NCBI RefSeq assembly: GCF_010183535.1
Contig: NC_071329.1
Span: forward strand, 1,736,001-1,800,000
Origin: Caenorhabditis remanei
Lineage: Eukaryota > Nematoda > Chromadorea > Rhabditida > Rhabditidae
Length of the DNA: 64,000 bases
Direction: 5' to 3'
Below are positions 1-64,000 of the stretch, piece after piece. A model generated the notes under the pieces. The model ran no database searches, was not told the origin of the DNA, and worked only from the letters and a program-made list of their open reading frames with translations. Both the position numbers and the translations under genes were made by a program. The stretch's first letter is position 1. The number at the start of each line of letters is the position of its first letter.

Positions 1-167
1 TTCAAACAATTTCCAAAAAAAATTCAAAAACTCAAAATGTTTTGAAAAAATGTTTCAAAACGGGCCGAGCGGGCCGGGCCGGGCCACGGGCCGGGCCGGG
101 CCGGGCCGGGCCGAGATTTTTCCTGATTTCGGCCCGGCCCGGCCCGGCCCGGCCCGTGACAAGTATG
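1..167. mobile_element. hAT-type MITE, CATACTTG family, right end only
   Basis: GC-rich GGCCGGGCC repeats end at CAAGTATG (160-167). This is the inverted terminus seen in complete copies at 7750, 42748, 43179 and 50641. The left terminus lies outside the window, so the target-site duplication cannot be checked. Confidence 0.6.
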
Positions 168-224
168 CTAATTTTTGCGAATTTTATGAACTTTTTCTAG
201 GAGTTTTTGAATCTTTGCGAAAAA

Positions 225-280
225 ATCTAATTCCGACTTCCGACTTCCGGATAAGAAATTTTCACTTCCATGCAACTCTG
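225..280. repeat. CAGAGTTG-family MITE end (GGAAGT-rich)
   Basis: A stretch of TTCCGACTTCCGG repeats ends in CATGCAACTCTG, the terminus of the CAGAGTTG family found complete at 43871, 45498 and 46484. No left end was recognised. Confidence 0.45.
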
Positions 281-324
281 GTGTGGATTCAGAATCCCCC
301 AGATTTTATTTGGATCATTTGTTC

Positions 325-2868
325 AGTGGCAAATGCGCTCTGTTGATAGTTTTTCGGAAGTGTACGGCAGTGTGTCTTCTCGAGACGGTCTCGAGAAAAT
401 TCTCGAGAAAATTCTCGAGAGAGTTCTCGAGAATTTCTCGAGAATTCTCGAGAAATTTTTCTCGAGAATTCTCGAGAAATTCTCGAGAGATCTCTCGAGA
501 GATTTCTCGAGAATTCTCGAGAACGTTCTCGAGAAAAATTTCTCGAGAGATTTCTCGAGAATTCTCGAGAATTCTCGAGAAATTTTTCTCGAGGAGTGAT
601 TTCACGAAAAACTCACAAAAAACCAATTTTACTAAAATAAGTATGTGAACAAGTGTAATAGAGATTGAGATTAAATTGAAAGAGATTCATTTTTAACAAG
701 AGAACCGAGTTCATTAAATCGAGAAACATTTCAATAATAACTAATGGAGAAACTATATTTTTGTCAATAAAGCTTTAATAATACAAATATTTGAAAATCA
801 CCGCGCACCGCGCCATAAACAGTAAACAAAATTTTCAAAAACCTATTCTCGAGATTCTCGAGAATTCTCGAGAATTCTCGAGAATGTCTCGAGAATTTCT
901 CGAGAAATCTCTCGAGAGATCTCTCGAGAATTTCTCGAGAATTCCTTTTCTCGAGAATTTTTTCTCGAGAAGACACACTGGTGTACGGTATTTCTATGGA
1001 AATAACGCGATTTTTGAAAAGATTATCAATAGAGCGCATTTAGTCACGCGTAGGCGGAAGCTATGCTCAAATTTTCATTTTTCTGGAAACAGTTTCAGAT
1101 TTTTCGCAATTTTTTTTAGTTTTTCGGGTCTGAAAATGCGATTTTCGTGACGAAATTGGCAAGAAATCACAGTTTTCGTCTCAAAATCACCAAAAATTGA
1201 GGTTTTTGCTGAAAATAGATACGGTAGCCGAGTTTGCGAATTCTAGGCCACCAACTGGTTTTCTAGGCCATTTGATCGGAATTTACGATATTTTTGAGAC
1301 TTGATGATGAAATTAGGTTGAAAACGGTCTAAAACTCTCAAAATTCGAATTTTAATGGATCGTGGCCTAGAAAGACATTTGGTGGACTAGAAATCCAAAC
1401 ATCTCGCTGGTTTTTGTGGTTTTTGGGTGGTTTTTGGCCGAAATTCGTCATTTTTTCGATATTTTTAGTGTGAAAAATTTTGAAAAATTTTGAAAATTTC
1501 AGAAACGCGATGAAAGTTGTGGACCAAGCGTCGTCGTTTCCGACTATACCCCGACGGAAGTTTTCAATAAACTAAAAGAGTTGGTGCCGGTTGAATGGAC
1601 ACAAAAAGAAATCGATTATGTCCAACTTCATTTGACAAGTGTGACGAGTATTATGACGGTAGATCAAATCGAAGTGGCACTCGATTGGCTTTATTTTAAT
1701 ATTCAACGAGTTATTGAGACATACGATCAAATTATGGAGAAGAGACCGGACATGTTTTATAGTAGTGTGGTAAGGGACAATGATAAATTATGGAAATTTA
1801 GTGTAGATTTACGAGAGATTCAAGTCAACATTTCATTCTCTTCGTAATTCAGTATTGTGGCAAATGCGCTCTAATGACAAACTGCTGAAAATTACGGTGT
1901 TTCTGAAATAAAAACCGTTAATTTTCTGTGAGATTATCAATAGAGCGCATTTAGTCACGCGTAGGCGGAAGCTATGCCCGAATTTTCATTTTTTGAAAGC
2001 ACCATTTCCGTTATCAATAGAACACGATCATAAACTTAGTTAGGGTTGAATCTTTTGTAACTGCGCTCTATTGATAACGAGTCGGACTCCTCGAGGACAA
2101 GGCAACAAATTGCGAAATCCGGTTTTTTATAGTGTAAACGAAATTTTGACTCAGTTCTGTAGCAAATGCGCTCTAATGATAGTTTGGTGAAAATTACGGT
2201 ATTTTTGTGTAAAATCATGGAATTTTCGAATGGATTATCAATAGAGCGCATTTAGTCACACGTAGGCGGAAGCTATGCGCAAAATTTTTGCCAAAAAACT
2301 GCTGAAGACGTCAAATCTCGGATTTCAGGCTCCGCCCACTTTTCAAAAATCATAAAAGTGAGAAAATGGAAGCATTAGCGCGAAACCCCGTTTTTGACTG
2401 ATATTTTCCTACAATTTCAAATCAGGCTATGTGGCAAATGCGCTCTAATGATAATTTTGTGAAAATTATGGTATTTTTGTGTAAAATAACGTAATTTTCA
2501 CATTAGAGCGCGTTTTGTCACGCGTAGGCGGAAGGAAGATATGCTCAAGTTTTCGCCAAAAAACTGCTGAAAATAAGCTGGCTGAACTTTTCCTTTTGGA
2601 TTTCTAGGCCGCGGTCATTGTTCAGTCTCCGTGAAGACGTCAAATCTCGGATTTTAGGCTCCGCCCACTTTTCAAGGATAATAAAAGAGGAAACTGGGAG
2701 CATTAGCGCAAAACCCCATTTTTGACAGATGTTTTCCTAAAATTTCAAATCAGGTCAGTGGCAAATGCGTTCTAATGATAATCTCCTGAAAATTGCAGTA
2801 TTTCTGAACGATTTTCACATCGATTTTCAATAGAGCGCATTTAGTCACGCGTAGGCGGAAGCTATGCG
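325..2868 (+). repeat. GCGCTCTA / AATAGAGCGC inverted-repeat units, about five copies
   Basis: Units of roughly 105-125 bp run from GTGGCAAATGCGCTCTAATG to TTATCAATAGAGCGCATTTA, followed by GTCACGCGTAGGCGGAAGC. Copies lie at about 325-367 plus 989-1065 (split by the hAT MITE), 1857-1977, 2158-2278, 2432-2535 and 2757-2868. The two GAGCGC blocks are inverted, so each unit can fold. They lie upstream of the first visible RING-A exon and in its first intron. The AATAGAGCGC core recurs through the window. Confidence 0.7.
368..980 (+). mobile_element. hAT-type MITE with TCTCGAGA arrays, copy 1
   Basis: This 613-bp element has perfect terminal inverted repeats beginning CAGTGTGTCTTCTCGAGA. Exact 8-bp target-site duplications GTGTACGG lie at 360-367 and 981-988. 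Inside each end is an array of overlapping TCTCGAGA palindromes (about 375-595 and 848-972) flanking a 250-bp AT-rich core. An 8-bp duplication and a CAGTG terminus are typical of hAT elements. There is no transposase, so it is non-autonomous. It interrupts a GCGCTCTA repeat unit whose halves lie at 325-367 and 989-1065. A second copy is at 15888-16575 in the opposite orientation. Confidence 0.9.
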
Positions 2869-5800
2869 CAAATTTTCATTATGCTTTGATTTTTTGTGTA
2901 GATTTACGGGAATATCTTCTTTCCAGACTGGCGACAATACGATCCGATTATTTGAAGATGGATCACACTCATTCGTAACTGTATACGAAACGTTCACATC
3001 GGTGAAAGCGGAACTCCACGGGGGCGATGAAAGATTCTCTAAAATCATGGATTTGGAATGGGCGAGCGATTTCATGAAATCCTTTCCCAACGATATCGTG
3101 TTCATTCGAGTGCCCATCCGACGTGCCAAACATAGAGCCGTCCCGATTCGTGGTCCGAAACCCGATGAATTCTCGATTCTGGCGGTGGACGCGTTGTTCG
3201 ATCTGTTGAAACAGATGATTTTCGGCGTAAAGTTGTTCCAGAATGGGAAATGTGTGGAAAAGAATGTGGCGGAGCTGTTTAAACGATTGGAGAGAGGATT
3301 TATGCTGGAGACGGTAAGGGTTCGAGAACGTACGCAATTTGTCGTAAGATCCGATGCACCATATCTGACGACAAAATGCACAGAAATTTAGAGAGAAGAG
3401 GACAGACATAATCAGTAGAGCGCGCTTTCTTCAATACAATGTCATGAAATCCGATGCATGCATGCAGGAGTGCGCGACACAAGGTCACGAAAACGCGCTC
3501 CGTCGCTCAGCGGTTGGCACGGTGCCAAAAAAGGACTTGGCTGAGTGCCAAATTCAAGTTTAGCGTGTGTTTGTCGTATCTTTCGATGAAAAACGCGACG
3601 CACACGCATCGCGACTCGGCCGGTAAATTCAAAACTTTTCGTTGCGGACCTTACGCCTCGCATCCCTGTAGATGCACCATACTTGTCAAGGCCCGGGTTG
3701 TTTTGACGCCAAAGTTAAAAGTTCAATTTTTTAAAAATTTTTTGAAAAAGAAGGTACTTCCACTTTGAAATTATCAGCAGAGCGCACTTACTAGAATACA
3801 GTACCACCAAACGATGCATCATATCTTACAACAATGTGCACAGAAATTTAAACACGCTAAAAGAAGGACCTAACTTCATCAATAGAGCGCGCTTGCTAGA
3901 TTACAGTATTACCTGCTTCACGCCTTTTCTACAGTACGCAATTGGTCGTAAAATTCGATGCACCATATCTGACGACAAAATGCACAGAAATCAACTTTTT
4001 TTCCAGAACCGTCCATACCTAATTAATCTGAAACATTGTGATCTCGTTCTGGAATCGCTAACCGATCAGATGACCGAACTATCGAAGAAATGCAATCCCG
4101 CTCCACTGAAAGACGTGCGGAATGCAAAGAAAGACGGATTCACGGTGGAGAATCTGAGGAACGAGTTGAGACATCTGAATCTTCTGGAAATGTTTCCAGA
4201 AATTCTGGATTATGCTGGAATTGTGTATGAATGGGTTGATAAGATGAAGAATGAGGACGTTTTGAGGACCAGTGACCTGTTCGATGCGGTGGAGATGTGT
4301 CAGCTGATTTGTATATTCAAGAATTATCCCAAAGTGGGTTTATGAGAAAAAATTTGTGAAAAAATTGAAATTTTTCAGCTAAAGGCGTTCCTGCACACTC
4401 AGAAAGGATGTGGACGAGTGTTGACACTAGAATGCGATTCGTGTGATGGAGCACAGCGAACGGAGGCTTCAGGGATTCAGAATCCTAAATCAGCGATGAA
4501 ATCTGCATCGGAATCTCCAAGTCTTCTGAATCCCCCGGCGTCTTCAGAAGCTTCTACTCCGGAAGTTGTCGAATCGCCAGAAGAATCAAAGAATTCCACG
4601 TCATCTATTTCGGTGGATTCTGAATCTCCAGGCTTTCTGAATCCCACGTCATCTGCTTCTGAAGTTGCTCTTAAGCCGAAAAAGAATCAGAAGTCTTCTG
4701 AAGTGATTTGTGAGAAAAATGACACTTCTGAAGTTTTGGGGATTCTGAAAGAGACAGAATCTGTTTCTGCAAATTCTGAATCTCCAGTTGCTGAAGTTGA
4801 TCTTAAGCCGAAAAAGAATCAAAAGAAGGCTCTAGAATCCGCTAAGAATCAGAAGTCGTCTTCAGAAGCCCCGCCCCTTCCGGCTCCAAAAAAGGAGTCT
4901 GCGAACTGTGTAAAGTGTTATCGAACGTGTGAAATGTTGAATGAAACGAAGAAAGAGTTGAAATCAACACAGAACAAGTTGGCGATGTACGAGAAGAAGA
5001 ATCTGGAAATGGATAAAGAGAAAAAGAAGAAAAATGAGAGAATTCTCGAAGAGCAGGAAGAGAAAATAGCCAAGCTACAGAAGGGTCTCGAAGCGAAAGA
5101 CCAAGAAATCGTTGAGACGAAGAAGCGGAAAGAGAGAGAAATGGAGCAAACGATTGGGGAATTCGAGAGGATTCTGGAGGCGGAGCGTATGAAAGTTGTG
5201 AGAAAAGAAGCGGAGCATGCAAATGAGAGACAGAAATATATGCAAAGTTTGGAGGGGAAACAGAAGGAAATGGAAGAGATGAAAAGGTTAGAATTGCTAA
5301 AAATCAGATTTTTTTCAATGAAAACTGAAAAGTTCCAACGAAAATTGAGTAGAAATTGTGTTTTGAGTCGTGTAGATTTACGAGGTCTAACATTTATTTA
5401 CGAATTCTGATGTTCATTTAAGAGCTTTCCTGTGTAGAGTTATATGGTCTCAGATTGATTTTCGAGCTTGATAAGCGACCCCAATTTGCTCAGACCGATT
5501 TACGAGCTTCCTGTGTAGATTTACGTCGTTGTGATATCGATTTACGAGCTTTTAGACCGATTTACAGCATACTTGCAAAATATCGGCACGGCCCGGTCGG
5601 CACGGAGTCAAAAAATGAGCACAATTTTCTCACAAAATTTTTCGAAATTTTTTGAAATTTTCATCAAAAATAGTCAAAAATCCTATGTACACTTCAGTTT
5701 TATCGATATGTAAAAACATAGTCAAAAATTCGACTTTTTTGCGAAAAAATAAAAAAAAATTTCAAAAAAATTCAAAATTTCAAATTTTTGTACTGTGACC

Positions 5801-6851
5801 CGAGCCGAACGGGCCGGGCCGGCGAAAATTCTCAAATCGGCCCGGCCCTGCCCGTTGCAAGTATGATTTAGATCAATTTCTTTTCCATTTTTCCAGAAAA
5901 CTCGCGTCCGCCACCAAAGAGTTCCATCAAAACCAAAAAACCGCATCCCAGTCGTTTCTCAATGAAAAATCGGCATTCCAAGCGCAAATCGCAAAGCTCG
6001 AACGTGACGTCATCAGTGAGAAGCAACAAATGCAACGAGTCGAGCAGAAGTTGCAGGAAACAATGAGGAAGCTGAGTGATAAAAAATCTGGTGGATTCCA
6101 CGTGGAAATTGTACGATTGAAGGCTGAAAATGAGACGAAGGATCGGATGATTCAACAGTTGATGGATAGGCTTGCGAATTCTGTGCCTATTGGAACGACG
6201 ACGACGACGTCAGGAATTCAGATTCAGATTCAGAATCCGATGCCAGAAAATGTATCCACGTCGTCACCATATCTACAGTACCCCGATACTCCAGCGTTCG
6301 AAGAACCGTATCTACAGTACCCCGAACAGCACCGCTGGGAGTCATATGACTATGAGATGCCTTACGCAGAGTTTCAGAATCCTATGACGTCTTCAGATGC
6401 TTTTCAGATTCCTTATATGGAACAGCAGCCAGAGATTGAGAATCTCCCGACGTCTTCTGAGTTCTATGCGCCAGAAGCGTATAGTGAAATGGTTTATTAT
6501 GAGGCTCCGGCGTCATCTGGCGCGGAAATCCCCGCTTCAGAAGTCTCGACGCCTTCTGACGTTTCTCCAGAATCTATTCCAGTTGTGGAAGTCGTGAAAG
6601 CAACAAAGAATCCTGCTCCAGAATACCCGGATTCAGAATGCCCGATTTGTCTCGTTGAAATGAAGCGAAAAAACAAAAAAATCAACTGTAATCAATGCAA
6701 GAAACAGTTTCATTCTCATGTAAGGGAAACGCGCTCTATTGATAATGTTTCGAATTTTCAGTGCGCCTCGAAATGGCTGAAAGTGAAGAGCGAGTGTCCG
6801 GCGTGTCGTGGACGTCTTCTGGACCCTAACGAGTTTCCGTCGCTGTCATAG
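1503..6851 (+). CDS. RING-A: large RING-finger protein, 5' partial (putative E3 ubiquitin ligase)
   Basis: Exons, all phase-consistent: 1503-1769, 2927-3313, 4007-4333, 4379-5286, 5897-6719, 6762-6851; 933 visible residues. The first visible exon matches exon 6 of RING-B and RING-C, so five N-terminal exons are missing and probably lie left of the window. Order: a helical block (visible residues 1-89), a block with VPIRRAKHRAVPIR and LAVDALFDLL (90-218), a block with KDVRNAKKDGFTVENLRNEL (219-327), a Ser/Pro-rich linker, a Cys cluster NCVKCYRTC (from 503), a long Lys/Glu coiled coil (about 515-700), a Pro/Tyr/Ser-rich tail, and a C-terminal RING from 878. RING ligands follow C-x2-C-x12-C-x2-C-x4-H-x2-C-x10-C-x2-C, the C4HC3 order of Listerin. 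The other domains I do not recognise. E2 recruitment and ubiquitin transfer are inferred from the RING only. Its coiled-coil exon 5897-6719 is unsplit, unlike in the paralogues. Confidence 0.82.
3330..3995 (+). repeat. GTACGCAATTTGTCG repeats in RING-A intron
   Basis: Near-identical segments reading CGCAATTTGTCGTAAGATC then CACCATATCTGACGACAAAA and TGCACAGAAAT occur at about 3333-3391, 3812-3850 and 3935-3993. They also occur at about 47225-47440 between genes. The unit contains a short palindrome (TTGTCGTAAGAT / ATCTTACGACAA). It lies in the intron 3314-4006. Confidence 0.55.
5568..5865. mobile_element. hAT-type MITE, CATACTTG family, in RING-A intron
   Basis: Termini CATACTTGC and GCAAGTATG enclose a GC-rich body with CGGCCCGG blocks. 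The flanks ATTTACAG and ATTTAGAT match at 6 of 8 positions, so the target duplication is probably eroded. It lies in intron 5287-5896 and closely resembles the copy at 43179-43458. Confidence 0.65.
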
Positions 6852-6908
6852 ATCGTTAACACTTGTTTTTGTTGTTATTTTTTGAAATTTGAAGTATTTT
6901 ATGCAATT

Positions 6909-6914
6909 TTTATT
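6909..6914 (-). terminator. polyadenylation signal for the minus-strand F-box gene
   Basis: AATAAA on the minus strand, 44 bases past the stop codon at 6958-6960. It lies only about 60 bases from the stop of the convergent RING-A gene, so the two 3' ends probably overlap. Confidence 0.5.
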
Positions 6915-6957
6915 AATAGCGCAGTACGGTTGAACCAGAAAATTATATTATAGTAGA

Positions 6958-9389
6958 TTAATTATCAGCTAATTGCACTCTGAGCTCTTCCAACTCTCTC
7001 AAAAGTCTCATTCGCGTCGCCACATCATTCGGATCCATCGTCATAATCTCCTTCTCAATGTTATTTTTGCTCTTCACAAGACGCAACAGCTCCACCACAC
7101 TTCCCAAGAATTTGTCCTCTGGCGTGAATTCGAGGCGTAGTCCGTGCATGGTGACTTCGATTGTTGCGATTCTAGAGGAGTCGTGAGTTTCCGAGCGGCT
7201 GAAAGTGATGATTCATACTTATAAAATGGGAATGCGCGTAACTTGATAAAGTGAAATGAAAACTACACCACGCTATTGACCTCAATGAGTTCTAAATTTA
7301 CAAGCTGTCGTTACACCCTGAAGTATGACAGGTGCTTTAGCCACGCCTTAGTTTGACCTTACACAGTGACATAGAGCTCGCCGAGATCTACATTTTGGTA
7401 TATTTTTCAGATCACAACATTGAGTTTAAAGCAAATTTAACTCTAAAAACTCACGCGTAGAAAGTCGTAATCCAGGGGTGTTGCACCACAACCATTCCAT
7501 TCAACAAATCCCCCAACTCGAGAAACACTCCAGCGAGTCCTATCGTTATTCGACCACATACTGCCTCTTCACTCTCCATGCAGTGGTGAATGAAGGTATT
7601 GATCTCGGCCACTTTGAGATTAGTGTACATCAGAGTGACTTCTTGCACTCCGCGCATTGAGAGGAGATGTTCGATACGGACCCATCGAGCATTGACATAA
7701 TGTGATTGCTTGAAATGAAACGCCTGGAATATAGAAAAGTGGTTTAAACCATACTTGCAAACCGGGCCGGCTCGTAACTAGCTTCAAACTCAGTGTTATG
7801 TGCTGAAAAATATACCAAAATGTAGATCTCTACGAGTTCTATATTCGTGACCTACTACGGGCCGGATGGCGGATTGTTAATGTGCCGCGGGCCGAGAAAA
7901 AGTGCCAAAAAACGCGAAAATGGCCAAAAAGCCGTTCTAGCCCGGCCCGCGGCACATTAACGAATTGCCATCCGGCCCGTAGTAGGTCACGAATATAGAA
8001 CTCGTCGTGATCTACATTTTGGTATATTTTTCAGCTCATAATATTGCGTTTGAAACGAGTTACGAGCCGGCTCGGTTTGCAAGTATGGTTTAAACCAAGA
8101 CGATATGCATGTTTACAACTCACCTTCTCATGTGTAAAATCGTCTGGAAGCCTCACAGCCGGAGAACAAATGACTCGTTTTTCCAAACTCGCGTAGTCCA
8201 TCACAACGCCTACACCTCTCGCGTCAACATCTCCATTGACACATGCTATCATCCAATTCTTAAACTCCTCCGCTACCATCACCTTCTCCACGTCAGCAGT
8301 GCCTAGTCTACCCAAATAAACGGTCATTCCAATGCTAGGGATCAATCGACAGATCCTTCTGTAAACCGTTTGGGCGTTGTGGATCGTGGGGAGCTTCTTG
8401 TCACACCTGTAAGAATAACGCGTTTTTCTAGTTTCCACGTTTTTCGGACACTCTCCGTGTTCTTCTCTCTGAGATGTTGCAGCGCAACGCAAATACTTAC
8501 CACTTGGAAACTTGGACCACTTTCTTTATAATTCCAGCACCCATTTCTTGATCCTGATGAGCCACTCCACATTGGACTACCATCGTTCCCACATCGGTGA
8601 TGATGGTGATATCGGCGACTTGTCCATTTTTCTGATCACAGAAAAAGATCGTCTGGACACTGTCCTCATGAAACCTGCATCTCATCAAGAATTGCTCGGT
8701 TTTAGTGGAAGTCAAGGCCAAGGAGAGTCTGAAAATTGGTGGATTGGAGATTGCGTGTATCAGAATCGTCCCGGATTAAAATGAGTACGAATCACTGCAC
8801 CCTATCACTCCAAAATCTACTTTTAATGCGTCAGCGAAACGGGAAAAGCGTCAGATGCCTACTGTGCGCATAACGCGATAAAAATGTTTTCAGTGGAAAA
8901 AACCAAATTTTTGGAGATTGAAAATAAGTTTAGGGGGAATTTCAAAATTTTATTGCTATAAAACAACTAAACTTCACTGAATTCGGTAGAAAACGGTCGA
9001 TTTAGTAATTTTTGTATACTGTAGGACAACTTTTTTGCTATGCGCCTTTAAAGCTACAGTACAACTTTGCACTGCTAAAGCGTCAGCAATGCCTCGGGTC
9101 ATTTGGGTGCGTAAGGACCTGTGCGAATCAGAACAGACGGTTAAACGTAATAGAATTAGATTCGACGGTTCTGATTCGTACCAGTTCTGATCCGGGCGGT
9201 TCTTATTCAGTGCGGCGAATTGCAAAAATGGGAGGAGCTTAGACACGCCCCTTTCTCCGCGCCGCGAAAAGTTATTAACACCAACCTTTCCTCCATAGCC
9301 ATATGCTTAGCGATAAGCTCCAACGGCAAGAATGGGAGCATCTGGATTGGGAATCCACGTACATCAGTAGTTTTGGATTGTCCTTCCAT
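6958..9389 (-). CDS. F-box protein with FBA_2 domain (FBXB-like)
   Basis: Exons on the minus strand: 9389-9286, 8728-8501, 8406-8124, 7723-7455, 7198-6958; all junctions keep phase; 374 residues. Residues about 11-50 form an F-box (GFPIQMLPFLPLELIAKHM then ERLSLALTSTKT). The fourth exon (about 206-294) carries the nematode F-box-associated type 2 pattern: WVRIEHLLSMRGVQ, an INTFIHHCM helix and ITIGL. F-box proteins bind Skp1 and act as substrate receptors of SCF ubiquitin ligases; the target here is unknown. The start follows a TTTTTCAG acceptor at 9426-9427 by 36 bases, probably a spliced-leader site. Intron 3 holds a MITE (7750-8087). The C-terminal exon ends in a short charged helix. The assignment to the FBXB-type family is secure; exact orthology is not. 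Confidence 0.85.
7750..8087. mobile_element. hAT-type MITE, CATACTTG family (338 bp)
   Basis: Termini CATACTTGCAAACCGGGCC and its inverse. Perfect 8-bp target duplications GTTTAAAC lie at 7742-7749 and 8088-8095. The body is a near-complete foldback: two arms with CCTACTACGGGCCGGATGGC meet around GGCCAAAAAGCC. It lies in intron 7724-8123 of the F-box gene. Confidence 0.92.
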
Positions 9390-10697
9390 TGTGACACCAA
9401 CGATTTTGAGATTTTGAGAGTCACACTGAAAAAATCTTAATAAAAGGTGTTCTCGGCCTTCAAATTCGATAAAAACTATAGGCTCTGTCTCCAAAACAAA
9501 ACAAAAATGCACAGCATAAGAGGGAAGGGATAAAAAAGACGAGTGTGAATGACGCACTGTCCAGCAAACAGATAGACGACGCAATACTGGAGTCATTCGG
9601 AGGAAGACAGCTGCTGCGTTTCGTGCAATAGCGCGCTGTTGAATAGAGCGCTGTTGCACACCTCGATCAATATATCGTGATGTGACACTCGGTGCTTGCG
9701 CGATATTAACGTTGTATTTCAATTTTCGGCGGCGCCCTCGAAATAGTTTGTTTTCGGAAGTCAGAAGTCGGAAATAGAGTTTTTGCACAGTTTTGAAAAT
9801 TTTGACAAAAAGAGTTTTAAATTTTTAAATTCCTTATTCGGAAGAAGCTGGAAGACGGAATGAAGAAGCTGGAGGACGGAAAAATAGGAAGACGGAATGA
9901 GTGTGGAAGTTGTTTTAATCTCTAAAATAAGAATGATGTGATAATGAATGTATGGGAGTGCTGTGCGGAAGTAAAACTTTCGAAGAGGGAAGTCGGAAGA
10001 CAGAAGTCGGGTTCTAAAAGCGGAAGTCGGAAGTTAATTTTGAAAATGACAATTTTGAGGAAAATATTTTCTAGTCAACGCCAAAAGTTATTTTCATACT
10101 CGGAAGCAGTGTTGTCGGGAATTCCGACTTCCGACCTCCAGGCTCTTTTTCACTTCCAACTTCCGACTTCCGGATAAGGAACGTTACTTCGGACTTACGT
10201 CATTTCATAACTGTGGAATTTTCGAAAAGTATATTTCGCGGAAATACTTTGAAAAATGGTCTAAAAGGACTGAAAATAGGCTTTTCTTCTGTCAAAAACA
10301 AACTTTTCACCGATTTTCCCGAATTTTATGATCTTTTCTCTTGGAGTTTTTGAACTTTTGCCAAAAAATCTAGTTCCGACATCCGACTTCCGGATAAGAA
10401 CATTTTCACTTCCCGACATCTCCGCTCGGAAGACGGAAGAAAGAAGTTGAATGAAGGAACTCGCCCACAGCTCTGAATGTATGGCGACGAATAACGATTA
10501 ACGATTGAACAGATTTGCTCATTGACTACACTTCGTGGGTGACTACACATTGTGGTTTCCCAGAGCAATGCCGTTTATCTGGTCAGTCTAGATTAACAAC
10601 AAGGCCAGTCTACCCAAAATCAATAATCGTTTTCTCCTTATTCCTGTCCTTTCCATTCTAATTCCCACAAAATCTCTACATCTTTTCAGAAATTTCA
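9390..10697. other. Intergenic: divergent promoters of F-box genes, GGAAGTCGGAAGT repeats
   Basis: This separates the minus-strand F-box gene from the first plus-strand F-box gene. About 9745-10180 and 10370-10445 carry degenerate GGAAGTCGGAAGT and TTCCGACTTCCGG blocks, related to the CAGAGTTG MITE family but without a clean element boundary. About 10550-10689 is the conserved upstream region shared with the downstream duplicate at 12470-12601. No coding exon seen. Confidence 0.6.
10550..10689 (+). promoter_or_regulatory. Duplicated upstream region of the F-box pair, copy 1
   Basis: It matches 12470-12601 almost throughout: CCCAGAGCAAT, TCTAGATTAACA, AAATCAATAA, CCTTTCCATTCTAATTCC and ACAAAATCTCTACATCT, ending in TTTTCAG (10683-10689), a likely spliced-leader acceptor 8 bases before the ATG. 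Conservation of non-coding DNA between tandem copies suggests the promoter was duplicated with the gene. No particular transcription-factor site is claimed. Confidence 0.5.
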
Positions 10698-12016
10698 ATG
10701 TGTTTCTGGAACATTGGTTCCCCCACTCCCAGCTATCCATGCACTCTTTGTGTGAGTTTGAATAAAAGAGTTTATTGATTTCCCCCTATTCAGATCATAA
10801 AATCAATACTATTCCCTCCGAAAAAGAAGAAGCCATTCCCACTACTCTATCTTCCATTCGTCGCATTACACTCAGTGATAAAAATGATGGATCCACATGA
10901 GTTGTGAGTTGATTTTGAAAAAAATTTAAATATTTCACACTATTTCCAGAGTGAAACTATCAATGTGCTCCTATAGACTGGAACTATTTCTCAGATGTTC
11001 TAAACGGAAGATCGAACATCTTCATATTCATTTGAACAAAAAATTCTATCATATTGAGCTGGTCAATGGGAATGCTCGTTTTGTTACCTATTTTCGAAAT
11101 GGAGAATTTGAAAAACCAGTGATTACTGTAAAAAGAATGTTGCAGTTTTGTGGAAGGTAGGCTTCCTAATTTTGCTAGCTTTTTTCTCAACTACATATAT
11201 TTTCAGTTATGAGTCAGAATCCGACAAACGTCTCACATTTACCCAACTATTCCCGCTTTCTCTCTGTTTCGACGTCTCCCATCTCCTCCTCTCCCTATAT
11301 TCATGCCCCCTTATTGGTTGGGTATTCTACATGGATCAACAGGATGTTGAGACCGTCCGTCGATATTTGGATATAATCCTTCAGGGGAGATGCGACAAGA
11401 TCACATTCTTCCGTAGCGAGATGAGCTCTGAGTTTTTGACAGAGTTGATGGACAAGATACCATTGGATAAGAAATTGAGAATCGAGTCTAACATTCCGTC
11501 GGATTTCAGACATCCTAATGTGAGTGTTTTGTTTCAAATACGTCCAGACTTGCAAAATTCCGGGTCGGCCCGGATTTGGATTTTAAAGTTTTTGACTACA
11601 AGTTTTTTGCAAAAACATTTAAAAAATTTGGCATTTTTTCAGTACTGAACTTCCGAGCCGACCGGACCGGACCGGACCCATTGCAATTCTGAATCCCTCT
11701 CTCCCAACTCTCACTTTGTTTCTTTCAGGCTCTTAAGTTCTACGTTTCGCAATATAAAAATGGGCGGTGGATCACGTTGGATGACCTGAAAACGATTCGA
11801 AATGTTTTGTATGTTTTTCTAGATTCCACTATTTTCAACTGCCACGATATCAATGAATTCCTTCACTATTGGATTAACTGTGATGAGAAGATGTTTGGTC
11901 AAATGGAATTACAGTTGGATGAAAGTGTGGAAATTGATGAAGATGTTCTGAAAGACGGATTGATCACTTTGCGGCCCGAACAACAACCGGATGAATTTCT
12001 GTCTTTATATTTGTAA
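10698..12016 (+). CDS. F-box/FBA_2 protein, tandem copy 1, probably C-terminally truncated
   Basis: Exons 10698-10751, 10794-10903, 10950-11156, 11207-11519, 11729-12016; 323 residues. It starts MCFWNIGSPTPSYPC; the same start exon is conserved in copy 2. F-box at about 30-72 (KPFPLLYLPFVALHSVIKMM). FBA_2-like region at about 240-290 (RWITLDDLKTIRN, INEFLHYWINC). In copy 2 the exon ends at TATTT with a GTAAGT donor and continues into a further exon. Here the donor-like sequence is intact, but the only nearby acceptor gives a 32-base intron in the wrong phase. Reading through gives TAA at once (12014-12016). The product should therefore lack the roughly 90-residue charged C-terminal tail. SCF substrate-receptor role is inferred from the domains. 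Confidence 0.78.
11545..11691. mobile_element. Small hAT-type MITE in an F-box intron (147 bp)
   Basis: Termini CAGACTTGCAAAATTCC and TTGCAATTCTG. Flanks AATACGTC (11537-11544) and AATCCCTC (11692-11699) match at 6 of 8. The matching intron of copy 2 (13819-13872) has only AAATCCCTC at this place, so it serves as the empty site and supports insertion after the gene duplication. Confidence 0.8.
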
Positions 12017-12287
12017 GTTGAGCCAATCGTTGAATAATGAACAGTATGACATGTGCGGTTTGACAATACTCAATAATCATAATGCCATATTCTATTCTTG
12101 GAAATCTGAGCGGACTCCAGAGGTATTCGAAATACTTGACCTACTAGAAAAGAAGAAGAATCTGGAATCGGAGAATGAAGATTCGGGGACTTTGGAGGAG
12201 AGGAAACAGGAGATCGCAGTGAAAATAGAGCAGTTGATGTATCAGCTAACGAAAAATAGCCAATCCGGATATATTTTTGAACTATGA
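12017..12287 (+). pseudogene. Orphaned last exon of F-box copy 1
   Basis: About 12053-12287 still encodes, in a different frame from the upstream exon, a tail homologous to the last exon of copy 2: FEILDLLEKKKNLESENED then EERKQEIAVKIEQLMYQLTK, ending SGYIFEL. The 121-base intron of copy 2 (14154-14274) is replaced by about 30 bases that cannot splice in phase. It is probably transcribed as 3' UTR, because the AATAAA is downstream of it at 12339. Confidence 0.65.
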
Positions 12288-12338
12288 TTTTTTAAATATT
12301 GTCGTTGTAATGGACCCTCCCACAAGCCTCACTTGTTT

Positions 12339-12344
12339 AATAAA
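12339..12344 (+). terminator. polyadenylation signal of F-box copy 1
   Basis: AATAAA about 50 bases after the relic last exon. It lies beyond both possible ends of the coding region. Confidence 0.5.
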
Positions 12345-12469
12345 ACATTTTATAATAAGAATGTTATGCTAAAGAATGCATGACAATAAATAGAAAATTA
12401 TGGCTACTGATGGGTAAGGTCATTCACACCTTTTATTAATTGCTTTGGACACATACTACGTGACATACA

Positions 12470-12601
12470 ATTGTCTCCCAGAGCAATTGCCTAGTCACTC
12501 TAGATTAACAGAAAGGGCAGTCTACCCCAAATCAATAACCGTTCTCTTCTTATTCCTGCCCTTTCCATTCTAATTCCTACAAAATCTCTACATCTATTCA
12601 G
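12470..12601 (+). promoter_or_regulatory. Duplicated upstream region of the F-box pair, copy 2
   Basis: Homologous to 10550-10689, ending in a TATTCAG acceptor 8 bases before the ATG at 12610. The stretch 12345-12469 between the copies shows nothing recognisable. Confidence 0.5.
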
Positions 12602-12609
12602 AAATTTCA

Positions 12610-14542
12610 ATGTGTTTCTGGAACATCGGGTCCCCCACTCCCAGCTATCCATGCACTCTTTGTGTAAGTTTGAATAAAAAAGTTCATTGATTTCCCCCCT
12701 ATTCAGATCATCAAATCGATAATGTTCCCTCCGAAAAAGAAGAAGCCATTCCCACTACTCCATCTTCCATTTGTTGCATTACACAATGTGATAAAAATGA
12801 TGGATCCACATGAGTTGTAAGTTTACCTGTATCTTTTTAAACGGGAGGATCTTAAAAGATTAAAGAAATATTTTTTAGTTTTTGTGAGAAATGACAGACT
12901 TCTAGATGGTTCTGTTTGATTATAGTCTTAATTAAGGCAATCTAATCTTTCAAGACCGACGTTACCCTTCGAGCATAGAAAATCCCAAAATTTCACTTTT
13001 CTGGTACCAGTGGACCTGAAAAAGCAGCTGACATGGAAGTGGAGACTTTTTCAGATCCACTGGTGCCGGATAAGGAAAATATTGAGATTTTTATGAAGGT
13101 AGTAATTCCGTCAATACAACTAATTAACTTTGTATTATTGCCATCAGTTTCATACTGTCAAAAATAACTTTACTACCGCACTGCTCTGATTCCAGGTTTG
13201 AGTCAGTTTTCTAAAAAAAAACACACCTTTTCTTTTCAGAGCAAAACTGTCCATTTGTTCATACCGATTGGAACTACATCTTCGATCGTATAAACGAAAG
13301 ATTGAACTTATTCATATCCACTTGAGTAACACGTTCTATCAACTTGACCTGTTCAATTCAAAAGATCGTTTTATTGTCTGGTTCGAAGAAGAAGACGAAA
13401 ATAAGGATTTACCGAAATCAATGAATACTGTAACAAGATTGCAGCAGTTTAGTCGAAGGTCTGAAGTATCTCTGCTTTCGAAATTTCTGAAAACCTTGTT
13501 TTCAGCTTTCATGCAGAATTCGATACGGCTCTCGTCTTATTTCAACCATTTCCGCCTTCTCTGTGTTTCGACGTCTCTCATCTTCTTCTGTCTCTATATT
13601 CAAGTCCACTTATTGATTGGGCTTTTTACATGGATCAGCTGGAAATTGAGACCGTCCGTCGATACTTGGATATAATCCTTCAGGGGAGATGCGAACAGAT
13701 CACATTCTTCCGTAGCGAGATGAGCTCTGAGTTTTTGACAGAGTTGATGGACAAGATACCATTGGATAAGAAATTGAGAATCGATTCCGGTATTCCGTCG
13801 GATTTCAGACATCCAAATGTGAGTTTTTTGTTCTAAATCCCTCTCTCTTAACTCTCACTTTGTTTCTTTCAGGCTCTTAAATTTTACGGATCGCAATATA
13901 AAAACGGGCGGTGGATTACACTGGAAGACCTGAAAACGATTCGAAATGTCTTGTATGTTTCTTTAGACTCTACTATTTTCAATTGTCGCGATATCAATGA
14001 ATTCCTTCACTATTGGATAAACTGTGATGAGAAGATGTTTGTTCAAATGGAATTACAGTTGGATGAAAGTGTCCAAATTGATGAAGATGTTCTGAAAGAC
14101 GGACTGATCACATTGCAAATTGTTGATGGAACTGATGAAACGTGCCTATATTTGTAAGTTGCAATTCTGCTCCTCTGTTACACATGCACTTGCAATTGAC
14201 TCGAGTTGTACGGATTCCGGATTCCATTAATAAAAATAAAACAATCCGTATTTTGAACTTTATAATTATTTCAGAAAAGTCAAGAACCACCACAATCTTT
14301 GCTTTGGACTGTGTCGCTTGTTAATCTATAAAAACAAGCTAGCCGAATTTGTCTCTTGGGAAGTGGATGATCAGTTGGCAAATAAATTCGAAATACTGGT
14401 CCTTCTGGAAAAGAAGAAGAATCTGGAATTGGAGAATGAAGCTTCGGGGACTGCAGAGGAGAGGAAACAGGAGATTGCAGTGGAAATAGAGGAGTTGATG
14501 AATCAGCTAACGAAAAATAACGAATCTGGATATATTTTTTGA
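12610..14542 (+). CDS. F-box/FBA_2 protein, tandem copy 2, intact
   Basis: Exons 12610-12663, 12707-12816, 13240-13458, 13506-13818, 13873-14153, 14275-14542; every junction keeps phase; 414 residues. F-box at about 30-72 (KPFPLLHLPFVALHNVIKMM). FBA_2-like region about 245-290 (DINEFLHYWINC). The C-terminal tail is Lys/Glu-rich and probably helical (EERKQEIAVEIEELMNQL). Exons 4-5 are nearly identical in DNA to those of copy 1 (for example 13645-13815 against 11350-11520), whereas exon 3 differs far more, so partial gene conversion is possible. The exon 3 donor is GTCTGA, weaker than the usual GTAAG. AATAAA at 14577-14582. Predicted SCF substrate receptor, target unknown. Confidence 0.85.
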
Positions 14543-15238
14543 AATATAGTTCTTAAAAAATAATGTTTGGTTTAATAATAAATTAAGCTGAACCATATGA
14601 AAAAATGTTTAGCGAAACCTCAAAAGTGTACGTTTATGTAAAGTGTATGTTATCGCGTCGAAACCCGGCGACTATTTTTGGGCACGCGCCTTCAATGTCG
14701 ATTTACGGCGGCTACTGTAATTATTTTTTCCAATTTTTTGAGTATTTTTCAATGTTTTCTAATGAGAAAAGCGCTAGAACAGTTTTAAAATAGTTGGATA
14801 AAGTATTCAATAATTTTTTAAATTATAATGCTATTAAAAAACTCAAAAAAAGTCAAGTCGGAAACACCATTGTTCTATTGTGTTATTTGTTTCTTTTATT
14901 AAGCCTAAAAACGTTTTTTCTTATTTTTTTCGCAGAATTATCTTTCTCTAGCTTTGTCTTGTGGTTTTTCTTGTAAACTAGCTGTTTTTCTGATTTATAA
15001 ATACAATACCTTAAACATTGCCATCATTGATTTTTCAACAATTCCATTTTCTTTTACTTTATATAAAGCTTTATCCGAAAAACATTTCAAAAAACTCAAA
15101 AATCGCAATAAAAAGTAATTACAGTACCCCTCGTAAATCCTCATTAAAGGCGCATGCCCAAAAATTGTCGCAGGGTCTCACCACGATTACCAATTATTGC
15201 GTTTTATTTATTGAATTTTTCGCAGATTTCGCCTTAAA
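14543..15238. other. Intergenic with inverted repeat, upstream of RING-B
   Basis: About 14655-14730 and 15115-15195 form inverted arms built on GTAAATCCTCATTAAAGGCG, GCATGCCC and GGGTCTCACCACGATTAC. The same block stands upstream of RING-C (about 24556-24632) and before the CCDC93 gene (about 34573-34645). A TTTTTCGCAG at 15216-15225 is a possible trans-splice acceptor for the ATG at 15239. No exon is evident between the F-box polyA signal and that ATG. Confidence 0.5.
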
Positions 15239-18200
15239 ATGTCTTTGTTTTTCAAACCTTTGGACCAGCAATTTTCTACTCAACACAGTCTCCCAAAGTC
15301 CGAGTAAGAACTGCAAGGAAATTTTTGATCTACCCTCATGAAACGAAAAATTTGAGAAATTAGCAGGTCTAAAACGTTATTACTTTAATTTTTAGCGTAA
15401 AGTTCAAGGTCAGAAGAAAGAAAATTTTAGTTTTAGAATTATTCTGAGAGCATTATCCAACCATTCAATCTAAAAAATCCTGGTTTTATATATTAATTCA
15501 AGTCGAAAAGGCAATTTTTTATTTTGATTTCGGAAAAATCTACGGGATTTGTTTATTTCTCAGTATTATCTAGCGAATGATATCTCAAATCGTGCTCCGG
15601 AGATTTGTTCAGATTTCTGTAGGACGGTTTTTCAATTTGCTCATTAGTTTTCGAGAAATCGATCAAATTCCGAATTTCTTTCAATTTTTTGTTATTTTCT
15701 CAAAAACTAATGAGCAAATTAAAAAACCGTCCTACAAAAATGTGAACAAATCTCCGGAGCACGTTTTGAGATATCATTCGTTGGATAATGTTGAGAAATG
15801 AACAAATCCCGTAGATTTTTCCGAAATCGAAATGAAAAATTGCCTTTTCGACTTGAAAAAGTGTCTGAAACGAGGATTTTTTGGATTCAGTGTGTCTTCT
15901 CGAGAAAAAATTCTCGAGAAAAGGAGTTCTCGAGAAATTCTCGAGAGATCTCTCGAGAGATTTCTCGAGAAATTCTCGAGACATTCTCGAGAATTCTCGA
16001 GATTTCTCGAGAATTCTCGAGAAATCTCTCGAGAGATCTCTCGAGAATTTCTCGAGAATTCTCGAGAATCTCGAGAATAGGTTTTTGAAAATTTTGTTTA
16101 CTATTTATGGCGCGGTGCGGAATTTCGGAGTGTCGTTGTTTTTTTTGTCAAATATTTGTATTATTAAAGGTTTATTGACAAAAATATAGTTTCTCCATTA
16201 GTTATTATTGAAATGTTTCTCGATTTAATGAACTCGGTTCTCTTGTTAAAAATGAATCTTTTTCAATTTAATCTCAATCTCTATTACACTTGTTCACATA
16301 CTTATTTTAGTAAAATTGGTTTTTTGTGAGTTTTTCGTGAAATCACTCCTCGAGAAAAATTTCTCGAGAATTCTCGAGAATTCTCGAGAAATCTCTCGAG
16401 AAATTTTTCTCGAGAACGTTCTCGAGAATTCTCGAGAAATCTCTCGAGAGATCTCTCGAGAATTTCTCGAGAATTCTCGAGAAAAATTTCTCGAGAATTC
16501 TCGAGAACGTTCTCGAGAACTCTCTCGAGAATTTTCTCGAGAATTTTCTCGAGACCGTCTCGAGAAGACACACTGTTTGGATTGAATGGTTGGATAATGC
16601 TCTCAGAATAATTCTAAAACTGAAATTTTCTTACTTCTGACCTTGAGCTTTACGCTAAAAATTAAAGTAATAACGTTTTAGACCTGCTAATTTCTCAAAT
16701 TTTTCGTTTCATGAGGGTAGATCAAAAATTTCCTTGCAGTTCTTACTCGGACTTTGGGAGACTGTGCTCAACTCAATGCGAACGCGTTCTCTACATATAT
16801 TTTGATTCAGGTAGTTAAATTTAAAAAAAATTATATTCTACAAGAATATTTTCAGCACCGAAACGGTGTTCTCTCATCGGAACTCGTCGAAAATGAGTAT
16901 GAGCCGGATGAATCGCCGGCGGAGAGTCAGGAAGAAAGACATATGCAACACTGTCTTAATAATACGGATCATATGCTCAGTATGCTTAAAATTCAAAAAA
17001 AATTTTTTTTAGAGAAATTTTTTTTCAGGAATGTACGGAACAGCTCGTGAATTCTGTGATCATCTGAAAATTTACAAAAACTTTCCCGGGAGTCATGAGT
17101 ATTTAAATTGTCCAGTTTCTGATCTATTTAAAGTGAGATTTCGTAACCAAAATTTTTATATTTTTTTTCTAAATTTTAAATTTCAGACAACTCCAATGAT
17201 GTATGACAGTCTGAAAAATGAGAAATACATACTGAAAACTGATCTTCTTGTCCTCACCCGAAATTTGATTCTTTCGACGCTAAAAGACGCGGTAATTAAG
17301 TTTTTCAGCATACAAATCATTAAAATTAAACATTTTCAGCTCTGCAATGTGTTGGTCTCACCGATTTCTGTATATTTTATTGGAAGAGAGAGAATTCTGA
17401 ACGAAAAGAGAATCGAGTTTGTGCGATACGATGAGAAAGTTTTCAAGGGAATTGAGAAGGAATTTCTGGAATTTTCTAAAAATGTAAGAGGTTTTTTGAA
17501 ATTTAATTTCCAAAATTTCAGAAAAATACTATTTTCAAGCGTTTTCAGCTAATGAATTAATGCAATTTCAGCAAAATCAAAACGGCTCGACACCATCCGT
17601 CAACGAACTCTCCGCATGCAATTTTGACCAAATCTATGACCATTTTAAAGCGATTCATCCAACGAAATTCAGTGAAATCGAAGACGAATTCCTGAGAAAT
17701 GAGCTATCGGATTTTCATGATCAGTTGCCGATTGGAAGGAGAGCCACGTTCTTTGAAGTCTATTTGAGAAATTTGAAAATTGTGATCGATGATGCTCAGA
17801 GTACTGTGGCAAAACATCCCGAATGGTTTCTTCCGTATCCCGTAAGGAAGTTTAGAATGGTTGCGAAACGTCTGGTTTTGGAATGTCTCGAAGCTGAAAT
17901 CCTGAAAAATCACAAAAAATTGTCTTATTTAATTCAAAAAATGCTATTAACAGGGCCCATCTCCTCTTATAACTGCGCCCCACCGCAAACGAGAGAGTAT
18001 CGGCGAGAGAGACGCAGAGTTTTTTTTTCTTGCGCCGACATATATTTTCACAGTTTTTGGCCTATTTTGGCTGTTATGTAAAATTGTTATAAAAACAGCA
18101 AAAAAAGGTTAAAAACAGTGAAAATCTGTGTCGGCGCGAGAAAAAAAACTCTGCGTCTCTCTCGCCGATACTCTCTCGTTTGCGGTGGCGCGCAGGTGTA

Positions 18201-21200
18201 AGAGGAGATGGGCCCTGCTGATAAAATATCAAAATAAACAGAAGCACTGTAATTGGATCCAATAGAGCGCGTTTGCACCCGATGCGTTTTTTGAGGGCGT
18301 GGCTTAGGCCTAAAACACATAAATATGTATAGTTTTTGAAAAATGTTGAATTTTTTCCTGCAAAAAGTCAAATTTTAGACTTCATTCGAATTGAATAGAA
18401 TTTTCGAATTTTCAGAAATTTTTAGTTTTCATGAAAAAAAAATAGCTATAGGCTGTAAAAAATCGGTCGAAAAACTCAAAAATAAAGTTTTATCAGCGAT
18501 ATCTGACCCAAAATGAAGTCAAAAACGCGACTTTCCTCCCGAAAAACGCCAAAAGTGGGTAGTGCTGGTGATAGCCGAACTTTTTCTGTTTGGGTTTTTA
18601 GGCCAGTGGTCGCAAGCGGAAAATTCTTGACCACTCGCTCAAAGTTCGGCCTGGGGACGCGGAGTGGGTCTCGTTGCGACTACCGTAGTATATGACATTT
18701 TAATGGTTAAAGTACGGTAGAGAGCCGCCGTAAATTGGAATTCCGCAACGAGACCCACATTTCGTCCCCGGGCCGAACTTTGAGCGAGTGGTCAGCCACA
18801 GGCGGATGGGTAATATTCACACTTTTAAAGAAAAAGTTCGGTCACCAGCACTACCCTCATATTATCATTGGGATTTTCCATATTTTCGTCACACTTCCAA
18901 ATCAGACGTTTCGAAACCACCCGATTCGCAACCAAATTTTTATCAGAAAACCCATCCAATGCTCCGAGTCGTTCGAGTATTCGAGGATGGAAAACGCCGA
19001 TTTGTGATGATCAGCGAGTTGCTCTCAACAATGAATCAGACGTACGCCGACGCGGAATTCACCTATCGAACAGTCCAATTCGAGAATATCAAAGCGAATG
19101 TCGGAAGTACTTTGAATAATATTGAATTCATTCGGACACCCATCATTCGTGCCAAACACAAAGCGGTTCCCATCAAAACGGACGACGGATTCTGTATTCT
19201 TGCGGTCGACGCGTTGTTTGATCTGCTGAAACATTTGATTTTCGGAGCGAAACTTTTCCAGCAAGGCACAGTCGTCGAACCAGCTGTTTTCAGCCGATTA
19301 GAGCAATTGTTTTCTCCGCGAGCTGTTAGTTTCAGCCATCATCATACTTGTCACGGACCAATGGCTGTGCAAAAAAACTTCTTTTTTTTTCAAAATTTTG
19401 TTATTAGCAATCCACCCCTCTTACATCTGCGCCCCATCGGAAACGAGAGAGTATCGGCGAGAGACGCAGAGTTTTTTTCTCGCGTCGACACAAAATTTAT
19501 AGTTTTTGACCAATTCTCCCAATTTTCCCATAGTTGTTCAAGGCCCGGCCCGGGCAAATTGCCGGGAAAATTCAAATTTTCAAATTTTTTGAATTTTTTC
19601 GCGAAACAGTCAAATTTTCGACTATGATTCAGAATTAGAAAAAATTCTGAAAAATAGTCAAAAATGGTCACATTTTCGATGAAAAATTGAAAAAATTTCG
19701 AAAAAAAGGGTCATTTTTTGAAGCCGGGCCTTGACAACTATGAATTTTTCGCAGTATTTTTTGTAAATTGTTATGAAAATTTTTTTTTTTAATCCGAAAA
19801 CTTTGAAAAAAATAAAGTTTTGCGGGCTGGAACACGCAAGCGTATGAAGTTGTGGGCGGAGCTTAAACTGCAAGCTCAAACAAGCGGCGCGGTTCTAATT
19901 CCAGTTGTTTTTTTTTCAAAATTAAGAACCGCACCGCTTGCAGTTTAAGCTCCGCCCACAACTTCATGCGCTTGCGTGTTCCAGCCCGCGAAAATTTATT
20001 TTTTGAAAATCCTTGTCGAAATTTTATTTTTTTCACAGTATACTGTCTCCCAGACTCCGAGTAAGAACTGCAAGGAAATTTTTGATCTACCCTAATGAAA
20101 CGAACAATTTGAGAAATTAGTAGGTCTAAAACGTTATTACTTTAATTTTTAGCGTAAAGCTTCAGGTCGGAAGTAAGAAATTTTCAGTTTTAGAATTATT
20201 CTGAGAGCATTATCCACCCATTCAATCCAAAATATTCTGGTTTCAGATACTTTTTCAACTCGAAAAGGCAATTTTTCATTTTGATTTCGGAAAAATCTAC
20301 GGGATTTGTTCATTTCTCAATATTATCCAACGAATGATAGCTCAAATCGTGCTCCGGAGATTTGTACACATTTCTGTAGGACGGTTTTTCAATTTGCTCA
20401 TTAGTTTTCGAGAAAATAACAAAAAATTGAAAAAAATTCAGAATTTGATCGATTTCTCGAAAACTAATGAGCAAATTGAAAAACCGTCCTATGTCTGATA
20501 GAATACGGTCCGGCTTAGGATTTGTTCTACCATTGCGGCCCGGGCTAATGTGTTATTTTGGACGATTTTGTACTCTAGCCCGGGCCGCGGTATCATAATG
20601 AATCCTAAACTGACTCGTATTATATCAGAGACATAGAACGCGCTGAGATCTACATTTTGGTATATTTTTCAGCTTATAATATCCATTTTAATACTTGTTG
20701 CGGCCCCCGGTTGAACCAACCTAAATTTTCAGGCGGATCGTTACTTCATCGATCTGAAACACTATGACATATACCGAGAGAAGCTCATGGAAATGCTGAA
20801 TTGCAGTGAATATTCAATGAAATTGAAAGATGTCCGGAATGCGAAGAAAGACGGATTTTCGGTGGAGAATTTGAGGAATGAGTTGAGACATCTGAATCTG
20901 ACGGAAATGTTCCCAGAGATTCTGGATTATGCTGGAATTGTGTATGAATGGGTGGATAATATGAAGAATGAGGAAGTTTTGAGAACTTGTGATCTGTTCG
21001 ATGCGGTGGAAATGTGTCAACTCATTTGTATTTTCAGGAAATTTTCGAATGTAAGATTTGCGATAATTGGCAGATGCATAAATGTGATTCGTGCACATAA
21101 ATCGCCTCAAACTAAATATTATGAGCTGAAAACTATACCAAAATGTAGATCTCGTCGAGTTCTACATTTTGGTATATTTTTCAGCTCATGATATTCATTT

Positions 21201-24151
21201 TGACACGAGTTTAGGAAACCAAAGAAAAGAGAAAATCCTCTTGGAGCTGGATCTATCAAGAACGAGTTATTCTGGAAAACGGTATGAGAAGAAGTCATGG
21301 CCTAGGATCCGTGAACTCGGCCATTGTGACATTCGACGCAGATAAAACGAGTTCTGCCATAATATTTTCGGGAGAAAATTTGAATTTAATTTAATTTTTC
21401 AATGATTTTCAACGAATATTCTCTATTTTCTCAGAAAAACCGGAAACAATTGCTTGAATCATGGAAAAATCGAATCAAATTTAAATTTCCGCCCGAAAAT
21501 ATTACGGTCGCCCTTGCGGCGTCATGACACGATGGCCGAATTGACGGATCCTAGGCCAGGACTTCTTTTTATACCGTTTCGGGCCTAGTTCCAAGAGGAT
21601 TTTCTTCTTTCATTTGAAAAAGAAAGTTAGGCCAGCTCTTTTGCGCTCTATTGCAAAGTCGTTTCTTTTTTCAGCTCCGCCAATTCCTGCACTTCCAAGA
21701 AGCGTGTGGACGTGTGCTGACACTACAGTGTGATTCGTGTGAAGACGCTTCGCGAATGGCGTGGAAACCTCTCCGAACACCTCCAGAATCTTCGAAATCG
21801 TCGTCTTCTAATCCGTCTCCAGGATCTCAGAATTCCACGTCATCAGTTTCTAGCGAACGGAAAAAGGATTCAAAGGCAGGGAAGGCTCCAGATAGTTCCC
21901 CGTGGATTCAGAATGCTCCAGAAGGCACTTTTAGAAATCAGAAGCTCACGTCACCGGCTTCTGTAAAACCTCCAGATTCCGCGATGAATCAGAAAGCGAC
22001 GTCGTCTTCCGTGGATTCCGAATCTTCGAAGCTTCCGAAAAAATCGAATCAGAAGAAGGCTCCAGAATCAGCCAGAAAGTCTTCTGAAGCTCCGCCCCCT
22101 CCGCCCCCTGCAAAAAAGGAGTCTGCGAACTGTGTAAAGTGTTATCGAACGTGTGAAATGTTGAATGAAACGAAGAAAGAGTTGAAATCAACACAGAACA
22201 AGTTGGCGATGTACGAGAAGAAGAATCTGGAAATGGATAAAGAGAAAAAGAAGAAAAATGAGAGAATTCTCGAAGAGCAGGAGGAGAAAATAGCCAAGTT
22301 ACAGAAGGGTCTCGAAGCGAAAAACACGGAAATTGAGGAATTGAAGAAGAAAAACGAGCGAATTGTGGAGAAAAAGAATGGAGAATTGGAGGAAATGTAT
22401 AGGGAATTCCGGGTACTTTATAAGTAAGTAATCGCGCTCTACCGAAATTTTTTAAATCGAATTTTCAGAAAACTCGCTGATGGTATCGACAGGGAACAAG
22501 AGAATCAGAAGCTGAAAGAGGAGATTCTCAAGTTAAAAGGAGAGAATTTGAGGTAATTCGCTCTGAAATTTTCGCTTTTTTTTCACTTTTTATTAGCACG
22601 GTACGATTCTTACAACCGCGCTCTACCGAAACCGAGGAAAATAGTGTGCGAAATGGAGAGATTCAGAGAAAAAGAGACATTTTTCAAGGGCATTTCGGTG
22701 GAGCGCTGTTGTAAGAACTGTGTCGAGCTGATATGTTTATAAAACATTCTTGAGTCATTTTCACATTTTTTACTCAAAAAATTAAACTTTTATTTCAAAA
22801 AATTGGTAAAAACAGCGTTTTTTTTTTCACTTTTTCATCCCTAAACTTTCACCAACTTTAATGTTTTTTTTCACCAAAAACTCGAGAAATCGAAAAATTT
22901 TTTATTAAACATTTATTTCAGTCACGAACTAATCGAAAATTGGTGCGAAAATGCGAAAAAATCGAGTTTTCGCTTTCATATTATCACGACACACGTCTTA
23001 CAACCGCGCTCTACCGAAAACCAAGAAAATAGTGTGCGAAATTGAGAGATTTAGAGAAAAAGAGGCATTTTTAGAGAGGTTTTGGTGGAGCGCAGTTGTA
23101 AGAAGCGTGCCCCAATGTTTTTTAAAATGAAATGTTTTGAAAAACCTCATTTCAGTCATTTTAATATCGAATTTTCTGAAAATTTTTCAGTTTTTTCATC
23201 TTTTTGTAGGAAAACTTGCGAAAATTCGCCAAAAATCGACAAAAATTAAGCTTCATTTGATTTTTAAAAAAGTTTCTAAACGGTGGCCGAACTTTCTCAC
23301 GACCTCCAAAATCCTCGGCCAGCAATGAATTTTCAGCCAAAAAGAAGAGTTCGTCAATCAAAAAGAGTATCTACAGCGTGAATTGATTGAAATGAGACCA
23401 GAATTGGCGGATGCGAAAGAAAAAATCGATAAATTGAATCATGAGAATCGACGATACGAGGCGGAGATTCTGGAGAGAACCGAAGAGAATCAGAGGCTCA
23501 ACGTGGAAAATGTACGATTGAGAAGTGAAAATGAGACAAAGGAGCGGATGATTCAACAGTTGATTGATAGACTAGCGACGTCAGGGATTCAGAATTTGGA
23601 TTCTGAAGACGTCACGACGTCACAGTATTCGGAAACTCCAGAGTATGCTTCAGAAGGCGTGACGTCACCATCAGAATCTCCGAGTTCCCAGGAGGAGGAA
23701 TCTGTTCAGCCCGTCGTGACGGCTTCTCAAATGACTCCAGCTCCTTCAGAATCTTATCAAGAGAAAAGAATTCGGATTCCATGGTTTGCGGCAATGACTG
23801 GGTCCTGGGCGACGACTTCGGATTCTGGTCCTGCTTTCGAAATGAGATCTGGTACATCTCTCGAAACTACTCTTCTGTTTCCAAACCAAAAATATTCGAT
23901 AAATCCAGAATCCGCGGATTTAGAATGCCCCATTTGTCTGGATGAAGTGGAGCCAAAAAGCAAGAAAATCAACTGCAATCAATGCAAGAAACAGTTTCAT
24001 TCTCATGTAAGGAGGAAAACGCGCTCCATTGAGAATTTTTCAAAATTTTAAAATTTTTCAGTGCGCATCGACTTGGCTCAGAGTGAAGAGCGAGTGCCCA
24101 GCTTGCCGTGGACGACTTCTGGATCCTAACGAATTTCCGACGCTTTCATAG
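15239..24151 (+). CDS. RING-B: large RING-finger protein with transposon-split exon 1
   Basis: Exon 1 is in two pieces, 15239-15283 and 16772-16810 (15 + 13 codons), matching the 28-codon exon 1 of RING-C. Other exons: 16856-16979, 17029-17132, 17187-17291, 17340-17483, 17572-17841, 18947-19324, 20733-21050, 21675-22423, 22469-22552, 23337-24006, 24062-24151. Phases agree throughout; the ancestral product would be 1039 residues. Exon order and domains match RING-C: N-terminal helical blocks, the RTPIIRAKHKAVPIK block, the KDVRNAKKDGFSVENL block, a Ser/Pro linker, NCVKCYRTC (from 661), coiled coil, and a C4HC3 RING from 984. The insertion puts a stop codon 8 codons past the break, yet exons 2-12 show no stop or frameshift. 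Either the damage is recent or a downstream start or splice bypass is used. E3 ligase role inferred from the RING. Confidence 0.8.
15284..16766. mobile_element. Foldback transposon inserted in RING-B exon 1
   Basis: Termini CACAGTCTCCCAAAGTCCGAG and the inverse at 16746-16766, with 5-bp direct repeats CTCAA at 15279-15283 and 16767-16771. The arms (about 400 bp) are nearly identical inverted copies, implying recent insertion. It is 1483 bp now, or about 787 bp without the nested hAT MITE at 15888-16575 and one copy of its duplication. A fragment of the same family lies at 20037-20490. No coding capacity. Confidence 0.85.
15888..16575 (-). mobile_element. hAT-type MITE with TCTCGAGA arrays, copy 2
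   Basis: 688 bp, inverted relative to copy 1 at 368-980. Same CAGTGTGTCTTCTCGAGA termini, and perfect 8-bp target duplications TTTGGATT at 15880-15887 and 16576-16583. It sits inside the right arm of the foldback element, so it arrived later. The core matches copy 1 in reverse complement, including TTCTCCATTAGTTATTATTG. Confidence 0.92.
17951..18217. mobile_element. Palindromic MITE in RING-B intron (267 bp)
   Basis: Arms begin CAGGGCCCATCTCCTCTTA and are almost fully complementary, with CGAGAGAGTATCGGCGAGAG and a TTTTTTTCT tract in each. Half of a related element is at about 19405-19500 in the next intron. No target duplication could be assigned. Confidence 0.7.
18555..18872. repeat. Inverted repeat in RING-B intron
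   Basis: Arms at about 18555-18690 and 18738-18872 share GTAGTGCTGGTGA, AAAGTTCGGCC, GACCACTCGCTCAAAG and GAGACCCAC in opposite orientation. This accounts for most of the intron 17842-18946 not covered by the palindromic MITE. Confidence 0.6.
19529..19742. mobile_element. MITE related to CATACTTG family (CATAGTTGT ends)
   Basis: Ends CATAGTTGTTCAAGGCCCGG and CCGGGCCTTGACAACTATG. Flanks AATTTTCC (19521-19528) and AATTTTTC (19743-19750) match at 7 of 8. A right half of the same type occurs at about 39885-39982. Confidence 0.75.
19803..20002. repeat. Palindrome in RING-B intron
   Basis: GCGGGCTGGAACACGCAAGC, TGAAGTTGTGGGCGGAGC and TTAAACTGCAAGC recur inverted as GCTCCGCCCACAACTTCA and GCGTGTTCCAGCCCGC. 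It can form a long hairpin. Confidence 0.65.
20037..20490. mobile_element. Foldback transposon fragment
   Basis: About 450 bp aligning to 15284-15740 of the element in RING-B exon 1. It includes CTCCGAGTAAGAACTGC and the GAGAAATC/GATTTCTC loop arms, and stops within the right arm. It is followed by a GC-rich foldback (20490-20640) and internal CATACTTG-family sequence up to about 20710. Confidence 0.7.
21224..21625. repeat. Foldback repeat with CCTAGGATCCG core
   Basis: GAAAATCCTCTTGGA and TGGCCTAGGATCCG near the left end recur inverted as CGGATCCTAGGCCA and TCCAAGAGGATTTTC at the right. Related foldbacks lie at 26545-27225 and 29585-30205, and remnants at 43135-43178 plus 43467-43740. Confidence 0.65.
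22585..23115. repeat. Two GCGCTCTACCGAAA MITEs in RING-B intron
   Basis: Units of about 130 bp at 22597-22730 and 22985-23110. Each is a hairpin with TTACAACCGCGCTCTACCGA at one side and TCGGTGGAGCGCTGTTGTAA at the other, around GAGAGATTCAGAGAAAAAG. Further copies at about 26045-26160, 32692-32800, 32815-32925 and 53985-54095. Confidence 0.65.
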
Positions 24152-24728
24152 ATTTCTTTCATCATTTTTTTGAATGTTTCACAAGTTTTTTCTCGTTTTG
24201 TTCTGTTTTTAATTGATGTTTGTTGTTCACTTACTTTTTGGCGAAAAAGTAAAATTAATGATTTTTGAGTCGAATTTACTAAGGAGCAGCATTTGCTACA
24301 GAAGAAAACTTGGTTTTCAGACAATTTCAGCATTTTTCGAGATTTATTTTACGAAAAACACTTCACAAAACAACGGAAAATTCAATTACAGTAGCCGCCT
24401 TCGGAAAAATATAATTTTAAAAGGTTTTTATTGATGAAACTGATAATAATAATACTTTTCAAGCTATTTCACTCGAAAAATGTTTTTAAAGTGTTAAAAA
24501 ACCATCTAGAATACTAAAAAATCGCTACAGAAAAAGACAAAAAAATGTAAAATTAATTACAGTAGCCCCCGTAAACCCACATTAAAGGCGCATGTCCCAA
24601 TTTGTTGTCGGGTCTCGTCACGATTACATGTTTATTGCATTAATTTATATTTTTTCTCGAGTTCCCCTTCTTTTTTTTCAGCCAGAAAAGGATGTTTTAC
24701 TGATTTTTTTTCCTATTTTCAGAAAAAA
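24152..24728. other. Intergenic between RING-B and RING-C
   Basis: AT-rich. About 24556-24632 carries the CCCGTAAACCCACATTAAAG ... GGGTCTCGTCACGATTAC block also found before RING-B. The sequence ends in CCTATTTTCAG at 24712-24722, six bases before the RING-C ATG, a strong trans-splice acceptor. No canonical AATAAA is visible for RING-B. The 577-bp spacing does not rule out an operon but is long for one. Confidence 0.5.
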
Positions 24729-27700
24729 ATGTCAAATTTCACCCGTGTCGTCGCCCCTCCGTACCACTTCGATCATGACGGAGCTCCGCTTCTCAGCTAT
24801 CTCCTTGCTCGGGTTTTTCTGTTAAAAAAATTTTTTTTTTGAATTTTTAATAATTTCAGCACCGAAAGCGTGTCATCGAGTACGTTTCGTCAGAACCTGA
24901 GCTGAATTACGATAAGAATTCAGAAGTCGGTCCCAGCATCCAGCATATTCAAAATATTTTGGATAATACCGATTATACGCTGAGTATGAATTATTTTTCA
25001 TATTTTTCATTGAAAAATTCTAAATTTTTATCGATTTTCATTCAGGAATGTATGGATCGGCCAGCGAACTCTCGGAAAATCTGAAAATTTATCGAAATTT
25101 TCTCGGAAATAGTGAATATTTTCAGGATGATGCGGTATCCTACTGTGTAAGTAGAAAAATATGTGGATTTGGAAGAAAACAGAAAAAAAAATTAAAAAAT
25201 TTCTTATGAATCCAATTCTTGGCTACGTTTTAATAGTAAATTCAAAAAAATCGGTTCAGAAATCGCATTTTTCAGAAATTTTTTCAGTTTTCGCAGTTTT
25301 TGCTTAGAATTTTTGAAACCAGCATGTAGATCACGCCGTTACCTTTATTTTAGTGGTAATTTCAAAAAATTTGGTTCAGAAATCGTTGAGAAATCGATTT
25401 TGGAAAAATCTGATGCTGGAAAATCGATTTTTTGTGAAAATTCTTCATTTTTAATTCAAAAAATCGGTTTCAATCACAGAAAAACAATGAAATAGCTCAA
25501 AAACTGAGATTATAGACCCCCAATTTGTCAGGAAATCAATAATTTAGGATGATTTTTCCAATTTTCGCAAAATTTTTAACACAAAATGTTGTATTGAAAT
25601 GGCAAATCACGTCTTTAGCTATATTTGGTAGTAATTTTAAAAAATTTGGTTCAAAAATCGCTGAGAAATCGATATTTGAAAAATCCTTTGATTTTTCCGC
25701 AATTTTTTCGTTTTTTGATAGTTTTTCAGCAGAAATTTTAATTTTCTGCTTGTAGATCTCATTTTCAGATTTGTTCTAATAGTAAACTCTAGAAATTTAA
25801 TAGAGAATTCACTGAAAAATCGATTTTTCTCATCAAAAACTGATTTGTCCTTTTTCATTTTCAAAAAAAAAACCTTTAAAAACTGTTTTTATGGAAAAAA
25901 ATATGGTATTTATGAAATTTCTATCAAAAAATTCAGATTCAGTGTGATTTTTTCAAAATAAAACCGATTTTCAATAATTTTCAGAGAAAAGTTATCTTCA
26001 AAATGATAACAGTCTGAAAATTACATAATTTAACCTATTACCTCAGCACAGTTCTTACAACTGCGCTCTACCGAAATGCGCTTGAAAAATGTCTCTTTTT
26101 CTCTGAGTCTCTCAATTTCGCACACTATTTTCTTTGGTTTCGGTAGAGCGCAGTTGTATAATTTTAAGCCAAAATCGCAAATTTTCTTCATTTCCAGACG
26201 ACTCCAACCATCTATCGCAGTCTGAAAAATGAGGAATACATTTGCAAATCCGATCTCTTTCCATATCTTCAGAATTTGACCATTTTCACTCATAAAGAAT
26301 TGGTAATTACAGGAATTTTTTTTTATTTTAATTTTTAACTAAAAATTTCAGTCGGAAGACCTATTTCTCCCCTTCATCACAGTCTATTTGAAAGGAAAAG
26401 AGAAGGCGATGATTGGGAAGGGTTCGATGGAATTCGTTCGATTTAAACCAGAAGTTTTCGATGAAATCGAGACAGAATTTGGGCGGAGAATGGAGATTTT
26501 TAGTAAAACTGTAAGCTGGGAATGCTGAAAAAAGCCCGGAAAATGCTCAAAAATGGTCTAATGGCCGAACTTTGGATTTCTAGGCCACCGGTCTGGAATG
26601 TTCTACTATGATGGAAGAACTTTTGAGACTGCTGGCCTAGAATCCCAAGTTCGTCCACGACCACTTTTCGGGTTGAAACTTTTAAAAGGCCACGCCCATT
26701 TTCGCAATTTCGCCGCACGGTTTTCAAAGTTACGGGCTTATTATCAATCTGTTAAAAAAAGAACCCGTGGCCTAGGATCCGACAACTCGGCCATAACAGC
26801 TTGAAACCTGGGCTACCGTAATATTTTGGTGTGGAAATTTGAATGTTTCATAATTTTCAAGAGATTTCATATGTTTTTACTAAAAAAAACAGAAAAATCG
26901 ATTGAAAATCGATAAAATTCAAATTTCCACCCAAAAATCTTACGGTAGCACTCGTTTACAGCTGTTATGGCCGAGTTGTCGGATCCTAGGCGACGATTTC
27001 TTTTATTCTGATTTCAATGATAATAAAGCAGTAACTTTGAAAACCGTGCGGCAAAATTGCGAAAATGGGCGTGGCCTTTTAAAAATTTCAACCCGAAAAG
27101 TGGTCGTGGCCGAACTTGGGATCCTAGGCCAGCAGTCTCAAAAGTTCTTCCATCACAGTAGAAGATGGAACGACCGGTGGCCTAGAAATCCAAAGTTCGG
27201 CCACGAAGCATTTTCCGAGCTTAAAATTTACATTTTAAGAGATTTTCAACAGATTTTTTTAGTTGAACGACAGGACGCATCCGATGTCTACAATACTTAC
27301 AGTCAACTATTCTGCCGATCAAATATTCGAAAAATTGAAAAAATTGGTTCCGGGGGAATGGACAAAGTGTCAGGTGGAGCGTGTCAAGGAAATAATTGGA
27401 CGGATTTATGAAAGAATCAAAGAAATGGAGAGAAAGAAAGTCTTGGATTGGCTCTACTTCAATTTGAAAAACTTGATGGAGACTTACGAATTTATTGTCG
27501 GTAATTGGGCGGAGCTATTTGGGAAAAAGGTGAGTTACTGTATTCAGTGTGTAGATCACGTTTTTAGCTATATTTTGGTGGTAATTTTGTGAAATTTGAT
27601 GCAGAATTCGGTGAGAAATCGAATCTAGAAAACTCGAAGGCTGGAATTATGATTTTTTTCCGATTTTTTTTTCATTTTTTCATTTCAAAAACGGATATTT

Positions 27701-30700
27701 TGTTATCTGCTTGTAGATCACGTCTTTAGCTACATTTCGGTAATAAATTCGTAAAATTTGATTCAGAATTCGGCGAGAAATCGATCATTCTTATATATAA
27801 AACGCATGTGGAGTCTGTCCATCTGTCCCAATGTCCGCAAATTTTGAGAAATGAGAAAGAAAGGCGGCCGGGCCCAAAATCGAACTTGCGCTCTTTGCGC
27901 AGAGACCGCCGCCTTGGACCACTCGGCCACGCGGACACATTTCTGAGAAGGTGAACAAGTAAATGAGGAGAGGCCAGCCGGATGAAGCGCCGAAGGCGCG
28001 GCAGCCAGGCTGGTTCTAGAATAATCTTGATGAAAGTTCCAGTGTCTATGCTGTGTTTTCACTGATTTTTTCAGGGTTTTCTATACTTTTTGAAAATTAT
28101 TTTAAGAAAATTTGGTATTCAGGTTGTAGATTACGTCTTTAGCTACATTTTGGTGGTAATTTTGTGAAAATTGATGCAGAAATCACTAAGAAATTAACTT
28201 TCGAAAATTTTTCTTCGACAAAGTGATGCAAACGCGCCCCAGTGAGATTCGGAGGCGGGGCCCATTTTCTAGTGGATTTTCTCTATTGTAGACGATTTTC
28301 AGTGCATATTTGTTGTATTCAGCTTGTAGATCACGTATTTAGCCGCATTTTGGTAGTAACTTTGTGAAAATTGGTGCAGAATTCGCTGAGAAATCGATTT
28401 TGGAAGTTTTGGTAGGTGGAATTATAACTTTTTCAGTTTTTTCTCAATTTTTATGATTTTTTCAAGGAATTCAAAAGCGGATATTTTGTTCTCTGCTTGT
28501 AGATCACGTCTTTAGCTGCATTTTGGTAGTAATTTTGTGAAATTTGATAAGCAAATCACTGAGAAATCGATTCTTGAAAAATCGATGCTGGAATTTTAAT
28601 TTTAGGTTTTTTTTGTTGCTTTTAACATTAAAAAGTTCAGATTTTTGAAGCAAATTCAGTTCATTTGTTTGTTTTTGTCGAAAGAATACAAATTTTCGGT
28701 ATTAAAATATACACCGCCCACACATTGTAATGCAAGTGCGCCCTAATGAGAATTAAAGGCGGAGCCTATTTTCTTGGGAATTTTCTCTATTTTAGACGAT
28801 TTTCCGTGCATATTTGTTGTATTCAGTGTGTAGATTGTGTTTTTACCTACATTTTGATGGTAGTTTCGGTAAAATTGGTGCAGAAATCTCTGAGAAATCG
28901 ATTCTTGAAAAATCGATATGAAAATGTTCCGGTTTTTTGTGATTTTTTTCAATTCAAAAGCGGATATTTTGTTTTCAGCTTGTAGATTGCGTTTTTACCT
29001 ACATTTTGATGGTAGTTTCGGTAAAATTGGTGCAATTTTTCTTCGACAAAGAGATGCAACCGCGCCCCACTGCACCTCTATTTGAAAATTTGAAAATTTC
29101 TTTTCCAGAAACCCACCAATGACCCTAAAACCATCAAAACGATTCGATTATTCGAAGACGGCGATTATCGATTCGCCATTCTTTCTGAAGTGTGCTCCGC
29201 CGCCAACATCCACTACGTAGATCATGGGAAATTCAGTTATGATCTACTTCATCTCGAACAGATTCAATCGCTGTTAAAAGAGCAATTCAATACTTCCATC
29301 GAATTCATTCGATGCCCAATTCGTCGCGCTAAACACAAAGCGGTCCCTATCAAAGCGCCCAACGGATTCGCTGTTTTGGCCGCCGATGCTCTTTTCGATG
29401 TGCTCAGAAATTTCATTTTCGGGAGTAAACTATTCCAGAATGGCAAGCAGATTGAGGAGATCGTGTCGGCGTTGTTCAAAGAGCTCGAAAGGGGATTTAC
29501 AACGAATTTGGTAGGGTTTTGAGGGGGGAAAATACTGCAAGTTTTGAAAAAAACTTGTAAAAACTACCAGAAAATGCGAATTTTCAGCCCGGAAAATGGT
29601 GGTGGCCGAACTTTGGATTTCTAGGCCACCGGTCTGGAATGTTCTACATGATGGAAGAAGTTTTGTGGCTGCTGGCCTAGAATTCCAAGTTCAGCCACGC
29701 CCATTTTCGCAATTTCGCCGCACGGTTTTCAAAGTTACGGGCTTATTATCATTGAAATCGGTATAAAAGACAGTCGTGGCCTAGGATCCGACAACTCGAC
29801 CATAACAGCTTGAAACGAGTGCTACCGTAAGATTTTTGGGTGGAAATTTGAATTTTATCGATTTTCAATCGATTTTTCTGTTTTTTTTTTAGTAAAAACA
29901 TATGAAATCTCTTGAAAATTATGAAAAATTCAAATTTTCCGCTCAAAACATTACGGTAGGCTTCGTTTCAAGCTGTTATGGCCGAGTTGTCGGATCCTAG
30001 GCCACGACTTTTTTAAAATTGATTATGAGCCCATAACTTTGAAAACCGTGCGGCGAAATTGCGAAAATGGGCGTGGCTTAACAAATTCCACAGTTTCAAC
30101 TTGGGATTCTAGGCCAGCAGTCACAAAAGTTCTTCCATCATAGTAGAACACTCCAGACCGGTGGCCTAGAAATTCAAAGTTCGGCCACGACCACATTTAG
30201 ACGTTTTTCTGGGGAAAATTCGCATTTTCTGGTAGTTTTTACAAGTTTTCAGTTCGAAAACTGTGTTTTTTCATACTTTTCATACCAAAATTTCGAAATT
30301 TGCAGTATTTTTTTCAGTTTTCAGTCTGAAAAATGAGTTTTTTTTCCAGAAAGAACCATATCTTGTAAAATTAGAAGAATGCACTGGACTCATCGACAGT
30401 CTAACTGCACAGCTGGACTCTTTGACTCAACAAAATTTTTTTTGCAATATGAAAGACGTGCGGAATGCGAAAAAAGACGGATTCACAGTGGAGAATCTGA
30501 GGAACGAGTTGAGACATCTGAATCTGACGGAAATGTTCCCAGAGATTCTGGATTATGCTGGAATTGTGTATGAATGGGTGGATAAGAAGAAGCAGGAGGA
30601 AGTTTTGAGAACTTGTGACCTGTTTGATGCGGTGGAGATGTGTCAACTCATCTGTATTTTCAGGAAATTTTCGAATGTAAGGAAAACGAAAAAAATCGAT

Positions 30701-33700
30701 GAAAATCACCGATTTTTGCGATTTTCTCACAGTTTTCAACATATTTTTGACGTTTTTAGAGTTCCCAAACCATAATTAGTCAATTTTTGGAGTTTTCCGA
30801 GCAATCGCGCTCCACTGAACTCGGCTCAAATTTTGGCGCGAAATTCAAAATTTTTAGTTCAAACTGCGCATCGAATGTCTTATAATGGCGCAGTGAATTG
30901 AATTCTACCGGAAATTCGGATTTTTGTACGATTTCAATTCAAAAATCGATAAAAATCACCGATTTTTGCGATTTTCACACAGTTTTCTGAGTAAAAATCC
31001 AGGTTTTTCACTGTTTTTAGGAGATTTTTGACGTTTTTAGACCTCTGACGGCATAATTACCCTATTTTTGGAGTTTTTGAGCAATCGCGCTCCACTGGAC
31101 TCGACTCAAAAGTTTGGCGCGAAATTCGAAATTTTCAATTGAAATGATCGAAAAGTTAACCGGGGATGATTAAGCTGCGTATCGAATGTCTAATGATGGT
31201 GCAGCGAATTGAAATCGAGCGCAAAATTTGAATTTCCTGCCAAGTTTGGGCGACAAATTCAAATTTTGCTCGATTTCAATTCGCTGCACCATCATTAGAC
31301 ATTCGATACGCAGCTTAATCACCCCCCGGTTAACTTTTCGATCGTTTCAAATGAAAATTTCGAATTTCGCGCCAAACTTTTGAGTCGAGTCCAGTGGAGC
31401 GCGATTGCAAAAAAGTTTTCAAAACTGGCTAATTTCAGCTGTAGAGGTCTGAAACATGAGAAATCCGTCAAAAACAATGGGAAAAGTTGAATTTTAGACA
31501 TTTTTTCAAGCTAAAAACCTCATTTCTATGAATAAAATGCCCAAAATAGACGATTTTTAATGCAAAAATATCGATTTTTCACTCATTTTTCACATTGAAA
31601 TCCCTCAAAATTTGAATTTTTCCAGCTCAAAAAATTCCTGCACTCCCAAAACGCTTGCGGCCGTGTGTTGACACTCAACTGTTATTCCTGTAAAGCTGAC
31701 GGCAAGAACACGTCGGCTACAGTACCCCTAACACCTTCAGAATCCCCGCCGAATCCTCCTCAAGACGTCGTTCAGGAGTTTCTGATGATAAAAAGGAAGA
31801 ATCAGAAGATGGAGATGATTTCGTTGAATAAGGACGCGAAAATTGAGAATTTCTCGGAGATTCTAAGCATTCTGAATGCGGTGACGTCGGGAGGGATTCT
31901 GGAGAAAAAGAGTGGGAAATCGACGTCATCTCAGAAGGATTCTGGAGTGGTTTCAGAGCAAAAAAGTGGGAAAAAAGCTCCAAAAGCTTCTGAGAAGCCG
32001 AAAAGTGCTCCAGATTCCACAAAGAATCAGAAGCCGACGTCGTCATCTGCAAATTCTGAATCTCCAGTTGCTGAAGTTGATCTTAAGCCGAAAAAGAATT
32101 CGAAGAAGGCTCCAGAATCCGCGAAGAATCAGAAAGCAACGTCGTCAGCGTCGTCTTCCGTGGATTCCGAATCTTCGAAGCTTCTGAATTCGATGAAATC
32201 GAATCAGAAGAAGGCTCCAGAATCCGTGAAGAATCAGAAGTCGTCATCTGAAGCTCCGCCTCCTCCAAAAAAGGAGTCTGCGAACTGTGTAAAGTGTTAT
32301 CGAACGTGTGAAATGTTGAATGAAACGAAGAAAGAATTGAAATCAACACAGAACAAGTTGGCGATGTACGAGAAGAAGAATCTGGAAATGGAGAAAGAGA
32401 AAAAGAAGAAAAATGAGAGAATTCTCGAAGAACAGGAGGAGAAAATAGCCAAGCTACAGAAGGGTCTCGAAGCGAAAGACTCGGAAATTGAGGAATTGAA
32501 TAAGGGAATTGAGAAAAAGGCGCAAGAAATAAAGGCGAAACGAGTGGAGAACGAGAAGATTCTGGAGAGAAAACGATTGGAATTGGAGGGAATGGCCAAG
32601 GAGATTTTGAATCTCAAGAAGTCAGTAATCGCGCTCTATTGATAATCTATTAATGATAAATTGAAATATCTATTTGCACAAGACAGTTTGGCAAACGCGC
32701 TCCACCGAAATGCCCTGTCTCCTTTTCTCTGAGTCTCTCAATTTTGCACACTATTTTCTTCGGTTTCGGTAGAGCGCGGTTGTAAGAACTGTACCGAGCT
32801 AATAGCACAAGGCGATTCTTGCAAACGCGCTCTATCGAAACCGGGCAAAATAGTGAGAGACGCAGAGAAAACATCGAGGAAATTTGAAATTTCGGCGGAG
32901 CGCAGTTGCAACAACCGTGTTTTCTAGACAAAAAAAACTGAAAATTTTCATTAAAAACACCGAAAAATCTGTCCAAAATCAGTGGAAATTCGTTTTTTGG
33001 TGTAAAATCCCGAAATTCCGAAAAAAAAGGAGATTTTCAGGGTTTCAGCTGCTTTAAATATGTGTATAAACACAAAATCACTGAAAATTTGGCTAAAATC
33101 GATGATTTATTGGTTATTTTCAGCAGAAAAAATCGCTGAAATCCCTCGTAAACTGGCCGAAATACGAAATTTTCAGAATTTTTCGAATATTTTCAGCGAA
33201 ATGTCCGAAAATAAGGTTTCCAAGCCAAAAAATTGTGAAAATCGGCTCAAAATTCACAAAACTTCAAAAATTCTGTAAAAATTTCAGCAAAAGGCACTTT
33301 TTAAATAATTTTAAACCTAAAAAATGATGTTTTTGAGCCCAAAAACCACCCCAAATCACCATTTTTCTTCCAGAATCATCTCCCAATCCACCGTCATTTC
33401 TCACGAGAATCTAGAGCTGAAAAAGGAGATTTCCAGTCTGAAAAACACGAATTCCAGGTAAAAAACCCGGTTTTTCGCTCAAAAAACCCCAATTTTTAAC
33501 ACATTTTCAGTCAAAAACAGTCATTTTTGGCTGAAAAATCGAAACTTCTCGAGCGAATGGGCATTCTGGAGACGGAGAATCACACGTTGAAACAGCGCTC
33601 CAAAGAACTCGGCGGAGCACGGATTCTGGAGCGAACACGTGAGAATCAGCGTGTCCACGTGGGGATTCTGAAGCTAAAAACGGAGAATCGGACGAAGGAA

Positions 33701-34364
33701 AGGGTGATTCAACAGTTGATGGATCGATTAGCGAATTCTGTTCCGATTGGAACGACGTCGGGAATTCAGAATCCGATTCAGAATCAGCTGCTTCAGAATC
33801 CGAATCCAGAAGACGTCACGCCGCCACCGTATCTACAGCAATATCCAGATTTTGAGCAGGCACAGTACCCTGACGCTGCTCCAGAAGCATGGGATCCATA
33901 TGCTCCAGAATTTTTACCTACGTCTTCAGAATCCCCATTTTTCCTCAACAATTTCTGCAAAGTCACGTCTTCACGAATGACTCCAGATGCTCCAGAATTC
34001 ATCCCAGCCTCCAGAAGCATCCAGACAGCGACTCCATGGTTCGACGCGATCTCTTCTGAATCCGCCACGTCATCATCGTCGTCGGCGGCGGCGCCTCAAA
34101 ACTCGGAAAAATCGGAATCCGCGGATTCAGAATGTCCGATTTGTCTCGATGAAGTGGCGTCGAACGAGAAGAAAATCAACTGTCATCAATGCAAGAAACG
34201 GTTTCATTCTCATGTAAGGAGGAAAACGCGCTCCATTGAGAATATTATTTTTTTGCAAATTTTTAAATTTTCAGTGCGCATCGACATGGCTTAGAGTGAA
34301 AAGCGAGTGCCCAGCGTGCCGTGGACGACTTCTGGATCCTAACGAGTTTCCGACGCTTTCTTAA
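24729..34364 (+). CDS. RING-C: large RING-finger protein, complete (putative E3 ubiquitin ligase)
   Basis: Twelve exons: 24729-24812, 24860-24983, 25046-25146, 26198-26302, 26352-26510, 27263-27529, 29109-29510, 30350-30676, 31626-32620, 33374-33457, 33511-34213, 34275-34364; all phases agree; 1146 residues. Exons 1-6 (1-280) are helical blocks I cannot assign. 281-414 holds RLFEDG and CPIRRAKHKAVPIK. 415-523 holds KDVRNAKKDGFTVENL and DLFDAVEMCQLICIF. 524-740 is a Ser/Lys/Pro-rich linker with SESP repeats. NCVKCYRTC begins at 743, then a coiled coil to about 960 and a Pro/Ser/Tyr-rich stretch. The RING has ligands C1091, C1094, C1107, C1110, H1115, C1118, C1129, C1132, a C4HC3 order like Listerin's. 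The final residues DPNEFPTLS are shared by all three copies. Oligomerisation through the coil and E2-dependent ubiquitination are inferred. Codon-level similarity to RING-A and RING-B is highest from the Cys cluster into the coil. Confidence 0.87.
26045..26162. repeat. GCGCTCTACCGAAA MITE in RING-C intron 3
   Basis: Hairpin unit of about 118 bp with TTACAACTGCGCTCTACCGA and GGTAGAGCGCAGTTGTATAA ends. Same family as 22585-23115. Confidence 0.6.
26545..27225. repeat. Foldback repeat in RING-C intron 5 (CCTAGGATCCGACAACTCGG)
   Basis: The two halves are inverted: GGCCGAACTTTGGATTTCTA, GGCCTAGAATCCCAAG, GGCCTAGGATCCGACAACTC and the complements. The centre is AT-rich. It fills nearly the whole intron 26511-27262. 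Confidence 0.7.
27784..27966 (-). repeat. tRNA-derived repeat element (Ser/Leu-like), copy 1
   Basis: On the minus strand it carries a polymerase III A-box match TGGCCGAGTGG (27919-27929) and a B-box-like GTTCGATTTTG (27875-27885). The head GTCCGCGTGGCCGAGTGG resembles class II tRNAs, but no acceptor stem closes and the anticodon arm is poor. The 183-bp element ends ATCATT / AATGA and is repeated as a unit at 38797-38980, so it behaves as a SINE- or MITE-like repeat, not a tRNA gene. Confidence 0.65.
29585..30205. repeat. Foldback repeat in RING-C intron 7
   Basis: Same family and layout as 26545-27225: inverted GGCCGAACTTTGGATTTCTA, TGGCCTAGGATCCGACAACT and the complements, with a central TACGGTAG-flanked core. 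It fills most of intron 29511-30349. Confidence 0.7.
31078..31412. repeat. Near-perfect palindrome in RING-C intron 8
   Basis: Arms of about 160 bp: GCAATCGCGCTCCACTGGAC, AGTTTGGCGCGAAATTCGAA and AAGCTGCGTATCGAATGTC recur inverted to 31412. A diverged partial copy lies at about 30805-30890. Confidence 0.75.
32692..32925. repeat. Two GCGCTCTACCGAAA MITE copies in RING-C intron 9
   Basis: Adjacent hairpin units at about 32692-32800 and 32815-32925, with GCAAACGCGCTC(C/T)A ends and a CTCTGAGTCTCTCAATTT core. Confidence 0.6.
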
Positions 34365-35142
34365 TTTGTTTTCCGGTTGATTTATAGATTTATATATAGA
34401 ATACACATTTTTCATTGATTTTTTCTGTTTTTTATGTTAAATTTAAGTATTTTTCTGAAGTTTGTAGTAAATTTACATTTATTTTCTAATTTTACAATTT
34501 TCAAGCCTGAATTTCAGTAAAAATCCCGCGAAAAGCCGAAAAAACTCATAAAAAATTGTTGCAAAAAATTAAATACAGTACCCGCGTAAATCGACACGAA
34601 AGGCGCAGGCTCTCATTATGTCGTTAGGTCTCGACACGATAACAGAATATTTTAATTTTTTTGACAATTTGAGAAGATTTTTTTTTAATTTTGAAATAAA
34701 TGTAAGATTTTTTTTGAAAATTTAAATATTTAGAGCACATCTGACTGACTGGAGATAAAAATCGAATGTTCAGAGCCCCGAAGACAACTTATTCGAACGC
34801 AAGGAGTTTACTGATTCGAAATAATAATAAGTAATTTTTTTGTTTTTAAATTTTAAACTTTTCTCTTTAATTTATAATATTTTTCTCTGAAATTACCTTA
34901 TTTTTAAGCGAAAAACCAATTTTCCCCATTCGAAAAAATAAACATTCCCTCCAAAATGAGTGAACATTTGCGCGTCACGGTGTTTGCGTACAATGCGCGT
35001 CATTTGACGAACAAAGCTGCCAATGAACTTTTTTATTTGTTCAAATGCAATTTTCTTATCTGAAACCGAAAATTTTCCAATAAATCTATATATTAAAACG
35101 TTCAGAATCTCTCTGGCTGCTCACATTTTGCAAATTTGAACC
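34365..35142. other. Intergenic between RING-C and the CCDC93 gene
   Basis: AT-rich. About 34573-34645 has the CGTAAATCGACACGAAAGGC ... GGTCTCGACACGATAAC block. 34970-35010 contains GCGTCACGGTGTTTGCG-type sequence typical of Caenorhabditis repeats. A GTTCAG at 35100-35105 may accept a spliced leader. No exon seen. Confidence 0.45.
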
Positions 35143-38100
35143 ATGGCGTCGTCAAGTTCCAGTGAAAATGTGAGTTTTTCGGTGGGTTGTCAAAAAAACT
35201 TTTTAAAAAAAATAATTCCAGCCAGATGTCAACGTGGCAGCTCGAGAACACATTCTTGCAATGCTCTCAGCTACCGGATATCATCGAGCACGAGTTGCGA
35301 TTCTCAATGATTATGATAGAGTGAGAAATTGAAAATTTTTATTTAAAAAAAAAAATTTTTTTCAAAATTTTTTTTAGATGGTCGGTGGAATCGCGTGGGC
35401 GATCACACGATTTGATGACGTGGCGGTGGCAGCGAATCTTCTTTACGAAGAGTCGAATGATCAGAATATTAAGCTAAGAACGTAAGTTTGTGGACATCTG
35501 GACACAGAAAATAGCAAAAATGCGTGGGAAATGAAGAATTTTTGATCTAAAAACGAGATTTTCTGGTCGTTTTTTGTGTTTAAACAAGTTTTGTCTGTGA
35601 AATCTAAGAAATTTCGCAAAAAATTGGAAAAAAAAATGTGAAAAGAGATAAAATGGACCTTAAATGAGATATCAGACACACAGATAGACGGACGTCTAGG
35701 CCATAATGGAGAGAATTATGAATTTCGACTGAAAATCGAACAGAAATAGTTAAAATGTCATGAAAAATTGAATTTTTTCGGTGAAAACCACATTTTGACA
35801 CACATAATGAATATTTTTCACGAAAATAACGGTTAAAAAGTCGAAAAGTTTCTCAAAACTTTAGAAATATAGTATTCTCATCATCCGGACACACAGACAC
35901 ACATTATTAATAAGTTTTATGCTGAAAAATCGAAATTATTGTCAAAAATTTAATTTTTTGGAGAAAAATTCAAAAATCTGTAGTTTTTGGTACTTTTTGA
36001 CTGAAAAATGCGAAAAATTTCAAAAACAGAGCTGAAAATTGATTTTTTGACTGAAAAACCAAGAAAAATATGTTTTTCAGTAAAAAAAATGCTGAAGATA
36101 ATCATTTTCAGCTGTAAAAAACTGAAAATTTTGAAAAACCCCTCGAAAATTGGTTAGAATTCAATTGCAGCGACTTTTTAACGGAAAAACGCCTAAAATT
36201 CGAAAAAATGAGCTGAAAATAGATATTTCGAGTGACAAAAACCAAGAAAAAAGAGTTTTTCAGTCAAAAAATGCTGAAAAACGTGATTTTGAGCTCTAAA
36301 TAATAGGAAATTTTGAAAAATCCCTCGAAAATTGGCTACAAATTCAATTTTTCTTGGTCATTAAAAACCCTGAGAATGAGGTTAAAAATGCACTGTTTTC
36401 AAAAAAAACGTATCTATTTTTTACCAATTTTTTTGAAATTTTACATTAAAAAATTTCAATTTTTTGATGCATAACTAGCTTCTGATTGAATTCTCCAGTA
36501 TAGTCAAAAATCCGACATTTTTGGGAAAAAAATTCAAAAAAATTCAAATTTTCGGTCAAATTTTCGTTCAAAATTTCAAAACCCCGATTATTGCAGTGAA
36601 CAAAGTGAGAAGATAATCGAAGCGCTCACCGCTGTCGGTTGCCCCCATCAAATCTCCGCCCACCAACTATTCGGTCTCGACTATCCGGCGATCAAGAATG
36701 TTCTCCAATGGCTTCTTCGAAAAGTGGTCACTCAGAGTTGTCAGGAACGACAACAGAATAAATTCCGCGAGTGGTTCTCAATGAATCATTATAAACAGAA
36801 GGGAAACGAGCAGAAGACGTTGACGACGTTCAGAGAAGGATTGAAAGCGTCGAGACGGTTGAATACGACGAGGAATATGAAACGATTCGATCCGGCGATT
36901 ATGTTTGATTTGACGTTGGATGCGAAGTGTACGCTGGCGGAGTATACGATTTATAGGAGAACGGGCGAGAGGTTTTATCCGGATGAGCAGATGAAAGAGT
37001 GGATTGATGAGAAGATTCGGAGAGAAGTGGGGGACGGTGACAATTTACAGGTAAGAGGAAGACATCTGGACGCGTGGAAATCTGGAAATCTGGATGTATG
37101 AAAAATGTGAAAAGCTGAGAGACATGCGAGATCTCAGGATCTGAAAATCGCTCCGTATGATTCACGGACATCCGGACATACAGATCAGAGTTGTCTGGAA
37201 TCCGGATTTCGAAATTCCGGAATTCCGGGTTTTTCGGCATTCCGGATTCCGAAATTCCGGGTTTTTTCGGCATTGCGGATTCCGAAATTCCGGAATTCCG
37301 GGTTTTTTCGGCATTCCGGATACCGAAATTCCGGAATTCCGGGTTTTTTCGGCAGTCCGGTTCCGGTTCCGGATTCCGGGTTTTTTCGGCAGTCCGGTTC
37401 CGGTTCCGGATTCCGGGTTTTTTCGGCATTCCGGATTCCGAAATTCCGGGTTTTTTCGGCATTCCGGATTCCGAAATTCCGGAATTCTGGGTTTTTCGGC
37501 ATTCCGGATTCCGAAATTCCGGAATTCCGGGTTTTTTCGGCATTCCGGATTCCGGAATTCCGGGTTTTTTCGGCATTCCGGATTCCGAAATTCCGGAATT
37601 CCGGGTTTTTCGGCATTCCGGATTCCGAAATTCCGGAATTCCGGGTTTTTTCGGCATTCCGGATTCCGAAATTCCGGAATTCCGGGTTTTTCGGCATTCC
37701 GGATTCCGAAATTCCGGAATTCCGGGTTTTTCGGCATTCCGGATTCCGAAATTCCGGAATTCCGGGTTTTTTCCAGACTTGTCAAAAATCGGGCCGGGCC
37801 GGGCCGAAATTTCTCTTGGCCCGGTCTGGCCGGATTCAAAAATGGGAACCCGTTTTTACCAAATTTTATTTGAAATTTTTAGAAAAAGTAGAGTAAAAAT
37901 GCTTAAATTATCATACATATTCACATTTTTCAGAAAATTTCAAGAAATTCCAAAAAAATTCAAAAACTCAAAATGTTTCAAAACGAGCCGAGCGGGCCGG
38001 GCCGAGATTTTTCCTGATTTCGGCCCGGCACGGCCCGGCCCGGCCCGGCCCGTGACAAGTCTGGTTTTTTCGGCATTCCGGATTCCGAAATTCCGGAATT

Positions 38101-41100
38101 CCGGGTTTTTCGGCATTCCGGATTCCGGTTCCGAATTCCGGTTTTTTGAGTTTCCTTTTTCCGGAATCCAGAAGTTGAAATTTTGAAACACTCGAAAAAA
38201 TGACATGGCCTTGCAAATTTATCGAATCATTCCGGATTCCGAAATTCCGGATTTCGAAATTCCGGTATTCCGGGTTTTTTCGGCATTCCGATTCCGGATT
38301 CCGAATTTCGAAATTTTCATTCCGATTCCGGATGCATGAAAGTAAAGAATTTTTGTGCGAAAAACAGGATTTCTTAGTGGTGTTTTGAGTTCAAACGAGA
38401 CTTGTTCATGAAATTCACTAAATTTCGCAAAAAAATTCGGAAAAAAATGCAAAAATACAGAAAAATAAAAGACATCCGGATAGATAGGCACAATCTAAAA
38501 TCCGCTGAAGGACTAATGAAAATTGATTTAAAAAATTTTATGAAAAATCTTTTTTTATTCGATAAAAACCTCATTTTGAGTGAGATATCTGGACGTCTGG
38601 ACACATATAATGAATATTTTTACAAAAAAACAGAAAAAAGTTGAGAAATTTATTATTATGATCATCCGGGTACCTGGACACACAGATACACATTATAATT
38701 GTGTTTTAGCCTGAAAATTATCGACTTTTTTTTTGAAAAATAGCTGGAAATCGCTGGAAATCTGACTAAAATCTGTTTTTTTTTCTGATTTATGGTATCA
38801 TTTACTTGTTCACCTTCTTAGAAATGTATCCGCGTGGCCGAGTAGTCCAAGGCGGCGGTCTCTGCGCAAAGAGCGCAAGTTCGATTTTGGGCCCGGCCGC
38901 CTTTCTTTCTCATTTCTCAAAATTTGCGGACATTGGGACAGATGGACAGACTCCCCATGCGTTTTATATATAAGAATGATTTATAACTATTTCCCAGCTG
39001 TTTTAGAAGAGACTCACGATGATTTTCAGCCTAAAACATATTTAAAATGTGTATCTGTGTGCTCAAGTGTCCGGATGTTCAGAATTGTAAATTTCTTGAG
39101 TTTTGGCTCTTGTTCAAAAATCAATATTCCGCCTATTTCCAGGAGTCGTCCGCCAAGCGATTCGTTCAATCAAGTACCGCCCGTCAACTAATGGAACAGG
39201 CGGTCCATGTGACATATAAAAACGAGCCTCCAATGCATACAGCACTCCGTTTGAGTATGGCCAAGACACTCGACTCATTCCAAATCCCTCAACATCTCGA
39301 AATTCTCGAAAATCGAATTGTCGACGAGGCGGCCGAATTCCAGAGGACACAAATCGAGCACGAGCAACTCTATCAGAAATATTCGACCGTTTTGAACTTT
39401 TCCGATGAAAACGAGAAGATGTACGTTGTGTCATTCATGGCAAATTGAAATGCGTGCGGCAAAGTTGCAGAAAAGTGGGCGGAGTCTAGCGCGCGCAGAT
39501 GCATAATTTTTCGCTTTCCAACAAAGTTAGGATTTTCGTGACTTTTGGGACTTTGAATTCACAAAATCTTCATATTTACCATGAAATTGGCTCCGCCCAC
39601 TTTTAAACCACACCCATTTTTGCATGTTTGAGACAAACTTTCGATTTTTGCCAGAAAAATCGTAATTGTGGAAAAGTGGGCGTGGTCTACAATGGGCGAA
39701 GTGTTAAATTTCTGAATTATGGAATAAAATCAAAATTAGGCTCCGCCCACTTTTAGGACATTTTATATTTTCGAAGAATGGGCGTGGTTTCATGCTTCAA
39801 AAATGATAGTTTTCAATTTCAGAAAATAAGGCTCCGCCCACTTTTAGGTCACGCCCATTTTCGCATTTCCGACAAATTTTCCAGCCCAAAATGGTCACAG
39901 TTTTGATGAAAAATTGAAGAAATTTCGAAAAAAAACGTTGGAAAAACGGCTCATTTTTTGAAGCCGGGCCTTGACAACTATGAAAAATAGGTTTTTCTCA
40001 TTTTTTTAGGAGAGGGCAGCATTATTTACTACTGAATTTGCAGATCGGCACGTAGCATGCTCGACATCCTACGTATATTTCAAGAAACGCAACACCGTGC
40101 CGTCGAAATGCGTAATTGGGTGGTGAGAGACCACCAAAAGTGTCGTCGCGAAGAGGAAAGTCTCCGTGTGAATAAGGATGAAGACGGCAATTATCAGGCA
40201 AATACTCATTTACTACCGTACTGCTCATTTGCTACTTCACTTTTCACCATTCTCTTAGGCTTAGGTTTCTTAGAAATTCGGAAAACAATTGCCAAAAACG
40301 AGTTAAAAGGAGACTGCGGTATTCCAAAAATTGAGATTTTTTGATATGAATCGACTCAGAATTTTGTAGAAAACAGAAAAGCCTCTTGGACAGGGTGCTC
40401 CGTTCAAGTTATACAGTATTTTGTCACGTTTCTCGGGCCTCTTTGGCCAGGTGTGCCCTCAGAAACTGTCTTGATGGGTGTCTGAGGCCAGGTGTGCGGG
40501 TTCGGGCTTTTCGGAACAGCTTGCATTATGACCCTAGAAACTGTCTTGATGGGTGTCTGAGGTCAGGTGTGCGGGTTCGGGCCTTTAGGAACAGCTTGCA
40601 TTATGACCCTAGAAACTGTCTTGATAGGGGCTGAGGTCAGGTGTGCGGGTTCGGGCCTTTAGGAACAGCTTGCATTATGACCCTAGAAACTGTCTTGATA
40701 GGGGCTGAGGTCAGGTGTGCGGGTTCGGGCCTTTAGGAACAGCTTGCATTATGACCCTAGAAACTGTCTTGATGGGGGCTGAGGTCAGGTGTGCGGGTTC
40801 GGGCCTTTAGGAACAGCTTGCATTATGACCCTAGAAACTGTCTTGATAGGGGCTGAGGTCAGGTGTGCGGGTTCGGGCCTTTAGGAACAGCTTGCATTAT
40901 GACCCTAGAAACTGTCTTGATGGGGGCTGAGGTCAGGTGTGCGGGTTCGGGCCTTTAGGAACAGCTTGCATTATGACCCTAGAAACTGTCTTGATGGGGG
41001 CTGAGGTCAGGTGTGCGGGTTCGGGCCTTTAGGAACAGCTTGCATTATGACCCTAGAAACTGTCTTGATAGGGGCTGAGGTCAGGTGTGCGGGTTCGGGC

Positions 41101-44100
41101 CTTTAGGAACAGCTTGCATTATGACCCTAGAAACTGTCTTGATAGGGGCTGAGGTCAGGTGTGCGGGTTCGGGCCTTTAGGAACAGCTTGCATTATGACC
41201 CTAGAAACTGTCTTGATAGGGGCTGAGGTCAGGTGTGCGGGTTCGGGCCTTTAGGAACAGCTTGCATTATGACCCTAGAAACTGTCTTGATAGGGGCTGA
41301 GGTCAGGTGTGCGGGTTCGGGCCTTTAGGAACAGCTTGCATTATGACCCTAGAAACTGTCTTGATAGGGGCTGAGGTCAGGTGTGCGGGTTCGGGCCTTT
41401 AGGAACAGCTTGCATTATGACCCTAGAAACTGTCTTGATAGGGGCTGAGGTCAGGTGTGCGGGTTCGGGCCTTTAGGAACAGCTTGCATTATGACCCTAG
41501 AAACTGTCTTGATGGGGGCTGAGGTCAGGTGTGCGGGTTCGGGCCTATAGGAACAGCTTGCATTATGACCCTAGAAACTGTCTTAATGGGGGCTGAGGTC
41601 AGGTGTGCGGGTTCGGGCCTATAGGAACAGCTTGCATTATGACCCTAGAAACTGTCTTGATGGGGGCTGAGGTCAGGTGTGCGGGTTCGGGCCTTTAGGA
41701 ACAGCTTGCATTATGACCCTAGAAACTGTCTTGATAGGGGCTGAGGTCAGGTGTGCGGGTTCGGGCCTTTAGGAACAGCTTGCATTATGACCCTAGAAAC
41801 TGTCTTGATAGGGGCTGAGGTCAGGTGTGCGGGTTCGGGCCTTTAGGAACAGCTTGCATTATGACCCTAGAAACTGTCTTGATAGGGGCTGAGGTCAGGT
41901 GTGCGGGTTCGGGCCTTTAGGAACAGCTTGCATTATGACCCTAGAAACTGTCTTGATGGGGGCTGAGGTCAGGTGTGCGGGTTCGGGCCTATAGGAACAG
42001 CTTGCATTATGACCCTAGAAACTGTCTTAATGGGGGCTGAGGTCAGGTGTGCGGGTTCGGGCCTATAGGAACAGCTTGCATTATGACCCTAGAAACTGTC
42101 TTGATGGGGGCTGAGGTCAGGTGTGCGGGTTCGGGCCTTTAGGAACAGCTTGCATTATGACCCTAGAAACTGTCTTAATGGGGGCTGAGGTCAGGTGTGC
42201 GGGTTCGGGCCTTTAGGAACAGCTTGCATTATGACCCTAGAAGGTGATACTGACCCAGCTTCGAAAAGTGAAGTAGCAAATTAGCAGTACGGTAGTAAAT
42301 GAGTAAAAAGTAGTAAACGAGCAATTAATAGTAAATGAGTAGGTAGTAAATGAGTATTTGCCTCATTTTCAGAAGTATTGTGCCTATAAGAGAGAGATAA
42401 TGGAGCAATACGCGGTGAAGACGCGTCTCGCCGCCGAGGTACTTCGAGAGGTGCTCACACTTCAGTTCCGATTGGATCGAATCATGTCAAGTGTGCTGAC
42501 GTCTCACCAGACGAGACGAAATATGGAACAGATTCACAATTCTGCACAGTTGACGCAGGAGGCGAAAAAGGCGGTTATCGATTATAATGTGACTGTGGAT
42601 ATTATGAAGTTTAATACGAGAATATCGGATTTCGCGAACGAAGTGGAGAGGAGTATGAAGATTGAGTGAGTTTGAGGGACAAAATGTCCAAAAATCGGTT
42701 ATTTTGGGACATCCGGACTGGCAATAGCACAGACAGCCTTAGAATATCATACTTGTCAACCGGGCCGAAACGGGCCGAAACGGGCCGACACGGGCCGGCG
42801 CGTAACTCGCGTCAAAATGAATATTATGAGCTGAAAAAACTACCAAAATGTAGATCTCAGCGAGTTCTATGTCCGTGGCCTACTACGGGCCGGATGGCTA
42901 TTCGTTAATGTGCCGCGTGCCGGGAAAAAGTGCCAAAAAACGCGAAAATGGCCAAAAAGCCATTCTAGCCCGGCCCGCGGCACATTAACGAATAGCCATC
43001 CGGCCCGTAGTAGGTCACGGACATAGAACTCGGCGAGATCTACATTTTGGTATATTTTTCAGCTCATAGTATTGCGTTTTAAGCGAGTTACGAGCCGGCC
43101 CGTGTCGGCCCGTTTCGGCCCGGTTGACAAGTATGTAGAATATCATCGAAATCGGTATAAAATTAAGAGGCGTGGCCTACATACTTGCAAAATATCGGCC
43201 AAGCCCGGCTCGGCCCGGAGTCAAAAAATGAGCACAATTTTTTCACAAAATTTTCGAAATTTTTTGAATTTATCATCAAAAATAGTCAAAAATCCTATGT
43301 ACACTTGAGTTTTATCGATATGTAAAAACATAGCCGAAAATTTGACTTTTTTGCGAAAAAATCAAAAAATTTTCAAATTTTTGTACTGTGACCCGGGCTG
43401 ACCGGGCCGGGCCGGTGAAAATTCTCAAATCGGCCCGGCCCGACCCGTTGCAAGTATGGTGGCCTAGAATCCGGCAACTCGGTCATCTTTGAGTGTACTT
43501 TTGAGCGTTTTTTGGCTGAAACGGAAATTTGAATTTTATTATATTTTTAAATGATTTTCAGCGCTTGTTGTTGTTTTTCCGAAAGATATATGAAAAATCG
43601 CTTGAAATCATTGAAAAATTTGACAAAATTCAAATTTCCTCCCCAAAATATTACGGTAGCACTCGTTTCAGCTGTGTTGAGGGACATCAATTTTTTGGCG
43701 CGATATCATGATGGCCGAGTTGTCGGATTCTAGGCCAGCACTCTCTTTTTTGGGCGGGTCGGTGCGGGTTTGCAATAAAAAAATTTCTATTTTTTCGATT
43801 TTTTTTTTCAAAAAAATAGAATTTTCGACAGTTTTTTTTCAAATTTCAATAAAAAGTCAAATGTCCATAGCCGAGTTGCGCGGAAGTGATTTTTTCTAAA
43901 ACGGAAGTCGGAAGTAAAATTTTGAAAACGGAAGTCGGAAGTCGGAAATAAAATTTTGAAAACGGAAGTCGGAAGCCGGAAGTCGGAAGTAGATTTTTTC
44001 GCAAAAAATTCAAAAACTTCTAGAAAAAGTTTATAAAATTCGCGAAAATCAGTGAAAAATTAGTTTTTGGCTGTCGAAAAGCCTATTTTCTTTCCTGTTA

Positions 44101-44651
44101 GACCATTTTTCCTTGTATTTCTGCAAAATATACTTTTCGGAAATTCCACAATTATGGAATGACGGAAGTCGGAAGTAAACATCCGAAAACGGAAGTCGGA
44201 AGTGAAAAACAGCCCGGAAGTCTCCGCGCAACTCTGGTCCATAAGTTTTTTGACTAGTTTTGAAAAAAAACCGAAAAATTTCGAACATTTTTGTGAAAAT
44301 AGCCTAAATTCCCGCTAAAAAGCACCAATTTGCAGACCATCCACTCAAGAATACCGTGACGCATTCGTCTCCTACATGAACGACGTCCGCATCCAACTTG
44401 CCGAATATCACTGGAAAGCGAAAATCACTCAGGACAAATCGATCGCCGAGAAAGAGGCGTTGGCTCAGTTGCGAGTGGCGATTCGGGCGAAAGAGCGTGA
44501 AGTGTCGTTCACTTCGTACGAGTTGAAGAAGGTGCTCGCGGTGAATGCAGTACTTCAGAAGACGTGTAACCAGTTGTTGGATCTCGAGGATAGATCACCG
44601 GCATATCAGCGTGCGGTGGCGAGAAAGGCGGCGCAGTTGGCGAAATCTTGA
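35143..44651 (+). CDS. ccdc-93: CCDC93 homologue (CCC/Commander complex subunit)
   Basis: Exons 35143-35169, 35222-35320, 35378-35481, 36597-37050, 39143-39420, 40044-40197, 42373-42665, 44336-44651; phases agree; 574 residues (human CCDC93 is about 630). The N-terminal region matches CCDC93: GYHRARVAILNDYDRMVGGI and GCPHQISAHQLFGLDY followed by VLQWLLRKV align with the family's CPHQLEPHQIQG...VVQWLVKR motif of the NN-CH domain. The rest is coiled coil. CCDC93 works with COMMD proteins and CCDC22 on endosomes in membrane-protein recycling (family knowledge). Exon 6 ends at a GC donor (40198-40199) at the edge of a transposon, and exon 7 begins just after that transposon. The position next to a gpa-11-like gene agrees with my recollection of C. 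elegans C16A11.2 beside C16A11.1. The family call is firm; the symbol is my inference. Confidence 0.88.
37195..37773 (+). repeat. 41-bp tandem repeat (TTCCGGAATTCCGGG)
   Basis: About 13 units built from GGCATTCCGGATTCCGAAAT, TCCGGAATTCCGGGTTTTTT and shorter variants. The array resumes after the MITE, at about 38064-38140 and 38225-38335. It is in intron 4 of the CCDC93 gene. Every frame is open on both strands because the unit lacks stops, which creates false reading frames. Confidence 0.85.
37774..38063. mobile_element. hAT-type MITE inside the tandem array (290 bp)
   Basis: Ends CAGACTTGTC and GACAAGTCTG. Perfect 8-bp target duplications GTTTTTTC at 37766-37773 and 38064-38071, taken from the repeat unit. 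The body is GC-rich like the CATACTTG family. Confidence 0.88.
38797..38980 (+). repeat. tRNA-derived repeat element (Ser/Leu-like), copy 2
   Basis: 184 bp, plus strand, almost identical to 27784-27966. A-box-like TGGCCGAGTAG at 38835-38845 (one change) and B-box-like GTTCGATTTTG at 38879-38889. Ends ATCATT / AATGAT. It lies in intron 4 of the CCDC93 gene. Confidence 0.65.
39470..39982. repeat. CTCCGCCCACTTTTA repeats and MITE half in CCDC93 intron 5
   Basis: GGCTCCGCCCACTTTTA or its complement occurs about six times between 39473 and 39860. About 39885-39982 is the right half of the CATAGTTGT element described at 19529-19742. Confidence 0.55.
40197..42362. mobile_element. TIR transposon forming an intron in the CCDC93 gene (2166 bp)
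   Basis: Perfect 20-bp inverted ends GGCAAATACTCATTTACTAC, extended by imperfect inverted sequence (CCGTACTGCT...GCTACTTCACTTTTC). 3-bp direct repeats TCA at 40194-40196 and 42363-42365, a size seen in PIF/Harbinger-type elements. The interior is almost entirely a 74-bp satellite; no transposase. Removing the element and one TCA joins the two flanking CCDC93 exons in one open frame. Confidence 0.85.
40447..42243 (+). repeat. 74-bp satellite array, about 24 copies
   Basis: Unit: GACCCTAGAAACTGTCTTGA, TAGGGGCTGAGGTCAGGTGT, GCGGGTTCGGGCCTTTAGGA, ACAGCTTGCATTAT. Spacing is 74 bp from about 40670 onward. Units are nearly identical, with alternating TAGGGG/TGGGGG and CCTTTA/CCTATA variants that suggest multi-unit duplications. 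The first units are more diverged. Confidence 0.95.
42748..43134. mobile_element. hAT-type MITE, CATACTTG family (387 bp)
   Basis: Ends CATACTTGTCAACCGGGCC and inverse. Perfect 8-bp target duplications TAGAATAT at 42740-42747 and 43135-43142. Near-perfect foldback centred on GGCCAAAAAGCC. In CCDC93 intron 7. Confidence 0.93.
43179..43458. mobile_element. hAT-type MITE, CATACTTG family (280 bp), nested
   Basis: Ends CATACTTGC and GCAAGTATG. Perfect 8-bp target duplications GTGGCCTA at 43171-43178 and 43459-43466. It interrupts a CCTAGGATCCG-type foldback whose parts continue to about 43740. Confidence 0.92.
43871..44236. mobile_element. hAT-type MITE, CAGAGTTG family (366 bp)
   Basis: Ends CCGAGTTGCGCGGAAGT and CCGCGCAACTCTG. 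Target duplications GTCCATAG (43863-43870) and GTCCATAA (44237-44244), one mismatch. The body is GGAAGTCGGAAGT repeats on both sides of an AT-rich core. Confidence 0.85.
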
Positions 44652-45497
44652 ATTTTCTTTGCTTTTTTTGAGGATTTTTTGCTCTTTTTTATGTAAAATA
44701 ACCCGATGTTCACTAATTTTTGAAGATTTTTCACACCGTTCTGTCATTAGACACTGAAGTTCATCCCATTTGATGATTTGTAGCCTTAATTACCACATTT
44801 TTTCATGTAAAATAACCCAATTTTCAGGTGATTTCAATATAAGCTTAAATTTCAACTTTTTCATGTAGAATCACTCTTTTCTCATGGATTTTCTGATTTT
44901 TTGATTGAAATTTGCACCCTAATTCCCCGTTTCCTCGTTTTTAGTTGTTTCTGTTCAAATCACATAATTAACTCGTGTTAAACCCCTTATTTTTTCCCAC
45001 ATTTCCCTATTTTTTCATGTAAAAGAACCCAATTTTCAGATTTATGTTTCCGCTTACCGTACTTTTCTGAAACAGCCCATTGACTAACGTAACATGTGAT
45101 TTGAATTTTTCATTATTTTTTGTGAAAATTTATATAAATTTTCCTCATTTCCTCCTTTCCCTAGAGGTACAAAGTACTCCAGACTAATAAATCACCATCT
45201 TTTTTTCATCCAGTTTTTTACATTTCACCTGCCTCGCAATCCATTTTCCAACTAGCAAATTTCCCGAATTCCTCTGAAATAGTTGTCTCAATTTGTTGAT
45301 CCCAAAAACCTTAGAAAATACACTTTAGTCCATATGCGCAAACATCATGCCGATGACTAATTGATATCAGTATGACTTTCAGATTTTTTTCACCTTGTCA
45401 TTTAGAATACATAATTAGGTGAGAAGGAGCAGAGTACACATTTTTTTTGATTTTTATATATCAATCTTCTTAGAACCAAAAGAAAATAGCTCCCATC

Positions 45498-45991
45498 CAG
45501 AGTTGAGCGGAATTCCGCCATCCGCCTTCCGCTTTCCGCCGAAAAATGTTTTATTCCGCCTTCCGCTTTCCGCTTTCCGCCATAAATTTTCCTATTTCCG
45601 CTTTCCGCCTTCCGCCTTCCGCTGTTTAAAGATTTTTTTCCTCAGCTTGAAAAATGTGATCACCTATTCCAATTTACTGATATTTTTGAGGTTTTTTGCA
45701 GCAAGGCTATCAGTGTTTACCGAAAAAACAAAATTTAACACGAATTTAACCATTTTAGTGTTTTTCACAACAAAATAAGGCCAAAATCGTATTTTTGAAA
45801 GCGACATTGCATTCCGCTTTCCGCCTTCCGCCTTCCGCCAAGAAAATTTCGCTTCCGCTTTCCGCTCTCCGGTTTCCGCCAATATTTTTTCGATTCCGCC
45901 TTTCGCCTTCCTCTTTCCGGCCAAAAATGTTTATTCCGCTTTCCGTCTTCCGCCTTCCGCCATTTCGAAAACCGCATTCCGCTCAACTCTG
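45498..45991. mobile_element. hAT-type MITE, CAGAGTTGAGCGG type (494 bp)
   Basis: Ends CAGAGTTGAGCGGAATTCCG and CATTCCGCTCAACTCTG. Perfect 8-bp target duplications CTCCCATC at 45490-45497 and 45992-45999. Subterminal CGCCTTCCGCTTTC arrays on both sides. Confidence 0.93.
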
Positions 45992-46046
45992 CTCCCATCA
46001 TACTCCTGTAAGATTTTAAAATAAACTTTTGTATGGAACACGGTAC

Positions 46047-46365
46047 CAGAGTTGCATGGAAGTGAAACTTTCTTATCCGGAAGTCGGAAGTCGGAAGTGA
46101 ATTTCCTTACCCGGAACTCGGAAGTCAAAATTAGATTTTTCGCAAATATTCAAAAACTCCAAAAGAAAAGATCATAAAATTGGCGAAAATCAGTGGAAAA
46201 TTAGGTTTTGGGTGGAGAAAAGCCTATTTTCCGTCCTTTTAGACCCCATTTTCCATGCATTTCTGCGAAATATACTTTTCGGAAATTCCTGGAATGACGG
46301 AAGTCGGAAATGAAATTCCTTATCCGGAAGTCGGAACTCGGAAGTCGGAATTCCATGCAACTGTG
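46047..46365. mobile_element. CAGAGTTGC-family MITE, no clear duplication
   Basis: Ends CAGAGTTGCATGGAA and TTCCATGCAACTGTG with GGAAGTCGGAAGT subterminal repeats. The flanks CACGGTAC and CAAATTCC do not match, so one border may have been rearranged. Confidence 0.6.
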
Positions 46366-46483
46366 CAAATTCCTACTGTAGCTTAAAGGTGCATAGCAAC
46401 GCAGCTGACGCATTAAAAGTAGATTTTGGAGTCCGAGGGTGTCGTGTCTATGCATAAGTGTCTTGGTTCCAGTGTTTGCCTAC

Positions 46484-46602
46484 CAGAGTTGTACGGAATG
46501 CCATTTTTCAGTTTCCGGAATACGGAAACGGAATGTGATTTTACATTTTCCGGAATACGGAATCCGGAATGCCGAAAAAACCCGGAATTCCGGACAACTC
46601 TG
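46484..46602. mobile_element. CAGAGTTGT-family MITE (119 bp)
   Basis: Ends CAGAGTTGTACGGAATGCC and CCGGACAACTCTG. Flanks TTGCCTAC and GTGCCTAC match at 7 of 8. The body is CGGAATACGGAA repeats. Confidence 0.85.
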
Positions 46603-46682
46603 GTGCCTACTCATTATCACTTTCCGGTAATTTACCGGTAAATTTCCGGAATTCCGGTAAATATGAATTTTTGTCTTGCGCA

Positions 46683-46787
46683 CGAAACCGGACATTTCGC
46701 AACCGGAAATTTCGCAACCGGACGTTTTGAAATCGTTTCAAAACGTGCGGTTGCGAAACTTCCGGTTGCGAAACGTCCCTGAGCCAT
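46683..46787. repeat. TTTCGCAACCGGA palindrome
   Basis: Tandem TTTCGCAACCGGA units on the left are mirrored by TCCGGTTGCGAAA units on the right, around TTTTGAAATCGTTTCAAAA. Confidence 0.7.
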
Positions 46788-47224
46788 AAAATGTGACTTC
46801 TGCTCAAGTCACATACTCCATACCCTTTTTGTACACTTGATTTCTATTCCGGCCCCCTTGGGGAGTCTTCTAATTGTTTTCAAGCCATTTCTATCGCTTT
46901 TAATCCTTTCAAAAATTCCCGAAAAGATTCAGAATCCTCACGTTTTCAATTTTCCCCTCAGAATGACGTCTTCCCTCAGAAACATCTGTCCCTCTTCTTA
47001 TGCTATCACAATAAATATAAACACTAATTTAAGCCACGCCCCTTTGAAATTTCGAAACTATAATTGAAGGTTGCCCTGGGAGAAGAGGGAGGATGATAAT
47101 TGCTGGCTTCACCATCCAAAGTTTTCGAGAATTTTCTTTTTTCTTCTTTTTCACGAATTCTCAGAAAATTTGAAAATATTTAAATCTCTGTAAAAACGCT
47201 TACTGTGCTACAGTACAGCCAAAA

Positions 47225-47440
47225 CGTGTACGTAATTTTTCGTAGAATTCAATGCACCATATCTTACGGCAAAATGCAGACAAATAGGTGGGAAAAATGG
47301 GACGAAATGTACGTAATTTATCGTGAAAGCACCATCTCTTACGACAAAATGCACAGAAACACAACTATTACTAAGATTTCAAAAATGTACGCAATTTGTC
47401 GTAAGATCCAATGCCCCACGACAGAATGCACAGAAATTTG
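47225..47440 (+). repeat. GTACGCAATTTGTCG repeats, intergenic
   Basis: Three diverged copies of the unit seen at 3330-3995, each with TACG(C/T)AATTT-TCGT and CCATATCTTACG-CAAAATG. Confidence 0.5.
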
Positions 47441-48004
47441 GAAAGCGTGGCCTAACTCCCTTTTCGCTGGCCTAGAATCTCGAATTCCTAGGCCACCAAT
47501 TTTCTAAAGACGTCGTGTAGTCTCACATGACACCCCTTCTGATTATTTTTCCATCTGCCGCCGTCATTCTCAATTCTTTTTTTCTTCGAAGATGGAATTG
47601 GACACTACATTCTTTTTTTTTGAAGATTCCATGTTTTTCCGGGTTAGAAAGGGTCAGAAGATAAGAAATAGGAAATAGAGAAAAGTGGGCGGGGCTTAGT
47701 TGGTGGTGGTGGCCTAACTTTCCAAGATGTTAGATTTCTAGGCCACCAGTCTTCCAGTGCAAAACTTAAGTACGTCATTCCCGAACAAGTTCTGAGAAAA
47801 AAAGTGAAAAACGGAGGACGGGTGAAAATTGAATTGAACTTTATTTTATGTCATTTTTTCGCGTTTTGCTTTTTTTTTGTTTCTTTGAAATTAATGTAAG
47901 TAGGATATAGTTTGATTCTATTGAGAACAATTTAGAGATACGTAAGTTTTTGAATGTTTTCAAAATGTCTGAAATAAAAGCCGTCACTATTTAAAAAAGT
48001 GGAG

Positions 48005-48790
48005 TCAGTTTGGAGTTATGAGACTTGACCTATATCATTGGAAAGCTGAGAAAACGCTGATTCCAAATATATATTCGGTTTTTGCCCTCGAAACTTCTCT
48101 TTCGAGAAAAATGGGGTCAAAGTTTCGACTCATAACAAGTCATTGTGCACAACCACTTATTGGTTCAATTCCTCCGGCCACCAAGTTATTTTTAGTTTAT
48201 TTTAAACGTTTTGTTTAAATATGCCTCGAACACTTTTTATTCAGTTTCTTGTCATTTTCATAATGTTTTTCTGTTCATTGTTTTCTTTCAATTAACAAAT
48301 TATTTTAATAGTTCCAAAAAAAGTCGATTGCTCATATCTCGGCTCATTTCAACATTTTTGAAAATTTGTGCCTTTAGCTTTTCAGGTATGCCAATTAATA
48401 ACTGGTGTTATTTCTCTTCTGCAATTTAACTTAAAAAACTTTTTACTTCTTACTTCAGAGGCATCCTAGAATGATATCTGCTAGATTTTATTTTATTCTA
48501 CTAACTAGAAAAGGCCATCGAGTGACCTATATCATTGAAAAGCTGAAATCACGCCGATTCCAAATATGTTATCAATTTTTACCCTCGAGGTCTGGTATTC
48601 GAGAAAAACGAGGTCAAAGTTGGGAACGGAATATCACCATTTGATTTTCCGAACTTTGATCCCATTTTTCTCGAACACCAGGCCTCAAGGTCAAAAACTG
48701 AGTATATATTTGGAATCAGCGTTTTCTTAGCTTTCCAATGATATAGGTCACGACCCATATCTCCACACTGACTCCATAACTTTCCCTAGT
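48005..48790. repeat. Foldback repeat with GTGACCTATATCATTGGAAA arms
   Basis: A left-type half at 48005-48130 and a complete inverted pair at 48515-48785 (CGATTCCAAATATGTTATCA and its complement). A second complete copy is at 54240-54545 and a right half at 56502-56615, both in G-alpha intron 2. Confidence 0.65.
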
Positions 48791-49182
48791 GAATGATCGT
48801 TTCATCTGGGCCAGTCTGACCGTAGGTAACATTTCAAATCAGGAATTTCAAAAATTCCCGTTTCCTTTATCGCTGTTAGAGAATGCTTCAAATTATGATA
48901 TTTTTGGATGCCTTTTTCTTCTGAGAGAGTTTGATCCCTTCTCGAAATCACACCAAACTTAGGTGAGTCACCTACCAAAAATTCTCTTCAAACCCTGACT
49001 AACACAACCTTTATAAGAGAAATCTCGAGGGATAATTATCCTGGAAAGGTTATCATCTCTAAGGTATTTCCAGACATACATTTCGAAATATTTTGAAACA
49101 TCACTATCCATTTGTTATAAGCCGAACTTCGTCAACCTAATGAATATGAAGCCGCACTTTTTTCATTGTTGCTATTTTTAAT

Positions 49183-49503
49183 CATACTTGAAAACCGGGC
49201 CGTCGCGTAACTTGCGTTAAACTCAATATTATGGGCTGAAAAATATACTAAAATGTAGATCTCGACGAGTTCTATGTACATGACCTACTATTGTCAGGAT
49301 GACGGATCTCTAATGTGCCGCGGGCCGGGCTAGAATGGCTTTTTTGGCCATTTTGGCACTTTTTCCCGAACCGTGCACATTAACGAATAGCCATCCGGCC
49401 CGTAGTGGGTCACGGACGTATAACTCGTCGAGATCTACATTTTGGTATAATTTTCAGCTTATAATATTGAGTTTGAAGAGAGTTACGCGCTGGCCCAAGT
49501 ATG
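49183..49503. mobile_element. CATACTTG-family MITE upstream of the G-alpha gene
   Basis: Ends CATACTTGAAAACCGGGCC and CCCAAGTATG. The flanks share TTTTAAT (7 bp). It ends only 83 bp before the G-alpha start codon, so it may form part of the promoter. Confidence 0.75.
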
Positions 49504-49586
49504 TTTTAATGATCTCATACCCCCTGTCTTGTTCTCCATGACCTAGAAAACTCCCAATGTTTTTTCTTCCAGCATCCCTTTCAATA

Positions 49587-52500
49587 ATGCCGCCACCAAT
49601 CGACCCTGAAGAATCTTCCGGAGACACCATGAACTCCTCAAATGCAGAAACGAGTACGAGCAGTGCGGATAACGGAACCCTCGAGACAACGACAGATTCG
49701 AATCGACCAGTAAGTGCGCTCCATGGAGACTATAAATATACACTTTCCCAATTGACGCCATCTAGTACTACTAAATTATTCAAAATTCGAAAAAAAAGTT
49801 CCCCCCAATTGACGTCTTTCCATCAAATTCACCTGCTTCTTTTTTATTCTGGTTTACTTTGAGACCCCTTGTTTAATTGATTCTTGTTGTAATCATTCTA
49901 TTTCTGGATTCTGATTTGTTTGAGAAACAAGGCTGGGGCGCCTGTGGCGCGGAATTAGAATGGAAGGGAGAAAACTGGAGTTAGGTTAATAGAATATGCA
50001 GGGACCTTTTTGCGCAATTTTTTGGCTGAAAATGCACAAGAATGTTTGAGATTTTACAATTCCGTGAGATTTTCTGACTCCCGGTTACATTTTTCCAGAG
50101 ACCGCCCGGATTTTTAACAGTGGTCCACCTAAAAAAAGGGAAGAGTATTTTTAGACCTGTGTAACTTCTGGCACAAAGTAATTACAGGAAAACAGCTAGC
50201 ATATTCAGAATAAGCACATTTATAGCTTTCTGTGTTGCTTTGACCGGAATTTCAGGTTCCCCAATTTTAGTATTTTCTGGTCTTCTTTATGCTAGTCTTC
50301 CACTCCTTCACCCACATACCCAAATTGAACCACCTGATCCCCTATAATTACTCCAAACTTTTGCTCTGGTAAATGCCTTTTTAGTTTCGTATTAAAAACC
50401 TTTTTGGTAAAGTTTTTGTAAACCTCAAGCTCTCCCCCTTCATTAAAATGAGGAAAAGGGTTGGTTTGGACTTGTTTGGAGGAGAGAATCACATTGGAAA
50501 TGAGAATGAGACCAGAGTCAGAAGGGGATTGGTAAAAAAAGTGATAAATTTAGAGTCCGGTTAATGATCTGGTAATGATAGGGAGGACAAGGAGTACTTT
50601 TCGATAGTACTACCCAAAATTTGGCAGGAAGACTAAACATCGTACTTGCAAACCGGGCCAAAACGAGCCGACACGGGCCGACTTGTAACTCGCGTCAAAA
50701 TGAATATTATGAGCTGAAAAATATACCAAAATGTAGATCTCAGCATGTTCTATGCCCGTGACCTACTACGGGCCGCATGGCTCTTTGTTAATGTGCCGCG
50801 GGCCGGGCTAGAATGGTTTTTTAAACCATTTTCGCGTTTTTTGGCACTTTTTCCTCGCCCGCGGCACATTACCAATCCGTCACCCGATTCTGAGTATGTC
50901 AGTGGCATAAAACTCGTCAAGATCTCCATTTTGGTATATTTTACGAGCCGGCCCGTGTAGGCCCGTTTCTGCCCGGTTTGCAAGTATGCTAAACATGCTT
51001 CGGCGCTTGCGGCGCACAACAATATCGAATTGGAGTTTCGTAGTTCGATCAGTTCTGGAACGGGCGGTTCTTATTCAGGCGGTTTTGATTTGGATACCTG
51101 CTCTTCGCACACTCTAACTGATTAAGGGTACCATCCAAGGTTGAGCGGAATTCCGTCTTCTGCTTTCCACCATTTTTAGATTTTGCCTCCTTTCAAGACC
51201 ACCTCTTATCAGGTATGTCAGGTTTCTATTTACAGTACCCAAAGCCAAATTGATGCCCTTTTTTCACATTTTGACGCTATCAAGTCCTCATGAGCCCGTC
51301 ACAACCGTCCCACGCGGTCTTATAAGGAAGTCAAGACACCGTAATCACTTTCTATGATGTCATTCAGAATTTTGTGATCTACGTTCGAGAGATCAGTTCC
51401 GCTTTCTAAGAATCTGTTTTGAAGACTTGAGCCTCTCAGGGGAGCATAATTAGAAGAGACTTGGGGACTGATGTCAGTTTTTTCTATGATTCATTCTTAT
51501 CACTATTATTATAGATTTGATTGTTTGAACTAAGCATCTTCATAGAGAAGATATCTCAGTGCGATAGAGCGTAGATGTTTCAAAAATAGATTTTGCTCTA
51601 GTGAAGTCACATTTGTACTCTACATCCCCATTGACTTTCTGACTTTTATCCTCTCGTGTGGATTTACGTAAACCGGATACAAAACTACAAAACTGGTGGT
51701 GCCAGGCACCCCGATAACTTTTTCTAAATTTAAGATTATCTATGATATTTTTCCTCAGGGAAAGCCCCAGGGGATGGGGGCCAGCTTCGTTAACAACCTC
51801 ATTATATTGTTTTTGTGTTTTTACAGATGTTATTGAAGAAACGTGGTGATTTTTTCAACGAAACTTTGACAAAAAACATTTATGTCGCATTGCGGAACTT
51901 GGTATACATTTATGAGAATACTTTTTTGTTTGCTAGCAATATTATGAGGTGAAAAATGTGCTTTTTGGCAGGGTTAAAGTGTCAAAAATGCGGAAACTAC
52001 GGATTGTAATTTTACTGCGTAGCGACTCACTTTATTCATACGCGTTGCCAATTAGTCTTGTAAGTTTAAAGTTGTGCGGTAGAGCGAAGTTCCAACCTCT
52101 AAACTTCACCACTGCACGTATAGGCGTAGAGTCCACAGGAGTATATTTACTATGAGTCTTGGTCAACGCGAGTGCATAATCCTGGTGTCCATCTACCGGT
52201 GTCCCTGGATTACTGTAAGTACTCAAAAGTGCAAAATGTAAATGTTTCATTTAGAACCGTAGAACCCCGGTAAGTCGTAGGACCCCAGTGCACTTTATTG
52301 ACATTTATTATAGGTTTTCCACAAAGTTTCAAACTCAAAGTTTCAAACATTTTTTGTCGAGTAGTTTCCAAAAAAACCGAATTTTTGAATTCTTAAAACA
52401 CTAACTAACACGATAATGTCCTCTACACCTAACCTGATTCTGTGATATATACGTGGTCATCTCATTGTAAACTTATTCATAACACGCATTTCACTAGCTA

Positions 52501-55500
52501 CGCGGCTATCAACCATCCGTGTAGCAACTATAGTTGTACGGAATGTCATTTTTCAATTTCCGGAATCCGGAACCGGAATGTCAAAAAACCGAGGATTCCG
52601 GACAACTATGGTAGCAACAAGTGCTTGCTACAGTAAACCTGATTACTGTATCTATCGCTACCACGGTTTTGTAAAGTCACTCTGTTCTCTGATTACCTAT
52701 ACGCTATTTTGCCGTATTCCGTGTTCACCAGAGTTTCATGGAATTCCGATTTCCGACTTCCGTCTTCATGCAACTCTAGTGCTCACTACTCATTGTTAGG
52801 ATATACAGTACCACACAAAACGGTATCATCAATTTTAGCTGTTTTCAGTGGAAAATGACCAACTTTGACAGTGTATTTCGGTGTCACCTGATTGTCCGAT
52901 AAACTCAAGTTTATATGGGTTGGACAGAGCAAAAATAATACATCATTTTTGTAGTTGACCATTTTTTTGTAGGGACACAACCAAAAAAGTTACAGGTCAT
53001 CAAAGTAATTTCTCCCTGAAATCTCGACTAATTTCAATGCAAATTAGTTCGCTTTGACAACCTATAACTCTCAAGATAGTGTTGGTACCAAAAATGGTCA
53101 ACTACAAAAATGATGTACTACTTTTGCTCTGTCCAACCTATATAAACTTGAGTTTGTCGGACAATCAGGTGACACCAAAATACCCTGTCAAAGTTGGTAA
53201 CTTTCCACTGAAAAAGTCAAAATTGATACCTTTTTGTCCGGTACTGTATATCCTAACAATGAGTAGTGAGCACTAAAGTTGCATAAAAACGGAAGTCGGA
53301 AATCGGAATTCCATGGAACTCTGGTGAACACGGAATACGGCAAAATAGCGTATAGGTAATCAGAGGACAGAGTGATTTTACAAAAACCGTGGCCAGGATA
53401 GATACAGTAATCAGGTTTACTGTAGCAAGCACTAATTGCTACCATAGTTGTCCGGTACTGTATTTCATGAATCTGTGTTCCAACTCATCGCCAGTACCTA
53501 AAGCATTCTTGTTAGTACTAACCCCCCACTCTAACTTTCATCTACCATACTCCCCAACTAACCGCACGCCATCTTTCCCAACTTTTTTCCAAACACAGGA
53601 TCCTCCCCGTCGCCCACCGAATCCTCCGCCACCACCACCACCAACGATGCCTCCAAAACCACCACCACCACCACCGACTGGATTAGGATCGTGCCTCACC
53701 TGCTGCAGCTCTCGAAAAGTGAGTGGTGCACATGTCTCTCCTAATTTCTTTTGATGACGTCACAAGTCAATCTGAACTCAATTTCCTTCTCTCTGCATGT
53801 GTGTGTGTCTTAGAGTTTGACTTGATTTTCTTTTCTTTTTTCTGATTTTTTCATTCCGTCAGCAGTGTTTTTTTCCTTTTTCATAACTATTAGGTATCTT
53901 TAATGAGAGAGGTGAATGAGAAACCAAAGAAAAAATATGAGGAGCTTCATTTTTGGCTTTTTTGGTTTTCAGACAGTGCATATCAGCTCAGCACAGTTGA
54001 AAAATGTACTTTTTTCTCTGAGTCTCTCAATTCCGCACGCAATTTTCTATCGTTACGGTAAAGCGCGGTTGTAGGACGCGTGTCGTGCTAATATCTCGGC
54101 TCATTTCTGAGAATTGGTGACTTTAGTTTTTTAGGTATGTATGAATTAATACTGACGTTATTTGGTAAGTCTAAAAACGTATGACGCTTCATAGAATGAT
54201 GTCTCCTATATTTTATTTTATTCTACTAACTAGGGTAGGCCACCAAGTCAGTGTGGAGATATGGGACGTGACCTACACCATCGGAAAGCTGAAATCACGC
54301 TGATTCCAAATATATATTCAATTTTTACCCTCGAGGTCTGGTATTCGAGAAAAATGAGGTCAAAGTTGGCAACGGAATTTCAATATTTGATTTTCCGAAC
54401 TTTAGCCTTATTTCCCTTGAGTACCATGGCTCGAGGGCAAAAACTGAGTCTATATTTGGAATCAGCGTTTTCTCAGCTGTCCAATAATATAGGTTACGTC
54501 CCCCACATTGACCTTACTCTAGTAAGGTATACATAAATTTTCCATTCGACGTCATTTCATGAACACCGTTAAAAAAATTTTGCACCCGGCGCCTCATTAT
54601 TTGGTTTTCACTTGTAAAAACATGTCGGGCGGTTTATTTTGGGGGCCTTAGAGACTCTGAGCTTGTTCCATGGTCCTATCGTTTTCCAAGTTATGCAGTG
54701 TTCAATAGAGCGCATTTACACAATTTGTGTTTTATTGATAAGCTTATTGTAAGCTTAGCAAAGTCCTTTTATAACTAGCTTATAAATTGATCGATTTTTA
54801 TGAAACCTATGTAGATCGATAAGAAATTTAGTGACCTACATATAAACTAGATATTGAACAGGTGAAAAGTTGGTTGACTAGGTTTCTCGCAAACATGTTA
54901 TACATACAAATCTTTTCATCCTCATTTATTTCTCAGAACCTTAATATCGGAACTTACTGCTAAATTTGGTTTGTTCCGGGAGACTTGAACTACGTAATCG
55001 AGTTTCAGTCTAGTCTAGTTGAAGTCAGAATGTAGGTGGGCTGGGGAACTCTAGGTCATAAGGGATTTCTAAGTTCAGATGAAGTTGGTGGCCTAGAATT
55101 TCAAGAATCGGAGTTCTTGGCCACAAGGCTTCTAACTTGAGTTTTAAAAAAAAACTGGTGGCCTAGAATTCCCAGGGATTTGGAAATCTAGACCCCTAAA
55201 CCTTCCCCCACTACTCCAAAAACTACAACATACTCTACTCTTCACAGTGTTATTGGAGTATGCTCATTTACTTTTTTGCTCTAATGAATCCGGATTCCAT
55301 GAACTTATTAAAATGGGGGGACATGGTGTACGGATTTGGCATAGGCTAGAAAAGGTACACAATTTTTGAGTATTTGGTTATTTTAGGTGGCCAAATAGTG
55401 GAACCAGTTAGCTATTAATTCACCTGTTGAAATACGCTATCGTTCAATGACCTAACTTTTTTCTAGGCCACACCTTTAACCAATGACACATTTTGTGTCC

Positions 55501-58500
55501 AATCTAATTAGAAGACGTCAACTATTCGATCATACTCTGAATTCTGCGATAATTTGGTGTGCTCCGATGAGTTTTGAGGAGGGTGGGGGGGTGGGGGGGG
55601 GGGGAAGAGGTGACTCATTAGTTTAAGCATCCGGAAAGTTCAAAGGTATCAGAAGAATTTGGTGTTTTGGTATTTTAGTTGGTCCAAACAGGTTATTATA
55701 GAGCGGTAAAACAAGTTTGCAGAAAAGCTTTATGCAGAAAATAACATTTTCATACTTTCCTTATTCATTGAACACTACTCGGCACATTAATGAATAGCAA
55801 TCCGGCACGTAATAGGTCGGAACTCGCCGAGATATATATTTTGGTATAACTTTCAGCTTTCGGTTTGCAGTATGCAAAAATTATCAAAGTTACACTTTTT
55901 TAGTTCAAAAGAATTTTAGCATGCTTTGTGTCATATCTGCACTAATCCTTCCTCACCCCACCTTTCCAGATTTCGTCAGAATGAAACGGAAAAGATAACG
56001 TGATTTTTGAAACCAAATTAAGCCAGAGGAGAATAGACATTGCAAAGAAAGAGAAAGGGGTGTGTACACTCATTGAAGTTCCACCTGTCCCCCCAAGTTT
56101 TCTATTATATTCTAAAGTTTTGTGTTCTTAGAATGAGATTTTATACTTTCGGTGATAAGAAAAGTGCTGATTATGCTTGGCTAGCTATTTTTTTGTGATT
56201 TTGAACTTTTTTTAGTTGTCATGACGTGGTTTTTTATAGGTTCTGTTTAAAACATAATTGCAAACCGGGCTGAAAAATATACCAAAAACATAGATACTCT
56301 GAACTGTTGCATGGTCCTATCGTTTTCCCAGCTATGCAGTGTTCAATAGAGCGCATTTACACAATTTGTGTTTTATTGATAAGCTTAGCGATTTCCTTTT
56401 ATAACTAGCTTATAAATTGATCGATTTTTATGAAACCTATGTAGATCGAAAAGAAATTTAGTGACCTACATATAAACTAGATATTGAACAGGTGAAAAGT
56501 TTCCTTGAATACCAGGCTTCAAGAGCAAAAACTGAACAAATTTTTGGAATCAGCGATTTCTCAGCTTTCCAATGGTATAGGTCATGTCACATATCTACAA
56601 ATTGACTCCTTGACCTTTTTTAGTAAACTCGAGCTAAACAAAGTGCTCTTAACGGACTTTTATTTATGTCTCCACAACACTGCAATTTCTCAGAATCCTT
56701 ACAGTACTCATCCGATAGCTCCCACTTATTATTAATCCCCTGACAACATTCCTTTTTTCAAAACATTGTTGTCTCCATTACTCCTTGTCACATTTTCGGT
56801 ACCAGCCGGCACATCTCTGTCTCCCCAATTTTGTTTTCCCAAAAAACCAAAAGAATATCGAACTTCTCGTGATGAAAAACCCAACTATTAGACTAATTGC
56901 GGTGCTCTATCTGACATTTTTCATCTTTTCTCACATTTTCAAATGTCGTTTTTTTTTCGCTAGTCACGCCTCCTCCCTGAGATTTCTAGTCACTTTGAGT
57001 CACTCCGATATTCCTTCTATATAGAAAACAAGTTGGCGTTTTTTAAACAATTAAGTGATTATCCCAATCAAGCGATTAACATCTGGAAACTATATTTTCA
57101 GAAGATAATTGCACCGGTGACCAGTGTGGCGACGAGCTCCACTAATAATAATCGAGTCCAGCCATTCCCATCGAACAGCAAAACCACCAACCGCCAGCCT
57201 GTAAGCATCCTCTCTGTGTAACCGCGCTCTATCTAGATCTCTTCTTTCTCATTTGCACCGCACCGCCCATTCAAACATTCCAAACTAAACTCTCTCTCTC
57301 TCCTAGAAGCTGGCTCAACCATCCACCACTACAGCACACAGCCAACATAATATTGAGTCGAGTGCCTCAGCAACTTCAGACATTAGCTTCGGATTTTTGT
57401 TGTGCGGGCGACTGTCGTTTACGACACAAGTCAATAACAGGTATGTTGGGATAGGGAAGGGAGTGTCCGTCTGTGTGTTTGTGTGTCCGGATGTCGTCGA
57501 GTTACCCTGGTCCAGATCTGTGTCTGTCTGTTGGATCGGTTTGTCCATTTGACCCAGCTATCTGTCTGTGATGTCCAGATATCCGTAACCAACTGAATAC
57601 ATCTGTATGTCTGTCTGTATGCTTGCTGGTCTGTCTGTATGTCTGTCCGTCGGTCTGTCCGGATGTCTTCGACCGAATCTGCTCGGAGCAAACCCGAAAA
57701 GTGCCAATGTACAATGTTAGTCGGACAGTCTATCGCGCGTGTCAATTTGTCCGGATGTCCACTTTTTGACTTTCAAAGTGTCGGTCTGTCCGGATGTACA
57801 ACCGATATAGAATTGGCAGGAAAGGAAGCTACCGCTTACGCAGTTGTCTGTCTGTCTGTCTGTCAATTCGTCCGGATGTCCACCTGCTTGTCTTTGTGTC
57901 TGTCCGTCTGTTCTACTCAATGTTCACAAAAATGTCGGAAAATGATGTCTAAATGTTCAATATCTCAATCTCAGCTTGTCTGTCTGTCTATCTATCTATC
58001 TGTTCGTCCGGATGTCCGAAATCTCAGTTTTTGTAAAGTTTGGTATTTTGTCTATTTGTGTATCTGTCTGTCTGTGTTTCGGTTTGTCCGGATGTCTTGT
58101 TTGAGATAACTAACAAAATGTTCATCTGATCACTGATTATTAGGCTGTGTCTCTCTCTCCACATGTCCGGATGTCCCGATATTTGCATGTCTGTCTATCT
58201 GTGGTCATAGAATCTTGAATGATTAGTTTACGCTTATTTTCATGATGTCCGTCTGTCAATCTGTGTGTCCCGATGTCCTCCTTCCCTTTCCATTTTTCCC
58301 TTTTCTCCAGAGTCAACGTATGCGGTGGCTCCGAATTAACCCCTGGCGACATGGCCCGCAAGAACAGTCTCATCAACCGACAACTCGAAAAAGATAAGCT
58401 CGAAATGAAGCGAACGCTGAAAATCTTATTACTCGGCGGCCCGGAATGCGGCAAATCCACAATATTTAAACAGATGCGTATCATTCATATGAGCGGATTC

Positions 58501-60515
58501 TCCGACTTGGACTATGTCAATTTTCGATATCTAATCTACAGTAATATCATGCAAGCGATGGATCAGTTGCTGGAAGCGGCGGAGATGCTCAACTTCCCCG
58601 CCGATGACTCACCCTCTATTAGAAGGGCATTGAATCACTACAGATCTTATAAAGTGCGGTATAGCATGTCGGAGGTGGAGCTTAACAGAGAGTTGACGGA
58701 TTCCTTGGCGAAGCTTTACAACTCGGAATTCATCAAAGCCGTGTTAAACAAGAAGAATGAGATCACCTTGCTAGATTCTGCGACATAGTAAGCTCGCCAG
58801 TCCAGACTACAGTACCCCAAACTACAAAGACTACAATTTTTTCAGCTTTCTCGACGACCTGGACCGCATATCAGCACACGAGTACAAGCCGACAGAGATG
58901 GATGTTCTGAAGGCACGGGTTCCGACGACGGGTATCACAGAAATCGAGTTTCCGTTCAGGGAGGCGACTTTGAGGTGTGCTGGTGTGCTTTTTTGAGCTC
59001 CGGTGTAGTAAGGGGCACTAGATTTTGTGACCACCGTATTCAGAATGATCGAAACTACCTATGAGCCAATTTTCAGACATTTTCTAAAAGGAATTCCATT
59101 GTTAGAGCGGGAAAAATTGAAACATCACTTTTCACCTGTTGCCTAATTACCATGCGATTTTCAGAATGGTTGATGTTGGTGGTCAACGATCGGAGCAGAG
59201 GAAATGGGTGAGTCACATGAAAAGGGGACATCACGGACAGGTGGACAGATTGACAGACATACAGAAGCTGGAATCGTTGAGGACCATGTCGCCAGGGGTT
59301 AATTTGGAGCCACCGCATACGTTGACTAACGATTGGTGTCGTTGGATATCCGGACACACAGACAGACAGACAGAAGGACAAACAGACAAGCAGGTAGAAA
59401 TTGACTCCGTCATTGGGATCCGGACATCCGGACAGGTGGAGAGACAGACAGACTAGTAATCTGTGATCAGAGGAAAACTTCGACTTGTTTGATATCTAAA
59501 GTTTTTCAAAATCGAGACATCCGGACAAATCGAAACACAGACAGATGGACTGAAAAACTGAGATCGAGATATTGAACATTTAGACATCATATTCCTCTGC
59601 GATTGAAAATTGAGCGGAGTGGACATGCGGACAAACCAACACATTAGCAGACGCACAGACAAACAATTTGAGGCAGTTGGACATCCGGACATTCTGATAT
59701 ACAAACAGACACACAGACCGACAAGCTGAGATCGGGCTCTTGAACACCTACACAAAAAGTTACGGGAATTTTTTCTGGAATCAGTAAAATTTAAGCGGAT
59801 GTAAAACCGACTGGCAGACAAATGCCGCACAGATTAAAAATTTACCAAAAATGAACGTTTGGACATCTGGACAAACAGACAGACAGACATCCGTTTCAAA
59901 GAAGAACGGAACTATAAAACCAAGTGTCTTAACAATGCAAAAATCTGATAGTCACATATCTAGACATCCGGACACACACAGACATACAGCTCCTAACAAT
60001 ATCCGATAGAGCGCACTTCCTCACACCAGCCCTCAATTTTTTTCCAGATCCACTGTTTCGACAACGTGAACGGTGTGCTCTTCATCGCGGCGATCTCCGA
60101 CTACAACCTTTACACCGACGACGAGGAGAGCCGCACCGAGAACGGAGAGCCCGTGAAAATCAACCGACTCCGCTACTCAATGGAACTCTTCAAACGGATA
60201 GCCAACCATCAGTGCTTCAGCAAAAAGACCGCCATGATCTTGTTCCTCAACAAGATTGACATATTTAAGGATAAAGTCGCCAAGTACCCACTGACGACGT
60301 GCTTTAAGAATTACAAGGGCGCAAACACCCTTGGGCCGTCTGCCAAGTACGTGACGGATCGATTTACCCGGTTGGTCAGTGGCGATATCCAACACGAGAA
60401 ACCCGTCTACTCCCACCACACAAATGCGACGGACACCCGAAATATCGATCGGGTGTTCGACAGTTGCATGGACGTCGTCTTCAAGATCTCCATGGAGAAA
60501 GTGGGATTCATGTGA
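49587..60515 (+). CDS. gpa-11: Heterotrimeric G-protein alpha subunit with long Pro-rich N-terminus (gpa-11-like)
   Basis: Exons 49587-49709, 53599-53718, 57102-57200, 57307-57440, 58311-58787, 58846-58974, 59165-59207, 60048-60515; phases agree; 530 residues (typical G-alpha about 355). Residues 1-172 are an extension: Ser/Thr-rich, then Pro-rich (43-67), then a Cys cluster SCLTCCSS (72-79), then Ser/Thr-rich. The G-alpha core has P-loop GGPECGKST (201-209), switch I Arg342 in RVPTTGI, DVGGQ with catalytic Gln368, NKID (443-446) and TNATDT (500-505); it ends KVGFM. The usual MGCxxS start is absent. Gly42 of the standard GAGESGKST is Pro203 and Ser44 is Cys205. G-alpha proteins couple receptors to effectors; gpa-11 acts in chemosensory neurons (family knowledge). 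The start follows a TTCTTCCAG acceptor by 14 bases. The symbol rests on synteny with CCDC93, not on an alignment. Confidence 0.85.
50641..50988. mobile_element. hAT-type MITE, CATACTTG family (348 bp)
   Basis: Ends CGTACTTGCAAACCGGGCC and GCAAGTATG. Perfect 8-bp target duplications CTAAACAT at 50633-50640 and 50989-50996. In G-alpha intron 1. Confidence 0.92.
51827..51901 (+). other. Candidate 75-base cassette exon in G-alpha intron 1
   Basis: TTTTTACAG precedes ATG TTA TTG AAG and GTATAC follows at 51902. The 75 bases are open (25 codons, starting [14 protein letters not shown]), and inclusion between exons 1 and 2, both phase 0, would keep frame. It could also be a separate start exon. No homologue recognised. 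Confidence 0.25.
52529..52610. mobile_element. CAGAGTTGT-family MITE (82 bp)
   Basis: Ends TATAGTTGTACGGAATG and CCGGACAACTATG. Perfect 8-bp target duplications GTAGCAAC at 52521-52528 and 52611-52618. Confidence 0.88.
52729..52778. mobile_element. CAGAGTTT mini-MITE (50 bp)
   Basis: Ends CAGAGTTTCATGGAATTCCG and CATGCAACTCTA. Flanks GTGTTCAC and GTGCTCAC match at 7 of 8. Its mirror copy sits in the right foldback arm at about 53274-53323, so it inserted before that arm was duplicated. Confidence 0.75.
54240..54545. repeat. Foldback repeat, second complete copy
   Basis: Arms with GTCAGTGTGGAGATATGGGA, GTGACCTACACCATCGGAAA and CGCTGATTCCAAATATATAT are mirrored on the right side. Same family as 48005-48790. 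In G-alpha intron 2, following a GCGCTCTACCGAAA-type MITE at 53985-54095. Confidence 0.7.
54655..54871 (+). repeat. Direct repeat, copy 1 (second copy 56294-56501)
   Basis: About 210 bp nearly identical to 56294-56501: CATGGTCCTATCGTTTTCC, GTTCAATAGAGCGCATTTAC, CTTATAAATTGATCGATTTT, GATATTGAACAGGTGAAAAG. Copy 1 has a short extra segment (ATTGTAAGCTTAGCAAAG). Both contain an AATAGAGCGC core. Confidence 0.75.
55578..55604 (+). other. G-tract, possible G-quadruplex
   Basis: GAGGAGGGTGGGGGGGTGGG runs into twelve consecutive G. Four or more runs of at least three G on the plus (sense) strand, in G-alpha intron 2. Confidence 0.6.
57460..58275 (+). repeat. TGTCTGTC / CCGGATGTCC repeats in G-alpha intron 4
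   Basis: Runs of TGTCTGTCTG with interspersed TGTCCGGATGTC about every 60-120 bp, filling intron 57441-58310. The sequence is stop-poor in several frames, which creates false reading frames. Confidence 0.8.
59216..60010. repeat. GACAGACA / GACATCCGGACA repeats and inverted exon copy in G-alpha intron 7
   Basis: This is the complement of the intron 4 repeats. Within it, 59281-59327 is the reverse complement of 58311-58357, the first 47 bases of exon 5, with two mismatches. The intron 7 segment therefore derives from an inverted duplication of the intron 4/exon 5 boundary. Confidence 0.85.
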
Positions 60516-60641
60516 GTGCAGACTGACTGTGAGGTCCGTGCTTGTTTCCTTCATTGGAATATTCTGAAATGTGAATGATTCAGATAATATTACTAATCAT
60601 TGGTGTGCTATCTATACCCTAACCGCCTTTTCTTATATCGC

Positions 60642-60824
60642 ATGGAATGTGTAGGTGATGCCTTGATTCTTAACATGATTATGATGGGTATTTTAATCGA
60701 TTTGTTTCAGGTACGCTTAACAAAAAACTATTCACAAAAGTCGACAACTGCCATATGTATATTTGTTACGTTGATTTGGATGGTCTACATAATTGTATTT
60801 TTTCTTCGTGTGACTGCTTTTTGA
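60642..60824 (+). CDS. Possible 60-residue membrane peptide (doubtful)
   Basis: An ATG-initiated frame with two hydrophobic stretches (ALILNMIMMGILIDLF and ICIFVTLIWMVYIIVFFL), ending VTAF. It begins 127 bases after the G-alpha stop and ends before the AATAAA at 60845, so it lies in what is probably that gene's 3' UTR. There is a TTTCAG at about 60705 in the middle. No homologue recognised; it could be chance in T-rich DNA. Confidence 0.2.
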   Translation: MECVGDALILNMIMMGILIDLFQVRLTKNYSQKSTTAICIFVTLIWMVYIIVFFLRVTAF

Positions 60825-60844
60825 ATATTTTGACACATTGTACG

Positions 60845-60850
60845 AATAAA
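60845..60850 (+). terminator. polyadenylation signal of the G-alpha gene
   Basis: AATAAA 330 bases after the stop codon; the first canonical signal downstream. Confidence 0.5.
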
Positions 60851-60959
60851 CATGTAATTATTACACCGTACACCAAAAATGGCTAAGTTACGCTTTTACA
60901 ATGAAACCATTCTGTAGGATCTGCATAATGTAGCAAGGTACCGTGAAAATCACAGATGC

Positions 60960-61900
60960 TCTCTAACGATCCGACATACTGTAACTGCAACTTATTTGAT
61001 ACCGACACTGTAGAAAAAGCCACCTCAAGTACTGTAAATGCCCCGGGGATACTGTAGGCTCCATTGATCTTAATAATAATAATTTATTCATCTTTTGTTG
61101 TGCGAGAGAGAAAAAAAAGAAATGGGCGAAATCTATAAGAACATACAACAAGAAGGGGTGAATAAATATGTAAGATGAACTATAGGACCCGCAAAGAGTC
61201 CAGCGCTCAAATTTTTTGGAAAAATGGTCTGTAATGGTCTTCTCGCACTGAAACTTACAAGAATGTTGTAGGTGTCGCAACTGCTGTGGCTGCAGGAGCC
61301 AAAGATACTGTAGCTAATATAGAAATAATGTGGAAGGTCTAATACTTGCAAGCCGAAGTTTCCTCCAAGTAGCTTCTACGCACATTGTTGATTCCACGGA
61401 TACTGTAGAGATACTGTAGGAGCGAGAAATACTGTATCTACTGCTGCTTTAATATACGATAGCTTACATACCGGAGAAGCCAAGGCATACTATATCTATC
61501 TACAATGATGTCGAAGGCACAAGATAGTCTGACTGCGAGTTCTGTAAAATCTAATTGTATTAGTAAACCTGTTGTTTTCACTGATACGGTATGCTTCAAA
61601 GATTCTGCTGCTGCGTTGGATACGGTAGCTTAGACGTAATAAACGCTGAGCCACCAATACTGTATACGCTCCTCAGTACTGTAGCTGTCTCGAATACGGT
61701 AACTTCCACGGATACTGTAGGAGCGACGGATACTATAGGAGATAGTGTATCTACTACGTGGAGTTTTGCAGCTAATACTGTAGCTTACACGTCTTGTCTT
61801 GAAATTCTAGCCACCGATACTGCATGCGCTCCTCAGTACTGTATCTGTCACCGATACTTTGGTTATGAGCCAATGATACAGTAGGACCTCCCCCCATTAC
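60960..61900 (+). repeat. ATACTGTAG short repeats
   Basis: GATACTGTAG and close variants (TACTGTAGC, ATACGGTAG) recur roughly every 25-60 bases, often between AGC, TCCAC or CACCG. A degenerate simple-repeat field without a clear unit length. No gene seen. Confidence 0.7.
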
Positions 61901-62640
61901 AGTATCCCTGACTGCTCCTGAAATTTTTTTTTCGATCTTTTGGTCCAATCATCACCACCACCACCAGCTGACTGATTCCCTTTCTTAGCTCCCCCAAATT
62001 TTCCGCACCTCCCCCCCCCCTATTCATTCCATCATCAATTCGGTCACTTTCTATTGGCACAATATTTATCGGAGATTGTTGTGTTGGCTACTTTAGAGGC
62101 TCACTGTCCCCCCTTCTCCGCCGCAAAAAAGAAAAACTGTGCGCGCGCGCACAAAAGACACAAAAGCTCATAATCGTCGGTAAACAGGTGATGGCAGGGG
62201 GGAGAACTATGATGCTCTCTCTCTCACTGAGTATTACGTCGTTCCGGAAGGCGCCGAAATGCGGAAAAGGGAATAATAGGAGAGACACTTTTTGGAGCAA
62301 AAAAAAGTTGGCACGTATTACGTTGAGTGCTCTCCCCCCCCGAGCTGCGAGAGTGACCACGTGCCGGAGAACTGACAGTTCTAGTCTTAAGCACTCTTTT
62401 CAATTGCCACCGTTCACTTTTTCGTTATGCCACGTTTTTATTGAGTTTTATTGAATTGAATTGAGCTGGATTTTATGGAATTAGCTGATTAGTCTTAGCA
62501 ATTATATACTAACCAATGTGATCTAGGGAATTATATTCTAGTTTCAATTGTTCTGGTTGATGGGAGAATGTTTGGGTTTACCTGAAATACTGTTTGTTTT
62601 TAAGTTTGCTATCTTCTTATCTGTTTCTGACTTTATGCAT
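61901..62640. other. Non-repetitive 3' flank
   Basis: Contains C-tracts (62008-62018, 62331-62340), a GCGCGCGCGCAC run (about 62138-62149), GA-rich CTCTCTCTCTC and a CACGTG E-box (62359-62364). This mix could be a promoter or enhancer for a gene beyond the window, but no exon is apparent. Confidence 0.35.
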
Positions 62641-62659
62641 GATTTTGAATTCTTGGTTT

Positions 62660-62920
62660 CTATCGTTATTTTCTGTTAGTATGTCTGTCTGTCTTTCTGC
62701 CTGTATGTCAGTATATCCAGATTCTTGAACACTCAGTTCTAAAGGTTCCATCTGTCTGTATATATGTATGTATATCCTGATGTCCACTCTTGTGTTTTGG
62801 TTTGACAGGATGTCCAAATTTGCTGAAATACCAGTAAATCCAGAGTGTCGAGACTCAACTTTACAAGCTAGCCTATCGAGTTCTGTCTGTGTTTCAGTTT
62901 GTCTAGATGTCTCATTTCAT
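62660..62920 (+). repeat. TGTCTGTC repeats, distal copy
   Basis: Diverged TGTCTGTCTGTC and GATGTCCA blocks like those in G-alpha intron 4. 62921-63160 shows nothing recognisable. Confidence 0.5.
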
Positions 62921-63169
62921 TCTTCCCATTGTGTTAATGAGCTTGCCTTAAAATTATCTCAATTTTTCTAAAATCGGAAACAGTGACGTCTAAGTGTCTA
63001 AAAAGGTGTTTTTTCATGATATTTGGTTTTGATTAGTTGAAAAATACCTGTAAATTAGGAATTTCAAAACGGAAAAAATGCTATAAAGAAGCTAATGAGT
63101 AGAGAATTCTAAATTCGGCTTTAAATTACAAAACAAATGAAAATAGACCTTGATACATCAACAACTAGC

Positions 63170-64000
63170 CATCCGGTCCATAGTAGGTCACAGAGATAGA
63201 ACTCGTCAATATCTACATTTTGGTACTGTAGACCGGCCAAAAAGGTGTCATATTTTGCATTTTTTGGTTTAAAATGCCCAGAGTGTGTCATGGTAAATTA
63301 ACTGCCCCACAAAATAATTTTTTATGAATGAGAACAGACCAAGAATGGAACTCCATTTTTGTAGTTGACAACTTTTCCGCACGGACACTTCCTAGAGATT
63401 TATAGTGGACTGCTCAAAAAATCGCACTATTTTGCACTGAAATGGGTCGATTTGAGGGAGAAATTACTTTGTCGATATGTAACTTGCTAGGCAGTGCTCG
63501 TACAAAAAAGTTGTCAACTACAAAAGTGGAGTTTTATTCTTGGCCTGTTCGATTCCATAAAATGTTATTATGTGGGACAGTTAGTTTTATCATCACGTAC
63601 TCTCATTGTTGGACATTTTCAACTGAAAAAGGCAGAACTTAATACAGTTTGAGCGGTACTGAATGTAATTTAAAGTGCCGATCTTCCACCTACCGTATCT
63701 CCCTAGAGACCGCTCTTACAAAAAAGTTGTCAACTACGAAAATGAAGATTTAGAGGTGTTTCACATGGTAAATAGAAAAAATACAATATTGGGCCACATG
63801 GGACACCGTAAGAGGCCCGTAAAGTTAGCTAGTTTCCCTCTAGGTAGTTAGCACCGTCTGTTTTCGCATTTTTTGAAAACTATGAAAACCGCAAAACATT
63901 TTTAATCTAAGGTTTGATTTTAGTACCCTGAAAACAACAACTTCGTTCCAAGAATCAGGTTCCAGGTTTCTACAGTATCCATACAGTATCCTAGACGCTT
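63170..64000. repeat. MITE fragments and inverted repeats at the window end
   Basis: 63172-63228 is internal CATACTTG-family sequence (CCATCCGGTCCATAGTAGGT). About 63330-63375 and 63505-63555 are inverted (GAACAGACCAAGAATGGAAC and TGTAGTTGACAACTTTT against the complements); a partial third copy follows at 63715-63745. No gene seen. Confidence 0.55.

Follow-up and report, generated by a model that had tools for sequence, protein, structure and literature searches.

The window analysed here is a 64,000-nucleotide stretch of chromosome II of Caenorhabditis remanei PX506, and its gene GCK72_003962 belongs to the CCDC93 family (Table 1). The deposited protein of this gene (P0001) maps onto the window as an exact spliced match, letter for letter over all eight exons. 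Six of the seven introns are of the GT-AG type. The seventh, spanning positions 40198 to 42372, is a GC-AG intron that consists of a transposon minus its first base, followed by a 9-nt sequence and a single G nucleotide of the host gene. A search of the same genome for another copy of the gene, or for a further allele, matched only the two exons of the GCK72_003962 locus.

Table 1. Features of the CCDC93 locus and of the element within it (window coordinates).
Feature	Position	Strand	Description
CCDC93 orthologue, full coding span	35143..44648	+	8 exons, 574 codons; translation is P0001; Pfam CCDC93_N
Exons 1-4 of GCK72_003962	35143-35169, 35222-35320, 35378-35481, 36597-37050	+	
Exons 5-8 of GCK72_003962	39143-39420, 40044-40197, 42373-42665, 44336-44648	+	
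Coding exon upstream of element	40044..40197	+	CCDC93 orthologue
Coding exon downstream of element	42373..42665	+	CCDC93 orthologue
Rival in-frame GT donor GTGAGA	40123..40128	+	fits PB4641 model junction; 25 residues fewer
Rival in-frame GT donor GTGAAT	40168..40173	+	donor ranking; would drop 10 residues
Left copy of inferred 9-bp duplication, CAATTATCA	40188..40196	+	9-bp rule of the family; remains exonic
Non-autonomous MULE-like transposon, 2166 bp	40197..42362	.	ends GGCAAATACTCATTTACTACC, in inverted orientation
GC donor GCAAAT	40198..40203	+	element bases 2-7; spliced mapping of P0001, donor ranking
74-bp tandem array, 24.1 copies	40456..42242	+	within element; repeat analysis
Right copy of inferred 9-bp duplication, TCATTTTCA	42363..42371	+	3′ end of intron; host G 42372 next
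Acceptor TTTTCAG	42366..42372	+	used by P0001

As an earlier note on this DNA had proposed, the transposon lies between two coding exons that are both in frame. Its ends are indeed perfect inverted repeats, which by inspection extend over 21 bp rather than the 20 bp claimed. The first 20 bases of the element have 50 forward and 51 reverse matches in the genome (at most one mismatch), and from these roughly 100 end matches we inspected 39 copies, comprising 29 of the family proper and 10 with one-base TIR variants; one locus (L051), whose left end was not found, was left out of the survey. The flanking 9-mers are identical in 19 of the 29 copies and in eight of the 10 variant copies. A 9-bp target duplication is typical of MULEs, and the family resembles the Mutator-like elements of Caenorhabditis in its 9-bp duplications and in its inverted ends with subterminal repeats. 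It differs from them in that no transposase could be tied to the family among the loci checked, namely the six matches to PF10551 (MULE transposase) in this genome with about 1.5 kb on each side, where the sole resemblance is a 14-base look-alike of the ends with two mismatches, at three of the six. The 74-bp array within the element is 97% alike to an array on contig C4 near 23.35 Mb. MULE or Mutator-like elements are reported to be about twice as abundant in outcrossing Caenorhabditis species (PMC10015627).

The boundaries of the intron coincide with those of the element plus the duplication, and no bases of an older intron are left on either side of the element, right 9-mer and host G. The junction reads CAG/GC at its 5′ side (40195-40199) and TTTTCAG/AAG at its 3′ side (42366-42375), in frame, wherein G 40197 is at once the first base of the element and the last base of the exon. 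A GC donor from the element paired with the host TTTTCAG acceptor, the arrangement suggested before, is exactly the junction used by the deposited model. The full donor context is CAG/GCAAAT, with A rather than G at position +5, and the acceptor context is TTTTCAG/A. By rough worm splice-site weights, TTTTCAG ranks first among the 172 AG sites in 40250-42420.

The left 9-mer covers the last base of a Gly codon, the codons for N and Y, and the CA of the Q codon. It agrees with the right 9-mer at six of nine bases, and the two are probably a diverged target duplication. The TCA triplet, formerly taken for the duplication itself, is the tail of this 9-bp pair. Taken by itself, the 6/9 match had to be rejected as evidence, being not above the splice-site background within the same gene: the same exon end compared with the six other acceptors gives 4, 4, 3, 6, 6, and 7 matches. 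Mismatched left-right 9-mer pairs drawn across family copies reach at least six matches in 10% of cases. In an element whose 21-bp ends are still perfect, three changes in 9 bp are many. Supposing that the original sequence is better preserved on the left, the right copy differs from it by three bases, each of them a pyrimidine, and replacing a left-like 9-mer with the present right one raises the rough acceptor score from 8.6 to 12.7.

The empty site predicted from a 9-bp duplication reads GGC AAT TAT CAG AAG (G-N-Y-Q-K), and the G-N-V-Q-K of relatives has the same length. Because this empty site matches the relatives in length, no residue would be lost on splicing, contrary to the cost of two residues assumed earlier. 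The formerly suggested empty site, TAT CAT TTT CAG AAG, is not borne out, since the His-Phe pair it implies is missing from the ten relatives' proteins that can be aligned here. These ten (P0003-P0012, among 15 other rows of the alignment) have the length of the GC-AG product; three of them (P0008, P0009, and P0012) are identical to one another across the junction stretch. Four further proteins (P0013, P0014, P0016, and P0017) are both shorter and difficult to align at this stretch, and P0002, the model from strain PB4641, skips it.

One additional relative, P0020, also has the length of the GC-AG product at the junction and lacks the His-Phe pair. It is an open reading frame of 228 residues, carried on a contig of 37,257 bp, that continues without a break through G-N-V-M-K-Y and past it; farther on it departs from the family sequence, as expected with read-through of an intron. 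From the size of its contig and from its tail, P0020 is probably genomic, in which case this one relative has no intron at the site. Since it also lacks the neighbouring intron, the absence may be secondary, the result of a double loss. A protein search for further genomic open reading frames returned none among 415 candidates. In C. remanei the rejoined site lies in an open frame of 152 codons, which is unremarkable next to random positions (138 codons at the 90% quantile and 172 at the 95% quantile), and the frame across another copy of the element, L052, is longer at 157 codons. Thus, the open frame was discarded as evidence by itself, and it is homology that marks the rejoined site as exon.

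We consider it probable that these features are best explained by the birth of an intron from a MULE-like transposon that inserted into a CCDC93 coding exon. A non-autonomous element would have entered an exon that held no intron at this point, choosing an N8-A^G target and leaving a 9-bp duplication. As the element starts with GGCAAAT, its first G would take the place of the target's G, and the bases that follow would supply the GC donor. The AG acceptor, which now reads TTTTCAG, would derive from the right-hand duplicate of the exon sequence together with the original G. With the element's G standing in for that of the target, and with the right duplicate and host G forming the acceptor, removal of 40198-42372 would restore the coding sequence exactly, and the deposited model predicts that RNA is spliced at this junction in the animal. 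The introner-type gain proposed in the earlier note, with its transposon-derived GC donor and host-derived AG acceptor, therefore stands as the best reading, while its mechanism needed correction: with a duplication of 9 bp, the acceptor would be part of the right-hand repeat of the coding sequence, not of previously coding His-Phe-Gln codons.

An unlikely alternative is that a GT-AG intron already lay at this Gln/Lys boundary. The transposon would have inserted at the exon end (CA^G/gt), where its GC took over from the earlier donor, and a later deletion would have removed all of the older intron except its final bases, TCATTTTCAG. By the worm consensus TTTTCAG is a perfect acceptor, exons typically end in CAG, and splice consensus would also account for the 6/9 match of the flanks. 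The genus at large points the same way: extracts of a ten-species study report that intron losses far exceed gains in Caenorhabditis, that adjacent losses are frequent, and that no gain was found in C. remanei; of 122 nematode gains proposed earlier, 28 of which resemble other introns, most were re-judged as losses elsewhere (PMC9169325). This takeover requires a second event, a deletion starting a few bases from the element end and stopping no more than 10 bases from the acceptor, and P0020 carries no intron at the site.

It is also conceivable, though improbable, that the deposited junction is a prediction only and that transcripts use the donors at 40123 or 40168, which would shorten the protein, or read on within the element to a stop at 40342. 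Both upstream in-frame GT donors score at least as high as the GC donor, and GTGAGA at 40123 outranks it (rough weights); the older PB4641 gene model has a junction that fits this upstream GT donor and drops 25 residues. However, splicing from the upstream donors would remove residues that are invariant in nine sequences (C. remanei and eight relatives), and the PX506 model takes the GC site. In addition, the PX506 and PB4641 proteins differ at nine of 347 aligned residues upstream of the insertion and at one of 202 downstream. With so few differences in the downstream exons, the gene appears to be alive past the insertion. The GTGAAT donor noticed earlier does exist, beginning at 40168 rather than 40169. 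An older intron of about 30 to 36 bases starting there, a very short length for an intron, was rejected because it would remove N, D, and G residues that are invariant in the same nine sequences. Finally, a 3-bp TCA duplication with TTTTCAG derived from a His-Phe-Gln coding sequence that predated the insertion is very hard to credit, for although TCA is present on both sides of the element, the family duplicates 9 bp and the His-Phe pair is absent from every relative that can be aligned.

Among the copies surveyed, we did not find many introns made from the same element. The required arrangement of A followed by G is present in two of the 29 family copies, the CCDC93 copy and L052, and in none of the 10 variant copies. 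No Pfam family scored above the cut-off in frames across L052 and four other copies, and the CCDC93 copy is the only one of the 39 inspected that is shown to lie within a coding exon, where homology tests covered that copy, L052, and four others.

There is precedent for such removal in worms, since Tc1 of C. elegans is spliced from mutant pre-mRNAs in laboratory mutants, imprecisely and via nearby cryptic sites. In both cases the worm spliceosome would take a DNA transposon out of an exon, whereas the CCDC93 geometry gives exact restoration. Among the matches listed in a search of open-licence PubMed Central (titles and abstract openings), no transposon-derived Caenorhabditis intron was described, and a search of the same open-licence literature led to no MULE-derived introns.

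The closest known system is that of Introners, in which, according to extracts of a survey, a DNA transposon that has inverted ends and makes a target duplication turns into an intron; the element brings one splice site and the duplication the other, and there are records both of GC donors and of mRNAs whose length does not change (PMC9860276). The CCDC93 element is alike in its inverted ends, its inferred target duplication, and the probable split origin of its splice sites. It differs in number, as reported families range per genome from five copies to over 2,000, compared with one copy shown to be exonic out of 39 here. In animals, the extracts place Introners in two groups only, and the main text names no nematode or Caenorhabditis (PMC9860276). 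The 168 intron gains described for Caenorhabditis in extracts of the ten-species study are all GT-AG, with none in C. remanei; their source sequences were not found, and they are enriched for short direct repeats of 3 to 5 bp (PMC9169325). The CCDC93 case shares with them unchanged flanking coding sequence and departs from them in being GC-AG and in having a recognisable element as its probable source.

How new introns originate is a long-standing question, and this locus, if interpreted correctly, would be a rare animal case in which one can still see what a new intron was made from. Were the transposon instead to have taken over an existing intron, it would have replaced the splice donor and most of the intron, which is interesting, but less so. 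Going further, the MULE-like family may be pre-adapted to making seamless introns, with CCDC93 a gain whose source is intact and whose acceptor was tuned after insertion, a suggestion we offer tentatively and doubt slightly more than we credit. If so, ends reading G-GCAAAT would give a GC donor and an AG acceptor at each coding N8-A^G insertion, every such insertion would be spliceable at once with the protein unchanged, and the two older in-frame GT sites upstream could give alternative isoforms. A gain with an intact source would show the mechanism directly, and would do so in an animal amenable to genetics. The geometry also predicts which transposon ends (those starting G-GY) and which sites (N8-A^G) are capable of forming introns, a prediction that can be tested across genomes.

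The window (contig C2, 1,736,001–1,800,000, of the 130.5-Mb genome searched) contains a gene of the CCDC93 family. Among proteins it matches C. remanei GCK72_003962 best (100%, rounded; the query carried two extra residues). The spliced exons, when translated, reproduce this protein letter for letter, Pfam assigns CCDC93_N (1.7e-12), and the best solved-structure match is CCDC93 of PDB 8f2u, over a short stretch only. Exact spliced mapping of the deposited protein (P0001) yields eight exons and seven introns, wherein six introns are GT-AG and one is GC-AG. The latter has the same junction as the earlier note proposed, with a GC donor and a TTTTCAG acceptor.

Coordinates of the GC-AG intron, the element and neighboring features (window numbering)
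Feature	Position	Description
Degenerate long repeat	37161–38183	ATTCCGGATTCCGAAATTCCGG; in the intron preceding exon 39143–39420; one frame open for 341 codons
GT donor, GTGAGA	40123	upstream of the GC donor
GT donor, GTGAAT	40168	upstream of the GC donor
Element	40197–42362	2166 bp
GC-AG intron	40198–42372	2175 nt, phase 0
74-bp array	40456–42242	24.1 copies; bulk of the element
Next intron	42666–44335	
Palindrome	42748–43135	in the next intron; 157-nt arms, 91% complementary; 45-nt outer arms starting CATACTTGTCAACCGGGCC; probably another repeat element

The element has the perfect inverted ends claimed for it (21 bp by inspection), and its left arm resembles short MITE-like copies (84–97%, mostly above 90%, across about 100 bp). 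Its internal array has a 97% relative within an array of about 5 kb on contig C4 (23.346–23.351 Mb), and short pieces of the 74-bp unit occur on C2, C3, and C4; the sequence around these other occurrences showed none of the family's ends. The 20-bp element end has 50 forward and 51 reverse genomic matches with at most one mismatch. As a sample of these roughly 100 end matches, 28 loci of the main family were examined (20 plus 8), and 29 copies were counted by omitting L051, which has no left end, counting L053 twice as two nested copies (the outer with a variant end), and adding the window's copy.

Flanking 9-mers are identical in 19 of the 29 copies, and the remainder match at 8/9 (two copies), 7/9 (one), 6/9 (three, including the window's copy), 4/9 (one), or 2/9 (three). 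They are also perfect in eight of ten pairs with one-base variants of the inverted ends, where the two imperfect pairs, L083 and L093, have one 9-mer common to each other's ends. Because perfect matches predominate in both sets, the target duplication of this family is 9 bp, not the 3-bp TCA initially claimed. Duplications of 9 bp are typical of MULEs. The three 2/9 copies (L056, L057, and L065) have common flanking sequence, inverted in one, which suggests that a larger segment was duplicated and that the three did not insert separately. L083 and L093 are separated by about 10 kb on C5 (1,834,629 and 1,846,327), and the 9-mer they have in common lies on the outer side of each, as would be seen if a single larger insertion had been rearranged and these were its two ends.

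A 9-bp duplication would end just before host G 42372, giving a putative empty site GG-[9-mer]-G-AAG that, with the left copy, would read GGC AAT TAT CAG AAG (Gly-Asn-Tyr-Gln-Lys). Ten related proteins (P0003–P0012) have one length throughout at this junction, with Gly-Asn-Val-Gln-Lys, Gly-Asn-Ile-Gln-Lys, Gly-Lys-Met-Gln-Lys, Gly-Glu-Leu-Lys-Ser, and similar sequences; P0013, P0014, P0016, and P0017 are shorter there and thus uninformative on length. The empty site first envisaged, with an additional His-Phe, is very unlikely because none of the ten has this pair. The 9-bp duplication and the equal length of the relatives together indicate that GC-AG splicing, as in the deposited model, would restore the coding sequence exactly.

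The 6/9 match between the exon-end 9-mer and its own acceptor is not evidence for insertion, because the gene's six other acceptors score 4, 4, 3, 6, 6, and 7 of 9. Left-right pairs between unrelated family copies reach at least 6 in 10% of cases; the window's left 9-mer does so (a score of 6) against one right flank among the 28 from other copies, and its right 9-mer against none of the 28 left flanks. What supports intron birth is therefore the flush geometry, together with the 9-bp rule, protein length, and a relative's 228-residue ORF, P0020. This ORF was the one match among 2140 candidates in a profile search for exon-sized proteins, and a further protein search for uninterrupted ORFs like it gave no additional match. 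It is located on a 37,257-bp contig, is nearest to P0004 (65.6% over 209 residues), and runs unbroken across the Gln|Lys position before family sequence ends, as genomic read-through would. This relative appears to lack the intron, but the following C. remanei intron is missing from P0020 as well, so double loss in its lineage is possible. This possibility, and a 9-mer match within the range of the gene's other acceptors, weaken the case for birth. Birth from a MULE-like element is the reading we consider probable; takeover of an older intron by the element we regard as unlikely.

By rough worm splice-site weights, the TTTTCAG acceptor ranks top of 172 AGs, and the donors score 4.3 (GC), 4.4 (40168), and 6.9 (40123). 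Both GT donors would use the same frame and acceptor as the GC donor and could yield isoforms lacking 25 (40123) or 10 (40168) residues. In the PB4641 strain model (P0002), the exon stops where donor 40123 would end it, so that 25 residues present in P0003–P0012 are gone. This choice by the gene predictor suggests that PB4641 is also interrupted, without a GT at the Gln|Lys boundary. Between the proteins of strains PX506 and PB4641 there are 9 differences in 347 aligned residues ahead of the junction and 1 in 202 beyond it, consistent with the downstream exons still being translated.

The A-then-G insertion geometry occurs only in the window's copy and L052 among the 29 copies, and in none of the ten variants. 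The frame across L052 spans 157 codons, and frames across L052 and four further copies have no Pfam family above cut-off. The search for copies inside genes that the earlier note had advised gave no second candidate intron of this type, with geometry compared in the 29 copies and ten variants and Pfam families sought across five copies. PMC9860276 describes Introners, found in only two animal groups, that bring their own 5′ splice site, in some cases a GC donor, and borrow the 3′ site from the target duplication; its main text gave no match for nematode or Caenorhabditis. The CCDC93 element would have the same arrangement, with a GC donor, and its insertion appears to work like that of an Introner, although membership in an Introner family is not established, as a single copy is known in such a position.

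In outcrossing Caenorhabditis, the abundance of Mutator elements is reported to be roughly double (PMC10015627). As presented in PMC9169325, an older claim of 122 gains, 28 resembling other introns, was mostly rejudged as losses elsewhere, and 168 Caenorhabditis gains are listed, none in C. remanei. Those gains are all gt-ag, with no source sequences reported there, whereas the CCDC93 intron is GC-AG and has a transposable element as its proposed source.
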